Assembly (NCBI RefSeq): GCF_900103165.1
Contig: NZ_FNKY01000001.1
Coordinates: 1,054,001-1,118,000 of the forward strand
Source of the DNA: Nitrosospira multiformis
GTDB lineage: Bacteria; Pseudomonadota; Gammaproteobacteria; Burkholderiales; Nitrosomonadaceae
Length of the DNA stretch: 64,000 nt
Reading direction: 5' to 3'
Shown here: positions 1 through 64,000 of the stretch, in pieces
Layout of the letters: each line of letters starts with the position of its first letter
Numbering within the stretch: position 1 is the stretch's first letter
Notes under the pieces: generated by a model
What the model was told of the DNA's origin: nothing
The model's database searches: none
What the model saw: only the letters and a program-made list of their open reading frames with translations
Made by a program: the position numbers and the translations under genes

Positions 1-770
1 CGCCCCTGCATCATCACCTTGAAGCGGCCATCCTGCGGTACCCGGCGCTCGGCGATATCCAGTTCTGACAAGACTTTCACACGAGATACCGCCTGTTCGG
101 CCATCTCCGCCCCCTGCATGGCGCCAACCTGTGCGAGAACGCCATCAATACGATATTTGATGACCAGCCCCGAGGCTACGCTCTCCATGTGGATATCACT
201 CGCTCCACTTTTAAGTGCGTCATACAACGTAGAGTTGACCAGCCGGATGATCGGACTGGCATCCGCATTAATATTTTTCAGCGAGAGATGCTCTATATCG
301 CCGGCGTGAGTTTTCCCGGTTTCCGCTGAAGTCAGCATGGCCCCGTCCATCGCGTGCAGACTCTCTTCGTGGCGCGCCAGATAGGCCAGAATATCGGCGC
401 GATGGGCCAGGTAGAGATCAAAGGGTTCGTGTACGCATTCCATCGCCCAGTCGAAAAATTCAATATGAAATGGATCGGCTACAACCAGGCGTAGCCGTTT
501 CCCTGGAGCGCGCAACGGGAGGCACTCATGCCGGGTTGCAAGTGTAAAACTCATGATGTCGAAAGCCGGGCTTAACGCATGCAGGGCTGCCATATCCATC
601 GCTTGCAAGCGTGCCGCGCGTGCCAACTCGGCGACAAAATGGGAGGTATCCAGTTCCGAATTGGTTTCCAGCACATCCACCACGGAACGTCCGCTGCGTT
701 GTGCCAGCAAGCGGGCCTCGGCAATGCCCTGAGGCGAGAAAAGCGTCATCGCGGCTGACGGCGTGCTCAT
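1..770 (-). CDS. gspE: Type II secretion ATPase GspE, N-terminal part (runs off left edge)
   Basis: About 256 residues of a GspE/PulE secretion ATPase are visible; the C-terminal half with the Walker motifs lies outside the window. The N-terminal part matches the GspE N-domain, and the last visible residues (SELDIAERRVPQDGRFKVMM) are the highly conserved stretch that opens the GspE/PilB ATPase domain. The start ATG at 768-770 overlaps the gspF stop as ATGA, which suggests translational coupling. GspE is the cytoplasmic motor that drives pseudopilus assembly in type II secretion. A PilB homologue of type IV pili is the main alternative, but the gspG-gspF context favours GspE. Confidence 0.9.
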   Translation of the reverse strand, partial: MSTPSAAMTLFSPQGIAEARLLAQRSGRSVVDVLETNSELDTSHFVAELARAARLQAMDMAALHALSPAFDIMSFTLATRHECLPLRAPGKRLRLVVADPFHIEFFDWAMECVHEPFDLYLAHRADILAYLARHEESLHAMDGAMLTSAETGKTHAGDIEHLSLKNINADASPIIRLVNSTLYDALKSGASDIHMESVASGLVIKYRIDGVLAQVGAMQGAEMAEQAVSRVKVLSELDIAERRVPQDGRFKVMMQG

Positions 771-1948
771 TGCAGGCTACCCGCCAATTCAAAAATAGGC
801 ATGTACAGCATGAGTACCACGACACCTATCACAAGCCCGATAAAAATCATCAGCAGCGGCTCGAACAGGCGTGTAAACCATTCCAGCCAGCGCGCGATTT
901 CTTCATCATGCAGCGTGGCGATATGCTCCAGCATGGGACCCATTTCGCCGCTTTTTTCTCCGACCCGGAGCATGCGCAACGATACGGGTGTGACCAGCCC
1001 GGCAGCTTCCATCGCCTCGGAAATGGCGCGGCCTTCACGGATCAGCGCGCTGGCGCGGGTGAGGCTGACGTGAAAGGAAACGGCCAGCAGTCCGCGCGCC
1101 ATTTCCAGTGCCTGCGACACCGTGATGCCGCTTACCAGCAGCATGCTCAAGGTGCGGTAGAAGCGAGCCAGCTGAAAAATTCGCATCTGTTCACCAATCA
1201 TGGGAAGGCGCCATAGCAGTCCCACCAGATAGCCGCGTACTTCCCGTATCGACAGTGCGTAACCCATGGCCGTAATAGCAATAAGCGCGGATATCAGGAT
1301 GGTGTTCCCATACTGATCGATCAATCCCGCCCAGGCCAGCACCATGCGCAACATCCAGGATTGTGAAGTTCCGGCGTCCGCATAGATCTGGGAGAATCGC
1401 GGCACCACGTAGCCAAGGAGAAACAGGATTACCAGGCTGCCGACCGTTATCAGGAGAAATGGGTAAATCGAGGCAGCCACCAGTTTCTTCTTGAGTATTT
1501 CGACCTGCTGCTCGTAGCCGATATAGCGCATGAGCGCCTCCGGCAGGTCACCGGTTCTTTCGCTGGCTCGTATCATGGCCGAATAGAGGAGCGGAAACTG
1601 CTTGGGATGGCCCGCCAGCGCGGCAGAGAATGTCTGCCCTGCGTATAGGGCATCGAGTATGCCTTGCAAGGTGGCGCGTACTTCAGGACGATGCTCCTTT
1701 TCGGCAATGCCCTCCAGTGATTCGATCAGGCCGAGCCCGGCTTTCATCAACGCATACAGTTCCCGGCTGAACAAAAGCAATGGAAATCGCCCATGCCTTC
1801 CCATGCGCAGCTTATCGGGCCGTGCTTCCGTCGAGATGACTTCGTATCCCTGACTTTGCGCTTGCCGGGCGGCATCCTCTTCATGCGGAGCATCAAGGTC
1901 CAGCGATATCAATTGACCGGCGGAAAGGGCGCGAACGGTATATCGCAT
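767..1948 (-). CDS. gspF: Type II secretion inner-membrane platform protein GspF
   Basis: A 393-residue GspF-family protein, the usual length. It has two GspF domains (about residues 60-180 and 260-385), each followed by hydrophobic segments, and the familiar pattern with FPLLLFSRELYALMKAGL and later FQLARFYRTLSMLL. The chosen ATG at 1948 begins MRYTVRAL, the usual start for the family, and lies one base after the gspG stop. An in-frame start at 1981 would add 11 residues overlapping gspG. GspF sits in the inner membrane and couples the GspE ATPase to pseudopilin assembly. Its 3' end overlaps gspE as ATGA. Confidence 0.93.
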   Translation of the reverse strand: MRYTVRALSAGQLISLDLDAPHEEDAARQAQSQGYEVISTEARPDKLRMGRHGRFPLLLFSRELYALMKAGLGLIESLEGIAEKEHRPEVRATLQGILDALYAGQTFSAALAGHPKQFPLLYSAMIRASERTGDLPEALMRYIGYEQQVEILKKKLVAASIYPFLLITVGSLVILFLLGYVVPRFSQIYADAGTSQSWMLRMVLAWAGLIDQYGNTILISALIAITAMGYALSIREVRGYLVGLLWRLPMIGEQMRIFQLARFYRTLSMLLVSGITVSQALEMARGLLAVSFHVSLTRASALIREGRAISEAMEAAGLVTPVSLRMLRVGEKSGEMGPMLEHIATLHDEEIARWLEWFTRLFEPLLMIFIGLVIGVVVLMLYMPIFELAGSLQ

Positions 1949-1949
1949 T

Positions 1950-2384
1950 TTACCAATTGACGATATCCGCACTCTCTTCATCGCCCCCGGGTTGGCCGTC
2001 CTTGCCTAAGGAAGACAAGTCATATTCGCCATGCTCACCGGGCGCTTTATAGAGATAAGGTCGTCCCCATGGATCATTGGGGACGGCCTTCTGGAGATAA
2101 GGTCCTGCCCACTTCGACTCAGCCGCCGGTCGAACATTCAGCGCCGCCAGTCCCTGTTCACCCGTCGGATAACGGCCAACATCAAGACGATACTGGTCCA
2201 GCGCCTTTTCCAGGGAATTGATCTGGGCACGAGCGGTCTTTACTTCCGATTTGCCAAGCTGGGCGAAATACTTGGGTGCGACATACCCAACGAGCAAACC
2301 AAGAATGACGAGAACAACCAATAGTTCCAGCAAGGTAAATCCGGATTGAGCCCCGCGTTCCGGAATATTTCGGCGTTCAAGCAT
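1950..2384 (-). CDS. gspG: Type II secretion major pseudopilin GspG
   Basis: A 144-residue major pseudopilin. It has a short leader followed by the prepilin peptidase site GFTLLELLVVLVILGLL, with Gly before the cleavage and Glu at position 5 of the mature protein. The C-terminal globular part contains the GspG signature RYPTGEQGLAALNVRP and a DPWGRPYLYKAPGEHGEYDL segment. It forms the shaft of the periplasmic pseudopilus after processing by a prepilin peptidase that is not in this window. The start ATG overlaps the end of the cysB-like gene by 8 bases, so gspG-F-E are probably transcribed with it. Confidence 0.95.
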   Translation of the reverse strand: MLERRNIPERGAQSGFTLLELLVVLVILGLLVGYVAPKYFAQLGKSEVKTARAQINSLEKALDQYRLDVGRYPTGEQGLAALNVRPAAESKWAGPYLQKAVPNDPWGRPYLYKAPGEHGEYDLSSLGKDGQPGGDEESADIVNW

Positions 2385-3297
2385 ATATTTTTTGCCTTAA
2401 AGCGGATTCGGTCAGATCCGGTGCCAGTCTCCCGATGAAATCATAGGCATACGCGCGCAGATAGTGCCCACGCCGCACGGCGATGCGGGCAAAGTTGGAT
2501 CCAAATAAATGACCTGCCGGAATAAGGGCCAGGGACACATCGCGCTCGGGACTGAACGCCAGAGATGAGACAACGCCTATCCCCAGCCCAAGCCCTACAT
2601 AGGTTTTGATAACGTCGGCATCCATCGCCGTAATGACAATATCCGGTTCAAGATTAGCTTTACGGAATGCATGATCCACGTGGGATCTGCCAGTAAATGA
2701 AGGATGATAGGTAATCACCGGGAACTTGCTTAAATCTTCCAGTGTTACCTTATCCACTGCCAAAAGAGGATGGTCATTCGGAACGATGATTCCATGCTCC
2801 CATTCGTAGCAAGGGAAGCTGATCAAATCCGGGATTTGGGCGAGCGTTTCCGTGGCAATACCGATGTCAGCATCACCGCTGAGCAGCAGTTCAGCGATTT
2901 CCTTGGGACTTCCCTGGTGCAGGGAGAGATGAACCTCGGGTACGTCCAGCATGAAGCGCTTAATGACATCCGGGAGGACATAGCGGGCTTGCGTATGGGT
3001 GGTTGCAACTGTCAAATTTCCTTTTTTGCGTCCCGAAAACTGCGAAGCCACCCGCTTGATATTCTCGGCATCGAGCAATATGCGATTCACCACTTTCAGA
3101 AGATCACTGCCTGCCTCGGTCAATCCCACCAGACGCTTGCCAAAACGAGAAAAAATCTCGACGCCAAGCTCATCCTCCAGTTCTTTCAACCCCTTGGAAA
3201 TGCCTGATTGGGAAGTAAACAGCGCCTTCCCCGTCTCGGTCAGATTGAAGTTTTGCCGAACTGTTTCACGAACGATTCTTAATTGCTGAAAATTCAT
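2377..3297 (-). CDS. cysB: CysB-like LysR-family transcriptional regulator
   Basis: A 306-residue LysR-type regulator of the CysB/Cbl branch. The N-terminal helix-turn-helix (about residues 1-60) includes NLTETGKALFTSQSGISKGL, typical of CysB. The effector domain has TTHTQARYVLP and ITYHPSFTGRSHVDHAF, close to the sulfate/O-acetylserine-binding residues of CysB. CysB proteins activate sulfate assimilation genes when sulfur is limiting. No cys gene is nearby; instead it is followed, with an 8-base overlap, by gspG. That makes co-transcription with type II secretion likely, but says nothing certain about its targets. Confidence 0.9.
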   Translation of the reverse strand: MNFQQLRIVRETVRQNFNLTETGKALFTSQSGISKGLKELEDELGVEIFSRFGKRLVGLTEAGSDLLKVVNRILLDAENIKRVASQFSGRKKGNLTVATTHTQARYVLPDVIKRFMLDVPEVHLSLHQGSPKEIAELLLSGDADIGIATETLAQIPDLISFPCYEWEHGIIVPNDHPLLAVDKVTLEDLSKFPVITYHPSFTGRSHVDHAFRKANLEPDIVITAMDADVIKTYVGLGLGIGVVSSLAFSPERDVSLALIPAGHLFGSNFARIAVRRGHYLRAYAYDFIGRLAPDLTESALRQKIYA

Positions 3298-3469
3298 AAG
3301 CGAGAATTTACGTGGTTATTGAAGAGATATAAAGTTATAAAAAAATGTTTCCATATGAGTTTTTGTGATAAGAACATGCTAAACCGGATGCCCGTAAATT
3401 TACCAACAGGCCTTGCCACCGGTGCCGTGAAAGTGATTGAAAGTGCGTCGCGAGGATCTGGGATCATCA

Positions 3470-4156
3470 TCAGGGGTTCGCAGAGCGCACACTGAGGGGT
3501 TTCATACGGTTCTGATCGAGGTTGTCGCGGTAATCCTGAAAAATGTTTTCGAGTTCAACGCGTTTAATCTGGGTGAAAGGCTCTGCTCGCAAAATACTGG
3601 TAAAGCCTTCCGGTCTCTCGACATGATTGATCAGCTCACGTCCGAACTGATAGAGTTGTTCGTTTTTACCGGAACAAGTTGCCAAGGTGGCGTCCAGCGC
3701 TGTTTTCTCCGAAGCCATTGTCTTGAATTGACGCTGGGTTTCCAGTTGCAATGTACTGACCTCAGCCAGCTCGGTTCGCGTCTGCCGCAAATTGCTTTCG
3801 GCCTCTTTCAGCCTGGCTTCAAGGTCGGCAGCCTTACCTTGTTCCTTCGCGTAATCCTCCGCCAGGCGCTTGTTCTTTCGTGAAAATCCATCCAGATTTT
3901 GCTGCGCTTCACTCACTCGCTGCTCCTGTTCCTTTAGCTTGTTGCCCAGCTCGGTATTGGCCTGTTCCAGCTCCGCTGTTTTTGCTTGAGCCTGTTTGAT
4001 GGCCTGCTGTGTACGGCGCTGCGCTTCCCGTTGCCGCGTTTCTTTTTTATCGGCGGACCACGCCGGTGCCGTCGGGCTCATCGGAAATATGAATAAAGCC
4101 ATGACCATCCATGTGATATTCGGGAAAAAAGAAGATCGCAATAGGTTGGAAAACAC
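3470..4156 (-). CDS. Periplasmic coiled-coil protein of the TPS/Ton locus
   Basis: A 228-residue protein of no recognised family. The likely start is GTG at 4156, one base after the porin stop with a GAGG ribosome site upstream. This gives a hydrophobic signal peptide ending in TAPAWSA. Residues about 36-150 are rich in Gln, Glu, Lys and Ala in a heptad-like pattern and should form a long coiled coil. The C-terminal part has a compact CSGKNEQLYQFGRELI motif. It is the last gene of the TPS/ExbB/TonB operon, so it may be a periplasmic accessory of that machine; this is inferred from position only. A longer reading frame from 4393 overlaps the porin and is unlikely. Confidence 0.75.
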   Translation of the reverse strand: MFSNLLRSSFFPNITWMVMALFIFPMSPTAPAWSADKKETRQREAQRRTQQAIKQAQAKTAELEQANTELGNKLKEQEQRVSEAQQNLDGFSRKNKRLAEDYAKEQGKAADLEARLKEAESNLRQTRTELAEVSTLQLETQRQFKTMASEKTALDATLATCSGKNEQLYQFGRELINHVERPEGFTSILRAEPFTQIKRVELENIFQDYRDNLDQNRMKPLSVRSANP

Positions 4157-4157
4157 C

Positions 4158-5732
4158 TTAGAACCTCGCGGTAAGATCGATTTGAAGAATATCGATACCC
4201 AGTTTTGGTCCGATGATCTGATTGGCGGTAAGCCAGCGCCCGGTAAACCAGACGTTATCGGCAATCGCATAAGCGGCGCCTCCAATCCAGCCTTGGGCAT
4301 TCGTGCCGCCCATATAAAACTCGGAATCGGTAAAACCATCAAGCAGCGAATCGGATTCCATGCGTTTGAATGCACCAAACAGCAGCCAGTCATGGCGTTT
4401 CGCCGCGAGCAACTGGCCCATGTCCTGAAGCATGGTCGTGCCGATGTCGAGGCGCACCTGGTAGGCTGTGTTGCCTTCCTTTCCGGTCAGGTTCGCACCG
4501 CGCTGTCGCATCTTGCCGGGGTCGAAACCAAGATTCCGCGCATAGTCGCCCATGAGGCGAATGCGCACAGGATTAAATGTGGCCAGGTCTATTCCGCCGG
4601 TCAGGTTCAACTGATGAAATTCGGATGCCAATCCATATACGCCTCCGGCATCCAGTCCGGCAACGGGTGGATTATTAAGTTGTATCAAGGTGTTGCCCTT
4701 TTGCCGCCACTGCACCGCGGTGGTGTTTAAATTTACATCGCCATTCAGAGGACTGATTTTTCCAGTCATGTTTTCATAGTGATAGTAGGCTGCCGCCAGC
4801 GTAACTTTGGATTGAGGGTTCATATTCCATTCCAAGCCGCCCTGCCCCCCAAATAACCATTTATCATTCTTTGCCAGATCGACTTCCTGGATGGGGAATA
4901 CACCGCCAGCCCCGAATACCAGCAAACGGTCGTTGACCTTTGGCCTCGCTGAAAACATGACCCCGTCAAAGTTCAGATCGGGATCCCACACCATATCGGT
5001 ACGGTAAAACGGATTGGCTACCTTCCCGCCACTGAGAAGCAGCCAGTCGTTCGGCCTGTAGTTGATATAAAGCCTGTCGAAAAATGCGGCAAACGAACGA
5101 TCGCTATCGCCGAGCGTCTGATTCGCCGCTACCGGATTTTCACTTGCCCCATTCGTTGCCAAACGGACTCCGGCAGTGAAGTGATCCGTAAGTTTCACAT
5201 CCACGGCGAGTCTGGCCCTCACGCGCCAGCGGAGGCGATCTATTTGGGTATTGTCCACATCAACCCCTGCCAGTCGGAATACCCCTGGCGGGGCATTTGC
5301 TTGGGAAAAAAAATCGGTGTCATAACGCAGTCGAACATCCCCGCTCCAGGTAAACCGATCCAGCCATGAGGGAAGGGGCTTGCGGTCTCCCCAATGTTCG
5401 TTCTTCGCCTGTGCCAGCACATCCTGCTTGATTTCCTCGCGCATCTCCTGCTTGACGAACTCTGGAACGTACTGCATGCGAATGACCTTGCCTTTATCTT
5501 CACCACCTTGCAGTGCCTGCTCACCAGTGAGTTTTTGCGGCGCATCGTTTGCTTTAGGCGAAACCTCTTCCGCTACTTGTTTCAATAAAATATCAGCCTT
5601 CTCCCTGGAAAGAATTCCTTCCTGCACCAGCAGATTCACCAGTTTGACCGTACTCGCGTCAGCTATCACCATGCCTGAAGACAGCAGGCTGAAGATGCCC
5701 AGAATTATTTGTAGTAAATATCTGATTTTCAT
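4158..5732 (-). CDS. Putative outer-membrane porin of the TPS/Ton locus
   Basis: A protein of 524 residues with a signal peptide ending near SSGMVIA, a short helical segment (about residues 30-100), then a beta-barrel region beginning near WLDRFTWSGDVRLRYD. It ends in LTARF, the terminal aromatic residue typical of outer-membrane barrels. It resembles the family annotated as putative porin. An ATG at 5756 overlaps the tonB-like stop as ATGA and would add eight acidic residues ahead of the signal peptide. The start at 5732 gives a cleaner signal peptide and has AAGAGA upstream. Location in the TonB operon suggests the barrel could work with it, but no TonB-dependent receptor plug is visible. 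Confidence 0.8.
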   Translation of the reverse strand: MKIRYLLQIILGIFSLLSSGMVIADASTVKLVNLLVQEGILSREKADILLKQVAEEVSPKANDAPQKLTGEQALQGGEDKGKVIRMQYVPEFVKQEMREEIKQDVLAQAKNEHWGDRKPLPSWLDRFTWSGDVRLRYDTDFFSQANAPPGVFRLAGVDVDNTQIDRLRWRVRARLAVDVKLTDHFTAGVRLATNGASENPVAANQTLGDSDRSFAAFFDRLYINYRPNDWLLLSGGKVANPFYRTDMVWDPDLNFDGVMFSARPKVNDRLLVFGAGGVFPIQEVDLAKNDKWLFGGQGGLEWNMNPQSKVTLAAAYYHYENMTGKISPLNGDVNLNTTAVQWRQKGNTLIQLNNPPVAGLDAGGVYGLASEFHQLNLTGGIDLATFNPVRIRLMGDYARNLGFDPGKMRQRGANLTGKEGNTAYQVRLDIGTTMLQDMGQLLAAKRHDWLLFGAFKRMESDSLLDGFTDSEFYMGGTNAQGWIGGAAYAIADNVWFTGRWLTANQIIGPKLGIDILQIDLTARF

Positions 5733-5755
5733 ATTATCTCTTGCATCGTCATTCA

Positions 5756-6457
5756 TCAGCCGCCCGCTGATCGGGAGGTGATTCTCAATCTCACGGGTTG
5801 CGGCATGTTTGCCGGAGGCGGTTCTGAAAGTGGCGCGATATTATTCAGCGCTGCCTTGATCAACCCGTCTATCTGGGCGTTCCCGCTGCTCCCTTCTAAT
5901 TCGAAGCGCTCAATCTTTCCGTTTCCGGCAACCCAGACCTTGACCACCAGCCGGTAATCCCCCTTGGCTAGATCTCTATCCTTGGCCAAAGCACTTTCGA
6001 TCTGGCCTTTAAGCAATCCGGTAAACCAGGAGAACGGGTCTTTGCCGCCGATCGTGGTGCCCCCCTGGTACTCATTGGTGACCGTACCGGCCTGAAACGG
6101 ACTTGGACCGTCACCCGCCGCCCCTTCCATCTTTAAAGCTTCGGCCGGAGGCTGGGGCGCTTCCTGCGGCTTGGGCTGTTCAACCTTCATCTCCTTTGGC
6201 TGCTCCTTAGGTGGTTCTTTTGGTGGCGGAGGAGGCGGCGGAGGCGGCGTATCGGACATGATCTTTATGGTGGTCGCCGCTTTCTTGGGGCTGGTATTTC
6301 CCGTCATCAGGTTCTTCAAAGCCAGGCCGATACCTGCCACCACCAGTAATAACCCCAATCCGAGCGCAATGCGTCGCAGCCAGATCTTGCCCTCTGCCGT
6401 CCTTTTCGCCGTCCCTTTAGCTATGGGCATCGATATGCCTTGAAGCTGGCCGCCCAT
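5756..6457 (-). CDS. TonB-like energy transducer
   Basis: A 233-residue protein with a cytoplasmic N-terminus and one membrane helix (about residues 30-50). A proline-rich periplasmic stretch with nine consecutive prolines followed by PKEPPKEQPKE repeats comes next. A C-terminal TonB-type domain (about residues 140-230) contains the VKVWVAGNGKIERFEL strand and QIDGLIKAAL helix. TonB proteins carry energy from ExbB/ExbD across the periplasm to outer-membrane partners. The ATG at 6457 overlaps the preceding exbD stop by one base; a TTG one codon upstream is the alternative. The partner is probably the neighbouring TpsB transporter or porin. Confidence 0.9.
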   Translation of the reverse strand: MGGQLQGISMPIAKGTAKRTAEGKIWLRRIALGLGLLLVVAGIGLALKNLMTGNTSPKKAATTIKIMSDTPPPPPPPPPKEPPKEQPKEMKVEQPKPQEAPQPPAEALKMEGAAGDGPSPFQAGTVTNEYQGGTTIGGKDPFSWFTGLLKGQIESALAKDRDLAKGDYRLVVKVWVAGNGKIERFELEGSSGNAQIDGLIKAALNNIAPLSEPPPANMPQPVRLRITSRSAGG

Positions 6458-6861
6458 CAACTTCCTATTTTTGCCGTCACCAAACCCACATTCTCAATCT
6501 CCAGGCGCGTCACCAGGTCCACCACGGCAATTACTCCCGCATAGGACGCTTTGGCATCGCCCTTGATCATTACGGCAAACTTGGGGTCTCGCGCTTTGGT
6601 TGCACTGAGGTGGGTCTCGAGTTCGGCGAGACTCACCCCTACGCCGTTCATCAACATGCTCCCACCCTCCTGTACCTGGACGATCTTCACTTCATGCTGC
6701 TCTGTGCTGGGTTTGCTGGAGGGCTTGGGCAGGTTCATGGTGAGCCCCTGCACACCCGCGGTCGTCATCAAGATGAAGATGACAAGCAGTACATACGCAA
6801 GATCCAGCATGGGCGTGATGTTAATGGTGTCGTAGGGTTGCGATTCGTTCTGTATCTGCAT
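6457..6861 (-). CDS. ExbD/TolR-family protein (second copy)
   Basis: A 134-residue ExbD/TolR protein with one membrane helix. The N-terminal NITPMLDLAYVLLVIFILMTT holds the conserved membrane aspartate that takes part in proton transfer. A periplasmic domain follows, with KFAVMIKGDAKASYAGVI. It overlaps the upstream exbD by one base (TAATG) and the tonB-like gene by one base. It differs clearly from the neighbouring ExbD in its periplasmic half, so the pair is probably a heteromeric ExbD unit and not a fresh duplication. Confidence 0.92.
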   Translation of the reverse strand: MQIQNESQPYDTINITPMLDLAYVLLVIFILMTTAGVQGLTMNLPKPSSKPSTEQHEVKIVQVQEGGSMLMNGVGVSLAELETHLSATKARDPKFAVMIKGDAKASYAGVIAVVDLVTRLEIENVGLVTAKIGS

Positions 6862-7271
6862 TACTCGGAACTCTTCTTAGTGACCAGGCCAATCTCCGTA
6901 ATGCCCAGTTTCTTGCAGATCTCGAGCACTTCGGAAACCTTGTCGTAATGTGCTGCCGCATCGGCTTTGAGTACCACCGGCAGCGAAGGATTGTTACCTT
7001 TGAATTCGCTCAGGCGCTGTTCTAGCATCACCATATCCACGGGGTACGCATCCAGGTAAACCGCTCCATCCAGCGTGACGGTGATCGCACGAGTCTGCGG
7101 CTGGGCCAGGCTTGCCGTGTTACGCGTGTGCGGCAGCTCTACCTTCACTCCCTGCACTGATGCTGTGGTCATAATGATGAATATCACCAGCAACACATAG
7201 GCAAGATCCAGCATCGGCGTGATGTTGATCTCGTCGTAAGGTTGATTGTCTTCCTTGACATCACCAGACAT
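6861..7271 (-). CDS. ExbD/TolR-family protein (first copy)
   Basis: A 136-residue ExbD/TolR protein. The N-terminal INITPMLDLAYVLLVIFIIM includes the conserved membrane Asp, and the periplasmic domain has LPVVLKADAAAHYDKVSEVL. It lies 14 bases after the ExbB-like gene and overlaps the second exbD by one base. With ExbB it should form a proton-driven stator in the inner membrane that energises the TonB-like protein. Confidence 0.92.
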   Translation of the reverse strand: MSGDVKEDNQPYDEINITPMLDLAYVLLVIFIIMTTASVQGVKVELPHTRNTASLAQPQTRAITVTLDGAVYLDAYPVDMVMLEQRLSEFKGNNPSLPVVLKADAAAHYDKVSEVLEICKKLGITEIGLVTKKSSE

Positions 7272-7285
7272 GATTCAGTCCTTTC

Positions 7286-8968
7286 TTAGCGTCCATACAA
7301 CTCGGCGACCCGGGTTACGAATTCATCCACGAATATCTGCATATCAGTTGTGATGTTTTTGATGCGGCTGGCCAGGTAGTTGTAGCCAAATAACGCGGGT
7401 ATCGCGACCGCCAGACCGGCGACCGTAGCCAGTAGCGCTGCAGCGATTCCGGGGGCGATGGCATTGACGTTCACGTCGCCCGCCGCGGCGATTGCGGCAA
7501 AGGTAATCATCACACCCACTACCGTACCCAGTAGTCCCAGGAATGGGCCGCCGGATATGGCAATGGTGAGCAGCACCATGTTGGCGTTCAGCTTTTTGTT
7601 TTCCCGTATGAGATTGGCATCAATCGATGCCTTGATGGCGTCAATGGATGCACCCGTCAGCGTAAGTTCATTGCCGTTGGTGTAGCGTTTGCGGATTTCC
7701 CTCAGCCCCGCGCCGTAAAGATGGAATAGGGTAGAATCGGGATAATTATCATTCTCGTCGAGTGTCAACAGATCATCGCTGCCAGCATTTGCGAAACGAT
7801 CGAGGAACAGACGGTTGCCGCGATCCGTGCGAACAACCAGCTTGCCCTTCACAACCATAACAGCCAGACTGATCGCAAACATGACGGCAAGAATAATGAT
7901 CACCACCCACGCATCTACGGTCAGGCTTTGAAAAAGAATGCCGAAATAGGAAACGCTTTCATCCTCTTCTTCGCCGTCAGTGGAAGGTTTTCCGATTTTT
8001 AGCAGCTGGCTGTCCATTCCCTGACCCGCCGCGGCCAGCTTGAACCAGTCCTCACCGCGAGCGACATTAGCTATCTGAATCTCATCGAGTTCGCCGGTAT
8101 AGCCGGCACCGATCTCCACGCCGCCCTGCGCATCCGGCAGCGTAAGATCGCCTGTCCCTACCGGTGCGCCGTTCACATACAGCGTGGCCTTGCCTGCGGT
8201 TGCCGTGACAGCCACATGCTGCCAGGCTGCGGCCTTGATTTCACCGCCGGAAATGACGGTCGCACCAGACGCCAGTACCAGCTTCTGGTTGTCGATTCTG
8301 AGGGAAAGCGGTTCTTGGCGGTACAGCACTGCCTGCTGAGGAAGCGCGCCCGGTTTGATCCAGGCGGAATACGAAAAATTACCTCCCGCTCCCAGTTTGA
8401 GCGCAGGCGCAGGGTGGATGCTAAGGGGCTTTTCATTGAACACGGCTGCCGCGCCAAGCAAGGCCGCCTTTTGCACGGCTATTTCACCGGTTGCCGCCAA
8501 CCCATTCGCTGAGGCATCCTGCAGTAGCGCTTTCTCGCTGAAATGGAAAACGGCTGCAATCCCTGAATCCCAGCTGCTCTTGTTGTCAGCTGCGCTGGTG
8601 GCCGCCTCGTTACCGTAATAGAGCCAGAAATGTGCCGACTTATCCGCCGGATTAATCTGAGGGAGCAGCACCCAGATCACCGCCAATTCGTTGATGGAAT
8701 CAAATTTCTCGATATGAAACTTGAGTTCGGTCTTGTCATCCGACGCGACAAATCGCAGATCGGCGCCATCTGCATCTGCATCCAGAAAATTGAAGTTGCC
8801 TGAATGCAGGCGTACTGCCACCGGCACCTGATCCACCGCCGTCCCCCCACCTTGCGGATTAAGCGTGATTTTTGCTCTGGCGGGCCATGCCTCGTCCCAA
8901 TAAGCTCCCGCAACCGGAGAAAATGAAATGAAGTGCAAGGCTAACAATAAGAAAAATACTTTATTCAT
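7286..8968 (-). CDS. ExbB/TolQ-type proton channel fused to DUF2341 and LamG-like periplasmic domains
   Basis: A 560-residue fusion, far longer than ordinary ExbB (about 240). After a signal peptide ending SPVAGA comes a DUF2341-type domain (about residues 20-115, YWDEAWPARAKITL and FWLYYGNEAATS). A concanavalin/LamG-like domain follows (about 155-295, FSYSAWIKPGALPQ and LYVNGAPVGTGDL). After a membrane helix near 345, the C-terminal third is a MotA/TolQ/ExbB channel (SGGPFLGLLGTVVGVMITF and PGIAAALLATVAGLAVAIPA). The chosen ATG at 8968 begins the signal peptide and has AAGGA upstream; an in-frame ATG at 9007 is possible. The extra domains face the periplasm and might bind glycans or envelope polymers. 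Confidence 0.88.
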   Translation of the reverse strand: MNKVFFLLLALHFISFSPVAGAYWDEAWPARAKITLNPQGGGTAVDQVPVAVRLHSGNFNFLDADADGADLRFVASDDKTELKFHIEKFDSINELAVIWVLLPQINPADKSAHFWLYYGNEAATSAADNKSSWDSGIAAVFHFSEKALLQDASANGLAATGEIAVQKAALLGAAAVFNEKPLSIHPAPALKLGAGGNFSYSAWIKPGALPQQAVLYRQEPLSLRIDNQKLVLASGATVISGGEIKAAAWQHVAVTATAGKATLYVNGAPVGTGDLTLPDAQGGVEIGAGYTGELDEIQIANVARGEDWFKLAAAGQGMDSQLLKIGKPSTDGEEEDESVSYFGILFQSLTVDAWVVIIILAVMFAISLAVMVVKGKLVVRTDRGNRLFLDRFANAGSDDLLTLDENDNYPDSTLFHLYGAGLREIRKRYTNGNELTLTGASIDAIKASIDANLIRENKKLNANMVLLTIAISGGPFLGLLGTVVGVMITFAAIAAAGDVNVNAIAPGIAAALLATVAGLAVAIPALFGYNYLASRIKNITTDMQIFVDEFVTRVAELYGR

Positions 8969-9010
8969 CAGGCTATATATCCTTGATAATTCGAGCTGAA
9001 CCGGCATGCG

Positions 9011-10714
9011 CTACATCTCGAGCAGTACTTTGAAATGCACACGCATATCTCCGGTCTGGATGTTGGTGGTGCTATTCCTGAAATTCCGTAAAGGCCAGGC
9101 AAAATCAAGTGCGCCGCTGAAAGCGCTAAGCCCCCTCTGGCCCTTCAGATTGTCCGGCGACCGGATCCTCATGCCAAATCCCGTACTCATGATGCCGTAT
9201 GACAAATCGGTGTCCAGGGTCTGGTAGTTATGGGTATAAGCACCGTCGACGAATACAAGCATTCGCCAGTCAATCAGATCCCCCGGCAGACGGGGGGTTT
9301 GCAGCCCCACCGAGCCTTGAAAACCGTTGTCACCGAGCAGTTGGGATTCCGGGTAGCCGCGCACCGTCTCGACCCCCCCGGCGCTAAACTGTTCATTATT
9401 GACGAGCGGCTGATTGGCTATCTGTGCGGATACTCTTCCCGACAGAATAAAATCCTTCGGCAGGGTTTGCTGACGCTGCAAATCGGATCGAAGGTAGATG
9501 AAATCAGCTTGGGCGCCATGCCGTTTGCATTCGAACTGATCTTCATAAACTCCTGGTATGCACTCTATCCTGCGCTCACTCAAAGGGCGTGTTGAGAAGT
9601 GAACTCCCAACCCCAGTTGCGTGGTGCCGTTTGTATCCTGCTGGGTGCCGTTGTACTGGAGGCTGATCGGGAAATAACGTATCGGCGTGTTGAGGCTGTC
9701 CGTTCCCAGTTGCACCGCCTGTTTGAAATTTTTATAGTCGAAACCAACTGCTAAACTGTGATAATAATTATCCAAACCGGTTAACGGCAGAACGAGCCGG
9801 GTTCCGACAATATCACCCTTGCCGATCACGTTTGTGCTACCCAGAACCGCGACATTGCTATTCGCATGAACGCCGTAGACGGCGAGCATGATGCCGCTGT
9901 CTCCCAAACCCATCAGGTAGGTTCCCGAAAAGACCTGAACCTGATCAAGATTCTCCGGCGCAATCTGATATTGAACATTCAGGCTATGCCGCCGCTGCCA
10001 GAGATTGTCATAACGGAGGGTACCAATCAGCCGCAACCGGCTGGTATTGGGACTGAAGCGGTCATTCAACTCCATGCTTGCGTAAAGTGGAGATCGATCC
10101 TTGACATTCAGATCGACGTCCACGGTACCCGGCGTTGTACCCGCGCGCAGTACAGGCGAGACACGCAGGCTGGCGGAGCGGTTCAGCGAGGCCATTTCTT
10201 TCTGAACCACCGGAAAATTGGGAACGCTTCCTTCGGCAAGGGAGGGCACCGCTTCACGAATAAGGCCCAGCGAGTAGTAACGCGAGTCTTTGATGCGTAA
10301 ACGTCCCACCTTGCCTTCAGTAACGCTTAATCGAACGACACCATCCTTGACATCCTGCTCGGGAATATCTACAAAGACCGTGACGAAACCGCTGTCCTTG
10401 TATGTCTGCTCCAGCGCCTTGCGCGCCGCCTCCAGGTCGTCAATTGTTTTTTGCTCTCCCATAAAAGGGTAAATAATCCTCTCCACGACCATCTGTGGTA
10501 ATACGGTGTTTCCTTCAATCTGAATATCGAGAATATCGAAAAGTAACTTCTTCTCGGTTTCCGCAATTTCCGTGTTTGCTTCACGAGCAGGCGAGGGCGT
10601 TTCCGCTGATACGGAAACGCTCGACCAGAATCCGAATTTGGCGGTTAGTGCGAACAAGCAAAGTATCCTGAAATTATGAAACACTCGGTGACCCAGTATT
10701 GTTTCCCGTCTCAT
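9011..10714 (-). CDS. FhaC/ShlB-type two-partner-secretion transporter (TpsB)
   Basis: A 567-residue Omp85-superfamily outer-membrane protein. It has a signal peptide, a POTRA_2-type domain (about residues 55-135, FDILDIQIEGNTVLPQMVVE), a second POTRA region, and a C-terminal 16-strand barrel with the conserved loop-6 motif VRGYPES. TpsB proteins export one large partner exoprotein across the outer membrane; the obvious partner is the exoprotein encoded upstream (11649-22058). The ATG at 10714 is preceded directly by an in-frame TTG. It ends in LLEM, lacking the usual terminal aromatic residue. The 3' end is followed at once by the ExbB-like gene. Confidence 0.93.
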   Translation of the reverse strand: MRRETILGHRVFHNFRILCLFALTAKFGFWSSVSVSAETPSPAREANTEIAETEKKLLFDILDIQIEGNTVLPQMVVERIIYPFMGEQKTIDDLEAARKALEQTYKDSGFVTVFVDIPEQDVKDGVVRLSVTEGKVGRLRIKDSRYYSLGLIREAVPSLAEGSVPNFPVVQKEMASLNRSASLRVSPVLRAGTTPGTVDVDLNVKDRSPLYASMELNDRFSPNTSRLRLIGTLRYDNLWQRRHSLNVQYQIAPENLDQVQVFSGTYLMGLGDSGIMLAVYGVHANSNVAVLGSTNVIGKGDIVGTRLVLPLTGLDNYYHSLAVGFDYKNFKQAVQLGTDSLNTPIRYFPISLQYNGTQQDTNGTTQLGLGVHFSTRPLSERRIECIPGVYEDQFECKRHGAQADFIYLRSDLQRQQTLPKDFILSGRVSAQIANQPLVNNEQFSAGGVETVRGYPESQLLGDNGFQGSVGLQTPRLPGDLIDWRMLVFVDGAYTHNYQTLDTDLSYGIMSTGFGMRIRSPDNLKGQRGLSAFSGALDFAWPLRNFRNSTTNIQTGDMRVHFKVLLEM

Positions 10715-10717
10715 CAA

Positions 10718-11222
10718 TACAGCGGCGGATAGACGTGCGACCGCGCTCGCCTTAATGCACGATGCATATGAGAATAAATTGCGTTAGCATCTCGCTCGGA
10801 CCTCGAAGCGGGCTGCGGCTGCCTGTCCTTAGGGCCTCATTCAATTGATGAATGCGTTGTTACAAAATTATTCAAATCATCGTCTGACTCATATATGCCG
10901 TCATGGGGGAAGGCCTGCGGAAATGCGAAAAAAATTCATTACGCATGGGTATCCGCTAAATCAACCAAAAGTCATATCATGCGGACATTCCTTCATTAAG
11001 CATTCAGACGGGATAGCAATATACGATTGAAGCGGATTTAAATGAACCTACAAAAAATGGTTTTAATATGAATTTTTATGCTAAGGGAATTCACGGGCTC
11101 TTCTCTAAAAGAGGCCAAAAATAGAAGATGCGATTCGGTGAAGGGAAGGTGGTGGCCGCCGGCTTTTTTGCCAGGCTTGCCTGATAAGGAAGGGGAATTA
11201 GGGACCGGTGCGATAGATGAAC
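10718..11222. other. Intergenic stretch between transporter and mobile-like element
   Basis: About 500 bases between the TpsB gene and the inverted-repeat element. I see no convincing coding sequence, RNA gene or clear promoter. The region is AT-richer in its middle (10840-11110). It could carry the promoter or leader for the transporter operon if that is not read through from the exoprotein gene. Confidence 0.5.
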
Positions 11223-11492
11223 TTAGGGCCTGTTAACACTTATTTCGCACCCGCGACGGTGACGGATTTCATCCAGCACGAGGCATGAGCCGCGCGGCGG
11301 AGCAGGCCTCCGTAAGCGGCGAGTAACGAAGGGCTGGATGAAATCCGTCCCGTCCCTTTGGGTTGCGCACAAAAAACGTGGATGCCGCGTTACGAAGCTT
11401 GGCCATAGGTTACTATGGCCTGCGCTTCGCGCCTTGCCTCCGCGTTTTTTGTGTAGCAACGCGGGTGCGAAATAAGTGTTAACAGGCCCTAA
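11223..11492. mobile_element. MITE-like element with perfect 33-bp terminal inverted repeats
   Basis: The 33 bases at 11223-11255 are the exact reverse complement of 11460-11492. The ends read TTAGGGCCTGTTAACAC inward, and a TA lies at the same place near both tips, as would be left by an insertion that duplicates TA. Inside are two further hairpins: GGATTTCATCCAGC near 11264 pairs with GCTGGATGAAATCC near 11331, and an arm with CGCACAAAAAACG near 11366 pairs with CGTTTTTTGTG near 11443. There is no transposase; a 92-residue open frame is only a shadow. It is probably a non-autonomous transposon remnant, sitting between the exoprotein gene and its transporter. Confidence 0.75.
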
Positions 11493-11648
11493 ATCTCTCA
11501 ATTGACTTGACCCTTGCCTTCTGGGGAAGCTTTGCTGCCGGATCAGGAGGATGGAAATGCGAGCAGCGTGCCGCGCCCGAATTTTGGGGAAGTTGGGTCG
11601 GAGTGATCAAAGGGGTGAGGAGTTTCCTATGGCCTCGCCTATGGATAA

Positions 11649-14600
11649 TTATTCGCCCAGACCCAGCACTTCAACGCGAATAAATGAAGGCATGAGCTGG
11701 CGGGTGTTGGACAGACCGGAATTGTTGGTACTTGCCGCACCACGCCCGAAATCATCGACAGTTCTTGTAACCGACGCTCCGACACTGGACCCTGCAGCCG
11801 CGGCGCCCGCCAGTACGCCGCTATCCGAAACCGGGGTGCCCGTTGCCACGCCACCCACACGAATATTATCCGCGCCCACTACCTGCACCGCGGCAACATT
11901 CAGGTTGCCAGCCACGCGAATTCCCGCATCCCCGGCGTCGACGATGCCCCTGGGCGCCAGCAGATCGACGGAACCCACGGTGGTTCCGGCGCCTGTCAGC
12001 AGCTGACCGATGCCGCTGCCCGAGACCGCGCCACTTGGATTGACAAATATATTGCCATTGGCATCCGTCTGTATCACCGGCGGCGGCGCTGCCGATGCAG
12101 TTTTCGCTCCTCTTCCGGCATCGATATTTCCATCGGAAGACCACAGCAGAATGTCACCTCCCTGCAGCGTGAGGATACGCGAGCGATTGACGGTGAAATG
12201 CTCCTTGGCAAAAGCGCGGATGGCTCCCTCGCCAAATGCCATGATGCCCAGATTGGCCGCCGCGGGGATATTGGGTCTGACAGACTCATCGATTTTCAAC
12301 GCTCCCAGCTCCGCCGGGGGGTTGGTCAGTCCTACCACCACCGATCCGCCGGGCGCCAACAGCGAGATATTGCCGTCCTGTTCGGTTTTGATCTGGCTGA
12401 AAAAGAGATTGATGTCACCAGCATAATCAGCTGCCGGGAACAAGGTCTGGATGGCGTCGTAGCCGCGGTCATAACTGGCGCCGCTAAGATTATGCTCCAG
12501 GCCGGTGGTCCTCAATTCGCTGTATAGAACCTGGGAGACGAAAGGCAGCTTCTGCGGATCGGGCAGGGAACGGAACGCTGCGAGCGCTTGTGCATCCGTC
12601 AGGCCGCCCTGGCTGGTGAGTTGCCTCATATAGGCGGTCAGCGCCGCCGGATGCGTGCCAGCCTGTGCGGTGCCCGCCACCAAGTACCGGTCTATGAAGG
12701 CGGTGTAGTTGGGAGTGCGCAATCCCCCGGTCGCTTCGCTACCCAGGCCCGCTGCCGCGACGATGCTGGCGCCACCCGCCGGCAGGCGCGCGTCGTCGGT
12801 GCTGCCCCGGGTGGTCACGCCCGCGCTGTTGCCCAGATCAAGGTTGCGACCTGCCAGTAGCTCCAGCAAACCCGGTCCTCCCACGCGGATACGATCATAA
12901 TTACCAAGCAATTTATTGCTCGCGGCGTCCTGCCTGATGTCGAAAATAATATCGCGGCCGGCCTGAAGCAGAGTTAAATCGGCCACATTTAAATTTTTGC
13001 TATCCAGATTGAGATTACTGATATCTTTGCCGGCAATGAATTGCGCTTGCTTGGGCAGGATGATCAGTTGGCTGTCACCAAAAATACTGCCCGTCTCGGC
13101 AATAACGCGGACTGGCTGAGTATCATTTCTATATAAGGGAAGGATGGGCAAAGCGGCAGTATCCAAATGAATGTCTGCACTTAAACCCGGGATTGTGGAA
13201 GTGCCGACGGCATTCAAAAATGGAGCCGGCCTGAGCGGGTTGGCAACGCGACCGGGATCGGCTTCATATATTCGTGTCATGCCACCAAAGGTGATGTTGC
13301 CATTGGCCAGCAGAGTCAACCCACCACTGGGAGAAGGAAATAGACGGGTCTCATTGACCTGCACATTTCCCGACAATGCTACGGCCTCAAGGCCTGCAGG
13401 ATAGACCTGCAAGTTCGGGTTTTTGAAGCCAGCCTTGGTTAACCCACTAGCGGGCAAGCTGTCCAGGATCGCGCCAACGTTGTTATTGAGCGTCAGATTG
13501 CCCGCAACACTGGCAAGATTAAGCTTGCTTGTCGTTGAGTAGGTATAGAAAAACGTGGGCGTATTGTTTAGATTGTTGCCGAGTGTGTTAGCGCGAGCAG
13601 CAGGCAATGTCGTAGCGTTCAACACCCCTTCCAGGGTAGCATCCTTGCGCGCCCGAACATCGATTTTGCCGTCGCCCAGCACCAGCAGCGTATAAACAGG
13701 AGTGGTATCAGAGGAAGATCCGTCAGCGGTATCCTGTACGGCACGTGCGGAACCCAGCGATCCGCCGGCGCTGATCAGTGCGTGGCCGCGATCAACCTGG
13801 AATATGCCGCTGTTGACATCCCCCCCTGCCAGCAGGGTCAGATCGCCGCCGCCCTGTATCACCAGGTTGGCGGGATCGGGGACGGAACCGGCCGCACCTG
13901 CGAGCCGCCCGTTGGTTGGAATCACGGCGGAGAGGTTATTGATATTATTGCCGGCTTTTACCGCGATATCGCCGCCGCCCAGTGCGCCGATCCCTTGCTG
14001 GAAGCTGGCAAAATTGACCCACCAGGTCGTGTTCTGGTTTGCGGCTATGGTGCCATCGCCATCGGTGTTGACTTTGCCGCGGCGCCATAGCCAATCGGCG
14101 ACCAGTTGCTTGCTGGGCGCGCTGGTAATGTCCTGTCCCGCCTGGATACTGATATCCCCGCCACCTACGGTGTAGTTTGCGCCCAGCGATGCATTCAGGC
14201 GATTGACAGGCAGCTTGAACAGATCTGGATCGATCGCGATACCCGCTGTTCCAGCCGTATAGATCACCGAAGCGGAGGCATTGGGCTGGGTAAAGCTATC
14301 CGTGGCTTGGTCGTAGCCAAGCCGTACATCACCCGCGGCCGCGACATCGATATCGCCGGTGCCGGTGCGTATCAGCTTGCCGGGTGCAAGAATGAAATGG
14401 CCATCCGGCGTAGTGGTAACACTCAATGGGTCCGCGCCGGATAAGTCTGCGCCGCCAACCAGCCGGTAGGACCACGAGGGGCCGGTCCCCAGCGCGGCGC
14501 CCGGCGCGGCTGTGGCAAAGCCATCGCTGATACTGCCTTTGACGATGAGATCGCCGCCTGCACGCAGGGTTAGCATGCCCGGTTCGTCTCCGGCACGGCT

Positions 14601-17600
14601 GGCCGAATAGAGATTCCAGTCGCTGTCGACTGTCAGGTTGCCGGGGGATAGGACTTCCACCCCGGGCCGGATGTGGAAGGCACTGTCGCCGCTTTTGCCC
14701 AATGTATCCAGGATCGTATTCTTGTGAGCCATGAAGCTTGCAATATCGGCATCGATCTGGCCGAAGCCCAGCGTGGCGCCGTTCGTGCCGCCCGCAGTCA
14801 GCGTATCCACGTTACGGTAAACCTGGACTGCTTCCAGCACTGTGGCGGAAGTACCCTGGATAGCCGAATTCAGCCCACTCACTGCCACGCCATCACCTGC
14901 ACCGCTGCCAGTACGCGGTGCGCGCAACAGCACTTCGCCCCCCGTACCACCTGTGCCGGCGCGGACATCGATCTGGCTGCCGGTTTGAAGGTCGAGCGTG
15001 CCAGCTGCCGTGCCCAGCACGACTTTTCCACCCTGCTCACCGGTTGCCGTGGCGTCGGCCCGCAAAGTCGCACCCTGGGTCAGCGTCACGCCGTTGTTTG
15101 CATGAAGCTCGATCCGCCCACCGGTGGCGCCGCCGGCGGCGATGGTGCCAGCTACGGTAATGGCGCCCTGATCGGCGCTAAGCTTGTACTGGTGGGCATG
15201 AACGATATCGGAGGCCGCTATCAGAATGTTGCCGGTGCGAATACGCGTATCGACCGATTGGGTAAAGCCACCGGCGGCCAGCGACCGGTTCAACGCGGAG
15301 TAGCTGCCCAGACCCAAATTCATGACATCGAGTTCGAACGTACCTTGATGCTTACCGGCAGCAGCGGTGCCGGCCCGCAGGTCTCCGTCCAGGAACAGGG
15401 AGCCGTGCCCGGCCCTGATGGATAAAGTCCCGGCATCGCTGCCATTGCCGCCCACGCTACCATCGGCCGCGTTTGTCGCGCCGGCGAGATCAACCACGGC
15501 GGCGGATAGCGTCCCGGCCGCTGCTTTGATATCGACGTTACCGCTGGCGGACTGGAGGCTCACTTTGCCCGCGGGGGCATAAGCGCTTATCCCTCCCAGC
15601 TTCTTATCGACGCCCGAGGCTTCAATGCGCGAGCCTGCCTGCAGGGTAACGTTATCCTCGGATTGAGCGCCGGTGGCCTGCAGTGCCAGTTCCCCGGCAC
15701 GTACCGAGATCAAGCCGCCCTGGCTGATTTGCGTGCCGCTGATCGCAAGTTTTCCGCCTATGCCGGCGTCCGCCAGTGCTGTACCAGCGCCGGTACCCGA
15801 CCCTGCTTGATCGATATTTACCCTGCCGTCCACGTTGGTGATACTTTGGTCCGCGCCGGTCGATGTGCCCAGTCGCGCCGATTGCAATTGCAGATCGCCC
15901 GCATTCGCCAGATCGAGCTTGCCATCACCAGTTGCCACAATATCCTTTTGCGCCTGGATATGTACGGAGGAGAAGCCATCGATGTGTTTTTCGCCTTCAC
16001 CGATGAACAGACGGCCGGAGTTGGGCGCATCGCCATTGAGCGCAAGAACGGTCAGGCTGCCGCTGCCGTCGCCCGCGCACACCGTGGCGCAAGCCGCCTG
16101 ATTGAGGTTGGTCAGATTGACGGAGGCCGCCTGCAATAGTTTGTTATCGGCACCATGACCCACCAGCCCCCAGCCATCGAGATGAAGACTGTCGAGACGC
16201 GGCTTGCCATCCGCATCGATACTTCCCAGGACCAGGGAGCCATACAAATCGATGGTGCTGTAGCTGCGCACGGTCAGTTCGGTGAGTTCGCTAAGGCTTG
16301 ACAGCAGAGAGGAGGTCAGGTTGAGACCGGCGCCCGGCGTATCAGGGGGCGCATCGCCCATACTGACCCTGCTCGACGAGAGCGCGATGGCGTGGGCGTC
16401 GATGCGGGCGGAAGGTGCGATCCGGCTATCCGCCGCGGCATCCAGGATAACGCTGCCGGTGCTTGCGATCCTTGTCTGATCTTCCACGATCAAGGTGCCC
16501 AGCAAGGCTACCGAGGGATCTGCGATCGCACGGTTGAAGTTGGGCTGAGGCGCCTCCGCGACGCGAAGCAGGGCGCCATCTCCGTTCACCTGCAGCGCGC
16601 CGGCGCTGTTATCCAGTGTTCCCTGGCTGCGAATGGAGCTGCCGGACCGTGCGACGACTTGCTGCTTTGCCGCCAGGATGATTTCCGGCGCGAGCAGGGT
16701 AGCCGCCGTGCTATTGCGCAGTTCGACCCGCTCGGCGCCCACCGTGAGCTGGTCGCCTGAAGAAGAGGTGGTGCGTCTCCCGCCTATGAGCAGGCTTTGG
16801 GCGCCCAGGCTGTTGAGTCCCGAAGTCTGCAACTGCAACGTACCGTCGTCCGGACCCAGACTGTCCACCAGACTGATGTAGGGGGCTTCCACCGATACCT
16901 CGCCACCACGGCCATCGCGCACAATGGCGTTACCCTTTGCATCCTTCCCAACGACGAAGGTAGCCGTGCTGAAACCGATAGTGCCATTCAATAATAGTGC
17001 ATCGGTGGCGGCAAGCTGGAGCTGTCCAGCGTCCGCGGCGATTCTGGGAATGACCGTTCCGGCGGAAACCGCCGTTTCAGAGAAAAACTGGTTCGAGAAA
17101 CTGTCGTTATATTGCGATTGCGTTCGTACTACGCTGCCAGGCGTGACGTGAAACAGGGAGGTTCGGCTATCGGCAATATCCGTGCCTGCAACCGCCGTGC
17201 GCCCGGCCACGATACTGGAACCATCCATCTGCGCGAACACGGTCCCGAGGGGGAGATCCTGGTACCCAAGTGCGGCGGTAAGCACAGGAAGCGGCATATC
17301 CCGCACCCCCTTCACGGTGGAAATCGCGTACGCGCCCGGCAACAGGGCGTAGCGGGCCGGAAGCAGCACATAATAGCCCGCCGCCAGGCCGGGCACGCCG
17401 CTCAGATAGACCGTGTCACCGACGCTCACCCCGGAGCCGATCTGATACTGATGGTCGAGCGGGGCAAATACCGATGGTGAGGTGGTTGAACTGAAGGCGG
17501 GGAGGATGGCCGCGGTATAACGGCTATCCAGCACATCCTGCGAACCGCCCGGTCCCGCCACGAATTCATACGCATACAGGTCGCCGCCACCGGAAAGATC

Positions 17601-20600
17601 AGCCCTTGCACCACTAGCGATAGTCACGGCGGGCGCATTCAAGGATATTTGCTTCGCTAACGGTGATGAGATGAGGTTTGATGTTGCCGGGTCGACCTGG
17701 TACACCCAGGATTTTCCATTCTGCACGCTGCCGAAAGGGATTAGCTTGCCATCGCCGGATACCGAGGTCACGCTGCCATCCTGCAGCGTGACGCCGCCGG
17801 TCGCATTGAAGGCGATCTGCCCCAGCGGCGCGCGCACTACTCCGGCCTGGTTGATGGTAGTGGCGTTGACCGTAAGCTTGCCGCCCGCGGAAAGCGGTGT
17901 GTCGCTCAGGCTGCCGCCATTGGACAGGAAGGTTACCGCACCGGGCGCATAGGCGCCCTCCGGATTGAGGGTGAAATTCGCCCGGGTTACGGGGTAAAGC
18001 TGAGCCGCCTGGAATATCAGGTTGCCGGCGGTTTTGAGCGAACCCGTAAAATTGGTGGTTGAATCGGTCAAGCTGTAGGAAAACCGGATATCGCCGTCGC
18101 TGTGATAGCGTGCGGTGGAAAATCCGTCGAGTAGGCTGTTGCCGCGGATATCCACCAGCTTGGCGCTGACTGTCAGCGTCGCATTGCCAGTTGCCGGGTC
18201 GCGGACCGGCAACGTGCCTGCCCCGGGCTGGTTTTTACCATTGACATTTCCCAATGCCACATAGGCCGCCTGCAGGTTGGCGGAGGCGCCCGGATTTCCC
18301 CTCAGCACCGGCGCATCCAGCGTCAGGCTGCGCCTGGCAGCGAGATCCACGCCTCCATCGATTGCGATGACATCCGTACTCTTGAGTTCGATCTGGTCGA
18401 AGCCGCCAGCCTGGAGCTGTCGCGCACTGATCCGGGCGGTGCCGTTGGCCGGAGCGGTAGGCAGGCCGGTAACCGGGTCCGAGGTGAGCGTCAGGATGCG
18501 ATCCTGTGTCGGGTAAATTCCCGCGCCCCCTCCCAATGCTCCATTCGGATTGATGGTTCGATCATATAAATCCAGCCCGATGGACAATCTGCCTGCGGCA
18601 GCGCCCGGGACGGACGCCGCTTTACCAAGCAAACTACCGTTGACAGCCATGCCCTCCCGTGCTTGCAGACTGATTTCACCTCCCGCTCCGGCAATGGCGA
18701 TGGTTTGCACGCCTGTGGTAGTGAACTGATCTATCTCGCCCCTGGCTCCGGAAACATCGATCAACGATCCGGACTCCAGAATCAGATCGCCTTTATTCGC
18801 GCTCAAGATTACGCTGCCCGCGTCCAGCATCCTGCCCTTGCGCAGGCCGTCCGCGCTATCCCTGCGGATCTGTGCCACGCTGCCTGCCTGCAATCTTGCG
18901 CTACTGCCTACCAGTAAATGCTGATTGCTTACGAAGCCTTCCGTATTGTCATCCTCGCTGGCGATAATCAATCCCGGCGCCACACGCAGACTGATGTGAC
19001 CCGCCGGCGCGTCGATGGAGCCGAGAACTTGCAGATTCTCACGTGCGGAAAGCGATACCGACGCACCGGGGTCGGTGATAATGGAAGCTCCCACCCCCAT
19101 GGTCAGGTTGCCCAGTCCCAGCCGGCTCAGGGCGCTGGTCGACGCCAGTGTCAGGCTCACCGGGCTGCGGAACAATTCATCCAGCGTACCGATGCGGCTG
19201 AAAGCCGACATGGCGGTTCCGGTGGGCCTGATCAGGTAGCTTGCATCCGGTATCCAGTTCTGCATTTGCGGGCGGATCTGCGTACCGGCTACAATCTCCA
19301 GGTTGTTTACTCCAGTCAGGCTATACGACGCAAAGCCGCCTTGGCGGAACGCGGCCGGATCGATCCAGTATTCCCCGCTGTTTCCTGAAGGCGCTCCGCC
19401 TATCCTGACCGTGGGGGCAGTGATGGCGAGCGTGCCGCCATCGAATAATCCATAGCCCAGCAGTACTCCGCGCATTTCAACCGCGCCCAGCATATTGCCG
19501 GCGTTATCAACACTTGTCGAATTCAACTGGATGTTTCCGCCCTTCCCCGCAGTCAGCTTGTTATTGCTATCCACCCACCCGCCGCCGGACACATCGATCT
19601 GGCTGCTGGCCCCGACCACCACATTCTTGAGGGCGGTCAAAGTCACCTTTCCGCCGTCGAGCAACAGGGGCGCATTATCTGCGGTGGCGAAAATAAGCGG
19701 AGAATTGTTGACCCATCCGCCGCGCACGTCGATTTGCGTGCCCGGAGCCAGTTGAACGCTACCTTCCCGGCTTTTCAGGCTGACCTCGCCTGAAAGGATA
19801 GTGATGTTGCCGGCTACATTAATGTCTGAGGTTGCCAGCGCAGAAAAGGCTCCGCCGGGCGAAAGCCGCAAATCCGTGGCGGCAGAGAGATGGATCGTGT
19901 CATTGCTGAACAAATGCAGGCTGGAGAAACCGCCCTGTTTTATTAAATCAGCCGATAGCTGCAGGCTTTGCCGGGATTCCGGCGGCGCCGGGGTACCGGA
20001 ATCGAATCCCTGCAGCAGACCGGGAGCCGACTGGCTTAGTACAATGTTCCGGGCGCGGAAATCCGGGGTTTCCCCCCCGTTTACTTCCTGGCTGGCTTCG
20101 CCAATCACCAGCGTGCCGCCCTTGGGCAGGTCGGCCTCAATGCGCTGCAACAGTCCCGGGGTTGCATGCGCCCGCAACGCCCCTTGCAGTGCCGCCCAGG
20201 GCGTACTTACGGAGATCGTCCCGGCGGATTGTCCTTCCGTATATCCCTGTAATACCGGGCGGGGCGTCGCCACGATGGTGGTGGTACCCCATTTGCCTGA
20301 CGTGACGGTATATCCGTCGGCAAAGCCTATGTAATTGATGTCGATGGGCGCGTCGGCGATATTGTAGATCCTCCCATCGCTCCCCAGCAGGGTCGTGGTG
20401 CGATCAAGTCCCTGTTGATACTGGATGGTGCCGCCGGAGACATCGAGGATCGAGCCGCTTTTGGTGATCACGTCACCGCCGGAGTCCAGCGAAATACTGC
20501 CGGCCTGCGTGAGTTTTTCGGAAATCCCACGCCCCAGATTATTACGGAACGGAGCGATATCCGCCAATGGGGTGCCTTTGCGGAGATCGACCGTGACCGT

Positions 20601-22058
20601 TTTGCCTTTCAGGAAGCCGTTGCGTTGCAAGGGGGCATCTTGCAACTCGTTCGAGCGCAGCTCTACTTGAACCAGATTGCGTTCGGCGGAGAGTTGCACG
20701 CCTTGCAAACCGGAAGCATCAATGCGGCTGGCCGTGTCGAGGTAGATGCGACTGCCGTCGGGCTCGATGGGTACCGGCTTAGCGTTATTGCGATCGCGAA
20801 TCCGGTCGTAAGGATTATCCGCCGCCAATGCGCTTACGTTGCCACCCGGTGCAATAATGGAGGCGCTCCCCTGCAGGGCTATTTCTTTGCCGACTAATGA
20901 CACTGCTGAGGGTAGGAAAACCTGAGCATCGGTGACGGTTTTTTTGTCAGTCGCATCGGCGATGATCTCGGTGACGCTACCATGGGACATGGTTAAAGTG
21001 CCGCCCTGATTGGGCAACAGTTTGTTGCTGCCATTTTCCGCGACATTGACAAATCCAGCGGAAAGGCTACTATCCAAAGGGTTTCGCCGCGAAACATCCC
21101 CGGCGGACAGTTGAATGGATCCATTGGCATTCACCGAAGTCGTTGCGGTCAGGCGGCCGGATTGATTCACCAGCAGCCCCGCCAGGGTGATGTTGCCGCG
21201 TTCCGCCGTGATTGTTCCCTGGTTGCTGGCGGTTGAATTGGTTAGCCCGCCCGCATCTACCTCGATCAGCAGGCCACGCAGCGCCGGGTCACTACTGGCG
21301 GCCAGATAGACGGTTTTTCCAGCGCCCAATATGGCCTGCCCGTCCGGCGTGCTGATCTTTCCCTGATTGGTGACCGTGGGCGCCAGTAGCATAATGCGCC
21401 CACCGTTGGCGGTAGCGAGAATGGCACCCGGTTTGATTTCGATATTGCCGGTGAAACCGGTCCCGCTTTCAAATACTGCCGGGAATGTATTATCTATTAC
21501 ACCTGTGTTGCCCGTGAGCAATCCTCCAAGATAGGTTGAATCCTTGATATTGAGCGTTGACGCGACCAACCCGCCAACGTCGACCTGTGCGCCGTTGGCA
21601 AAGAGAACGCCGTTCTGGTTGATCAGGTAAACCTGCCCGTTTGCCCTCAATTGTCCGGCAATCGTGCTGACATCCGGTCCCCACACGCGGTTCAGGGTAG
21701 ATGCGGTGACGCTGGGCTGGTCAAAGACCACCGCCTTGTCGGCGCCGATATTAAAATCTTTCCAGTTGAGAATGGCTTGTTCGCTTAGCTGGCGCACCGT
21801 CATGGTGTGGCCGTTGATCTCGGGCATGCCGCCATGACCTATCTGGCCGTGGCCCACGAAAGGCAGATCGCCGCCCGCGCCGCATGCGCCGCCCGCGCAG
21901 GGCGTCGGCAATGACGCCGGGTCGATGGCGTAAGCTACATTCGACCATGCCTGCATCACCGCGCTGGCGGCCCACAGCAATTTGAAGCTGGTGGTTAATC
22001 GGTGACGCAAGTGCTCGGGACGGGAGCATTTGGCCGAATTGTGTCGCGGTGATTTCAT
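11649..22058 (-). CDS. Giant filamentous-haemagglutinin-like TPS exoprotein (TpsA)
   Basis: A 3469-residue secreted protein, the largest gene here. It has an extended signal peptide (about 44 residues, ending NVAYA). The TPS secretion domain (about residues 75-200) contains the signature NQNGVLFANGAQVDVGG, a form of the NPNGI/NQNG motif recognised by TpsB. A very long Gly/Ala/Asp/Thr-rich region follows, with repeated short beta-strand units such as GSQIDVRAG and ISLQAREG, consistent with a right-handed beta-helix fibre. The C-terminal few hundred residues look like the DUF3739 domain common in this family, ending IRVEVLGLGE. Likely role: surface fibre or adhesin. Cysteines are rare and cluster near residues 54-59 and in one internal CATVC. 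Confidence 0.93.
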   Translation of the reverse strand: MKSPRHNSAKCSRPEHLRHRLTTSFKLLWAASAVMQAWSNVAYAIDPASLPTPCAGGACGAGGDLPFVGHGQIGHGGMPEINGHTMTVRQLSEQAILNWKDFNIGADKAVVFDQPSVTASTLNRVWGPDVSTIAGQLRANGQVYLINQNGVLFANGAQVDVGGLVASTLNIKDSTYLGGLLTGNTGVIDNTFPAVFESGTGFTGNIEIKPGAILATANGGRIMLLAPTVTNQGKISTPDGQAILGAGKTVYLAASSDPALRGLLIEVDAGGLTNSTASNQGTITAERGNITLAGLLVNQSGRLTATTSVNANGSIQLSAGDVSRRNPLDSSLSAGFVNVAENGSNKLLPNQGGTLTMSHGSVTEIIADATDKKTVTDAQVFLPSAVSLVGKEIALQGSASIIAPGGNVSALAADNPYDRIRDRNNAKPVPIEPDGSRIYLDTASRIDASGLQGVQLSAERNLVQVELRSNELQDAPLQRNGFLKGKTVTVDLRKGTPLADIAPFRNNLGRGISEKLTQAGSISLDSGGDVITKSGSILDVSGGTIQYQQGLDRTTTLLGSDGRIYNIADAPIDINYIGFADGYTVTSGKWGTTTIVATPRPVLQGYTEGQSAGTISVSTPWAALQGALRAHATPGLLQRIEADLPKGGTLVIGEASQEVNGGETPDFRARNIVLSQSAPGLLQGFDSGTPAPPESRQSLQLSADLIKQGGFSSLHLFSNDTIHLSAATDLRLSPGGAFSALATSDINVAGNITILSGEVSLKSREGSVQLAPGTQIDVRGGWVNNSPLIFATADNAPLLLDGGKVTLTALKNVVVGASSQIDVSGGGWVDSNNKLTAGKGGNIQLNSTSVDNAGNMLGAVEMRGVLLGYGLFDGGTLAITAPTVRIGGAPSGNSGEYWIDPAAFRQGGFASYSLTGVNNLEIVAGTQIRPQMQNWIPDASYLIRPTGTAMSAFSRIGTLDELFRSPVSLTLASTSALSRLGLGNLTMGVGASIITDPGASVSLSARENLQVLGSIDAPAGHISLRVAPGLIIASEDDNTEGFVSNQHLLVGSSARLQAGSVAQIRRDSADGLRKGRMLDAGSVILSANKGDLILESGSLIDVSGARGEIDQFTTTGVQTIAIAGAGGEISLQAREGMAVNGSLLGKAASVPGAAAGRLSIGLDLYDRTINPNGALGGGAGIYPTQDRILTLTSDPVTGLPTAPANGTARISARQLQAGGFDQIELKSTDVIAIDGGVDLAARRSLTLDAPVLRGNPGASANLQAAYVALGNVNGKNQPGAGTLPVRDPATGNATLTVSAKLVDIRGNSLLDGFSTARYHSDGDIRFSYSLTDSTTNFTGSLKTAGNLIFQAAQLYPVTRANFTLNPEGAYAPGAVTFLSNGGSLSDTPLSAGGKLTVNATTINQAGVVRAPLGQIAFNATGGVTLQDGSVTSVSGDGKLIPFGSVQNGKSWVYQVDPATSNLISSPLAKQISLNAPAVTIASGARADLSGGGDLYAYEFVAGPGGSQDVLDSRYTAAILPAFSSTTSPSVFAPLDHQYQIGSGVSVGDTVYLSGVPGLAAGYYVLLPARYALLPGAYAISTVKGVRDMPLPVLTAALGYQDLPLGTVFAQMDGSSIVAGRTAVAGTDIADSRTSLFHVTPGSVVRTQSQYNDSFSNQFFSETAVSAGTVIPRIAADAGQLQLAATDALLLNGTIGFSTATFVVGKDAKGNAIVRDGRGGEVSVEAPYISLVDSLGPDDGTLQLQTSGLNSLGAQSLLIGGRRTTSSSGDQLTVGAERVELRNSTAATLLAPEIILAAKQQVVARSGSSIRSQGTLDNSAGALQVNGDGALLRVAEAPQPNFNRAIADPSVALLGTLIVEDQTRIASTGSVILDAAADSRIAPSARIDAHAIALSSSRVSMGDAPPDTPGAGLNLTSSLLSSLSELTELTVRSYSTIDLYGSLVLGSIDADGKPRLDSLHLDGWGLVGHGADNKLLQAASVNLTNLNQAACATVCAGDGSGSLTVLALNGDAPNSGRLFIGEGEKHIDGFSSVHIQAQKDIVATGDGKLDLANAGDLQLQSARLGTSTGADQSITNVDGRVNIDQAGSGTGAGTALADAGIGGKLAISGTQISQGGLISVRAGELALQATGAQSEDNVTLQAGSRIEASGVDKKLGGISAYAPAGKVSLQSASGNVDIKAAAGTLSAAVVDLAGATNAADGSVGGNGSDAGTLSIRAGHGSLFLDGDLRAGTAAAGKHQGTFELDVMNLGLGSYSALNRSLAAGGFTQSVDTRIRTGNILIAASDIVHAHQYKLSADQGAITVAGTIAAGGATGGRIELHANNGVTLTQGATLRADATATGEQGGKVVLGTAAGTLDLQTGSQIDVRAGTGGTGGEVLLRAPRTGSGAGDGVAVSGLNSAIQGTSATVLEAVQVYRNVDTLTAGGTNGATLGFGQIDADIASFMAHKNTILDTLGKSGDSAFHIRPGVEVLSPGNLTVDSDWNLYSASRAGDEPGMLTLRAGGDLIVKGSISDGFATAAPGAALGTGPSWSYRLVGGADLSGADPLSVTTTPDGHFILAPGKLIRTGTGDIDVAAAGDVRLGYDQATDSFTQPNASASVIYTAGTAGIAIDPDLFKLPVNRLNASLGANYTVGGGDISIQAGQDITSAPSKQLVADWLWRRGKVNTDGDGTIAANQNTTWWVNFASFQQGIGALGGGDIAVKAGNNINNLSAVIPTNGRLAGAAGSVPDPANLVIQGGGDLTLLAGGDVNSGIFQVDRGHALISAGGSLGSARAVQDTADGSSSDTTPVYTLLVLGDGKIDVRARKDATLEGVLNATTLPAARANTLGNNLNNTPTFFYTYSTTSKLNLASVAGNLTLNNNVGAILDSLPASGLTKAGFKNPNLQVYPAGLEAVALSGNVQVNETRLFPSPSGGLTLLANGNITFGGMTRIYEADPGRVANPLRPAPFLNAVGTSTIPGLSADIHLDTAALPILPLYRNDTQPVRVIAETGSIFGDSQLIILPKQAQFIAGKDISNLNLDSKNLNVADLTLLQAGRDIIFDIRQDAASNKLLGNYDRIRVGGPGLLELLAGRNLDLGNSAGVTTRGSTDDARLPAGGASIVAAAGLGSEATGGLRTPNYTAFIDRYLVAGTAQAGTHPAALTAYMRQLTSQGGLTDAQALAAFRSLPDPQKLPFVSQVLYSELRTTGLEHNLSGASYDRGYDAIQTLFPAADYAGDINLFFSQIKTEQDGNISLLAPGGSVVVGLTNPPAELGALKIDESVRPNIPAAANLGIMAFGEGAIRAFAKEHFTVNRSRILTLQGGDILLWSSDGNIDAGRGAKTASAAPPPVIQTDANGNIFVNPSGAVSGSGIGQLLTGAGTTVGSVDLLAPRGIVDAGDAGIRVAGNLNVAAVQVVGADNIRVGGVATGTPVSDSGVLAGAAAAGSSVGASVTRTVDDFGRGAASTNNSGLSNTRQLMPSFIRVEVLGLGE

Positions 22059-22419
22059 GCGGTGAAACCCTTTAACCAGAATTCGGCAGTTGTAGCGGCA
22101 TCGCTAACATGGCGAAAATCAAAATATATAAAAAATTCATTATGGATCATGAGGCTATCAAGAAAATGACGATCAATTACTGAATTCAGGATTAATCTTT
22201 ATCCAGCGTGGGGCAGGATTGTCGCGAATAAAAAAATTCCTGAAGTAAGCACTTTCAACCAGTTATAAACACGGCGGATATTCGCTGTTTTAGCAGTCAT
22301 CTCTACCGATCAAAAACCGACAAATCCCCACAGAACGTGGGGACCTCAAACCAGAGCCCTTACAGGACGCAGGGCTCCAACCCGAACCCCGCAGGACGCG
22401 GGGCTCGGTGGTGACCTCC
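22059..22419. promoter_or_regulatory. Upstream region of the exoprotein gene
   Basis: 361 bases between the PstS-like gene and the exoprotein gene, both minus strand. The part next to the exoprotein start (22080-22260) is AT-rich and could hold its promoter. The far part (22325-22403) is made of three tandem hairpins listed separately. I looked for a Pho box (direct TGTCA-type repeats 11 bases apart) and found no convincing one by eye. Confidence 0.4.
22325..22403 (-). terminator. Three tandem GC-rich hairpins between PstS-like and exoprotein genes
   Basis: Three perfect stems follow one another. The first is TCCCCAC/GTGGGGA with loop AGAAC (22325-22343). The second is GAGCCCT/AGGGCTC with a 10-base loop containing CAGGACGC (22354-22377). 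The third is CCCCGC/GCGGGG with loop AGGAC (22387-22403). On the minus strand the last hairpin is followed by GTCGGTTTTT, so the array could terminate the PstS-like transcript. It could equally act as a 5' leader element of the exoprotein mRNA. The near-identical loops suggest duplication of one unit. Confidence 0.55.
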
Positions 22420-23757
22420 TTACTCCACCAGTTGCAGTGGAGCGGTCGAATTGCCGAAGCGGGTGCCCTTGGCGCGGAAGGCATCCAGTGCGGCATTCCC
22501 CGTTTCAGGGAAGGTGATGGGATCAAGGATCGTGCCGGGAACGGTGGTGATTACGGCCGGATCGAGCGCCTTGTTGATGAAGGCGGTGGTTACGCTGCCC
22601 CAGGCAGTGCCACTCTGGTGATAACGCTGACCATTCACCGCATTCTTGCGCGTATTGACGGAAGCCTGGTAGAAGTAGTCGTAGCGCCCGCTGATTGCCT
22701 GTGCCTTGTTGAAGGTGGTGGTGCCGACGCTTGCGCCATCAATGCTGGTGAATTGCCAATGGTTGGCTCCGGTCGGAATATTTTCCAGGCCGAGGATGCC
22801 GATTGCGCGTTTGCCCTTGGCGAATACACCGTCCAGGACGCTGGGTACGTTGCCCGCGCTAGGTTCGGTGCGCACGGTGTATTCGCCATAATTGACCGGA
22901 TCGCCCAAATCACCTGATATATTAATCGGCTCAACCGTTCCACCAAAGGCGGCTCCACCCGGGTTATTCAGGAAATACTGGTTGGCGGCGGCTTTGGCAC
23001 CGGAACCGAAGTTCCGGTCGATCACCACCACGGGACCCGCTGGCAGGTTCCCGGTATCCGTCGCATTTCTCAGCTGGCTCCAATCCTGGATACCGCCTGA
23101 GAGGATCGCGGCGATTTCAGCCTTGCTGAACCCGTTCGGGCGCTGCTCCGCTAGATTGTTGGTGACCGCAATGCCGTTCACCACGGCATAAAGCGGCTGG
23201 GACGTAACATGGCCCAACTCGGCTGCAGTGACGGGCGAAACACCGGAAGGCAGGTTCAATCCGGTGAAAAGCGCAAGCTCTTGGTTCGCAAGACCGATAT
23301 CCGGCGCCTTGGGATCCGTCAGGCCGGTATTGGTAATCCGGTAGGAAGGATTGCCCCCGGCGCTGATAAGCGTCGCGTTGCCGATAACCCGGTAGTAAGG
23401 CAGGGTCTGGCCGCGAACCAGCGGGCCGATGCCGTTGGCAAACACTCCCCCCAGGGAGCGATAGACAATCAGCACGTTCGAGCCAGCCGGCAGGGACCCG
23501 GCAGCAGCGGCCAGTTTGCCGTATACGGCACGGAATGACCTGCCCTTGGAATTGTCCGCCTGATCAGTGTAGTAGTCTATGGTGCCCGGGGTAAACAACG
23601 ACTTGGCGATGGTTTCAAACACATTGTTTTGCTCCGCGCCCCCGCCTGTGTAGAGGATCAGATCCGGCGTGACGGTAGGACCCACCGCATATGCCTGGCC
23701 GGCAAAAGCCAGTGCCAGGGAGGCAGCGAAAAGTTTCAGTTGCTGTTTCATTTTCAA
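22420..23757 (-). CDS. PstS-like periplasmic substrate-binding protein
   Basis: A 445-residue exported protein with a signal peptide ending AGQAYA and a PBP-like type 2 fold. It contains TPDLILYTGGGAEQNN, VLIVYRSLGGVFANG, GFSKAEIAAILSGGIQDWSQL and DRNFGSGAKAAANQYFL. The last two match the layout of phosphate-binding PstS-type proteins, where the second is the segment before the ligand-binding Ser/Arg. It is longer than typical PstS (about 340). There is no pstCAB transporter next to it, so it may be an orphan scavenging or surface protein and not a transporter subunit. AAGGAT upstream is a good ribosome site. Confidence is good for the fold, low for the ligand. Confidence 0.75.
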   Translation of the reverse strand: MKMKQQLKLFAASLALAFAGQAYAVGPTVTPDLILYTGGGAEQNNVFETIAKSLFTPGTIDYYTDQADNSKGRSFRAVYGKLAAAAGSLPAGSNVLIVYRSLGGVFANGIGPLVRGQTLPYYRVIGNATLISAGGNPSYRITNTGLTDPKAPDIGLANQELALFTGLNLPSGVSPVTAAELGHVTSQPLYAVVNGIAVTNNLAEQRPNGFSKAEIAAILSGGIQDWSQLRNATDTGNLPAGPVVVIDRNFGSGAKAAANQYFLNNPGGAAFGGTVEPINISGDLGDPVNYGEYTVRTEPSAGNVPSVLDGVFAKGKRAIGILGLENIPTGANHWQFTSIDGASVGTTTFNKAQAISGRYDYFYQASVNTRKNAVNGQRYHQSGTAWGSVTTAFINKALDPAVITTVPGTILDPITFPETGNAALDAFRAKGTRFGNSTAPLQLVE

Positions 23758-23811
23758 TATCCTTTTAAATAAGTTGAATGCCGAATATTTTGGAATTATT
23801 CAGGCAAAGCT

Positions 23812-23860
23812 ACTCCCCGTCCGGCGAAAGTGTGCCGGGCTTTTTACAAAAACGGGGAGT
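23812..23860. terminator. Nested hairpin between PEP-CTERM and PstS-like genes
   Basis: An outer stem ACTCCCCGT/ACGGGGAGT encloses an inner stem CCGGC/GCCGG, with T-runs on both strands inside the outer stem. It lies 16 bases past the PEP-CTERM stop codon and is probably its terminator or a 3'-end structure. Confidence 0.5.
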
Positions 23861-23875
23861 GAGTTGTTTTTAAAT

Positions 23876-24682
23876 CTAGGACAGGGGGCTGGAACGGCGC
23901 CGGGCGATAGTACCCACCAGAGCCAGACCGGCCAGAAGCATCGCCCAGGTTTCAGCTTCCGGGACAGGAGAAACGGTAAGCTCTCCGGCGCTGCTCAGTG
24001 TCACCGTACCCAATAACGCCGCGTTCACGATAGCGGTATTGGAGGTCCCGTTTCTTGTGATTTCGTAAAAACTCAGGCTCTGTCCTAATCCCGCAGTCGT
24101 ATCGAAATTAGCTTTGGTATTCCAATTGGAACCATGCGCAAACTCATAGGATGCATAGTCGGCGGAGCCGTCTTTCAGATGCAGGTAGGTATTTCCCCCC
24201 ACAAACCCGGGGGCGTCTATGGCGCCTTGGCCTCCGTTCGCGCCCGCTGCGCTTGCCGCAGTAATATAAGAATTGACGTTACCAGCCCAAGCAAGCAATT
24301 GAAGATTGCGGGTGCCTGCAGGAGTGCCATCAGCGGGACCCGTGGTCAAATAGCTGACGGGATCTCCATCTATCGAACCGCCATTGGTATCCGCTGCTAT
24401 CAGGTTCCATTTGATATCCGCCACATGGGATGGGCCTACAGCGGAGAGAAACGTATTCCAGTTCGCGTCGGCGGCCAGGTTGTGGGAGATTCCCGCGAAG
24501 GATGAATTGATGTCATCTTTGCGCAAGCCGGTATCCCATGCAAAGGTATAACCGCTCACGGATTCATATGCATTGAACAATACCGAGCTATTCCCCGCCG
24601 TACCGGTATATGCGGCAAAAGCGGAACCTGAAGTGGCTAGCGCCACCACGGCCGCGAGATATTTGATCTTGTTGGATTTCAT
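23876..24682 (-). CDS. PEP-CTERM sorting-domain protein
   Basis: A 268-residue exported protein with a signal peptide ending SGSAFA. A Gly/Ala/Asn-rich passenger has no recognised domain. The C-terminal sorting signal VPEAETWAMLLAGLALVGTI is followed by ARRR. The motif has Ala where many have Pro, which is tolerated in the family. PEP-CTERM proteins are cut by an exosortase (not in this window) and linked to exopolysaccharide or biofilm matrix. The ATG at 24682 has AAGGAG eight bases upstream, so it is preferred over an in-frame GTG at 24691. Confidence 0.88.
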   Translation of the reverse strand: MKSNKIKYLAAVVALATSGSAFAAYTGTAGNSSVLFNAYESVSGYTFAWDTGLRKDDINSSFAGISHNLAADANWNTFLSAVGPSHVADIKWNLIAADTNGGSIDGDPVSYLTTGPADGTPAGTRNLQLLAWAGNVNSYITAASAAGANGGQGAIDAPGFVGGNTYLHLKDGSADYASYEFAHGSNWNTKANFDTTAGLGQSLSFYEITRNGTSNTAIVNAALLGTVTLSSAGELTVSPVPEAETWAMLLAGLALVGTIARRRSSPLS

Positions 24683-25237
24683 TAAAAACACTCCTTGATT
24701 TCAATTGATGAAGTAACCGAACTGCACCTGCATCCTAGGGGGAAATTTTCATAAATGAAAACAACATATTTGCATTAGGAAATGAGCTGATTTCATAACC
24801 TGAATATTTATCCGCAAATGATTCGCATAATTCCTGTTCAGAGGATAAACATGAACCAGGAAATCCACAAAGAACAAAAAAATGTAACGTATTGACTTTT
24901 AGTCATGCTGTCTCTGGCCCGGATATTTTCATCAGCCTGGTCCGAAAATTATCAAAAGTGGCATGAACGATGGCACTTGATGAGTCGTGTTGAAATCCAG
25001 TTTGTGCCACCGGACTTCGTGGGCAATAGTCGTAAGTAAGGGGCTGCCGGGGCACGTTTCTTTCGTGCCTGGGGCGGCTTTTGGAAAGGATTTCCGAACA
25101 AACTGTTGCTATCCGGAAGATTTTCCTTAAAATCTAGCGGCGGGTTGATCCAGAAGTAGGGCGCTGCTGATCGTCCGGGCCTTATGGCATCTACTATATT
25201 TTGGGCAAATCAATGTTTTCGAGCGATGAGATAAAAA
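24683..25237. other. Intergenic region between divergent PEP-CTERM gene and ttcA
   Basis: 555 bases between divergently transcribed genes, AT-rich from 24730 to 24900. It should contain both promoters, but no box stands out. A strong hairpin at 25043-25082 is listed separately. I see no coding sequence here. Confidence 0.4.
25043..25082 (+). terminator. GC-rich hairpin with T-tail
   Basis: Stem GCTGCC/GGCGGC and inner stem GGCACG/CGTGCC around loop TTTCTTT, followed by TTTT. It has the form of a rho-independent terminator on the plus strand, but there is no gene just upstream, so a small RNA or an attenuator before ttcA is possible. Confidence 0.4.
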
Positions 25238-26122
25238 ATGGAAATCGTGTCCAGAAAAGAACAACATAATATTAATAAGCTGCACAAACGGCTGAGGCGT
25301 CTTGTCGGTACAGCCATTGCCGATTTCAATATGATCGAGGCGGGAGACCGGGTGATGGTGTGCCTCTCGGGTGGCAAGGATAGCTACGCGTTGCTCGATA
25401 TCCTGCGCAGCTTGCAGGCCCACGCGCCATTGCCGTTCGAATTGATTGCGGTGAATCTGGACCAGAAACAGCCCGGCTTCCCCGAGCATGTATTGCCGGG
25501 CTATCTAACCAGCATTGACATGCCTTTCCGCATTGTCGAACAAGATACCTATAGCGTGGTGAAACGCGTCATTGCGGAGGGTAAAACGACTTGCAGTCTG
25601 TGCTCGCGTTTGCGCCGGGGGGTGTTGTATCGTGTTGCCAGCGAACTGGGCGCGACAAAAATCGCGCTGGGGCATCATCGCGACGATATTCTTGAAACAC
25701 TGTTCCTCAATCTGTTTTACGGTGGCAAGCTGAAGACCATGCCGCCCAAGCTGGTGAGTGATGATGGACGGCATATTGTGATTCGTCCACTTGCCTACTG
25801 CAAGGAAAAAGACCTGGAAACCTATGCCCAGATTGAGGATTTTCCGATCATTCCCTGTAATCTGTGCGGCGCTCAAAAAAACCTCCAGCGGCAGGCGGTA
25901 AAAGAAATGATGCAACAGTGGGATAAGAAATTTCCAGGCAGGCTGGAGACGATGTTCACGGCGTTGCAGAACGTGCAGCCTTCGCATTTGGTTGATCCTG
26001 CGCTCTATGATTTTTGCGGACTCAAAACGGGAAATGGACCTGTCGCTGATGGCGATAAGGCGTTTGACCCGGAAACTTTCGAGCCTGCGATGGCAGAGAT
26101 CCTGAGTTTGAACAAAGGCTGA
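25238..26122 (+). CDS. ttcA: tRNA 2-thiocytidine(32) synthetase TtcA
   Basis: A 294-residue PP-loop ATPase. It carries the SGGKDS nucleotide-binding motif (about residues 45-50) and the two CxxC motifs of TtcA, CSLC and CNLC, which with neighbouring residues hold the iron-sulfur cluster. [17 protein letters not shown] is the other conserved block. TtcA adds sulfur to cytidine 32 of certain tRNAs in the cytoplasm. Length is normal. It stands alone, followed 24 bases later by the protease gene. Confidence 0.96.
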
Positions 26123-26146
26123 TTTCCGGCACTTCAATTTGACTGA

Positions 26147-27529
26147 ATGAAATTTCCCGGCATATCGATGAAGAGATCGTTCAGATTCGTTGTGTTCCCA
26201 ACGGTCTTCCTTGTTTTGCTAACGACAGCGTTGCCCACACGCTCTGCTCTGCCATTCGATAACAAGAGTGGCGTTCCTTCTCTGGCTCCGCTGCTTCAGG
26301 ATGTGACGCCGGCGGTGGTAAATATTTCGGTGCAGACCCGCTCCGCCATCGAAGACAATCCATTGTTTCGCGATCCATTTTTTCGCCGCTTTTTCGAACT
26401 TCCTGACCAGACAGCCCGTCCCGAGCGCAGCGCCGGATCGGGGGTGATCGTGGATGCGGCCAAAGGGTATGTCATTACCAATTTTCATGTGGTCAAGGAT
26501 GCCCAGCAGGTTCTTGTCACGCTCAAGGACAGGCGCCAGTTTCAGGCGAAGCTGGTGGGGACGGATCCCGGCACCGATATTGCCTTACTGAAAATTGAAG
26601 CAAAGAATTTGCGGGCTCTGAGCCTCGGTGATTCCGATTTGCTTAAGGTAGGGGATTTTGTTGTTGCTATCGGCAACCCGTTTGGTCTGGGACAGACCGT
26701 CACTTCCGGTATCGTCAGCGCGTTGGGCAGAAGCGGACTTGATATCGAAGGGTACGAGGATTTCATACAAACCGATGCATCCATCAATCCGGGCAACTCC
26801 GGCGGCGCACTGGTGAATCTCAAAGGGGAGCTGATCGGTATCAACACGGCCATTATCGGCCCCTCCGGCGCCAACGTCGGCATCGGTTTCGCGGTGCCAA
26901 GTGCGATGGTCAAGTCGGTGCTGGATCAGATTGTGCGCTTTGGAGAGGTGCGCCGCGGCAGGCTGGGCGCGAACGGTGAAGATATCACCTACGATCTTGC
27001 ATCCTCTCTGGGATTGGCTTCCACCGAAGGCGCTATCATCAGTACGGTTGATCCCGGCTCGCCTGCGGAAAAGGGGGGGCTGAAGCCACGTGACGTGGTA
27101 ACGGCGATCAATGGGCGCGCGGTGCGCAGTGCCGTGGATTTGCGCAATAAAGTAGGGATGAGACCGATTGGAGAAACAATAGACCTCAGGCTGATAAGAG
27201 ATGGCAAGCCTCTGACCGTAAAAATAAAGATCGACAAGCCGCCTGAATTGGCCGGTAGCGGGGCGGTAGCGGTGCCTCAGCTTGCGGGTGCGGCAGTAGC
27301 AAATCTCAAAGCGGGTCGCGGGCGAACTGAAGGTGTGCTGGTGACCGAGGTGGATGCCAATAGTCCTGCCTGGCTGCATGGGTTCAGGCCGGGAGACATC
27401 ATCATCGGAGTTAATCGCAGGAAAGTACGCTCGATACAGGAGCTCCTTGCAGTTCTGAAAGCAAGCGAAGATGCCCTCATTTTCGATCTGTTGCGCGGGG
27501 ACTTCAGGCTGACAATTGTAATCCGCTAA
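26147..27529 (+). CDS. degQ: HtrA/DegQ-type periplasmic serine protease
   Basis: A 460-residue Do-family protease-chaperone. After a signal peptide comes a trypsin-like domain with the triad His in TNFHVV, Asp in GTDIALLKIE and Ser in NPGNSGGALVNL. Two PDZ domains follow (about 260-350 and 375-455; GSPAEKGGLKPRDVVTAING and PAWLHGFRPGDIIIGVNRRK). It degrades or refolds damaged envelope proteins. The reading frame could also start at the ATG at 26168, which gives a shorter signal peptide. DegQ, DegP and MucD cannot be told apart by eye, so the symbol is tentative. Confidence 0.92.
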   Translation: MKFPGISMKRSFRFVVFPTVFLVLLTTALPTRSALPFDNKSGVPSLAPLLQDVTPAVVNISVQTRSAIEDNPLFRDPFFRRFFELPDQTARPERSAGSGVIVDAAKGYVITNFHVVKDAQQVLVTLKDRRQFQAKLVGTDPGTDIALLKIEAKNLRALSLGDSDLLKVGDFVVAIGNPFGLGQTVTSGIVSALGRSGLDIEGYEDFIQTDASINPGNSGGALVNLKGELIGINTAIIGPSGANVGIGFAVPSAMVKSVLDQIVRFGEVRRGRLGANGEDITYDLASSLGLASTEGAIISTVDPGSPAEKGGLKPRDVVTAINGRAVRSAVDLRNKVGMRPIGETIDLRLIRDGKPLTVKIKIDKPPELAGSGAVAVPQLAGAAVANLKAGRGRTEGVLVTEVDANSPAWLHGFRPGDIIIGVNRRKVRSIQELLAVLKASEDALIFDLLRGDFRLTIVIR

Positions 27530-30445
<2,916 letters not shown>

Positions 30446-30476
30446 GGATATAAGCGTCACCCGTGAGGATTTAACC

Positions 30477-30974
30477 ATGAAAAATATCTTGTTGGTTGCA
30501 TTGTGTTTCGTGCTCACCGCATGCGGTTTTCAGTTGCGCGGTCAAGCCTCGCTGCCGTTTAAAACCATTTATGTTTCTTTTCCCGTAGGGCATCCCATTG
30601 GCATGGATGTTAGGCGTCTCATTCAGGCGGGTACCACCACGCGTGTGGTTGAAAAGGCAAAAGACGCGCAAGCTACGCTGGATATTATCAGTGTAGTGAA
30701 TGACAAACAAATCATGTCGGTATCGGGAGGCGGAAGAGTGCGCGAGTTCGAATTGCGGTACCGGGTTTCTTTTCGCCTCTATGATGCCAAAGGAGTAGAT
30801 CTCATTCCCACCAATGAGATTGCCCTGCGTCGCATCATTCCCTATACAGATGCGCAGGTCGTGGCAAAGGAGGGAGAGGAGGCAATGCTCGTCCGGGAAA
30901 TGCAAAACGACTCCGCGGAGCAAATCTTGCGGCGACTGGAGGCGGTGAAAGTAGCACCCGCCAAATCTTCCTGA
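30477..30974 (+). CDS. lptE: LPS-assembly lipoprotein LptE
   Basis: A 165-residue outer-membrane lipoprotein with signal peptide and lipobox LTAC, then GFQLRGQASLPFKTIYV, the conserved LptE opening. It plugs the LptD barrel and helps insert lipopolysaccharide into the outer leaflet; lptD itself is at 39774-42632. The ATG at 30477 has GAGGA upstream and directly begins the signal peptide, so it is chosen over a GTG start at 30438 that overlaps leuS. Confidence 0.93.
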   Translation: MKNILLVALCFVLTACGFQLRGQASLPFKTIYVSFPVGHPIGMDVRRLIQAGTTTRVVEKAKDAQATLDIISVVNDKQIMSVSGGGRVREFELRYRVSFRLYDAKGVDLIPTNEIALRRIIPYTDAQVVAKEGEEAMLVREMQNDSAEQILRRLEAVKVAPAKSS

Positions 30975-31037
30975 ATCCGGCAATGCGGTTCAATCGCGGA
31001 TTCAGGTGAAGACCTGGAAACGGTGCAATCTGCCTCG

Positions 31038-31142
31038 TAGCGGACCCACGCAAAAGGTGAGAATCGGGTTGCGCAAGAAATCTATATGAATCAAAGTATT
31101 ATCCAGGAAAATGAGCGGCCAACCAGCGGATTTTAGGATAAT
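31038..31142 (+). repeat. Dispersed intergenic repeat, copy before holA
   Basis: A 105-base segment starting TAGCGGAC and ending GCGGATTTTAGGATAAT. It matches 57001-57103 before mgtE over its whole length with many substitutions, and a degraded inverted copy lies at 53939-54050. It ends 11 bases before the holA start, so it may also carry its promoter or leader. Confidence 0.6.
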
Positions 31143-31153
31143 AGCTTAAAGCC

Positions 31154-32167
31154 ATGCGTCTTAGCCCCGAGCAGCTTTCCCGGCATCTTCAGAAACAGCT
31201 TGCGCCGCTTTATACGGTATTTGGCGACGAGCTGCTGCTGTCCATTGAAGCAGCCGATTTAATTCGTACCAGGGCGCGTCAGGCCGGCTATAGTGAGCGT
31301 GAGATTTTCACGATAGATTATCACTTCAATTGGGCTGACTTGCGGCAGAGCAGCAGTAGTCTTTCACTGTTCGGGGAACGACGTATAATGGATATACGTA
31401 TTCCGTCCGGCAAACCAGGAATTCAAGGTAGCGCGGCTATAGAAGCATATTGCCATTCGCTGCCACCCGACACTGTCACGCTTGTTACCCTGCCTAGAAT
31501 TGACAAGCAGGGTTCTGCGGCAAAATGGTTTCAGGCGCTTGAGAAATCGAGTGTAATGATTCCGGTTTCTCCGGTGGAGCGTGGCCGCTTGCCCGCATGG
31601 ATTAGTCAACGGCTTGAAATGCAGGAGCAAAGTGCCGAACCTGAGACATTACAATTTCTTGCCGGCAAAGTGGAAGGCAACCTGCTCGCGGCCCACCAGG
31701 AACTCAAGAAACTCGCGCTGCTCTACCCGGTGGGCATGCTATCTTTCAATCAGGTGAAGGATGCGGTGCTGGATGTGGCGCGTTACGATGTTTTCAAACT
31801 GTCCAATGCGATGATGGCGGCGGATACCGTCCGGTATACCCGGATATTGGAAGGCTTGCAGGGCGAGGGTACGGCATTGCCGTTTATTGTTGCTACACTC
31901 GCGGGCCAGATTCGCTCGCTGATTGTCATTCTTGAAGGACGGGATTCAGGCAGGCCACTCATGCAACTGATGAATCAAGCCAGGGTATGGGGGGGAGATC
32001 AACAGAAAATTGTGGAAAGCGCAGTCAGTCGTCTCAGTATGAAGCAATTGGTGCAGGCCTTGTTGCATACCGCGAAAATAGATAGGATCAGCAAGGGTGT
32101 GGCGCAAGGTGACGCATGGGATGAATTACTGCAACTGGGATTGCGTTTGGCAGCTGGCAAGCGGTGA
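31154..32167 (+). CDS. holA: DNA polymerase III delta subunit
   Basis: A 337-residue protein matching HolA in length and pattern. The N-terminal P-loop-like domain begins LYTVFGDELLLSIEAADLIR. FTIDYHFNWADLRQSSSSLSLFGERRIMDIR and GNLLAAHQELKKLALLYP are HolA hallmarks. Delta opens the beta sliding clamp as part of the clamp loader. The position downstream of leuS and lptE is the usual one. No strong ribosome site precedes the ATG. Confidence 0.94.
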   Translation: MRLSPEQLSRHLQKQLAPLYTVFGDELLLSIEAADLIRTRARQAGYSEREIFTIDYHFNWADLRQSSSSLSLFGERRIMDIRIPSGKPGIQGSAAIEAYCHSLPPDTVTLVTLPRIDKQGSAAKWFQALEKSSVMIPVSPVERGRLPAWISQRLEMQEQSAEPETLQFLAGKVEGNLLAAHQELKKLALLYPVGMLSFNQVKDAVLDVARYDVFKLSNAMMAADTVRYTRILEGLQGEGTALPFIVATLAGQIRSLIVILEGRDSGRPLMQLMNQARVWGGDQQKIVESAVSRLSMKQLVQALLHTAKIDRISKGVAQGDAWDELLQLGLRLAAGKR

Positions 32168-32231
32168 CAGCGTCCATCATTGTTGGATCAGTCATGAGTG
32201 AGTCAATTCATTGTCTAAGCGGAAGTGAGAT

Positions 32232-33497
32232 ATGGATATCATAGACATTAAAACTTACATGCAATCAATAGGGCGCGAGGCTCGTAGCGCATCGCGCCTC
32301 GTCGCCAGAGCGGAGACCGCCTCTAAAAACCAGGCTCTCGCCATCATGGCGATGGCCATCCAGCGCGATGAGCAGGAGCTGTTGGTCGCGAACGCAAAGG
32401 ATGTGGAAAACGCAAAAACAAGAGGGTTGGATACGGCCCTGATTGATCGTTTGACACTTACTTCGAAAGGTATTGCCGGCATGGCGGAAGGTCTGCTGCA
32501 AATTGCCGCGCTGGCGGATCCAATTGGGGAAATCAGCGATCTGAGTTTCCGCCCCGCTGGCATACAGGTAGGGAAAATGCGCGTACCCCTTGGGGTGGTG
32601 GGCATCATTTACGAAGCGCGTCCCAACGTTACGGCCGACGCCGCGGGATTATGCCTTAAGGCGGGTAACGCGGCCATACTGCGCGGTGGGTCGGAAGCGA
32701 TTCATAGTAACCAGGCCATCGCGGCTTGCGTAAAGGAAGGATTGAAAGCCGCCGGGTTGCCTGAGACCGCGATTCAGGTGATCGAAACCACTGATCGGGC
32801 GGCTGTGGGGGAACTCATTACCATGAAAGAGTTCGTTGACGTGATTGTACCGCGTGGCGGCAAGGGGTTGATCGAGCGTATTTCCGATGAAGCACGTATT
32901 CCGGTCATCAAGCATCTGCACGGTATATGCCACGTTTATATAGACGAGGGAGCCGATCTGGATAAGGCTATCCGCATTGCCGACAATGCCAAGACGCAGC
33001 GTTACGGAACCTGCAATACTATGGAAACGCTGCTGGTGCATGAAGCCATTGCCAGGGAGGTGCTACCTCCTCTGTGCAAAATCTATCTAGATAAAGGAGT
33101 GGAGCTGCGTGGTGATGCGCCATCTCGCGCCATCATCGCGCAAATGAATGAAGCGGTGGAAGAGGATTGGCACACCGAGTATCTTGCGCCGATTCTGAGT
33201 GTGCGGGTGGTAAGCGGACTGGATCAAGCCATCGAGCATATTGCCGTTTATGGCTCCCAGCATACCGATTCAATCATTACCGAGGATTATAGCCGCGCCC
33301 GCCGTTTCCTGCGCGAGGTTGATTCCAGCTCCGTGATGGTAAACGCATCTACCCGCTTCGCCGATGGGTTTGAATACGGCCTCGGTGCGGAAATCGGCAT
33401 CTCCACCGACAAGATTCATGCGCGTGGCCCGGTGGGATTGGAAGGACTGACCAGCCAGAAATTCATCGTACTGGGCGATGGACACATCAGACAATAA
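32232..33497 (+). CDS. proA: Gamma-glutamyl phosphate reductase
   Basis: A 421-residue member of the aldehyde dehydrogenase superfamily. It contains [30 protein letters not shown] and the catalytic cysteine in [15 protein letters not shown]. The C-terminal [21 protein letters not shown] is a ProA signature. It makes glutamate semialdehyde in proline synthesis. It starts 64 bases after holA, with AAGTGAGAT before the ATG. The kinase partner proB is not in the window. Confidence 0.96.
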
Positions 33498-33580
33498 ACA
33501 AATCAGGCAACAATATTTCCAACAAAGAGAGCCACGAGAAATTAAGAGAGCTCGGATTTTTTCCTTATATAAAGTTTGTC

Positions 33581-35407
33581 ATGACTCAGTTGATCGAAAT
33601 AAAAATCCCTGATATCGGAGACTTCACGGACGTTCCCGTTATCGAACTGCTGGTGAAGCCGGGCGATACGGTGGAAAAGGAAACATCGCTTATCACGCTG
33701 GAAACCGATAAGGCGACGATGGAGATTCCCGCGCCTCAGGCGGGCATCGTGAAGGAGATTAAAGTCAAGATCGGCGATAAAGTGTCGGAGGGGACGATCA
33801 TACTTGTATTGGAAACAGCGGCTGAACCGGCCAAGCCAGCTTCGTCGGCTGAGCCGATTGAGACGCCTGTTCCATCATCTGCGTCCGAACCGAAGAAGGC
33901 CGGGATGCCGCCAGACTCGTCTGCCAAGGTAAATTCAGAATCCAAGCCGGCCGGATCTCGCGATATTCCACAGGGCGATATTCATGCCGATATCGTGGTA
34001 CTGGGTGCGGGACCGGGCGGCTATACCGCCGCGTTTCGCGCCGCTGATCTCGGTAAAAAAGTCGTCATGATCGAGCGTTACCCCACGCTCGGCGGTGTAT
34101 GCCTCAATGTCGGCTGCATCCCCTCCAAGGCACTTCTGCATGTGGCGAAAGTCATCACCGAAGCTGAAGAAACAGGGCGCCAAGGCATTGTTTTCGGCAA
34201 GCCCGCCATAGAACTCAATAAGTTGCGGGCATGGAAAGAATCTGTCGTCGCCAAACTTACCAAAGGGCTGACTGGGTTGGCGAAGCAGCGCAAGGTGCGA
34301 GTGGTGCAAGGAACGGGTAAGTTCGTTTCTCCGAATATGATTCAGGTGGAAACGCCTGATGGCCTGAGAACCGTATCTTTCGAGCATTGCATCATAGCTG
34401 CAGGTTCAAGCGTGGCAAGTATTCCCGGCTTTCCCTATGACGATCCCCGTCTCATGGATTCGACCGGTGCGCTGAAGCTGGAAGATATTCCCAAGCGCAT
34501 GCTTATCATTGGCGGGGGTATCATCGGCCTGGAAATGGCGACAGTTTATGACGCACTCGGGTGCAAAATCAGCGTGGTGGAGTTGATGGATCAATTGATT
34601 CCCGGCGCAGATGCGGATCTCGTCAAGCCTCTGCACCGGCGCATACAGAAACGCTACGAAGCGATTTACCTAAGAACCAAGGTTACAGGGATCGAGAGGC
34701 GGGAGGATGGCTTGAGAGTTACATTTGAAAGCGCGTCCGATACCGTCCCTGCACCTGAACCGCAGCTCTACGACCGCATTCTGATGGCGGTGGGGCGCCG
34801 CCCCAACGGCCGCGATAGCGGCGTGGAGAACATCGGCGTCAATGTCGATGAACGTGGTTACATCCCGGTAAATAAACAGCTGCGCACCAATGTTCCACAT
34901 ATTTTTGCCATCGGTGATATTTGCGGCGAGCCTATGCTCGCTCACAAGGCGTCGCACGAAGGCAAGCTCGCCGCGGAAATCATTGCGGGTGGAGAACATG
35001 CTACAGAAGCGGCATTTGATGCCCGCGCCATTCCCTCTGTGGCTTACACCGACCCGGAAATCGCCTGGATGGGTCTGACCGAAACCGAAGCTGACAAACA
35101 AGGTATCGAGTACGAAAGAGCGGTGTTTCCCTGGGCGGCAAGTGGCCGCGCGATCGCAATGGCGCGCGACGAAGGGTTGACCAAACTGCTGCTGGACAAA
35201 AAGAGCCGCCGTATTCTTGGTGCGGGTATCGTAGGGGTGAACGCCGGCGAGCTGATCGCCGAAACAGTGCTGGGGCTTGAAATGGGCGCGGATATGGAAG
35301 ACATTGGACTCACCATCCACCCGCATCCAACCTTGTCTGAGACCGTATTTTTTGCTACCGAAATTGCGGAAGGGTCGATTACTGACCTGTATATGCCGAA
35401 GAAATAA
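33581..35407 (+). CDS. lpdA: Dihydrolipoyl dehydrogenase with N-terminal lipoyl domain
   Basis: A 608-residue E3 subunit. Residues 1-80 are a lipoyl domain, with the lysine that carries lipoate in [12 protein letters not shown], joined by a Pro/Ala/Ser-rich linker to the flavoprotein. That part has the FAD motif [20 protein letters not shown], the redox disulfide [17 protein letters not shown], the NAD motif [19 protein letters not shown] and the C-terminal HPHPTLSE with the active-site His. This fused form normally belongs to pyruvate dehydrogenase operons (aceE-aceF-lpdA), but here neither partner is present. Confidence 0.95.
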
Positions 35408-35535
35408 GAGCAATTTCGAATGATATGACTGCCTAAGTCGAAGACCTATTACTTCCGGGTTATTTGGGTGAGAAAAGCCGTGTCTGTCTTCGATAGCTTT
35501 CTTATTCGCAGTATCTTCGTTAGTCGCTAGTTTTT

Positions 35536-36183
35536 TCAGATTCCTCGTCGTACCGGGGGCAGCTTCATGCTGACCTGATATTTGCGATAAAGATCCAGTA
35601 CTTTTGGCACATACATCCGGGTCTCTTGGAACGGCGGAATCTGATTTCCATACTTAACGACATTGTTCTCCCCTGCATTGTAAGCAGCCAGTGCCAGGCT
35701 TACATTGCCATTGAACATTTTCAGCAAGTCACTCAGATATCGGGTACCGGCATGAAGATTCTGTACGGGATCGAAACGGTCGGTGGCGCCATATCGCCGC
35801 GCGGTATCCGGCATGAGCTGCATCAGGCCCGCCGCGCCTTTTTTCGATACTGCCGTGGCGTTGTAAGCAGATTCCGCGGAAACCACGGCATGTACCAGTG
35901 CACTTTCCAGGGCGTAAATCCCGGCAATTTCTTCGATGATGGCGCCATACTGAGCCTTGGCCGGCATATCAGGCTGCCTGTCACGTGTGCCGGGAATTGT
36001 TTTCTTGGCAACGGTGTCGTTGGTCGACGTAAACGGAACGTAACGTTTATCCGTGGGTACATTGCTGAAATGTGCGACACCATTTTCGTCGGTAAACCAA
36101 TAGATAGTCGCATTGGCTGACTGCGCCAGGCTGTAGGTCAACAAGACCGTAAAGGTGAATGCAAGGGGCGAAAGAAGTTTCAT
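35536..36183 (-). CDS. Periplasmic lytic transglycosylase (SLT domain)
   Basis: A 215-residue exported enzyme with a signal peptide ending SANA. A DUF4124-like segment (YWFTDENGVAHFSNVP, about 28-45) precedes a Slt70-type catalytic domain (about 85-190). The domain has the catalytic Glu in AVVSAESAYN, then KKGAAGLMQLMPDTARRYG and LALAAYNAGENNV, the standard transglycosylase blocks. It cleaves the glycan strands of peptidoglycan. It is transcribed away from lpdA (convergent) and lies upstream of nothing obvious. MltC/MltE/Slt subtype is not assigned. Confidence 0.92.
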   Translation of the reverse strand: MKLLSPLAFTFTVLLTYSLAQSANATIYWFTDENGVAHFSNVPTDKRYVPFTSTNDTVAKKTIPGTRDRQPDMPAKAQYGAIIEEIAGIYALESALVHAVVSAESAYNATAVSKKGAAGLMQLMPDTARRYGATDRFDPVQNLHAGTRYLSDLLKMFNGNVSLALAAYNAGENNVVKYGNQIPPFQETRMYVPKVLDLYRKYQVSMKLPPVRRGI

Positions 36184-36338
36184 GATGATGGCTGAAGAAG
36201 GAGTGTCTTCATTTTCTGCGTCTTTTCTTGAATTATACTCAGGCTCATGACCGGAATATTAAATAAATAAGAAATCGCTCTTCATATTCCGAATGAGAGC
36301 CGATAAATTTCTACTGAAAGTCTATGGGCCATCTTGTA

Positions 36339-37121
36339 CTACGGCAGAAGCTGCCGTTCACTTAAGTAATCTGCAATCGCGACAAACTGTGTCACGGATA
36401 AGTTCTCTGCCCGCTTTCCCGGGTCGACTTCCAGTGCCGTGTAGTCTTCTGGTTTGAGATATCCGTGCAATGTATTGCGCAGGGTCTTACGCCGTTGCGA
36501 AAACGCGGCGGAGACAATTCCAGCAAATATGCTTTCCTTGTTCGCTGCAATTAACGGTTGCCTGCGCGGAATCATGCGCACAACCGCCGACTCTACTTTT
36601 GGCGCGGGATGGAAGCATTCTGGGGAGACGATGAAGAGTTGTTCCATTTCGAAGCGGCATTGCAGCATGACCGAAAGCCGTCCGTAGTCCGGAGTGGAGG
36701 GTTGAGCCACCATGCGCGCCACCACTTCCTTTTGCAGCATGAAATGCATATCGCGGATACCGTCTGCGAATCGAGCCAAATGAAACAGGAGTGGCGTGGA
36801 AATATTGTAGGGCAGGTTACCCACCACCCGAAGATTCTTTCCAAGCACGGAAAAGTCGAATTCCAGCGCATCGGCCGAATGTATCGTCAGACGCTCTTCC
36901 AAAAATTCCCGGTGCAGGCGTTCGACGATATTACGATCGATCTCCACCACTTGCAAATGATCGAGCGATTGTAGCAGAGGACGCGTCAGGGCCCCTAATC
37001 CAGGTCCGATCTCCACTAGAAGATCGTCTTTGCCCGGATGGATGGCGCGAACGATATCCGCGATGATTGGGCGATCAATCAAGAAATTCTGGCCGAAACG
37101 CTTACGGGGAGTGTGCTGCAT
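36339..37121 (-). CDS. rsmA: 16S rRNA dimethyladenosine transferase RsmA (KsgA)
   Basis: A 260-residue methyltransferase. The opening RKRFGQNFLIDRPIIADIV, the SAM-binding EIGPGLGALTRPLL and the catalytic NLPYNIS motif are all present. It dimethylates two adjacent adenosines near the 3' end of 16S rRNA during small-subunit maturation. It is the last gene of the lptD-surA-pdxA-rsmA run, an order conserved widely in proteobacteria. Length is normal. Confidence 0.96.
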   Translation of the reverse strand: MQHTPRKRFGQNFLIDRPIIADIVRAIHPGKDDLLVEIGPGLGALTRPLLQSLDHLQVVEIDRNIVERLHREFLEERLTIHSADALEFDFSVLGKNLRVVGNLPYNISTPLLFHLARFADGIRDMHFMLQKEVVARMVAQPSTPDYGRLSVMLQCRFEMEQLFIVSPECFHPAPKVESAVVRMIPRRQPLIAANKESIFAGIVSAAFSQRRKTLRNTLHGYLKPEDYTALEVDPGKRAENLSVTQFVAIADYLSERQLLP

Positions 37122-37193
37122 GAATCCTGTCTGGCAACCGGTGTCGCGGGAATCCGGCTTGTTATTTATGGTAAAGCACCCATTTTTCCTGAA

Positions 37194-38192
37194 CTACTTC
37201 CGATTTCCGGCCAGCATCATAGCCATATCAATTGCCGCCAGTAAACTGCCGGGATCGGCCCGGCCGGTTGCCGCTAGATCCAGGGCAGTGCCATGATCTA
37301 CCGATGTGCGGATAATAGGAAGCCCCAATGTAATGTTCACGCCTGTGCCAAAGCTGGCATGTTTTAGCACCGGCAGTCCCTGATCGTGATACATGGCGAA
37401 TACACAATCGTAATTCTTCAGGTGTGAAGGATTGAATAGCGTGTCGGCGGGTAGCGGGCCAATTAAATTCATGCCTTCGTCACGCAGTTCTTCCAGCAAA
37501 GGAATGATAATGTCTATTTCCTCTCTTCCAAGATGGCCTGATTCACCCGCATGAGGGTTCAGTCCCGCCACGGCGATGCGGGGCCTCTCGACGGCGAAGC
37601 GTGTGATCAAGTCGTGATGAATAATTCGCAGTTTTTGCTCCAGTATTTCGCGGGTGATGGCCGCCGCGACGTCCTTTAGCGGTAGATGAGTGGTGGCCAG
37701 CGTTACCCGCATGCCGCCGCCCGCCAGCATCATGACTACCCGGCTGTTCGTGAGCTGGGCAAGATATTCCGTGTGACCGGTGAACGCGATACCGGCGTCA
37801 TTAATGATACCTTTATGTACCGGCGCAGTTACTATCGCATCGAATTCACGATTCATGCACCTATCAACGGCATGCTCTAGCGTTTCCAGAACATAGCGCG
37901 CATTGGCTGGATCAAGTTTTCCAGAAGTCGCCGGTACAGCCAGCGGTATGTGCAGTACTTGCAAGCAGCCGATTCTGTGTTCGGTGTTGCTGAGCGGGGA
38001 GTAGTTTATTATTTCCAGTGGAAGCCGTAACAACCGGGCGCGCTCTCGCAACAACTCACGGTCGGCGATAACGATCAGCCCGCATGGCAGATTCCGCTGA
38101 GCGATTTGTACACACAAATCCGGACCGATTCCGGCAGGCTCACCCGCGGTGAGGGCCAGCTTGGGCGTTACGGAAATTCCAGGAGAGATCAT
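37194..38192 (-). CDS. pdxA: 4-hydroxythreonine-4-phosphate dehydrogenase
   Basis: A 332-residue PdxA with LTAGEPAGIGPDLCVQIA near the N-terminus, DAIVTAPVHKGIINDAG, the metal-binding histidines in FTGHTEYLA and MYHDQGLPVLKH, and the end TSVDHGTALDLAATGRADPGS. It catalyses an NAD-dependent step of de novo pyridoxal phosphate synthesis. It sits between surA and rsmA in the canonical order. Confidence 0.96.
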   Translation of the reverse strand: MISPGISVTPKLALTAGEPAGIGPDLCVQIAQRNLPCGLIVIADRELLRERARLLRLPLEIINYSPLSNTEHRIGCLQVLHIPLAVPATSGKLDPANARYVLETLEHAVDRCMNREFDAIVTAPVHKGIINDAGIAFTGHTEYLAQLTNSRVVMMLAGGGMRVTLATTHLPLKDVAAAITREILEQKLRIIHHDLITRFAVERPRIAVAGLNPHAGESGHLGREEIDIIIPLLEELRDEGMNLIGPLPADTLFNPSHLKNYDCVFAMYHDQGLPVLKHASFGTGVNITLGLPIIRTSVDHGTALDLAATGRADPGSLLAAIDMAMMLAGNRK

Positions 38193-38261
38193 GGCACTAC
38201 TGGAAGGAAGTCATTTTCTTCACTTATGCTATCGAACGCGTTTGATAACAGCGTTTCGATA

Positions 38262-39578
38262 TTAGCCTTCCTCCAGCCTGTATTCGACGTAAGCCCGATC
38301 ACGCAATCGTTGCAGCCAGTCCTGGAAAGCCGAGTCGGCTTTACGCGCACGGATTGCCTGGCGCGCCGTTTGCCGCTGCCGTTCCTTGCTCATGTCCTGG
38401 GAACGGCGTTCAATTACCTGAATCAGGTGCCAGCCGAATGGGGACTGTACCGGTCCGCTGATTTCTCCGTCCTTAAGTGCGCTCATGGCGTGCTCGAACT
38501 CCGGTACGGTGTCACCCGGCGAGACCCAGCCCAAATCGCCTCCTGATGCAGCACTCGCATCTTCAGAGTGCAGTTTCGCCAGTTCATCAAATTTACCACC
38601 GTTGTCCAGACGCTCTTTCAGGTCCGTTATTCGGCGCCGGGCATCGCCTTCGGACGTAAGCTCATTGATTTTGACAAGAATATGGCGAGCATGGGTCTGG
38701 TCCACCATCGTTATGGCTTCGTTTTGATTGCGCCGGTCGACCAGCTTGAGGATATGAAAGCCGTTCGGGCTCTGGATTATCGAAGATAATTCACCGGGTT
38801 TCATTGGGGTCACGTAATCGGCGAATCTCTTGGTCAGCTGGCTGGCGGGGCGCCAATCCAGCAAGCCGCCTTGCATGGCGTCGCTTGCATCGGAGAATTC
38901 GGCGGCAACCTTGGCAAACTCGACGCCATCCTTCAATTGAGCCAGAGCCGCTTCTGCTCGCTGCCGCATAGCCTCGATTTTTATGGCATCCGCCTGCTCC
39001 GGTAACTGGATCAGAATATGGGCGATGCGGTATTCGCTGCTGTCTGCCGAGTTTTCCTGCGTATGCAAAAAATTGTCCACCTCACCTTCGGTTACGCTTA
39101 TCCGATTGTTTACCTCGCGTTCTTTCAGCCGTACCAAGATAATTTCGTCGCGAATTTCATTACGGAATTTGTTGAAGCTGATCCCATCCTCCTCAAGCGC
39201 GCTGTGAAATTCCGACAATGACAGCTTGTTCTCCTGGGCGATGCGGCGGATAGTCTGGTCGAGTTCGGTATCGCTGACGGTCAGGCCCGTTTCTTTCGCG
39301 AGTTGCAGTTGTACGCGATTGACGATGATGCGCTCCAGCATCTGCTTTTCCATTACCGCCCGCGAGGGCGCCTGCATACCCTGTTTCTCTAATTGTTTAA
39401 CGGCGGTTTTAAGCATTTCATCCAGTTCGTTGCGTGTAATGACATTCTCGTTCACAACCGCGACGATATGGTCTATAGATTGAATACCGCTGGAATAGGC
39501 CGGTTGTTGAGCAATAGCGATCCCGGCCGTGAACATAGCCAGCAGAACAGGGGGACGTAACAAAAATTTCGTGCCCAT
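38262..39578 (-). CDS. surA: Periplasmic chaperone and prolyl isomerase SurA
   Basis: A 438-residue SurA. It has a signal peptide, a SurA N-terminal domain (DHIVAVVNENVITRNELDEML), and two parvulin domains. The first runs about 185-280 with YRIAHILIQLP; the second about 295-390 with HARHILVKI and GDLGWVSPGDTVPEFE. A C-terminal helix follows. It escorts outer-membrane proteins, including LptD, across the periplasm, which fits its place right after lptD. The ATG at 39578 is chosen; the longer open frame begins with a TTG at 39599. Confidence 0.95.
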   Translation of the reverse strand: MGTKFLLRPPVLLAMFTAGIAIAQQPAYSSGIQSIDHIVAVVNENVITRNELDEMLKTAVKQLEKQGMQAPSRAVMEKQMLERIIVNRVQLQLAKETGLTVSDTELDQTIRRIAQENKLSLSEFHSALEEDGISFNKFRNEIRDEIILVRLKEREVNNRISVTEGEVDNFLHTQENSADSSEYRIAHILIQLPEQADAIKIEAMRQRAEAALAQLKDGVEFAKVAAEFSDASDAMQGGLLDWRPASQLTKRFADYVTPMKPGELSSIIQSPNGFHILKLVDRRNQNEAITMVDQTHARHILVKINELTSEGDARRRITDLKERLDNGGKFDELAKLHSEDASAASGGDLGWVSPGDTVPEFEHAMSALKDGEISGPVQSPFGWHLIQVIERRSQDMSKERQRQTARQAIRARKADSAFQDWLQRLRDRAYVEYRLEEG

Positions 39579-39773
39579 GCGAATAAGCGTATCAACCAAA
39601 ATCTGGTGATTGTAGCGTACTCACCATGAAGGTGAAGGTCAAGTGGCGCAAGAAGCCTTTATGGATCATAGCGCTAAACTGGAGAACGAGCAGTCCACTG
39701 CCGATTTAAGTTCAAAGATTGCAGAGTAAGGAAATCATGGCAATCCGCGAGCCTTCGCAATTTATGATCCGGG

Positions 39774-42632
39774 CTATGGCCCCTCCACTGTGCCACTCCC
39801 CTGGCTGCCGGTCCTGGTGTATCCAGGAATGCTACGCTGCAATACCTGTAGCGGATTTGATCCGATTTGCATCAGGCCATTCAACTCAAGTTGCAAAAAA
39901 GCCGCAGTCGTTGTTCTCTGAGTGGCAAGAGTCAGATGCTGGACCACGAACCGCAATGACCAGCAACAGGCATTATACTCAAGTCCCGCCAGCGCTTCCA
40001 GAATCTTCTGATCCTGTACCGAGTAATTCAGCCGTGTCACAGTTTGCCATCTTTCCGACCACCGCCACTGTGACGACGCGTCGACCTGGTGCAACACATC
40101 GCGGGTAAACCGGTAGCCAAAGTTTATTACCCTGCCAGGTTCGGGGCGATAGCTCAAGCCTGAACGCACCACGTCAGCCATCAGCCTGCTGTGGTCAAAT
40201 TGCACGCTGGTATCGGTGCTTATCGTTGGGGTGATAAACCCCGAGATCGCGGCAATAAAATCCGGTCTTCTGTTGATTGTCGAAGGTGCGTCCAGCGTTA
40301 TGCGGCGATCTATAAAGCTGAGTTGATAACCGGCGGCGAGCCGCAAACGCTCTTTGCCGGTATCCGCCTCAATCAGACGGGATGTAAGCGCGAAGGTCAT
40401 TTGATTTGCGTCGTTGATACGGTCGCTGCCACTAAAGCGATTTTCGGTCAAGATCTGGGCAAAACTGAAATCCGTCTTGGCGGAATCGAAATTGGGTAGT
40501 GAATTCTGGTCACGGAATGGCACATAAACGTAAAAGAGCCGTGGCTCGAGAGTCTGAGTGAACCGTTCTCCGCGCAATTCCGTTTTTCGATCAAACATGA
40601 CGCTGCTATCCACGCTGAACAGTGGCAGGGTGCGAGACGGATCCGTATCTTGTGGTACGCCGGAGGATGAGCCAGGAGACTCGAGGTTATATGTCGTATG
40701 ATGCAGACCAACCTTCGGAGTGATATAACCAAATGCGCTTCGCATAGGATAGCTGACGCTGGGAAAGAACGTGACCCGTTGACCGCTTACCAGAGTAGGG
40801 TGGGAAAAGTTCGTGTAACTGCTGACAAGATTGAAATCCAGTCCGAGAACATCGGCTTTATTCGCGGTAAGGGTAACCTGCGGTAGCCGCTTATAAGGAG
40901 GCACAATCGGGTTCAGGGGATCCTGGATAGTCTGAAATTGCTGCACAAGTGAAGTGACATTCAGCGTTCCGCTGTCTCCCAGATTACGATTGTAGGCGAC
41001 CAGACCCTGCTGCAATAGATTGGTTCGGGAGGTCAGATTCATGGTATTACCCAGATCGCGGAAGTAGGTGTCGTCGGATACCCTGTTGTAGTCCAGGCGG
41101 GTGAACCAATGCTGACCGAAGGTCTGATTATGCCCGAACGACACACGATAGCGGGTTTCTTTGGTAACAAGGTCGGTTGGCAATACCTCGCCAATCAAGT
41201 TGCCATTTAAGGTGGTTCCCAGATAGCGGAACTCGCTGTTCAATGCGACACCACGCCGCGACATCGCGCGCGTAGAGATTGTTGCATCAACGTTGGGTGC
41301 GATGTTCCAGTAGAACGGCACCGTCAGTTCTATACCCGTCCGGACATTGTACCCATACAGGGGGGCCAGAAGTCCGGTCTTGCGTTTCCCGCTGAACGAG
41401 AAATCCATCCAGGGCGTATACAGGATTGGAGTATCCTTGAATGTCAGTTTCACTTTCCGGGCGGTACCCACTTTCTTTGCGTTGTCGATTTCGACGTCGT
41501 CGACTTGCAGATACCAATCATCATCTCCAGCCGGACATGTTGTATAGGTCGCCTGCCGAAGCCGGTATCGATCCTCGCCTTCAAACAGCAGCATATTGGC
41601 GTTGCCCCGGCTGCTTGCATCTTTTAAACGATAGTTGGGATCGCTCAATTGCCCGGTTTTATCTGCCAGATTGAACGTGAGCCGTGAACCTTCCAATATA
41701 TCTCCACGTTGTTCGACACGCACACCGCCTTGGGCCTCGGCTATATCCGTATCCTGATGGTATTTCATTCGATCCGCAGAGATAAACTGGTCGCCGTTAA
41801 ACAGTTCAGCCTTCCCGATTGCATCAATCTCTTGTCCGGTGTGACCCTCCAGGCGATCCGCCGAAACAAACACAGGTCTAGCTTCTTTCTTTTCCGGCTT
41901 GGTGGATGGAGCAGTCAATGCACTTCCATCTTTCAACGCCACCAATCGGGGCTCATCGCCCGGCGCCACCGCGCCGCCCAGCCGCAGCCGGGTATCGCCT
42001 TCCTGCTCAAGGTGTCCCCAAATTTGCTCGGTCCCGATGGTTACGGGCTTATTTTTACCGGGTTCTGTCCCCGCACCCGGCATTGCCAGCCTGCTTCCAT
42101 CTTTTAACGCGGGGGCCGGCGCCGATGGGGCCGGCGCCGGTCCGGTTTGGCCGCCTTGGGCACCACTACGCAGTTGAGCCTCTCCCTCCCGTTCAAGATG
42201 TCCTGGCAAGTGCTCGACCCCAGCCAATACAGACGCATCGTCTTTGCTTTCCGCAGCGGTAACAGGCAATCCTGAAGCGGGTCCATCTTTTGCAGCCGGC
42301 GATAGTGTATAGTTCTGCTGCGGCTGCAATGGGGCACTGTCCGGCGCACTGCCGGACTGTTTGACGGGTACGTTATTTTGATCGGCTGAGACAACAGGGC
42401 CGCGGCGCAACTCGGTATCGCCCCTGGCCTCGATTTCATATTCATGATGACCTTGTATGCGTTCCGCATCGATGAATACAGGTTTGTTATTCTTGGTTTC
42501 TGCCTTGGCGGCCGGGTCTGCCCGTTCACTCCTGTTTTTCGATGTTGAGGGTGGCGTGTCGGCATGTGCATTGAATACAAGGCAGAATAAACAGGCAGAC
42601 CAGCGGATGGAGCGGGAGAAACGCGATTTCAT
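39774..42632 (-). CDS. lptD: LPS-assembly outer-membrane protein LptD, with long repeat-bearing N-terminus
   Basis: A 952-residue LptD, well above the usual 750-800. After the signal peptide (ending FNAHA) come about 250 extra residues holding three degenerate repeats of a unit like RIQGHHEYEIEARGDTELR. A fourth, intact copy (RLEGHTGQEIDAIGKAELF) begins the normal OstA/LptA-like jellyroll. The barrel (about residue 380 on) includes LPTDLVTKETRYRVSFGHNQ. LptD with LptE delivers lipopolysaccharide to the cell surface. The ATG at 42632 begins the signal peptide; an upstream ATG at 42659 is possible. Confidence 0.95.
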   Translation of the reverse strand: MKSRFSRSIRWSACLFCLVFNAHADTPPSTSKNRSERADPAAKAETKNNKPVFIDAERIQGHHEYEIEARGDTELRRGPVVSADQNNVPVKQSGSAPDSAPLQPQQNYTLSPAAKDGPASGLPVTAAESKDDASVLAGVEHLPGHLEREGEAQLRSGAQGGQTGPAPAPSAPAPALKDGSRLAMPGAGTEPGKNKPVTIGTEQIWGHLEQEGDTRLRLGGAVAPGDEPRLVALKDGSALTAPSTKPEKKEARPVFVSADRLEGHTGQEIDAIGKAELFNGDQFISADRMKYHQDTDIAEAQGGVRVEQRGDILEGSRLTFNLADKTGQLSDPNYRLKDASSRGNANMLLFEGEDRYRLRQATYTTCPAGDDDWYLQVDDVEIDNAKKVGTARKVKLTFKDTPILYTPWMDFSFSGKRKTGLLAPLYGYNVRTGIELTVPFYWNIAPNVDATISTRAMSRRGVALNSEFRYLGTTLNGNLIGEVLPTDLVTKETRYRVSFGHNQTFGQHWFTRLDYNRVSDDTYFRDLGNTMNLTSRTNLLQQGLVAYNRNLGDSGTLNVTSLVQQFQTIQDPLNPIVPPYKRLPQVTLTANKADVLGLDFNLVSSYTNFSHPTLVSGQRVTFFPSVSYPMRSAFGYITPKVGLHHTTYNLESPGSSSGVPQDTDPSRTLPLFSVDSSVMFDRKTELRGERFTQTLEPRLFYVYVPFRDQNSLPNFDSAKTDFSFAQILTENRFSGSDRINDANQMTFALTSRLIEADTGKERLRLAAGYQLSFIDRRITLDAPSTINRRPDFIAAISGFITPTISTDTSVQFDHSRLMADVVRSGLSYRPEPGRVINFGYRFTRDVLHQVDASSQWRWSERWQTVTRLNYSVQDQKILEALAGLEYNACCWSLRFVVQHLTLATQRTTTAAFLQLELNGLMQIGSNPLQVLQRSIPGYTRTGSQGSGTVEGP

Positions 42633-42659
42633 GTGTGAATATTCATCCTGAAACGGCAT

Positions 42660-43225
42660 CTTGACACGGATGAGCTACCATTTCCGGATTTATAAGTCTC
42701 GCATCATAGCTATGAGGGCGCGACAACACGTAGCCTGGTGGGGTCGGGTTAGGAAAATCGAGAAAGCTCCGCATTAGGCCCAGTTGCTTGGTGGACCTTG
42801 ATGATGAATTAACGAGAGCAAAACCGTAAGTGTAACAAAAAATGAAGGACAACCTATCGCATGCTTGCGTGCAGACGCGAAGGAATCTCTTAACAGGTCC
42901 CCCGGCATTGCGCTCCATGGCGGACTTGCTCAGTTTGATCCGCTGGCCGGAAGGAGTGGAATGGCGATTCCGCGAGGGTTGCTTTCACCTAAAGCCGGTG
43001 ATTGATCGCTCATTTTTCAGTCTAGAATTATGATTTCGTAAAGAATTTATTTGATATTTGATGCTCATCTTTTGGGTGAGTCCGTCCCGGGTCTGGCCCA
43101 GTTCTTCCGGTTATGCCAGGAATTTAGGCCCTCACTGGCCATTTCCTTGTGCAATAGCTGGTAAAGACCGCAACTTTGCTTTGCGCCAAAGCCGCTATCG
43201 TTTATTCATATTCAGGAGTTGAGCC
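42660..43225. other. Intergenic region between divergent lptD and mpl
   Basis: 566 bases with no convincing gene. It must hold the promoters for lptD and mpl. A segment at 43060-43140 (CTCATCTTTTGGGTGAG) resembles bases near 55982 and may be a worn copy of a dispersed repeat. A small hairpin TCACC/GGTGA lies near 42988-43005. Confidence 0.4.
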
Positions 43226-44578
43226 TTGCATATTCATATTCTCGGCATCTGTGGCACATTCATGGGTGGCGTCGCGGCAATCGCACGCGAAGCGGGTCAT
43301 GAGGTGAGCGGCTGCGACGCAGGCGTTTATCCACCCATGAGTACGCAATTGGAGGCCCAGGGGATAGCGCTGATAGAGGGATTTTCCCCCGAACAAATCC
43401 GGCTGAATCCTGATTTGTTCGTAATCGGGAATGTGGTAACTCGCGGCAATCCGCTGATTGAGGAGATCCTCAACCGCAACCTTCCCTATATTTCAGGTCC
43501 GCAATGGCTATCTGAAAATATATTGCGCGACAAATGGGTTCTGGCGGTCGCGGGGACTCACGGCAAGACCACGACCAGTTCGATGCTGGCGTGGATACTC
43601 GAATACGCCGGCATGAAACCGGGGTTCCTGATTGGAGGCATACCACGGAACTTCGGGTTGTCGGCCAGACTGGGCGGTTCGCCCTTTTTTGTCATCGAAG
43701 CGGATGAATATGACACCGCTTTTTTCGACAAGCGTTCCAAGTTTGTTCACTTCCGCCCCAGAACCGCGATTCTCAATAACCTGGAATTCGATCACGCCGA
43801 TATATTTGCGGACCTTGCGGCAATCGAACAGCAGTTTCACTATTTTGTACGCGTAATTCCTGGTAATGGTCTTATCGTCAGCAATGGGAAAGAGGGAAAC
43901 CTGGAACGCGTGTTGACCAAAGGATGCTGGACGCTGGTGGAACGAGTAGGAATAGCCGATGGCTGGCAGGTGGATATCCTGGCCGATGGCGGGGCTGCAA
44001 TCCATTTCATGGGCGAAGTCCAGGGAACATTGTATTGGGAGTTGCTGGGAGAACACAACCGCATGAATGCGCTGGCTGCGCTGGCTGCAGCTCGTCATGC
44101 CGGTGTGCCGGTCAGCATCGCTATCGCCGCGCTGATGCAATTCAAAAACGTGAAGCGCCGCATGGAAGTGCGCGGCGAAATCAATGGCATTACGGTATAC
44201 GATGATTTTGCGCATCATCCCACTGCCATCCGAACGACTCTCGAAGGCTTACGCAACACCGGTGGCGCACGTATCATCGCTGTGCTGGAGCCCCGTTCCA
44301 ACACCATGAAAATGGGCATATGGAAAGACAGCCTGGCGGATAGCCTTGCGGTGGCTGATCTGGTGTTTTGCTATACGGCCAATCTCGGCTGGAACGCGAA
44401 AGAGACATTGAGCGGCATGGGCAGTCGGGCGGCGAGCCATGACAATCTGGAGCAGCTAATCGCAGCCATCGTGGCTGCGGTTCGTCCTGGCGACCGTGTT
44501 CTCATCATGAGCAACGGTGGTTTCGGCGGTATCCACGAGAAATTGCTCAAGGCGATAGGAGAAACCACTACAAATTAA
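43226..44578 (+). CDS. mpl: UDP-N-acetylmuramate:L-alanyl-gamma-D-glutamyl-meso-diaminopimelate ligase Mpl
   Basis: A 450-residue Mur ligase of the Mpl type. It starts HIHILGICGTFMGGVAAIAREAGHEV, the Mpl form of the N-terminal nucleotide-binding motif. The ATP-binding P-loop is VAGTHGKTTTSSMLAW, followed by FVIEADEYDTAFFDKRSKFVH and VYDDFAHHPTAIRTTL. It reattaches recovered murein tripeptide to UDP-MurNAc in peptidoglycan recycling. The start codon is TTG at 43226, supported by CAGGAG seven bases upstream and the alignment to the motif. Confidence 0.95.
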   Translation: MHIHILGICGTFMGGVAAIAREAGHEVSGCDAGVYPPMSTQLEAQGIALIEGFSPEQIRLNPDLFVIGNVVTRGNPLIEEILNRNLPYISGPQWLSENILRDKWVLAVAGTHGKTTTSSMLAWILEYAGMKPGFLIGGIPRNFGLSARLGGSPFFVIEADEYDTAFFDKRSKFVHFRPRTAILNNLEFDHADIFADLAAIEQQFHYFVRVIPGNGLIVSNGKEGNLERVLTKGCWTLVERVGIADGWQVDILADGGAAIHFMGEVQGTLYWELLGEHNRMNALAALAAARHAGVPVSIAIAALMQFKNVKRRMEVRGEINGITVYDDFAHHPTAIRTTLEGLRNTGGARIIAVLEPRSNTMKMGIWKDSLADSLAVADLVFCYTANLGWNAKETLSGMGSRAASHDNLEQLIAAIVAAVRPGDRVLIMSNGGFGGIHEKLLKAIGETTTN

Positions 44579-44634
44579 TGATTATGTTGTGGCCGCTATG
44601 ACCTGAAGAGCGAAGGAACGGCTATGGACAGAAA

Positions 44635-45156
44635 TCAGTAGGGTGGCTTCACCGTATCACAGCTTGCACTGATCCATCGGCCACTCGTATCGGCGTGCTC
44701 ATTGATAGGACGATCTTGTACAGTACCCTTGAATATCGTCCATCCCGAGAAGTTCTCGGGAGTCGTAAACGTGCCCTCAGCTCTTCCATTGCCCTTTAAT
44801 TGAGGATTTGTACAGACGAGATCCATCGCGTAGCTATTTTCTGTCCGGACCGCGTTTTTAAAACTGCATCCGATTTGATTTTGATGAAAATAGGAAGGAA
44901 TTTTTTCGTCCGCCATTTGCTGGGTGATGCAGACTCTGGATGTTGCCGCTCCATTCTGGATCTGCGGCATGTCCAATCCATATTGCTTGGCCAGGCTTGT
45001 CAATTGTTGCATTTGATCCGGCGGAATCTGGGGCACCAAGGCCAACAACATCGACGTTGTCGTGACTTCCCATAACCCGGGACGTATGTTGTTCTCGGCC
45101 GCGCCGGCTGCTGAAGCTACGGATAACAGGAATAGTGATAACAGGATTTTTCGCAT
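44635..45156 (-). CDS. DUF3617-family exported protein
   Basis: A 173-residue secreted protein with a signal peptide ending ASAAGAA. It then has IRPGLWEVTTTSM, a pair-rich region with VCITQQMADEKIPSYF, and CSFKNAVRTENSYAMDLVC. It matches the general pattern of DUF3617 proteins, small periplasmic proteins of unknown function. Conserved cysteines are probably disulfide-bonded. The ATG at 45156 has GGGAG upstream; the longer open frame to 45333 runs through an intergenic repeat and is rejected. Confidence 0.8.
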   Translation of the reverse strand: MRKILLSLFLLSVASAAGAAENNIRPGLWEVTTTSMLLALVPQIPPDQMQQLTSLAKQYGLDMPQIQNGAATSRVCITQQMADEKIPSYFHQNQIGCSFKNAVRTENSYAMDLVCTNPQLKGNGRAEGTFTTPENFSGWTIFKGTVQDRPINEHADTSGRWISASCDTVKPPY

Positions 45157-45213
45157 CGAGTCTCCCGAAAACGGTAATACATGACTTTGAACGTGTATTA
45201 GATCAGATAAGTC

Positions 45214-45400
45214 TAGCAGCCTGCCGGACTTAAAGGAAATCGACGGCAAAGGCCAACTGTGAAACCATCGGGCGGGTCTGTATTTTGCCGCTTTCAACCC
45301 ATAAAGACCAATGGAACAACTATCGGCCTTCAAAATCGTCGGACTCTGTCTTCACGCTGTCAATTTTCTCGCTTCGATCTTTAAAACCGGCAGGCTGCTA
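45214..45400. repeat. Short element with 14-bp inverted ends, copy A of a repeat family
   Basis: TAGCAGCCTGCCGG at 45214-45227 is the exact reverse complement of 45387-45400, and one more base pairs on the outside (CTAG...CTAG). The left end continues GACTTAAAGGAAATCGACGG, which recurs at 50035, 46360 (inverted) and 51797 (inverted, partial). No coding capacity. It is probably a non-autonomous mobile or REP-like element. Confidence 0.6.
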
Positions 45401-45560
45401 GCGTATTACCGCTTGAACTTGAAGTTTGATCAACGTAATCTGAGATGGTTCGCGTTAAAAGGGGTGCACGTAGCATATGCTAAGCCGACACGAAGCTAAA
45501 ACGTTGTCGTTGCTCTATATGAACCGGAATCAGGAACATGTCATGGAAAGGAGAATTAAA

Positions 45561-46214
45561 ATGATCGGGTTGCAGAAATATAGGCATGTTTTGAGCATGC
45601 TCTTACTCTGCGCTTCACCGGGCACGTGGGCAAACATGGGTGATAGCGAACTCATCGCTGCTGCCGGAAACGGTAATGTTTCTCGGGTCAAGACGCTGCT
45701 CGCGACCAAAGCCAATGTGAACGCCAAGGCGGATAATGGTGTTACCGCATTGATAGCGGCATCGCAGAATGGCTATGAAGAGGTGGTGCAGGTATTGATA
45801 GAAGCCAAAGCAGACATCAACGCCAAGACAAGTAACGGCACCACCGCATTGATGCAGGCGTCGCAGAAGGGCCATGGAGAGGTAGTGCGGGAATTGCTTG
45901 CCGCCAAAGCTGATGTGAATGCCAGGAGGGGCGATAGCGTCACGGTGTTGATGCAGGCTTCACAGGAAGGGCATCGTCAGATAGTACAAATGCTGCTTAC
46001 CGCTGGGGCCGATGTGAATGCCCGGCTGGGCAACGGTGCGACGGCGTTGATGCTAGCCTCGCAGATCGGTCATGCAGGCGTGGTACAAATACTGCTCGCA
46101 GGCAAGGCCGATGTGAACGCCAAGGCGGGTAATGGCGCGACAGCGCTGATGCTGGCATCGAAGTATCGCCACCAGGACGTCGAAAAACTCCTTAAGGAGG
46201 CGGGTGCCAGATAA
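45561..46214 (+). CDS. Exported ankyrin-repeat protein
   Basis: A 217-residue protein made of a signal peptide (ending SPGTWA) and six ankyrin repeats of 33 residues. The consensus is like GATALMLASQ-GH-VVQ-LL-AKADVNAK-GN; the last repeat is short. Ankyrin stacks bind other proteins, and this one should act in the periplasm or outside. The chosen ATG at 45561 has AAGGAG seven bases upstream; earlier in-frame ATGs (45519, 45543) lack one and spoil the signal peptide. The neighbours (DUF3617, P450) give no functional hint. Confidence 0.88.
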   Translation: MIGLQKYRHVLSMLLLCASPGTWANMGDSELIAAAGNGNVSRVKTLLATKANVNAKADNGVTALIAASQNGYEEVVQVLIEAKADINAKTSNGTTALMQASQKGHGEVVRELLAAKADVNARRGDSVTVLMQASQEGHRQIVQMLLTAGADVNARLGNGATALMLASQIGHAGVVQILLAGKADVNAKAGNGATALMLASKYRHQDVEKLLKEAGAR

Positions 46215-46328
46215 TCCCAAAATCTGGCAATGGCCCCTTCATTTGCCAGCAGCCCGACCAGCAGCCTGTTCCAGGGAGCTTATTCAAGGTCTCTATTGCT
46301 GGCAGCCTGTGGAGCTGGAAAAAGCGAC

Positions 46329-46390
46329 GAAATATGTCCGGCCGGACTTTTTGTAGCCGATTTCCTTCAAATCCGACAGCTTGTCAGGTC
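46329..46390 (-). repeat. Intergenic repeat family, inverted copy between ankyrin and P450 genes
   Basis: The minus strand reads GTCGGATTTGAAGGAAATCGGCTACAAAA and then, after a gap, GGACATATTTCG. This lines up with the copy at 50027-50104. It overlaps the last bases of the P450 gene. Confidence 0.55.
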
Positions 46391-47652
46391 CAGGAAAGGT
46401 CGTATTGTTCCGGAAAAGGGCCGGACTTGTAGTCGATCGGTGCATTGGCCTTGATATTTTGCCGATTCAGGACCTGACGCACCATTTCGGGAATCATGAC
46501 CATTCCAACGTAGCGTCCCAGGCACTCATGACTACCAAAACCGAAATGGAAATAATTGTACCAATTGCGTTGCGGCATAAATTCGTCCGGTGATTCAAAC
46601 GCCCGCTCATCAAACATTGCCGACAGGGTAACCGGTAAAACATGAGTGCCTTCGCGAAGGACGGTGGCATGTCCGGTACCCTTGGCCGCGGTGTAATCGC
46701 TCGCGGTGGTGCGAAACAAATAGGGAGTAATCGGGACGAAGCGCAGAGCCTCCCAGACGATGCCATCGAATTCGGCGGGCGTATCCTTTAGCGCGGCAGT
46801 CTTCGCTTTGCCCAGCCATTCCGGACGTTCCATCAGATACTGGATGATCTGGGCAACCGCCTGTGCAGTGGTCTCGATTGCACCAATCAAGAGACCGCCA
46901 GCATTCAGCCCGAGCCGTTTGATGTCGAAATCCAGTTGTTTAGGGTAATCCGTGCGCAACATTCTGGTTACGATATCGTCGTCCAGCCGCACGAGGGTTG
47001 AAAGGGTTATTGCCTCCGCTTTTACCTGTAGCAGGCGGCGAGCAATAAGTTCAACGATGAACATACCGAGCGCTTTGGAAGTTTCATTATGGCGATCAAT
47101 GATGTGCTGGGATTTTTCCGGGGGCAGCAGATCGAAAGGCTGATTGTGGAAGGTATCCCATTGGTTCCAGTACGACCATTCGATCAAATCACTCCGTTTC
47201 GCTCCGGTTAGTCCGAAATATTCTCGCACCAGCGTTGCCGGCACCATGCGGCAATAGTTGTTGACCAGTTCAATGTTGCCGTTGGCGGTGTCGAGTATCT
47301 CCTTGGAGACATTTGCCACCATTTCGCGCACAGCAGGCAGGTCATCGCGATTCAGCATACATTGCATCAGTGATTTTTCGCGTGTATGCAGGGCATCATC
47401 GTCATGCATCATCAGATAATCGGCCATCTTCGGAACATAGGGCTTAACCGTGAATACCTTAGGCATGCTCAGCACTTCCCTGACATCGTCGAAGCGTGTG
47501 ACCAGGGTGAATTTGGGCGTTATCAGAATGGGGCGTTTTTCACGCAGCTCCTTGAAAAATGGTAACGGTTCTGTGTCGATCCAGCGGCGTGCCAACGGAG
47601 ATTTATCTGCATCGGCAGCGGCGTCGTACTGCTCCAAGTAGTTCGCACTCAT
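46384..47652 (-). CDS. Cytochrome P450
   Basis: A 422-residue soluble P450. The haem-binding loop is HFGFGSHECLGRYVG with the ligand Cys, the ExxR motif is in IVWEALRF, and the I-helix has GGLLIGAIETTAQAVAQI where the usual acidic-Thr pair is ET. There is no signal peptide or membrane anchor. It would insert oxygen into an unknown substrate, using ferredoxin partners that are not nearby. GGGAG precedes the ATG. The adjacent upstream gene, 69 bases away on the same strand, encodes a di-haem cytochrome; the two have similar leader sequences and are likely one operon. Confidence 0.93.
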   Translation of the reverse strand: MSANYLEQYDAAADADKSPLARRWIDTEPLPFFKELREKRPILITPKFTLVTRFDDVREVLSMPKVFTVKPYVPKMADYLMMHDDDALHTREKSLMQCMLNRDDLPAVREMVANVSKEILDTANGNIELVNNYCRMVPATLVREYFGLTGAKRSDLIEWSYWNQWDTFHNQPFDLLPPEKSQHIIDRHNETSKALGMFIVELIARRLLQVKAEAITLSTLVRLDDDIVTRMLRTDYPKQLDFDIKRLGLNAGGLLIGAIETTAQAVAQIIQYLMERPEWLGKAKTAALKDTPAEFDGIVWEALRFVPITPYLFRTTASDYTAAKGTGHATVLREGTHVLPVTLSAMFDERAFESPDEFMPQRNWYNYFHFGFGSHECLGRYVGMVMIPEMVRQVLNRQNIKANAPIDYKSGPFPEQYDLSWT

Positions 47653-47721
47653 CGGTAGCTCCCTTATGGTTTGTAGGTGATAGATATTAAGAATCGTGCT
47701 GATCAGAAATCGGGAAGTCGA

Positions 47722-49869
47722 TCATAGTGTTTTCAGGTATTCGAGCAAATCAAGACGTTGTTCTTTCGACATGGGGTACAGGCATTTATCCCTGATGGAT
47801 TTATCCACAAGTTCGTCTTTAATTGTCTCATCCATGCATTGATCCTTGATCTTCTGATCCACAGGCCCATCAGACTCGTCTACGGTACGTCTGACGCCGT
47901 AGTCGTGCCCGGCGTTATTATTGCCGCGGATATTGGTCTTGAACATGAAGCCCCCATATCCGCTGCTTTTTAAGCCTACCTTCACAGGGTCGAATTCACG
48001 TGCACCGACCTCAAACTCGTCAGGCCGATATTCACCGTCTTGCGGATCTCCCGGACGTCTTTTTGGCAGTAATAAATCATAAAGCGTTGGTACGGAGCCA
48101 TTATGCAGGTAAGGTGCGGTTGCCCAGATGCCATTCAGTGGCCTCGCCTTATAAGATTTTAAAGATGCGACTGGATTGGCCGTGGTGTCTGGATCGTAAT
48201 CACCGTGCTTGATCGATGGCTTGATCTCGTTATGGCGGAACCCTGCTGCTAAATTGGAGATCCAGTCGATCCAGCGGCGTAGAAACCATTTGTCCTGATC
48301 GGGGGTGGCGACAACCCCAATAGTCGCCCGGGTCAGCAAGGCCGCAACCGGAGCCCGCCGATCCAGCAAGACATCGCCCACACTCATGCCAACATACTGA
48401 TTCCGCAGAATGCCGGAGAAGCCTTGGTAACTTACGCTATTTTCGGCCATCTGGGGGTCCGTACCCACATCGCTCGCCCTCGACATATGCGCCACGACGC
48501 GGCGATCAGGATCGTCGCGCTGGATTCTTGCATGGCAGCTCACGCAATGCTTATTGAACAAGGACCGCCCATTCGCAAGGCGGGTCTCGTCGATGGGCGG
48601 AAGGATATCCTCCGGCCATAGCGGAGATTGAAGACTCAACAGACGCGCTTCGATAAGGCGCAGATTTTGAACATTAACGGAAGAATAATAGCTGATATGA
48701 CGACCATACAAACCCTGCCCATTAATGAAGGCGGATATCGAAAATCCTTTATTTTCCGTCCAGTCAAGTGTACCGAATACGCCTATCGCTTCCCCCGTAT
48801 TGCGTGCAATCGCCTTAAGCCCGGCATTTTCCGTGAGGCCGTTCCATTGAACATAGTCATGTTGAGGTGTGTCCCATAGGAATGGGTAGCTTACCGGTGC
48901 GTCAGGGGGGTTAAACAGCTTCTTCCGTAAACGCCCGAGTGCTTCCCAGCCATTATTCTCGTTTAGAGTCGTCACAATATTTTCGACGATACTGTCTCGT
49001 TCAGCGCCACTCAGGACATCACCCGCCCCATTTGTTATCGATCTTATCTGTTCCTCTGTCATCGCGTGGCTTCCCATTATCCTGGGGTCGCGCAATAGTT
49101 CCTGGAGCTCTTTGACGTTGATGACATGTTCCAGAACCCTGTTGTAAATGCGTCCGAACGCATCCAGCCTCGCGTAGCCGTAATGGAGGCTGCTGTAGTT
49201 GATCGTAATGTAACTGGCGAGACGTTCGCGATATTTCTTGAGGTCTGCGAGGACCTCGGCCTCCGTCTTGTAATTGCCGCGGGCTAATACATTTTTCACA
49301 AACCGGTTTCGAACCTCCTCGTTTTTGAGGGTTGCTATCAAGGCGCGGACAATATCCGCCATGAAGGTTTCCATATCTGCGCTTGCCGGACCGCCATCGA
49401 TCCGTATCCCCTTGCCCTTATAGTTTATTTGTCCGGTATGGCAGGCGGAGCAAGTCAAACCGAGATATTCTTTACCCTTATAATCATCCTTGACAAATCC
49501 AACCGGCAGTCCATCCGGATTACTGGAAGTCACCTTCTGCGGCAGATAACGATATCGATTCATGTTCTCGTTAGAGCGGAACGGCTCGGCTTTATCCACC
49601 TGCTCCAGCGCCAGGAAAAAATCGTAGGGCATCATGTCGGATCCCTGCGTGATGGTGTAAAACCAGAGACTGTCGGTGGGCGTCCATCCTTGATCAAGGT
49701 ACTTTATCGCCGTAAAGCTGTCGCCAAAAACATCCTGCTTGACTATCGTTGCACCCCTGTCGGGATCGGCGTCAAGAGCCGCGCAGGCAGGCAAGAGCGC
49801 GGTCAAAAGAATCAAGACAGGAATGGAAGAGTTACGTCGCTTTTCCAACGCGATTGAAAATTGGTTCAC
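47722..49869 (-). CDS. RoxA-like di-haem cytochrome c lipoprotein
   Basis: A 715-residue exported protein with a lipobox (LPAC, Cys 29) and two covalent haem sites, CSACH (140-144) and CVSCH (442-446). The overall layout, with NGIWATAPYLHNGSVPTLYDLL near the C-terminus, matches the di-haem cytochrome c peroxidase/MauG superfamily. The length and the first-half sequence are closest to the RoxA-like branch that includes rubber oxygenase. It should sit on a membrane face in the periplasm or outside. The start is GTG with GGGGA upstream. Peroxidase or dioxygenase activity is not decidable from sequence alone. Confidence 0.85.
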   Translation of the reverse strand: MNQFSIALEKRRNSSIPVLILLTALLPACAALDADPDRGATIVKQDVFGDSFTAIKYLDQGWTPTDSLWFYTITQGSDMMPYDFFLALEQVDKAEPFRSNENMNRYRYLPQKVTSSNPDGLPVGFVKDDYKGKEYLGLTCSACHTGQINYKGKGIRIDGGPASADMETFMADIVRALIATLKNEEVRNRFVKNVLARGNYKTEAEVLADLKKYRERLASYITINYSSLHYGYARLDAFGRIYNRVLEHVINVKELQELLRDPRIMGSHAMTEEQIRSITNGAGDVLSGAERDSIVENIVTTLNENNGWEALGRLRKKLFNPPDAPVSYPFLWDTPQHDYVQWNGLTENAGLKAIARNTGEAIGVFGTLDWTENKGFSISAFINGQGLYGRHISYYSSVNVQNLRLIEARLLSLQSPLWPEDILPPIDETRLANGRSLFNKHCVSCHARIQRDDPDRRVVAHMSRASDVGTDPQMAENSVSYQGFSGILRNQYVGMSVGDVLLDRRAPVAALLTRATIGVVATPDQDKWFLRRWIDWISNLAAGFRHNEIKPSIKHGDYDPDTTANPVASLKSYKARPLNGIWATAPYLHNGSVPTLYDLLLPKRRPGDPQDGEYRPDEFEVGAREFDPVKVGLKSSGYGGFMFKTNIRGNNNAGHDYGVRRTVDESDGPVDQKIKDQCMDETIKDELVDKSIRDKCLYPMSKEQRLDLLEYLKTL

Positions 49870-50026
49870 GGTGTCCCCTTTATGGCGAGATTGCGGTTTC
49901 GTACAAATTTATTATAGTCGATTCCTGAAAAATATCTTGTCATGGATGAGCTTATATTGAGCGCAGCATCAGAGTACAAGGGTTTTTTAGATCGGATTGA
50001 CTTGGAACTCACATTAACGTGTCAGG

Positions 50027-50104
50027 GGAGCTCGTCGGACTTAAAGGAAGTCGGCTGCAAAAGCCGGATAAAAAGTATCAGGTGGTCCATATTTCACGAG
50101 CTCC
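50027..50104 (+). repeat. Intergenic repeat family, copy C
   Basis: GGGAGCTCGT at 50026-50035 is the inverse of ACGAGCTCCC at 50096-50105. Inside are CGGACTTAAAGGAAGTCGG and a small hairpin CGGCT-GCAAA-AGCCG. It aligns with copies at 45214 and 46329. Confidence 0.6.
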
Positions 50105-50289
50105 CTCGCGCGGGACCTTTTCAGGTAGCAGCTTGAGCAGCGATTGGGGGGCGTTTGTGCAATCGGTACACGACCCGCAGCCACCCGGGAAAATCTACCA
50201 GCCGCGCCCAATGGCGTCTAGCCAAGACACGGCGGGGCTGTATGCGCAATACCAGTTCACACAAGTGTGGCTCGCGCAATCGCGTGCCA

Positions 50290-50524
50290 AAGATACCATT
50301 GGCAGCAAGAAACAAGAAAAACCTGTTAATCGAAGTGGCCAAAAATGAAGCACGCCTGAAACGCGCCGCCATCAACCTGCTGGCGGGCGATAGGCTGGAT
50401 AAAAAGTTGTTCTACCAGCTTACCAGCACAACCTGGCGGGATTCCCGGCGCATCAGTGGGTACCTTGCGCGCGTCAATATGGTTCAGCTCCTTGAGCAGT
50501 TCAACAGCATCGATCAAATTTATG
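50290..50524 (+). pseudogene. Possible decayed coding fragment
   Basis: The stretch reads in one frame as NLLIEVAKNEARLKRAAINL and goes on through a region with a natural amino-acid mix to about NSIDQIYG. There it meets the oppositely oriented PEP-CTERM gene and loses sense. There is no good start codon with ribosome site, and the sequence upstream is in a different apparent frame. I do not recognise the family. It may be a broken gene or chance. Confidence 0.25.
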
Positions 50525-51296
50525 GCCTACGTTGGCGTCTAAATACTAGCCCAATTAAAGCTGCAAGACTCAAAAGGGCAAGGGTGGGCGGTTCTGAAAC
50601 CGGAACCAAAGTTCCCTGCCAATCGTAAGACATAATATTGTTGCTGAACGACATGTTACTGAAAATAACTCTGCCTTCCTGCTGCTGAGTCGGCATTTGA
50701 ACCGATAACCCGGTGTATAGCGTGTGTAGATCTACCACAAAAGATGATCCATTCGCGCGTACTAGCGACGCCGTAGTAGAAACTTCGATGCTTGTAGGAT
50801 CAAGCTGTGTCCAAATCCAGTGGTAGTCAGTTACGAATACAAGGTCGGTTGGACCATTGTATGTACCATTGACATCGGCCGTATAATTCAACATGTTGCC
50901 TATCGTCGACATATGAGTCGTTACACTAATTTGGTCGCCCGGCAGCGAAGGCCACATCGCTACTCGACCTGCATCGTAATTTCCTCCACTTAGATCGAAG
51001 AGGTTTAGGGCACCCCCAGACGTGTGAACACCTAATGCGCTGTTTGAGGTCGTCCAGGAATTTCCAAGTGCGAATGGGCTGATATTGCTAGGAATCGACG
51101 TAAAATCAACTTGAACATGACTAAGAGTATTACCTGTTACATCCGTCTGGCCGGTCGCGGTTGCGATAATTGGTACACCATTAATCTGTCCTGTATAGTC
51201 GCCCGAGAATTGAAATATGGGATTGGCTCGGACCAAGCCACTGAATGAAATATTCAAACAGATAACTAATGCCAATATAGAATAATTTATTCTCAT
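50520..51296 (-). CDS. PEP-CTERM sorting-domain protein
   Basis: A 258-residue exported protein with a signal peptide ending GLVRA, a beta-rich passenger of unknown family, and a C-terminal VSEPPTLALLSLAALIGLVF followed by RRQRR. The sorting motif has SEP in place of PEP, which also occurs in this family. It should be processed by an exosortase and deposited in the extracellular matrix. It is alone, on an AT-richer stretch than its neighbours. Confidence 0.82.
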   Translation of the reverse strand: MRINYSILALVICLNISFSGLVRANPIFQFSGDYTGQINGVPIIATATGQTDVTGNTLSHVQVDFTSIPSNISPFALGNSWTTSNSALGVHTSGGALNLFDLSGGNYDAGRVAMWPSLPGDQISVTTHMSTIGNMLNYTADVNGTYNGPTDLVFVTDYHWIWTQLDPTSIEVSTTASLVRANGSSFVVDLHTLYTGLSVQMPTQQQEGRVIFSNMSFSNNIMSYDWQGTLVPVSEPPTLALLSLAALIGLVFRRQRRP

Positions 51297-52033
51297 GCTA
51301 TTCTCCGTTTTTAACCTGCCAATAGATGGTGTGAATTCTATTTAATAGTAGTAGGGAAAACAGGAAATGCAACACGAGGTCGTTAATGTGTGCATATAGA
51401 ATTGGAAAACCTATAGATACACAAAGTAATTGGTCAAATTCTATCTGCCATGTCAATTATTTCTTAACGACGTTTTTTGTATGGGGCTCTAAGCCCAAAC
51501 CAGCGGAATCTTTAACTGTACAGGATTCTTATGAAGGCGGCCGGTGCTGAGCATGTTCATATTTATGAATGATAACGTCCTTTATCATTCATAAAATAAC
51601 GCTGAGATTGATCGTTCCGAAGCTTATGGTCTTTTTGCTGTTTTTGAGCGACCTCTTCTAGAACTCCAATTTGCGTCGTTAAAACCAATAAATGTCGACC
51701 CGTTGTCTTGACGTGTTGCCCCGGACCGTTTTTTTTCGACCGATAGAACAATCGTTACCGTCAAAATCTACCTTCACCTCAGTCACTTTTTCGCTTTGAT
51801 TCTTCAAGTCCGGCAGGTTGCCAGGAGCATCATCGTAGAGAAATCTGCACATAATGCCGCGTTTCCCGCTAAGCTGGTTAGAGCAATCAGAACCAGAGCG
51901 GACACTGTCTGGTCCGTCTTGTCTCGTTGCAAGTGCGTTTCAGGCTATAATCCCATAGTCAATCCTCCCAAACATCATGTTTCGTTCGCGATGTTCATGA
52001 TTTTTACCGGCAGCACCCGCAAAAAACCATTTT
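51297..52033. other. Intergenic region with palindrome and repeat fragment
   Basis: About 740 bases without a recognised gene. It contains the promoter side of the PEP-CTERM gene (AT-rich, 51300-51480), a perfect 14-bp palindrome (51562-51595) and a partial copy of the intergenic repeat near 51785-51830 (CGGCAGGTTGCC). A 62-residue open frame on the minus strand (51563-51751) is not convincing. Confidence 0.4.
51562..51595. repeat. AT-rich 14-bp inverted repeat
   Basis: TTTATGAATGATAA (51562-51575) and TTATCATTCATAAA (51582-51595) are perfect complements around a 6-base loop. There is no T-run beyond it, so it is less likely to be a terminator than a protein-binding site or an element end. 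Confidence 0.5.
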
Positions 52034-53890
52034 ATGAATGTTTTTTACGAAGAGGAAGGTATCTTCAAAGTAGGCACAATCCTTGCCGACAATACGACGT
52101 CTCTTCAAGTGGAGGCGCCTCACGGTAAGCGTGCAAAAATAAAGGCGGCTTCGGTACTGCTGCGGTTTGACGCACCATCGCCGTCCGAATTGATGGATAT
52201 CGCCCAGAAAATGGCGGAGGATCTCGATCCGAATTTTCTCTGGGAGTGCTGCGAAAGTGAGGCCGAGTTCGCCAGCGATGCATTGGCTACGGATTATTTC
52301 GGTCACATAGCCAGTTCTGAGGAAGCAGCCGCGGTGCTGATCCGGTTGCACAGCGCGCCGATGTATTTTTACAAAAAAGGACGGGGGCGCTATAAAGCTG
52401 CGCCATCGAAAGCACTGGAGGCGGCGCTTGCCAGTCAAGAAAGAAAGCGCCTGCAGGCGGAACAGCAAGCTCGCTATGTGCAATTGCTGGGCGCGTTTGC
52501 CCTGCCGGAAGAATTCCGGCCATCGCTGTTCAATTTGCTCTACCGGCCCGACAAGAATACCGTGGAATGGAAGGCGCTTGATGCCGTTTGCACGTCGGCC
52601 AAGCTAAGTGTCCCCGGGTTGCTCGAAAAATGTGGTGCGATACCGTCTACCCATGACTACCATGTCAACCGGTTCCTGCTAGAGCATTTTCCCGAAGGAA
52701 CAGATTTCGGTGCGCTTGACGCGCGCGGCGAATTGCATGACGCGGTAGATTTGCCCTTGGCGGATGTGACTGCCTTCAGTATAGATGATGCCACCACAAC
52801 TGAGATCGATGATGCCTTTTCGGTCACGCCGCTGACTCTGGGCAGCTTTCGCATCGGTATCCACATTGCCGTTCCCACGTTGGGAATCGCACCCGGTTCG
52901 CTCCTGGATGTTGCAGCGGCACAGCGTCTTTCAACCGTGTATCTTCCGGGCAGCAAAATAACCATGCTGCCGGAAGTAGTGATACACCACTATACATTGG
53001 GCGAAGAACGGTTATGCCCGGCGGTTTCAATGTATATCGATGTGGCGGACGATTTCACCGTTATTGCCACAACCAGCCGCATCGAACGAGTAAAGGTTGC
53101 CGCCAATCTCAGGCACGACGTGTTGGAGGAGCGTTTTAACGAACACACTCTGGCGACGGGAAGTCTCGATCATCCTTTTGGCAAGGCACTGCTGGCGCTA
53201 TGGAAATTTGCCTGCAAGATGGAAGCGGTTCGCGGCAAGACCAACGACAGCAATAATGAGAAGATCGATTACAGCTTTCACGTTGAAGATGATCGTATCA
53301 CTATCAGCGAGCGCCGGCGAGGTTCGCCGATCGATAAGGTGGTATCGGAATTGATGATTTATGTGAATACTGAGTGGGGCAAGCAACTGGCCGATAGCGG
53401 TATCGCCGGCATCTATCGCAGCCAGGGTGGCGGTAAGGTCCGGATGGGCACTTCTCCCGCGCCGCACCAGGGTTTGGGTGTTTCCCAGTATGCCTGGATC
53501 AGCTCACCGATGCGCCGCTATGTGGATTTCATCAATCAGCGGCAATTGGTCGCGCTGCTGCGAAAGGAAACGCCACCTTATACCCGGGACAGTGATAGTC
53601 TGCGGATATCCATGCGGGATTTCGAAGCGGCTTATGAAGTCTATGGAGATTTTCAACGAAGAATGGAGCGCTACTGGTGTTTGCGCTGGCTGTTACAGGA
53701 GAATATCAATACGACGGGAGCGCAGGTAATTAAGGAGAATCTGGTGAAACTGGATCACCTCCCTTTGGTCGCGCGAATAACCTCCTTACCGGAATTGTCG
53801 CCAGAAACGGCTGTTGAAGTGGAGATTTCTCAGATTGATTTGCTGGAACTCACTTTTCACGCAAAATTCCTGCGCAAATTGGATGCATAG
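52034..53890 (+). CDS. RNB-domain (ribonuclease II family) exoribonuclease
   Basis: A 618-residue protein with a central RNB catalytic domain. The metal-binding aspartates lie in FSIDDATTTEIDDAFSV (about residues 247-263). RSQGGGKVRMGTSPAPHQGLG and YAWISSPMRRYVDFINQRQL match the RNA-binding and active-site blocks of RNase II. The N-terminal 150 residues are unlike the RNase II cold-shock domains, and the C-terminal S1 part is short. It would degrade single-stranded RNA 3' to 5'. RNase II is the nearest name; RNase R is longer. No clear ribosome site precedes the ATG. Confidence 0.88.
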   Translation: MNVFYEEEGIFKVGTILADNTTSLQVEAPHGKRAKIKAASVLLRFDAPSPSELMDIAQKMAEDLDPNFLWECCESEAEFASDALATDYFGHIASSEEAAAVLIRLHSAPMYFYKKGRGRYKAAPSKALEAALASQERKRLQAEQQARYVQLLGAFALPEEFRPSLFNLLYRPDKNTVEWKALDAVCTSAKLSVPGLLEKCGAIPSTHDYHVNRFLLEHFPEGTDFGALDARGELHDAVDLPLADVTAFSIDDATTTEIDDAFSVTPLTLGSFRIGIHIAVPTLGIAPGSLLDVAAAQRLSTVYLPGSKITMLPEVVIHHYTLGEERLCPAVSMYIDVADDFTVIATTSRIERVKVAANLRHDVLEERFNEHTLATGSLDHPFGKALLALWKFACKMEAVRGKTNDSNNEKIDYSFHVEDDRITISERRRGSPIDKVVSELMIYVNTEWGKQLADSGIAGIYRSQGGGKVRMGTSPAPHQGLGVSQYAWISSPMRRYVDFINQRQLVALLRKETPPYTRDSDSLRISMRDFEAAYEVYGDFQRRMERYWCLRWLLQENINTTGAQVIKENLVKLDHLPLVARITSLPELSPETAVEVEISQIDLLELTFHAKFLRKLDA

Positions 53891-53938
53891 ATTGGGCTGT
53901 CAACCTGTGTGACGAGCGTATCGTTGTTGTTTTACAAT

Positions 53939-54050
53939 GAACCTGAATTCGGGAGTTGGCCGCTCATTAGATCAGTGTTATGACTAATACCAGTATTATT
54001 TCGTACTATTTGACTCTTACCTTTCGTCCAATTACCGGATGTAGTATGAA
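53939..54050 (-). repeat. Dispersed intergenic repeat, worn inverted copy before tonB-like gene
   Basis: On the minus strand this contains GGACGAAAGGTAAGAGTC and then AATGAGCGGCCAACTCCCGA. They match the start and end of the repeat at 31038-31142, with a diverged middle. Confidence 0.45.
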
Positions 54051-54098
54051 TGTTGTTTCCTAAACAGACATCGGTCTAAATTTACACGCGTTGTTAAA

Positions 54099-55001
54099 TT
54101 GAGCGTCACTCCAAACATATCGGATTTTAGCTCAGCCTTATCTCGCGGATGGCTGTCAGATCCTTCGTCGCGCCTGAACTTAACGATATTGATTTCGGTG
54201 ATTTTTCACGCGATTGTTTTGTTCGGGATTACCTTCAAACTCCCCTATCCAGAAATCGACAAGACCGCTATGCCGCTGGAAGTCGTGCTGGTCAACAGTC
54301 AATTCGCATCGAAGTCGCGCAATGCGGATACGCTGGCGCGAGCTAACCTGGAGGGTGGGGGAGCCACTGACAGCAATCGCCGGGCCAAGACGCATCTTCC
54401 ATCGTCGCCAGAACATCAGCACGCGGCTACTGAAGAAACGGATCAGCCTGAACAGGAAACAAAGCAAATGATGACCGCGGTCGAGAGCGGTCAGGACGTT
54501 TATCAAACAACTCCCCCTTCGAATCAGACCGAACAAAACAGCCTCGGTATTAACGGTAGCGACCTGGTTCAACGTAGTATCGAGATCGCTCGCCTGGGGG
54601 CTCAGACCGCACGGGATGGTGAAGCTTATCAGCATCGTCCAAAACGCAGATTTATCGGTGCTCGTACGCAGGAATACCGCTTTGCCCGCTATGTGGAAGA
54701 TTGGCGTCTCAAAGTGGAGCGGATCGGCAACATGAATTATCCTGAAGCGGCGAGGCGGGAAAAAGTCTATGGAGACCTGCAACTCACCGTTGGTATCAGG
54801 TCTGACGGCAGTCTCGAGTCGCTTGAAATAAATCGCTCGTCAGGGAAGAAAGTTCTGGATGAAGCGGCGTTACGCATTGTTAATCTGGCGGGACAAAATG
54901 GATTTGCCCCCTTTCCGCCGGACATCAGCCGAGATACTGATGTCCTGCATATTACCCGTACTTGGGCGTTTACCCGTTCGGATGAACTGACAAGCCAATA
55001 A
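54099..55001 (+). CDS. TonB-like energy transducer (second locus)
   Basis: A 300-residue protein with one N-terminal membrane helix (LTILISVIFHAIVLFGITF, about 28-46), a long Gln/Glu/Thr-rich periplasmic linker and a C-terminal TonB domain. That domain, about 210-295, has YVEDWRLKVERIGNMNYPEAA and YGDLQLTVGIRSDGSLESLEI. It lacks the poly-proline rod of the TonB at 5756. Its place between an RNB ribonuclease and aroE is common in betaproteobacteria, where no exbB or exbD is adjacent. The apparent start is TTG at 54099; no strong ribosome site is seen. Confidence 0.86.
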   Translation: MSVTPNISDFSSALSRGWLSDPSSRLNLTILISVIFHAIVLFGITFKLPYPEIDKTAMPLEVVLVNSQFASKSRNADTLARANLEGGGATDSNRRAKTHLPSSPEHQHAATEETDQPEQETKQMMTAVESGQDVYQTTPPSNQTEQNSLGINGSDLVQRSIEIARLGAQTARDGEAYQHRPKRRFIGARTQEYRFARYVEDWRLKVERIGNMNYPEAARREKVYGDLQLTVGIRSDGSLESLEINRSSGKKVLDEAALRIVNLAGQNGFAPFPPDISRDTDVLHITRTWAFTRSDELTSQ

Positions 55002-55076
55002 GATCCGCGTCGTTGCCACTTTGCCCTGTATCCCAAAAACTGCACACTTCACCCCGCTCACGCCGTTTACTGACTC

Positions 55077-55895
55077 ATGACCGATTTCTATGCCGTCATC
55101 GGCAACCCCGTCGCTCACAGCAAATCACCGTGGATCCATGCCGAGTTTTCCCGGCAGACGGGCCAGGATATGCAATATGAAGCGATACTTGCGCCGGTAA
55201 ATGCTTTTCCTGCAACGGTGGCGGTTTTCCGGGAGCGCGGCGGCAAAGGCATGAACGTGACGGTTCCATTCAAGCTGGAAGCCTGTAAGCTTGCCGGCCG
55301 TTTGACTGAGCGAGCCGATGCCGCCCAAGCGGTAAACACACTCGTATTCAACGCTGATGGGACTCTAGGCGCCAATACCGATGGCGCTGGATTGGTGCGC
55401 GACATCATGGTTAATCTGGGATTCTCTCTTACTGGCAAGCGGGTATTGTTAATGGGTGCGGGTGGAGCGGCCCGGGGTGTGGTGCTGCCGCTACTGGAAC
55501 ACGACCCCAGTATTCTGGCAATCGTCAATCGTACTCAACAAAAAGCGCATGCGTTACAACAGCAATTTTCCTGCTACGGAACCATTGTATCTGGCGATTA
55601 CGCGGATATTCTTGGGGAAAAATTTGACCTTGTTATTAATGCCACCTCCGCCAGCCTGAAGGGCGAGCTGCCGCCGTTATCCCCAGGTATTTTCGCGGCT
55701 GAATCGCTGGCCTATGACATGATGTATGGCGATGGATATACACCTTTTCTGCAATTCGCGAAGCAACAGGGCGCATCACGTCTGGCTGACGGCATCGGTA
55801 TGCTGGTGGAGCAAGCGGCGGAATCTTTCTTCCTGTGGCGTGGGGTAAGGCCGGAAACCGGGCCGATAATTAAAATGCTCAAATTACATACCTGA
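55077..55895 (+). CDS. aroE: Shikimate dehydrogenase
   Basis: A 272-residue AroE. It has VIGNPVAHSKSPWIHAEFSR with the shikimate-binding SKS, GMNVTVPFKLEAC with the catalytic Lys, GANTDGAGLVRDI, and the nucleotide motif VLLMGAGGAARGVVLPLL. It reduces 3-dehydroshikimate with NADPH in aromatic amino-acid synthesis. Start ATG at 55077, 75 bases after the tonB-like gene. Length is normal. Confidence 0.96.
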   Translation: MTDFYAVIGNPVAHSKSPWIHAEFSRQTGQDMQYEAILAPVNAFPATVAVFRERGGKGMNVTVPFKLEACKLAGRLTERADAAQAVNTLVFNADGTLGANTDGAGLVRDIMVNLGFSLTGKRVLLMGAGGAARGVVLPLLEHDPSILAIVNRTQQKAHALQQQFSCYGTIVSGDYADILGEKFDLVINATSASLKGELPPLSPGIFAAESLAYDMMYGDGYTPFLQFAKQQGASRLADGIGMLVEQAAESFFLWRGVRPETGPIIKMLKLHT

Positions 55896-55896
55896 A

Positions 55897-56030
55897 CCTA
55901 AGTCCGGCCGCCGACCGCTTTACCTCGTCCAACTACCGGATTTAGGATGATCCATCAAAACCCTTCACGCCATTCGAGCTTCATCTTTTCGGTGAGCTCG
56001 TTACCGGGCGGATTTAGGTTGAAAACCTGA
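55897..56030. repeat. Dispersed repeat segments between aroE and mtgA
   Basis: Contains ACCTAAGTCCGGCCGCCGAC (an inverted form of the repeat end), then ACCGGATTTAGGATGATCC, then GGGCGGATTTAGGTTG in the forward direction. The layout resembles two facing worn copies of the family at 31038 and 57001. Confidence 0.4.
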
Positions 56031-56048
56031 CAGCATAATCCCTGGTGC

Positions 56049-56747
56049 ATGCAGAAATTTATTAAGCGTTGGTTATGGCGTTTCTTCCTGTTATTAATCG
56101 CCGCGGTACTTGCCTATCAGCTATGGATTCTCGGCCATGTTGTCTATTGGAACTTCTACAATCCTTCCACCAGTGCATTCATGCAGGATCGGTTGCATGA
56201 TTTACGAAATAAAGACTCCACAATGGCGTTACGCACCCAGTGGATGCCTTACGAGCGGATTTCACCTCATCTCAAGCGTGCGATCATAGCCGCTGAGGAT
56301 GGCAAGTTCCTGGAACATGAGGGTTTCGATTTCGAAGCTATTCAGAAGGCATACGAGAAAAACCTGAAAAAGGGCAAGCTGGTTGCGGGCGGCTCTACTA
56401 TCAGCCAGCAGCTTGCGAAGAACCTGTTTCTTTCCGGCGAGAAAACGCCGTGGCGCAAAATCCAGGAAGCCATCATCACGCTGATGCTGGAAAGGGTGAT
56501 GTCCAAACGGCGCATCCTGGAGATCTATTTGAATATCATTGAATGGGGAAATGGAGTATTCGGCGCCGAGGCCGCTATTCGCTACTATTACGGTGTTTCC
56601 GCTACTTCTGTCACCGCGGAACAAGCCGCCCGTCTCGCCGCCATGGTTCCTGATCCGAGATTCTACGATCGTAATCGCAATACGCCGTGGTTATTGAGAA
56701 AAACTGATATTATCCTTAGCCGTATGGCATCTACGCAAATTCCCTGA
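56049..56747 (+). CDS. mtgA: Monofunctional biosynthetic peptidoglycan glycosyltransferase
   Basis: A 232-residue membrane-anchored glycosyltransferase (GT51). It has one N-terminal helix (about 9-30), the catalytic Glu in AIIAAEDGKFLEHEGFD, then GGSTISQQLAKNLFLSGEKTPWRK and LNIIEWGNGVFGAEAAIRYYYG. It polymerises lipid II into glycan strands but has no transpeptidase domain, in line with MtgA. The aroE-mtgA order is usual for betaproteobacteria. Confidence 0.95.
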   Translation: MQKFIKRWLWRFFLLLIAAVLAYQLWILGHVVYWNFYNPSTSAFMQDRLHDLRNKDSTMALRTQWMPYERISPHLKRAIIAAEDGKFLEHEGFDFEAIQKAYEKNLKKGKLVAGGSTISQQLAKNLFLSGEKTPWRKIQEAIITLMLERVMSKRRILEIYLNIIEWGNGVFGAEAAIRYYYGVSATSVTAEQAARLAAMVPDPRFYDRNRNTPWLLRKTDIILSRMASTQIP

Positions 56748-57000
56748 CAACTCCTCACCGGTTCGTCCGGCAACATGAACCATACTTTGCGTTCACTCTC
56801 CGCCCTGTCATAATATTTGCTCTGCATTCTGAGTCTCCCTGCAAACAGGCGCTCCCGCCAAACGAGAAGCGAGTGCGTCAGAAATATCGCGCATAACGGT
56901 TTCAAATAGGTGCTACAAATGACGGGACTGATGTCGAGCGAGAAGCGGGGTAACGCATATCTATCCATACGCAACGACGAACAATCCTGAATTCGCCTTC
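56748..57000. other. Intergenic region after mtgA
   Basis: 253 bases leading into the repeat at 57001. I see no gene and no clear terminator. Confidence 0.4.
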
Positions 57001-57103
57001 TAGCGGACTCGCCAAGAGGTGAGGGTCAACAACGAAAGAAGTCTTTTGTGAATCCTGACACTAAAATGAAACACGAGCGGTTAACCGGCGGATTTAGGAT
57101 AAT
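57001..57103 (+). repeat. Dispersed intergenic repeat, copy before mgtE
   Basis: Begins TAGCGGACTCGCC and ends GGCGGATTTAGGATAAT. It matches 31038-31142 from end to end (103 against 105 bases) with scattered substitutions. It ends 70 bases before mgtE. Confidence 0.6.
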
Positions 57104-57173
57104 GTCGCATGGCGGCAATGCAGCCCGTTTAAAGTAGCGGTACTTTTGACGCAATACACCAGAGCGATGGGCG

Positions 57174-58616
57174 ATGACTAAAGCAAATACCCTTAGGGAG
57201 ACCGAAGATCTGCAAGAGAACTTGCGGCGCCTGACGCATCTATTGCACAAACACAAGCTGGTAGAAGGTCTGGTGCATACACAGCAAATGCCGCGCCAGG
57301 AACTGGTCGAAGCCTTGGTGCATAAGCAGAATCTGGCGGAACTGCAAAACCTGCTCGACAGGCTTCACCCCGCGGACGTTGCTTATATCCTTGAAGCCAT
57401 GCCCCTCGGAGATCGTCTTATGATCTGGGAGCTGGTCAAGGCGGAGCGCGATGGCGAGATTCTTCTGGAAGTTTCGGACGCGGTTCGCGAAACACTCATC
57501 GCCACGATGGACAGCGATGAAATGCTGGCGGCGACGGGACAGCTCGATGCCGACGAGATCGCTGATCTCGCACCTGATTTGCCGCGTGATGTTATGGAGG
57601 ATGTATTCCGGTCGCTGCCGATGGAGGAGCGCGAGCAGTTACGCGCCGCCATGTCTTATCCGGAGGATGCGGTGGGCGCGCTGATGGATTTCGACGTGGT
57701 GACTATCCGCGAGGACGTGACGCTGGAAGTCGTGCTGCGTTATCTGCGCCGTTTGGATGAGCTGCCTGACCATACCGACCAATTGTTCGTGGTGGACCGG
57801 AATGAGCATCTCAAAGGCGTGCTCCCGGTGAACCGGCTCCTGGTAAGTGATCCCGATGCCACAGTGGGATCGGTGATGGCCAAAGAAATGGTGAAGCTTC
57901 ACCCCAAAGATAATGCACACCAGGCAGCGCAGGCATTCGAGCGCTATGATCTCGTTTCTACTTCGGTGGTCAACGCCCAAGACAAACTGGTAGGACGCGT
58001 TACCGTTGATGCGGTGATGGATTTTATCCGCGCGCAGGCGGAAAGCGAAGCGCTGAATGTGGCGGGTTTGCGGGAAGAAGAGGATTTGTTCGCACCTGTA
58101 TGGAAAAGCGTGAAGAACCGCTGGACCTGGCTGGCTGTCAATCTGATTACCGCATTTATTGCATCACGCGTGATTGGCGTGTTTGAAGATTCAATCGAGA
58201 AACTGGTGGCACTGGCGGCACTCATGCCGATTATTGCCGGTATCGGCGGCAATTCCGGCAATCAGACAATTACAATGATCGTGCGCGCCCTCGCTTTGGG
58301 CCAACTCCATCCAGGCAATGCACGTAAACTGTTTGCCAAGGAGATTAGTGTGAGCGCGGTGAACGGTCTGGTATGGGGGAGTGTGGTCGGATTATTTGCT
58401 TTTTTCATTTACGGCAATGCCTCACTTGGGGTGGTGATGACACTGGCGATGATGTTGAACTTGCTGCTGGCGGCTTCATTGGGGGTAGTGATTCCGCTGA
58501 CCCTGACTAAACTTGGCCGTGACCCGGCAGCGGGCTCCAGCGTGATGATTACCGCCGTCACCGATAGCGGGGGTTTTTTTATTTTCCTGGGACTCGCAAC
58601 TCTTTTTCTGATATAG
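57174..58616 (+). CDS. mgtE: Magnesium transporter MgtE
   Basis: A 480-residue MgtE. The cytoplasmic N domain (about 30-135) has LHPADVAYILEAMPLGDRLMIWELV. Two CBS domains follow (about 140-260), then a C-terminal block of five membrane helices. The block includes LMPIIAGIGGNSGNQTITMIVRALALGQ, which lines the Mg2+ pore, and DPAAGSSVMITAVTDSGGFFIF. The cytoplasmic domains gate the channel in response to internal Mg2+. The 3' end converges with lysA, leaving only 25 bases. Confidence 0.96.
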   Translation: MTKANTLRETEDLQENLRRLTHLLHKHKLVEGLVHTQQMPRQELVEALVHKQNLAELQNLLDRLHPADVAYILEAMPLGDRLMIWELVKAERDGEILLEVSDAVRETLIATMDSDEMLAATGQLDADEIADLAPDLPRDVMEDVFRSLPMEEREQLRAAMSYPEDAVGALMDFDVVTIREDVTLEVVLRYLRRLDELPDHTDQLFVVDRNEHLKGVLPVNRLLVSDPDATVGSVMAKEMVKLHPKDNAHQAAQAFERYDLVSTSVVNAQDKLVGRVTVDAVMDFIRAQAESEALNVAGLREEEDLFAPVWKSVKNRWTWLAVNLITAFIASRVIGVFEDSIEKLVALAALMPIIAGIGGNSGNQTITMIVRALALGQLHPGNARKLFAKEISVSAVNGLVWGSVVGLFAFFIYGNASLGVVMTLAMMLNLLLAASLGVVIPLTLTKLGRDPAAGSSVMITAVTDSGGFFIFLGLATLFLI

Positions 58617-58641
58617 CCAGGAACCACCGGATAAGTTTCAC

Positions 58642-59895
58642 TCAGGGTAGAATTTTCTCGCCGGCAATTAGCTGTTCCAGGGATTCGCGTTGGCGAATAA
58701 GATGAATGCGGTCACCGTCCACCATGACCTCGGCGGCGCGGGGGCGGGTATTGTAGTTTGAACTCATGCTCATGCCGTAGGCCCCGGCGGACATAATGGC
58801 GAGCAGATTGCCCTGCGCCAATGTCAGCTTTCGGTCATGCCCCAGAAAATCGCCTGTTTCACAAACGGGTCCGACAACCTGATAAATTTTATCGCCGCCG
58901 CTATTCGCAATAACCGGCAGGATCTCATGGTAGGCGTCATACAGTGCCGGACGCATCAGGTCGTTCATGGCGGCGTCCACGATAGCGAAATCCCGATGCG
59001 GGGTATGTTTGAGATACTCGACACGCGTAAGCAATACTCCGGCATTACCCACCAGCGCTCGGCCGGGCTCGATCAGGATACGCTGGTTACGCCGGCCGAT
59101 CGCGGCACACAATGCCGTGACATAGTCTTGCACCGCTGGCGGGTTTTCTCCCGAATAGCGAATCCCGAGACCGCCGCCCAGATCCAGATGATCGATAGTG
59201 AGTCCCTGGGTTTCAAGGCGAGTCAACAGGTCAAGTATTTTCCCGCAAGCTTCGACAAAGGGACCGAGTTTGGTCAATTGTGAGCCTATGTGGCAGTCCA
59301 GTCCGCTGATGCGCAAGTTGGCAAACTCTTGTGCGGAGGCATAAAGCTTCTCCGCTTCGTCGAAGGGCACCCCAAATTTGTTTTCCTTGAGACCGGTGGA
59401 AATGTAAGGATGCGTTTTTGCGTCCACATCGGGGTTGACCCGCAGGCTTACCGGCGCGATTTTATTCAACTCGCCTGCTACCTGGTTTAGTACGGCCAAT
59501 TCCGCTTCCGATTCCACGTTGAAACAGAATATCCCCGCGGCAAGTGCCGCCCGCATTTCGCTCGGCTGTTTGCCTACTCCCGAAAATACTATTTTTTGCG
59601 GATCACCACCCGCTTTCAGCACTCGCTGAAGTTCACCCCCGGAAACAATATCGAAGCCGCTGCCGAGACGGGCGAATAAATTGAGAATGGCCAGATTGGA
59701 GTTGGCTTTGACCGCATAACACACCAGATGGTCGTGTCCGCCAAAAGCGGTGTCGAATTCCCGGTAGGCCGCAACGAGCGCCGCGCGTGAATACACATAA
59801 CAGGGTGTGCCGAATTCCCGGGCAATGCGGTCCAGTTGAACCGATTCGCCGTACAGTCTGCCATTGCGATAGTCAAATGAAGGGAAACCGCTCAC
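58642..59895 (-). CDS. lysA: Diaminopimelate decarboxylase
   Basis: A 417-residue PLP enzyme. The PLP lysine is in VCYAVKANSNLAIL. The glycine-rich phosphate loop is DLGGGLGIRYSG, and the active-site Cys of the second subunit is in VGPVCETGDFLGHDR. It makes lysine from meso-diaminopimelate. The start is GTG at 59895, overlapping the lptM stop as GTGA, so the two are translationally coupled. Confidence 0.96.
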   Translation of the reverse strand: MSGFPSFDYRNGRLYGESVQLDRIAREFGTPCYVYSRAALVAAYREFDTAFGGHDHLVCYAVKANSNLAILNLFARLGSGFDIVSGGELQRVLKAGGDPQKIVFSGVGKQPSEMRAALAAGIFCFNVESEAELAVLNQVAGELNKIAPVSLRVNPDVDAKTHPYISTGLKENKFGVPFDEAEKLYASAQEFANLRISGLDCHIGSQLTKLGPFVEACGKILDLLTRLETQGLTIDHLDLGGGLGIRYSGENPPAVQDYVTALCAAIGRRNQRILIEPGRALVGNAGVLLTRVEYLKHTPHRDFAIVDAAMNDLMRPALYDAYHEILPVIANSGGDKIYQVVGPVCETGDFLGHDRKLTLAQGNLLAIMSAGAYGMSMSSNYNTRPRAAEVMVDGDRIHLIRQRESLEQLIAGEKILP

Positions 59896-60026
59896 TTCTT
59901 TTTCACTTCGCCCTGAGATTGTTGCGATGGCTGTGGAGGTTGTTCTTGTGGAAGATAGAGGGGTCCCTTCAGGCCGCAGGCATTGAGCAGCAAAACCAGC
60001 AGAGCAGCGGTACAGAATTTATGCAT
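59892..60026 (-). CDS. lptM: Small lipoprotein LptM (YifL family)
   Basis: A 44-residue lipoprotein. The signal peptide MHKFCTAALLVLLLNAC contains the lipobox LNAC, followed by the family hallmark GLKGPLYLPQ and a short Gln/Pro-rich tail ending VKKK. LptM assists oxidative maturation of LptD, which is encoded at 39774-42632. It precedes lysA directly, the standard order. Its stop overlaps the lysA GTG. Confidence 0.88.
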   Translation of the reverse strand: MHKFCTAALLVLLLNACGLKGPLYLPQEQPPQPSQQSQGEVKKK

Positions 60027-60190
60027 GGAACGATACCGGAATGATTGATACGAAATACTAACATAAAGGGTAAGAATCTCTGAATAAGTCCCTCCCAGAT
60101 CAGCCAGCCACCACAGACAATTCTATTCAGTTGATTGACAGCGCTATTGCGTACCGCAGTTGCTTCATTCACTTCACTGTCTTCCTCTAT
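60027..60190. other. Short intergenic stretch before the PEP-CTERM leader
   Basis: 164 bases between divergent lptM and the PEP-CTERM leader. It should hold the lptM-lysA promoter. Nothing else is recognised. Confidence 0.35.
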
Positions 60191-60199
60191 GGCATGTGC

Positions 60200-60400
60200 T
60201 TAATAGCTTATGTATATGAATCCTGGCCGGCATTGGCTGTCATTTTTTTTCGTTAAGCTTCTGACGTGCTGTAAAGCCACGCCCGTTTTGAGCCGGTCCG
60301 GAAAACCCAGAATATGCCAAAACCATGGCTTTGCTAAAGAAGCCTGTCAACATGCAGATAGCCGAAATACCAGTATGGGGGTTAGCTACAAGGAGCTAAT
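60200..60400 (+). ncRNA. Conserved leader upstream of first tandem PEP-CTERM gene (putative structured RNA)
   Basis: About 200 bases that match 61231-61420 before the next PEP-CTERM gene. Shared blocks include CGTTAAGCTTCTGACGTGCT, GTAAAGCCAC, GAGCCGG-CCGGAAAA, AGAAGCCTGT and CAGATAGCC. A possible closing stem pairs CGTGCT (60265-60270) with AGTATG (60372-60377). The second copy uses CGTACC with GGTACG at the same spacing, so pairing is kept by base changes. An inner pairing CTGT/GCAG is also retained. It could be a cis-acting RNA or simply part of a duplicated unit. Confidence 0.5.
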
Positions 60401-60528
60401 AGCCTTGGGTAATGCAGGCCATGTTAACTATATCCCAGTCTCAACAATTGACATAATCATTTCATATGATGGCCACTCCCCCAACTCATCAATACCAACA
60501 AGTAATTTTTTTAATAGGGAGACTAGAA

Positions 60529-61086
60529 ATGAAGTTGATTAAAAGTTTCGTCCTTACAAGTATATTTTGCATTTCCAGTGCCGGTGCTTTCGCTGACACA
60601 ATTACCCATCTTAATGTTGGGCCCTTGCCAACTTCGCTCGCGTATAGCAACTCATTCGCTAGCGCATCTTCAGGCTCTACATTTTTTGATGATTTTATTT
60701 TTACGATTCCTAATGGTTCCGCCAACTCAGTCACTTCGTCAATAAACCTGAGTAGTATATTGGGTCTTACCGACCTTAGGGCTCGCTTATACACGGGTAG
60801 CACGCATCAAACTGGGGCAGTTGTCCCGGGTACGCTTATGGAAGCATGGGGAACCACCGTTAACTACAGCCCAGCAGTATCTGCAACAACCGTTGTTTTA
60901 AATCCGTTGACATTGGATGCTGGCACCTACACCCTTCAAGTCAAGGGAACGGTTGCTGGTTCAGCTGGCGGCTCATACGCGGGGGTATTGAACATTTCGC
61001 CTGTACCTGAACCAGAAACTTATGCCATGCTGTTGATCGGTCTGGGTCTGATGGGCTTTATGGCACGTCGTAACAAGATTTCTTGA
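60529..61086 (+). CDS. PEP-CTERM sorting-domain protein (first of tandem pair)
   Basis: A 185-residue exported protein with a signal peptide ending GAFA. A short passenger has FASASSGSTFFDDFIFTIP, recalling FxDxF-type PEP-CTERM proteins. The sorting signal VPEPETYAMLLIGLGLMGF is followed by MARRNK. Exosortase cleavage and attachment to the extracellular matrix are expected. The ATG at 60529 has GGGAG seven bases upstream. It is followed by a strong terminator and a second PEP-CTERM gene with the same flanks but a very different passenger. Confidence 0.9.
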   Translation: MKLIKSFVLTSIFCISSAGAFADTITHLNVGPLPTSLAYSNSFASASSGSTFFDDFIFTIPNGSANSVTSSINLSSILGLTDLRARLYTGSTHQTGAVVPGTLMEAWGTTVNYSPAVSATTVVLNPLTLDAGTYTLQVKGTVAGSAGGSYAGVLNISPVPEPETYAMLLIGLGLMGFMARRNKIS

Positions 61087-61102
61087 GCTAAGCTTGATTC
61101 TG

Positions 61103-61137
61103 AGCCACAGAGAGGGGGGTCTCTTTGTGGCTTTTTT
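61103..61137 (+). terminator. Rho-independent terminator after first tandem PEP-CTERM gene
   Basis: Stem AGCCACAGAGA/TCTCTTTGTGGCT around a G-rich loop, followed by six T. It is nearly identical to the terminator at 62154-62189. Confidence 0.85.
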
Positions 61138-61230
61138 CGTTTTTAGCGACTGATAAAATTATGCCGGTATCAAGCTTGCCGGATCGACCCCAAAAGCATT
61201 CCACCCCGCACTTAGTAGAATCCAGGCATG

Positions 61231-61420
61231 CGCCTTAAAGCTCATGTTTATGAATTCTGATGGAGTATGTGCTGTCATTTTCCCTCGTTAAGCTTTTGAC
61301 GTACCGTAAAGCCACACCCGTTGTGAGCCGGGGCCGGAAAATCCAGGGTCTGCTGAAGCGCACGGATTGATGAAGAAGCCTGTGTGTGCACAGATAGCCA
61401 GAATGCTGGTACGCCATTTC
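61231..61420 (+). ncRNA. Conserved leader upstream of second tandem PEP-CTERM gene (putative structured RNA)
   Basis: Homologous to 60200-60400. The closing stem CGTACC (61300-61305) with GGTACG (61408-61413) is fully Watson-Crick here. An inner hairpin CTGTG-TGTG-CACAG lies at 61380-61393, just before GATAGCC. The distance between the stem arms is 102 bases, against 101 in the first copy. It ends about 45 bases before the start codon. Confidence 0.5.
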
Positions 61421-61465
61421 TTTGCAACATAAATCTTTGAAACCAAATTCTTGGGAGGATCGTTC

Positions 61466-62137
61466 ATGAGTTACTTGAGGCCATTGCCGGGGTTACTGTT
61501 TGCCCTCGCGATATCGGTTTATCAACCGCCCGGACACGCGGCGGTATCGACATCTTATAGTTTTGCAAATATCACGCATAGCAACGCTGGAGCCGAGGCG
61601 GATGGGGAAGCGAATCTGAATGTTGAGATGATAGATCTTGGCGGCAGTCAGGTGAGGTTCACTTTTACCAATACCTCCACCTCTTCCCTGGCCGATGTCT
61701 ACTTTGATGACGGTACGCTGCTCGGGATTGCATCCATTTCGTCCTCATCGGGGGTGAGTTTCTCGCAAGGGGCCACTCCGCTCAATCTTCCTGGTGGCAA
61801 TACCGTCAGCCCAGCCTTTGTGACAACCGCAGGCTTTCTGGCGGATTCCGACGCACCTGTCTCGCCCAACGGTGTTACCCAGGGTGAATGGCTCTCCATC
61901 GATTTCAACCTGACTGCCGGTCAGACATACAGCAATGTTATTAGCGCGCTTGCACTCCCGAACAATGGCGGAGACGGCGACTTGCGCATTGGTGTGCATG
62001 TGCAAGGGTTTGCAGCGGGTGGCAGTGAGAGCTTCATCAACATAGCTTCTCCCATCCCCGAACCTGAAGTCTATGCCATGCTTATGGCTGGCCTGGGTCT
62101 GATAAGCTTTATGGCGCGTCGTAACAAGACTTCTTAA
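61466..62137 (+). CDS. PEP-CTERM sorting-domain protein (second of tandem pair)
   Basis: A 223-residue exported protein with a signal peptide ending PPGHAA. The passenger is rich in Ser, Asn and Gly (VRFTFTNTSTSSLADVYFDD), typical of this class. The sorting signal IPEPEVYAMLMAGLGLISF is followed by MARRNK. The last 20 residues are close to those of the preceding gene while the rest differs, so the pair shares ends but not passengers. The ATG at 61466 with GGGAGG upstream is preferred over an in-frame ATG at 61451. Confidence 0.9.
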   Translation: MSYLRPLPGLLFALAISVYQPPGHAAVSTSYSFANITHSNAGAEADGEANLNVEMIDLGGSQVRFTFTNTSTSSLADVYFDDGTLLGIASISSSSGVSFSQGATPLNLPGGNTVSPAFVTTAGFLADSDAPVSPNGVTQGEWLSIDFNLTAGQTYSNVISALALPNNGGDGDLRIGVHVQGFAAGGSESFINIASPIPEPEVYAMLMAGLGLISFMARRNKTS

Positions 62138-62153
62138 GCTAAGCTTGATCCTG

Positions 62154-62189
62154 AGCCACAGAGAGGGGGGCCGCTTTGTGGCTTTTTTT
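62154..62189 (+). terminator. Rho-independent terminator after second tandem PEP-CTERM gene
   Basis: Stem AGCCACA/TGTGGCT with a G-rich loop, then seven T. About 30 bases beyond it still match the sequence after the terminator at 61103. Confidence 0.82.
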
Positions 62190-62623
62190 GTTTTTAGCGG
62201 CTGATAAAATTATTCCGGTACCTATGGTCGTCTTAATTTATGCCACTGCTGTCTGCCATGCACCGAAAGTCTCAGTGGTGTCGATTCGCAACTTTTGCCA
62301 CCGGCAGAAACGTGCCAGGAACGGACTCTCAGACGTTAAGCCGATGATGAAAAACTTGAACGAGTTTGTTTGCTACCCCCTTTCGTGCTGCTCGGCTGGC
62401 ATCACACCAGCTTTGGCCTAATAAATCCGCTTCAATAACCATGGCACGAGAGCAACTCACCTGTAACGCTTAATAGGATAGCCAACGCAGAGGTTGCCTC
62501 TGCTTTACAAATCAGATTCTTCATCTATGATAAACATGAAATCTATCCTAAATACTGTGAGATAAAGACGCGTAGCGCCAGTCACTTTTTACGTTAGGTC
62601 CCATCAATCACTGGAATGAACCC
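62190..62623. other. Intergenic region, no gene recognised
   Basis: About 430 bases with no convincing coding sequence. A segment near 62279-62338 (CGGCAGAAACGTGCCAGGAA) resembles 63167-63222 (CGGCAGAAATGTGCCACAAA), so a short repeat flanks the next gene on both sides. Confidence 0.4.
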
Positions 62624-63067
62624 ATGCCGGATACCAAGTCGACATTTGAGATAATTGCTACTACGGTTCAAACACTCAGTATTGTTGCTGGGATTGTTAT
62701 TAGCATCATGAGCTTTAATGCAGCCCAACGGAAAGAAGCAGAGGCCAGAGAGCTTGAAACGGCAAAGCCGTTCTATACACTTAGACAAAACTTGTACGCC
62801 GAGGCCGTCAAGTCAGCAGGAGTCCTGTCAAACCCCGAAGTACACACGAAAGAAGAGATCGCGAAGTCCAGGATTAGATTTAGGGAGCTGTATGTCGCAG
62901 AGTTGGCTATGGTCGAGGCGCCTGCAGTCGAAGGCGAAATGATGGCACTCGCCTCGATAATCGACCCAGAATTGCTGAATATGACCGAAGCTCAGAAGGC
63001 AGCATATGACTTGGCTCATGCTCTTCGAAATTCTTTCACGCATTCTTGGAAAATCAAAGACAAATGA
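62624..63067 (+). CDS. Small membrane protein of unknown function
   Basis: A 147-residue protein with one N-terminal membrane helix (IATTVQTLSIVAGIVISIMS, about 11-30) and a cytoplasmic, charged helical domain. I do not recognise the family. GGA lies upstream of the ATG. Short similar sequences flank the gene on both sides (62279-62338 and 63167-63222), which may mean it arrived as a small cassette. The neighbouring gene is a patatin-like lipase on the other strand. Confidence 0.65.
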   Translation: MPDTKSTFEIIATTVQTLSIVAGIVISIMSFNAAQRKEAEARELETAKPFYTLRQNLYAEAVKSAGVLSNPEVHTKEEIAKSRIRFRELYVAELAMVEAPAVEGEMMALASIIDPELLNMTEAQKAAYDLAHALRNSFTHSWKIKDK

Positions 63068-63254
63068 GCGCTATTATTTTGGGTCCTAAACCCTCATGTA
63101 TCGGACCGGCCTGCGGGCGATCTTGAACATCGAGCATTCGTCATCGAGAAGCGCAGCTGCCTGATGGGTGTCGGTTTACGACCTTCGAGACGGCAGAAAT
63201 GTGCCACAAACAGTCAGTCGCCGTACCTCGAATGCAGACACTCGTCTTTAGGAC

Positions 63255-64000
63255 CTAGCGCGCTGTCGCCGGGTTGCCACCAGCCGCTGGTGCTACGATC
63301 AGCTTAATGCCGGCATCCCTCACGAACCGCTGGAATTCTGGCGACGCCATGATGAGCGTCCCCGCTGCGGCGCGCAGACGGTCGACGGCTTCGGCGGGCA
63401 ACATAAACGACGTAGGCAGCTGATTCAAAAAATGGAGTTCCGCCTTGTCATCCAGCGCAGGGAACGAGACGTCGATGGCATAGATTTCGGCGTCCGGGAC
63501 GCGCAGCGCGGCGGCAACTGCTGGAGGCTTATTGCCCTTCAATGCGGCCCAATCACGAATCATCCGCAAGGTTCGCCAACGCGCTGCCGTATCTTTCAAC
63601 AGTTCTATCGTCTCGTATGAATACGAGTCGATCGGCGTGCCGGCCGCTTTGCCTAGGATGTTCAGGACACCGGGAATGCTCTCCGACTGGTCCCACTTCG
63701 TCGTGGGAGAAGACATCGAATTGACGATGAACACCACGATTCTCTTCGCAGTGTCGAGCCGCGTGCGCACGCCGGATTCCTGCAGCGCCTCGAGAATTTC
63801 CAGTGACATGAGCACGCTGCGCATGCCCACGTTGTCCGATACAGCGCCGTCGACGAGATGGAGATAGGGCCGATTGACACCGTCGCCGTACGCTTCCTCT
63901 CCTTGGAGTTGCCGTACCGCCCGCGCCGCCGGTCGTGGCGGTTCTGCGGTGTCGACGAATGGCGCCACCCAAGCGGGTCTGATCTTGTTGCAGGTACCGC
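63255..64000 (-). CDS. Patatin-like phospholipase, C-terminal part (runs off right edge)
   Basis: About 247 residues of the C-terminal part of a patatin-like lipase; the frame stays open to the window edge, so the GxSxG nucleophile lies outside. The second catalytic residue is seen in LHLVDGAVSDNVGMRSVL, the Asp of the DGA/DGG motif. The rest (RIVVFIVNSMSSPTTKWD) resembles the large patatin-family proteins found in many proteobacteria. It would hydrolyse acyl lipids. Base composition is GC-richer than the adjacent intergenic sequence. A GTG at 63968 is only an internal start and is not the real one. Confidence 0.82.
   Translation of the reverse strand, partial: GTCNKIRPAWVAPFVDTAEPPRPAARAVRQLQGEEAYGDGVNRPYLHLVDGAVSDNVGMRSVLMSLEILEALQESGVRTRLDTAKRIVVFIVNSMSSPTTKWDQSESIPGVLNILGKAAGTPIDSYSYETIELLKDTAARWRTLRMIRDWAALKGNKPPAVAAALRVPDAEIYAIDVSFPALDDKAELHFLNQLPTSFMLPAEAVDRLRAAAGTLIMASPEFQRFVRDAGIKLIVAPAAGGNPATAR

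Follow-up and report, generated by a model that had tools for sequence, protein, structure and literature searches.

What a cytochrome P450 and an exported di-haem protein might do together is the question raised by a locus in Nitrosospira multiformis. In the 64,000-nucleotide stretch of DNA that was analysed (the window), the minus strand carries an open reading frame for the di-haem protein (positions 47,722 to 49,869; 715 residues, GTG start) and, downstream of it, one for the P450 (positions 46,384 to 47,652; 422 residues, ATG start), with 69 bases (positions 47,653 to 47,721) between the stop of the first and the start of the second. These coordinates agree with an initial annotation of the locus, which took the P450 to be soluble; the lack of any signal-like stretch in that protein is in keeping with a cytosolic location. 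Because both genes lie on the same strand they likely form a two-gene operon, and the gap between them has a median of 46.5 bases in 74 named loci. The similar leaders also claimed for the two genes were not borne out, as the likeness of the 40 bases before their start codons was at chance level, its score being reached by 902 of 5000 shuffles and by 5 of 45 other leader pairs within the window.

The initial annotation described the di-haem protein as RoxA-like, which holds for its fold and fails for its family. The protein matches PF21419 (RoxA-like; 70.1 bits), and VIA-align placed RoxA first (Z 13.0 over 402 residues) and MauG next (Z 6.9 over 235) in a listing from which CCP chains are absent, an absence that excludes nothing. 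RoxA was also the sole Foldseek match of the di-haem model at E ≤ 0.001, with low TM-scores of 0.34-0.37. However, the protein scored only 44.6, 54.6 and 56.8 bits against the RoxA, RoxB and RoxC models, whose cut-offs are 1000, 900 and 900, and 599 bits against NCBIfam NF040606 (cut-off 150). The latter family also includes the Pseudomonas aeruginosa-type proteins PA2077 and PA2078 (FadCcp; 525.5 and 484.9 bits), which were recognised by their lengths (634 and 624 residues) and published residues (H130/H375 and H130/H365/C518). Identity to the PA2077 type is 30.4% over 684 residues, and the best stretch shared with RoxA spans only 35. PA2077 is described as a 10S-dioxygenase and PA2078 as a 7,10-diol synthase, with oleic acid and its hydroperoxide as substrates (PMC4496055).

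A phylogeny, proposed in the initial annotation as a check, placed the di-haem protein in one clade with PA2077/PA2078, though not as their supported direct sister, and outside RoxA, which was entered in pieces and sits on a long branch. The tree was built from called frames with two CxxCH motifs and a profile match, a filter that removed L094 (two frames), L108 and part of the search loci. The clade of di-haem proteins of the window's type (DH1) had support of 100/99. With five long rows omitted, DH1, FadCcp, a methanotroph/short-nitrifier subtype and the L115 protein formed a single clade of 42 rows (98/97); with those rows kept, the FadCcp-containing clade had 44 rows and support of 87/96. 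These comparisons support a protein with a RoxA-type fold that groups with the fatty-acid enzymes PA2077/PA2078 and not with RoxA. On the strength of the curated models and the tree, membership among the rubber or isoprenoid oxygenases was rejected. RoxB was absent from 250 genomes of the order, but the search detected no control either, so this absence carries no weight.

The haem pockets were compared by sequence alignment. The protein has two CxxCH motifs (CSACH144 and CVSCH446), and retains His655, the counterpart of the distal His641 of the C-terminal haem of RoxA, as well as the MauG motif PYLHNGSVP. At RoxA positions 301-302 it carries Gln341-Trp342, with Gln in place of Phe301 and Trp342 in place of the inter-haem Trp302; PA2077 has the same Gln-Trp, and the PA2078 type has Gln-Ser. 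PA2077 also shares its R-N-x-G-E stretch (356-360), which is interrupted in PA2078 and missing from the RoxA pieces compared. The residue aligned to RoxA Phe317 is Ile362 in one alignment and Val364 in a profile alignment, both adjoined by a conserved Phe365; Phe317 is given for characterised RoxA and RoxB (PMC6311187). The lipobox LPAC at Cys29 suggests that the protein is probably exported and anchored to the membrane as a lipoprotein through this cysteine. By our in-house pattern, a lipobox is found in 11 of 13 di-haem rows of ammonia oxidisers and their near relatives and in 0 of the 23 remaining rows, among which those of the window's type start with a hydrophobic stretch.

The P450 has the FGxGxHxCxG motif, the ExxR motif and the fold of a cytochrome P450, and matches PF00067 (66.8 bits). 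Its haem ligand is Cys377 in FGFGSHECLG, ExxR lies at 301-304 and the I-helix carries Glu260-Thr261-Thr262; all 27 rows of the P450 alignment A4 share these three residues together with Glu301, Arg304 and Cys377. The closest fold matches of its AlphaFold model, whose weak parts are residues 70-88 and 369-378, were structures of CYP125, CYP109, CYP153 and CYP199, all ordinary monooxygenases. In self-sufficient P450s that isomerise hydroperoxides (fungal LDS/AOS, CYP74, CYP5, CYP8), the acid residue before the I-helix Thr is typically lost, and two relatives of the window's P450 that are linked to DyP proteins have Pro in place of the Glu of the Glu-Thr pair. Since Glu260-Thr261, a pair typical of O2-activating monooxygenases, is kept, an isomerase reading of the P450 appears less favoured. 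This feature is not strict, as Thr is present in some self-sufficient fungal AOS (PMC13049297).

The pairing of the two genes is conserved far beyond chance, as the initial annotation had asked to be checked. Among the best 80 of 201 P450 relatives, all at named loci, a di-haem gene lies directly upstream of the P450 gene in 74 and somewhere in the flank in 78, the two loci without one being L167 and L169. In 61 related genomes, 18 have both genes, 43 have neither and none has one alone (thresholds: P450 at least 78% identity, di-haem protein at least 579 bits). Pairs occur in ammonia-oxidising, methane-oxidising and marine bacteria, although some records may be misbinned (the Nitrosomonas-labelled loci L182 and L191, and metagenome-assembled ones such as L160, L168, L170 and L171), and they are still found at 33-37% P450 identity with altered gene order. 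Neither a grouping with ordinary peroxidases nor a lack of conserved pairing, named initially as jointly fatal to the proposal, was therefore what we found. The tested methanotroph di-haem proteins are of another subtype, yet their P450s fall near nitrifier P450s in a tree of 42 hand-picked loci of the 80, the window and 7 other rows. Outside the nitrifiers, the match between the P450 tree and the di-haem tree is only rough, and long branches lead to the P450 rows that diverge most, so we are unsure of the deep branching.

From the di-haem side, a P450 of this kind lies within 1.5 kb in only one (L065) of 79 loci found in NF040606 or A2 searches, which argues that the P450 link is peculiar to DH1 proteins; these loci (L065-L093, L199-L248) include some genomes twice and at least two of DH1 type (L065, L070). 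Members of the DH1 clade without such a P450 alongside do exist (L070/G595, L114/G033). In a general survey of neighbouring genes, no third gene family, such as a redox partner or regulator, is widespread over the 80 loci, the next most frequent being an ABC ATPase (6 of 80). These patterns bear on the possibility that the two proteins have separate jobs, with a ferredoxin-dependent P450 hydroxylating a lipid or hydrocarbon and the di-haem protein serving another substrate or electron transfer, and stay adjacent solely because they are transferred as one unit. The different compartments, the conserved Glu260-Thr261 and a match to CYP153A, a fatty acid hydroxylase and one of many P450 fold matches, would fit this, but the pairing persists where gene order, orientation and di-haem subtype have changed, distant P450 relatives are partnered with another haem peroxidase, and the link is specific to DH1; we thus consider it improbable.

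Genes near some of the pairs point to acyl lipids. In a scan of some divergent pairs, outside which most nitrifier pairs lie, a Zn-dependent phospholipase C was found beside the pair in three Methylobacter loci (twice downstream, once upstream), a PF04185 phosphoesterase within the cluster in Methyloglobulus and a ceramidase-like gene beside the pair in G027; no lipid hydrolase lies beside the pair of the window itself. These hydrolases, the position of the di-haem protein with fatty-acid enzymes, its scores far below the rubber oxygenase cut-offs and the change of Phe301 to Gln all speak against the isoprenoid substrate proposed initially; that the substrate is hydrophobic is still probably correct. 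An isoprenoid-oxygenating pair would have the di-haem protein cleave or oxygenate a C=C bond in a quinone side chain, hopanoid precursor, carotenoid or external terpene, and the P450 oxidise the product. It could draw on the RoxA fold, the retained Trp342 and PYLHNGSVP, and Phe365, a near neighbour of the RoxA Phe317 position that could stand in for that residue. A DyP partner would suit such a pair too, given that carotenoids are cleaved by some DyP enzymes of fungi. On balance, we regard it as unlikely.

DyP partners were found for two distant P450 relatives, one fused to a DyP (L099) and another adjoining a DyP and a GST (L100). This, together with the name of NF040606 (di-heme cytochrome c peroxidase), would suit a role in peroxide defence, with the di-haem protein as a periplasmic peroxidase for lipid or hydrogen peroxide and the P450 clearing away oxidised lipid. 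However, its fold and sequence are closer to the RoxA and FadCcp oxygenases than to MauG and, to our knowledge, the only characterised proteins of its clade are one dioxygenase and one diol synthase (PMC4496055), and we find peroxide defence unlikely.

A different set of oxidases occurs in Nitrosospira-group genomes that lack the pair, 8 of 9 of which carry a lipoxygenase. Across 23 genomes of the genus, 14 have the pair, 8 the lipoxygenase, one neither and none both. On the RNB tree, which omits three loci without an RNB row (including the pair-less G017), this distribution needs just one to two changes, so the seemingly perfect exclusion amounts to one or two events. In seven genomes some 6-7 kb separate the lipoxygenase cluster from the RNB gene, the placement of the cluster being compared on the RNB side. 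At the pair-less locus L267, the lipoxygenase is accompanied by an animal haem peroxidase, a DyP-like protein and a neighbouring uncharacterised protein, the last two homologous to those of L099/L100; L267 was the one locus tested for the peroxidase and DyP-like domains, and other such loci have frames of similar size and start.

Our combined findings suggest, with a probability of roughly 0.5, that the pair is a two-gene oxylipin module: the di-haem protein would add O2 to an unsaturated acyl chain, and the P450 would alter what is formed. The pairing, kinship, residues and neighbourhood are observed, and the substrate, P450 reaction and role are inferred from them. Judging from its family and residues, the membrane-anchored periplasmic protein would follow the example of PA2077, with O2 activated at the N-terminal haem and attached close to a double bond of the acyl chain. 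The chain is probably that of a C16 or C18 fatty acid with one double bond, and the product would be a hydroperoxide. The cytosolic P450 would then take the hydroperoxide or its alcohol. It might rearrange the hydroperoxide without redox partners, replacing the role of PA2078 or of the P450 half of fungal DOX-CYP enzymes, or hydroxylate the substrate with electrons from a generic ferredoxin, and the resulting oxygenated fatty acid may serve in signalling or membrane lipid turnover. Against this stand the mere 30% identity to PA2077, the ordinary monooxygenases among the P450 fold matches and the apparent separation of the two enzymes into different compartments, because of which a product must cross the membrane. 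No product or activity is known to us from the DH1 clade.

The pair thus looks like a system for oxygenating membrane fatty acids, not for degrading rubber or terpenes. If so, dedicated enzymes for making oxygenated fatty acids exist in ammonia oxidisers and methanotrophs, whose livelihood is inorganic nitrogen or methane. Oxylipin chemistry would then reach the bacteria behind nitrification and methane oxidation, and the fungal fusions would gain a bacterial dioxygenase-P450 pair for comparison. Oxylipins are reported to act in cell-to-cell signalling in P. aeruginosa (PMC6377657). More tentatively, and at clearly less than even odds, the module may be a bacterial analogue of the fungal DOX-CYP synthases, assembled from components unrelated to theirs, with a periplasmic di-haem protein supplying an acyl hydroperoxide that a dedicated P450 turns into a specific oxylipin. 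This P450 lineage would have been matched repeatedly with different haem oxidases (at least three di-haem subtypes and DyP, once fused), a lipoxygenase/COX-like cluster would have replaced the Nitrosospira-group module close to the same gene, and nitrifiers and methanotrophs would make oxylipin signals as P. aeruginosa does. No description of such a P450 and di-haem pair was found among the titles and abstract openings of the open-licence PMC papers that our searches listed.

Of the known systems, FadCcp shares with the window's pair the NF040606 family, a supported clade, the haem motifs, export, the Gln-Trp of PA2077 and a two-gene layout with a dioxygenase-type member. It differs in sequence (~30% identity) and in its second enzyme, which is another di-haem protein instead of a cytosolic P450; the window's di-haem protein has a membrane anchor or is a lipoprotein, and an OdsR-like regulator is not a recurrent neighbour at the 80 loci. 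RoxA and RoxB share the overall fold, both CxxCH motifs, the MauG motif and the equivalents of His641 (His655) and Trp302 (Trp342), whereas the window's protein falls under every Rox cut-off, has Gln for Phe301 and lies outside them in the tree. MauG and the bacterial cytochrome c peroxidases have the di-haem c-type architecture in common with it, but the MauG chain is about half as long (355 residues) and its Z is 6.9 versus 13.0 for RoxA. Finally, the fungal DOX-CYP fusions (linoleate diol, allene oxide and epoxy alcohol synthases) likewise combine a haem oxygenase with a P450, and the Cys pocket of fungal 9-AOS contains the same HEC (PMC13049297); there the dioxygenase belongs to the peroxidase-COX superfamily and is fused to the P450.

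The two genes lie on the minus strand of the window, first that for the di-haem c-type protein (47722-49869; 715 codons, GTG start) and then, 69 bases downstream, that for the cytochrome P450 (46384-47652; 422 codons; PF00067, 66.8 bits), and these reading-frame coordinates bear out the close spacing reported in the initial annotation. The similar leaders that it also described did not hold up, since the 5' leaders are no more alike than expected by chance. The di-haem protein contains two CxxCH motifs (H144 and H446) and an LPAC lipobox with Cys29; our own pattern picks out a lipobox in 11 of the 13 rows that come from ammonia oxidisers or their close kin, and in none of the remaining 23. The P450 has the cysteine-pocket motif FGFGSHECLG, an ExxR motif and Glu260-Thr261-Thr262 in the I-helix, and no strongly hydrophobic stretch was found when it was scanned for one. 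A lone PEP-CTERM-like protein (window:50520-51296), with no match in relatives L105-L107, is encoded between the di-haem gene and the neighbouring RNB gene. Elsewhere, the window's own genome encodes a second, shorter di-haem protein (~571 aa; G000:C1:2345260-2346858, locus L251:7150-8862), with no P450 seen beside its gene; its close relatives cluster with the di-haem partners of methanotroph P450s.

We found the pairing to be conserved in other genomes. Scanning the P450 alignment against named genomes gave 201 relatives, of which the best 80 were retained. Within this set, the closest were from Nitrosospira (strain NpAV, 97% identical), and the genera included Nitrosovibrio, Nitrosomonas, Methylobacter, Methylovulum and Methyloglobulus, together with gammaproteobacteria such as the marine Zhongshania, Paraglaciecola, Neptuniibacter and Endozoicomonas, and records labelled Terriglobia, Verrucomicrobiaceae and Zetaproteobacteria. 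A di-haem gene was present in the flank at 78 of these 80 loci (absent at L167 and L169), directly upstream on the same strand at 74 (median gap 46.5 bases) and only elsewhere in the flank at four (L161, L182, L191, L195). Two of the latter, L182 and L191, are labelled Nitrosomonas, but the P450 tree places them nearest to rows of other gammaproteobacteria; they are probably misbinned. In six gammaproteobacterial loci (L174, L178, L181, L184, L194, L196) the P450 is followed by one or two extra, distant di-haem genes, and five loci of a Nitrosomonadaceae lineage (L122, L123, L128, L129, L131) have two tandem di-haem genes and then the P450. Among 61 genomes from the window's genome, genus, family and order, a close P450 (identity at least 78%) and the long di-haem type (at least 579 bits) occurred in the same 18. 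A search of 369 genomes of the class gave P450 matches at E <= 1e-30 in eight genomes other than that of the window. In six of these the match adjoins a di-haem gene, with P450 identity down to 33-37% and the arrangement convergent in G131 and reversed in G201; in the remaining two it sits with a DyP-type peroxidase. In the reverse direction, only one of 79 loci from NF040606 or A2 (alignment) searches (L065-L093, L199-L248; some genomes twice) had such a P450 within 1.5 kb. This locus, L065, carries the window's di-haem type, as does L070, where no such P450 lies within that distance. A di-haem-like partner of another P450 (L108:9638-11587) has CxxxCH, not CxxCH, as its second haem motif in the alignment.

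The initial annotation called the di-haem protein RoxA-like, which stands for its fold but not for a grouping with rubber oxygenases. Comparison of its AlphaFold model (mean pLDDT 79.7) with solved structures gave Z 13.0 for RoxA, across 402 residues, and Z 6.9 for MauG, and RoxA was the sole Foldseek match at E <= 0.001, with low TM-scores. The protein scored 70.1 bits against PF21419 (RoxA-like) and 599 bits against the curated NF040606 'di-heme-cytochrome C peroxidase' (cut-off 150), but only 44.6, 54.6 and 56.8 bits against the RoxA, RoxB and RoxC models (cut-offs 1000, 900 and 900), and its best aligned stretch with solved RoxA was only 35 residues. In a 68-row tree the window's type (DH1) formed a clade of 33 (support 100/99), again at 100/99 without five long rows, and RoxA, which was entered in joined segments and has a long branch, fell outside a 58-row clade (100/99) containing DH1 and the Pseudomonas aeruginosa PA2077/PA2078 proteins. 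A 42-row clade of DH1, PA2077/PA2078, the methanotroph and short-nitrifier subtype and L115 had support of 98/97 without the five long rows; with all rows kept, the corresponding clade had 44 rows (87/96). The PA2077/PA2078 type was represented by a tandem pair in genome G910 with the reported lengths (634 and 624 residues) and mutated positions (H130/H375 and H130/H365/C518, respectively; excerpt of PMC4496055); both proteins exceed the NF040606 cut-off (525.5 and 484.9 bits), and the window's protein is 30.4% identical to the PA2077 type over 684 residues.

The haem-site residues were also compared. RoxA Phe301-Trp302 aligns with Gln341-Trp342 of the window's protein; in the excerpted P. aeruginosa study, Phe301 is replaced by Gln in both PA2077 and PA2078, and Trp302 is retained in PA2077 only (PMC4496055). 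RoxA Phe317, a residue stated for characterised RoxA and RoxB (excerpt of PMC6311187), falls at Ile362 in one alignment and at Val364 in another, but the nearby Phe365 may take its place. RoxA His641, the second histidine of the C-terminal haem, corresponds to His655.

Several divergent members have lipid-related neighbours. Two Methylobacter loci (L163, L164) have the di-haem gene first, then the P450 and a Zn-dependent phospholipase C (PF00882; 75.7 and 76.4 bits), and L162 has a gene of the latter type upstream. In Methyloglobulus (L161) a PF04185 phosphoesterase, of a family that includes phospholipases C, lies between the P450 and the di-haem gene. G027 has a ceramidase-like gene (PF05875) next to a different P450 and a di-haem-like gene of distant kinship. 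Of the methanotroph di-haem proteins, those included in the tree (L162, L163, L166) share their subtype with the short paralogue found in the window's genus, although their P450s lie near those of nitrifiers; L160, a methanotroph-labelled record, has a DH1 protein. Together these trees suggest that the P450 has changed its di-haem partner. At L099 (5883-10151) a more distant P450 relative makes up the N-terminal part of a single 1423-residue frame that ends in a DyP-type peroxidase, with a stretch of unknown kind between the two; at L100 another such relative is adjacent to a DyP-type peroxidase, with a GST.

Within the window's genus, 14 of 23 genomes have the pair, eight a lipoxygenase (PF00305), one neither and none both. 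The lipoxygenase lies ~6-7 kb from the RNB gene that adjoins the pair in the window in seven of its eight genomes; no RNB match was found in the eighth, G002. One or two changes suffice on the RNB protein tree for this distribution, which points to one or two putative replacements, not independent repeats. In G017, of the same genus, lptD, mpl, an ankyrin gene and the RNB gene keep the window's order, and the P450, di-haem and DUF3617 genes are unmatched there. The lipoxygenase cluster was annotated at one of these loci, L267 (830-12142), with frames alike in L266, L268, L269 and L271-L273. At L267 it also encodes an animal haem peroxidase (PF03098, 148 bits) together with a DyP-like protein (22.7 bits, below cut-off), and the L099 fusion has parts homologous to the latter (33.7% over 483 residues) and to an adjoining unknown protein (36% over 225 residues). 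A subtilase and a hydrolase-like protein are further members there, as is a protein of 401 aa that has no Pfam match and resembles a catalase-type haem protein.

An oxylipin module is the best-supported reading of the pair, and we give it roughly even odds. The di-haem protein, anchored and facing the periplasm, would dioxygenate an unsaturated acyl chain in the manner of PA2077, a step suggested by its family, residues and neighbours; the P450 would then act on the product, as the conserved pairing suggests. That the two proteins appear to occupy different compartments is a real difficulty for an oxylipin module. As to the P450 itself, the Glu-Thr pair of its I-helix, kept in all 27 rows of the P450 alignment, favours a putative ordinary monooxygenase. 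A hydroperoxide-processing enzyme is favoured by the lack of any third gene family recurring widely around the best 80 of the 201 P450 loci, by the DyP fusion and by the parallel with fungal dioxygenase-P450 (DOX-CYP) fusions, whose P450s are described as self-sufficient in the excerpted source (PMC13049297).

FadCcp proteins (the PA2077/PA2078 type), RoxA and P450s are already known, and homologues of PA2077/PA2078 were noted in a few other genera in the excerpt of PMC6377657. Among the titles and abstract openings of open-licence PMC articles listed by our literature searches, we found no description of a FadCcp-clade enzyme together with a P450.

Follow-up and report, generated by a model that had tools for sequence, protein, structure and literature searches.

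Tandem PEP-CTERM genes of Nitrosospira headed by leaders of the c-di-GMP-I riboswitch family

The two units and the closing stem of their leaders

The window, i.e. the whole stretch of 64 kb of DNA that was analysed, comes from Nitrosospira, an ammonia-oxidising soil bacterium, and contains two neighbouring PEP-CTERM genes, each headed by a leader. The first gene (60529..61086, + strand) codes for a protein of 185 aa belonging to the FxDxF family (PF07589 38.5 bits; NF038126 118.3 bits, cut-off 50), the second gene (61466..62137, + strand) for a protein of 223 aa (PF07589 27.0 bits). The C-terminal PF07589 motif (cut-off 20.7 bits) with a TM segment and a basic tail is present in both proteins. 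An intrinsic terminator consisting of a 14-pair stem and a T run is situated downstream of the first gene (61102..61138, + strand), and its counterpart is repeated after the second gene (62153..62189, + strand).

The original prediction, made from the letters of the window, stated that the two units share leader, sorting signal and terminator while their passengers differ. Both parts were confirmed. The leader repeats (60236-60305 and 61271-61340) are 83% identical, and the tail repeats (60996-61169 and 62047-62220), which contain the sorting signal and the terminator, are 85% identical. The passengers show 32% identity across 192 aligned residues. Orthologues of protein 2 that are 71-82% identical occur in three other Nitrosospira-group genomes. 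On the 3' side of the tandem a 21-bp direct repeat (CGGCAGAAAYGTGCCA core) was noted at 62302-62322 and 63191-63211, 889 bp apart, which is possibly a small dispersed element.

The arms of the closing stem (P1) were located where they had been described, at 60265-60270 and 60372-60377 in copy 1 and at 61300-61305 and 61408-61413 in copy 2, with 101 and 102 bases, respectively, between them. The P1 pairs are C-G, G.U, U-A, G.U, C-G and U-A in copy 1 and C-G, G-C, U-A, A-U, C-G and C-G in copy 2. It had been argued that several positions change on both sides and still pair. Only one of the six pairs does so, namely the last one (U-A to C-G); two further pairs are changed on one side (G.U to G-C and G.U to A-U). 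Of 11 close homologues, 8 have an unpaired C.A at the last P1 position; each copy therefore seems to have restored its pair independently by a change on one side, rather than by compensation. A genuine double change in P1 is seen at the fourth pair, which is A-U in most homologues and G-C in the genome G005. The two copies alone do not prove structural selection, and in this respect the argument was overstated; the wider set of homologues proves it by covariation, as described below, so that the claim of selection for RNA structure itself stands.

Assignment of the leaders to the c-di-GMP-I family

The leader of unit 2 (61300..61413, + strand) could be assigned as an intact c-di-GMP-I aptamer by means of RF03167, RF01051, a window-free covariance model and the contact residues. 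It scored 34.8 bits with RF03167 (E 8.5e-6; gathering score 59) and 32.1 bits with RF01051 (gathering score 35), in both cases under the gathering score, which is a score cut-off and not a structural feature. The leader of unit 1 (60265..60377, + strand) gave no Rfam match to the c-di-GMP-I family at E up to 5. A covariance model that was trained on nine relatives and contained none of the window's sequences was searched across the 64 kb and detected copy 2 with 111.8 bits and copy 1 with 59.6 bits (E 4.6e-18). The search with a genus-wide model agrees with this result, although it is circular for the window copies. A third PEP-CTERM leader of the same genome, preceding a 293-aa PEP-CTERM gene, reached 60.2 bits with RF01051 and 64.3 bits with RF03167, both above the gathering scores. 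Minus-strand matches to RAGATH-6 and rli37 (E 2-3, far below gathering) were rejected as chance.

Homologues of the leader are numerous, and their covariation lies above background, so that neither of the refuting outcomes named with the original prediction occurred. In an alignment of 101 homologues (A4), which was fitted to the model and hence leans towards the model fold, 90.9% of the cells are paired and 23 of 27 pairs show two-sided changes. The covariation score of this alignment is 0.333, compared to 0.164 for shuffled alignments and at most 0.078 with the partner slid; none of 500 shuffles scored as high. A plain MAFFT alignment of 11 sequences (A2) agrees with the A4 fold, with less power. 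By the models and the covariation, what had been proposed as a riboswitch-like leader is in both copies a c-di-GMP-I (GEMM) aptamer with an enlarged P3. Family membership is established by covariance model and covariation, and binding of the ligand is predicted from it.

The conserved and ligand-binding residues of c-di-GMP-I RNAs were taken from the literature (PMC3764141). In common with the GEMM-I RNAs of RF01051, such as Vc2 and Vc1 of Vibrio cholerae, the leaders have P1, P2 and P3, and both copies retain G20, C22, A23, C44, G45, A47, A48, A49, G83 and C92. The ligand contacts G20, A47 and C92 (and A48) are kept in both copies and in all nine relatives, and the interhelical C44-G83 is represented by C and G in both copies. 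The contacts G20, A47 and C92 are situated at 60276, 60302 and 60370 in unit 1 and at 61311, 61338 and 61406 in unit 2, where C21 and G46 are found at 61312 and 61337. Copy 2 furthermore retains A25, G42, C59-G79 and, again as in RF01051, the GNRA loop on P2. The leaders differ from RF01051 in having C21-G46 for G21-C46, C24 for A24, a P3 that is ~25-30 nt longer and scores just below gathering. The family RF03167 (c-di-GMP-I-GGC) belongs to the same clan, has the same fold and gave the best Rfam bit score for copy 2. Nevertheless, filing the leaders under c-di-GMP-I-GGC was rejected, because its consensus has G47, whereas all sequences studied here, including both copies, have A47; the core pair is different as well.

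The C21-G46 form and the genes downstream

As stated above, the leaders carry the core pair C21-G46, whereas ordinary c-di-GMP-I RNAs have G21-C46. In a survey of 61 relatives searched with RF03167, a PEP-CTERM gene was found downstream of 28 of 30 C21-G46 leaders and of none of 46 ordinary-form leaders (Fisher p ~9e-19, the related genomes not being independent). For these counts one genome (G030) was assigned by its sequence, CGCAAA, and PEP-CTERM tails were called by a sequence rule that fires on 6% of background frames. A separate count of 61/66 PEP-CTERM genes refers to loci partly chosen for that feature and is not evidence.

An independent sample was obtained by searching 369 genomes across the class with RF01051, and 80 loci were examined. 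Here a PEP-CTERM gene followed 5/5 G46 aptamers and 1/69 C46 aptamers (p 4e-7). The five G46 aptamers represent four lineages, since two of the five are from one genus; these two have A21. These two A21.G46 aptamers (L450 and L451, in G293 and G405) are likewise located before PEP-CTERM genes, which suggests, as far as the sequences go, that the marker is G46 rather than C21. The lone C46 exception (L378 in G310) is an ordinary c-di-GMP-I aptamer, and its downstream product has a GlyGly-CTERM-like end (rhombosortase). At several loci (L045 in G033, L175, L192 and L221), c-di-GMP-I aptamers were clustered in twos or threes.

A pattern scan was run over 84,980 species. Among the matches listed, a PEP-CTERM gene was situated downstream in 19 of 24 cases with C at position 24 and in 25 of 63 cases with A at this position; many of the exceptions among the matches listed are deltaproteobacterial or campylobacterial genomes. 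The rule that links G46 to PEP-CTERM genes is best stated for the Gammaproteobacteria in the GTDB sense and is looser elsewhere.

The cGAMP riboswitches arose from the same fold as c-di-GMP-I. We considered whether the C21-G46 sub-form could be a variant class with a changed ligand preference or affinity, either for another cyclic dinucleotide or with a tuned affinity for c-di-GMP. Residues 21 and 46 are among the largest contributors to ligand binding in simulations (PMC9049102), but the specificity contacts G20, A47 and C92 are unchanged, and C21-G46, being isosteric with G21-C46, may have drifted neutrally in a lineage spreading together with PEP-CTERM genes. A core change that tracks a change of the downstream gene is how variant classes were recognised (PMC7266159), and the association of 5/5 versus 1/69 is of this kind; outside the Gammaproteobacteria, however, other genes often follow, as in the A24 group with its 25 of 63 among the matches listed. 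A speculative proposal of low probability is that the G46 aptamers make up a riboswitch class of their own in function, differing in the ligand that they prefer or in how tightly they bind it; in the Gammaproteobacteria this class would be reserved for exosortase-sorted matrix proteins and would link a second messenger directly to single PEP-CTERM genes. We regard the variant-class explanation as improbable.

Proposed control and recombination of the tandem

The genome contains 54 PEP-CTERM motifs, 2 exosortases (two PF09721 loci) and 20 GGDEF domains, so that both the ligand and the sorting machinery are available. Leaders of the c-di-GMP-I kind head only 3 of the 54 PEP-CTERM genes and consequently do not constitute a general control of matrix proteins. 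Two further PEP-CTERM genes, lacking a c-di-GMP-I leader, are situated in the window at 23894-23968 and 50529-50603 (both - strand).

No terminator was found between aptamer and start codon, strong terminators being present only after the genes. A terminator-type expression platform was rejected for this reason, and c-di-GMP most likely controls translation rather than termination. A candidate platform of unit 2 is a hairpin at 61433..61460 (+ strand; AUCUUU-GAAA-CCAA-AUUC-UUGG-GAGGAU) that would bury the Shine-Dalgarno sequence. It comes from energy prediction; it is also predicted for unit 2 of the genome G014 (NpAV), and in the genome G021 another fold is preferred. In unit 1 a weak anti-Shine-Dalgarno pairing is possible within 60476..60521 (+ strand), between CUCCC at 60476-60480 and GGGAG at 60517-60521, as indicated by energy folding of the single sequence. 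According to this model, c-di-GMP supplied by the many GGDEF proteins of the cell would close P1, and P1 closure would alter the access to the ribosome-binding site. Matrix-protein output would probably rise in sessile cells; that the switch acts in the ON direction is a guess. In Vibrio cholerae, the class I switch Vc1 raises the expression of a secreted colonisation factor (PMC4744006). Consensus sigma-70 sites occurred only at chance level, and a sigma-54 promoter upstream of the leaders is not claimed, since the matches are inconsistent in spacing and are lost in unit 2.

The two copies are not equally well preserved. In copy 1 a UUGA loop replaces the GNRA loop, G25, U42 and A59 are found, and P3 has mismatches, several of its pairs being lost; the closing stem and the contacts G20, A47 and C92 are kept. 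Because of the loss of the GNRA loop and of several P3 pairs, the aptamer of copy 1 is probably decayed, i.e. weak or failing, and unit 2 would be the working copy. That copy 1 keeps its closing stem despite the loss of several conserved features could also be explained if the leader bound a protein or acted by attenuation, with ligand sensing lost and the fold alone kept, and Rfam scores under gathering would agree with this. Yet copy 2 and most homologues retain every tested ligand contact, which such a hairpin does not need, and the close sibling leader in the genome exceeds the gathering scores; we consider a mere protein-binding or attenuation leader very improbable.

The tandem very probably consists of separate genes for exosortase-sorted PEP-CTERM proteins, each with a C21-G46, long-P3 c-di-GMP-I aptamer that would confer c-di-GMP-dependent translation control, with unit 2 working and the tandem itself recombining. 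The same tandem is present in G014, with 90% identity between the unit 2 leader there and copy 2; passenger 2 and its counterpart in G014, which stands under its own leader, are 81% identical. Leader 1 is 82% identical to the leader of G021 and 73% identical to copy 2. At the same chromosomal place in G021, the upstream flank and leader 1 match up to 60377 and are then followed by unit 2. Judged from the sequences, this junction reflects a recombination event within the leader by which one unit of 1035 bp was gained or lost. Between themselves the two tails in the window are 79% alike and only 55-62% alike to their closest counterparts in G014 and G021, which suggests that they were homogenised by gene conversion. 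The tandem would have arisen from, and could collapse through, homologous recombination between the leaders. In G005 the single unit (L111 1572-1643) adjoins a tRNA gene, apparently at a chromosomal place other than in NpAV and the window.

Swapped passengers between constant ends had also been taken as a sign of cassette exchange. The leader-1-like leader joined to passenger 2 in G021 and the recombination or conversion in the constant parts support this idea in part. Cassettes are not freely swapped, since the orthologues of passenger 2 are clear and stand behind their own leader. The comparison points to modular recombination of the tandem and not to a dedicated cassette system. That leaders and tails are mere recombination substrates which shuffle passengers between constant ends is hardly credible, even with the G021 joint and the tails homogenised within the genome, as neither a recombinase nor a site came to light, passenger 2 is inherited vertically (71-82%, with its own leader at 90% in G014) and the covariation demands an RNA function.

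The pairing of a c-di-GMP riboswitch with PEP-CTERM genes is not new. In Methylophaga nitratireducenticrescens GP59, c-di-GMP riboswitches precede neighbouring PEP-CTERM genes ~1 kb apart (PMC12530212), likewise a tandem of riboswitch and PEP-CTERM gene, but in another organism and with the aptamer sub-form not described there. In the open-access literature that was searched, we came across neither the C21-G46 sub-form nor its link to PEP-CTERM genes. Aquincola pepA likewise is a regulated gene for a PEP-CTERM matrix/floc protein; it differs in being controlled by RpoN/sigma-54 at the promoter, the abstract naming no riboswitch (PMC9850573), whereas the search for a sigma-54 promoter here gave nothing convincing.

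For PEP-CTERM/exosortase matrix proteins, sigma-54 is the control that we found described. The one-base signature G46 could serve as a simple finder of matrix proteins under c-di-GMP control, be it in nitrifiers, methanotrophs or sludge bacteria, and the swap of the 21-46 pair would offer a clean handle on how a ligand-adjacent base pair sets affinity or specificity.
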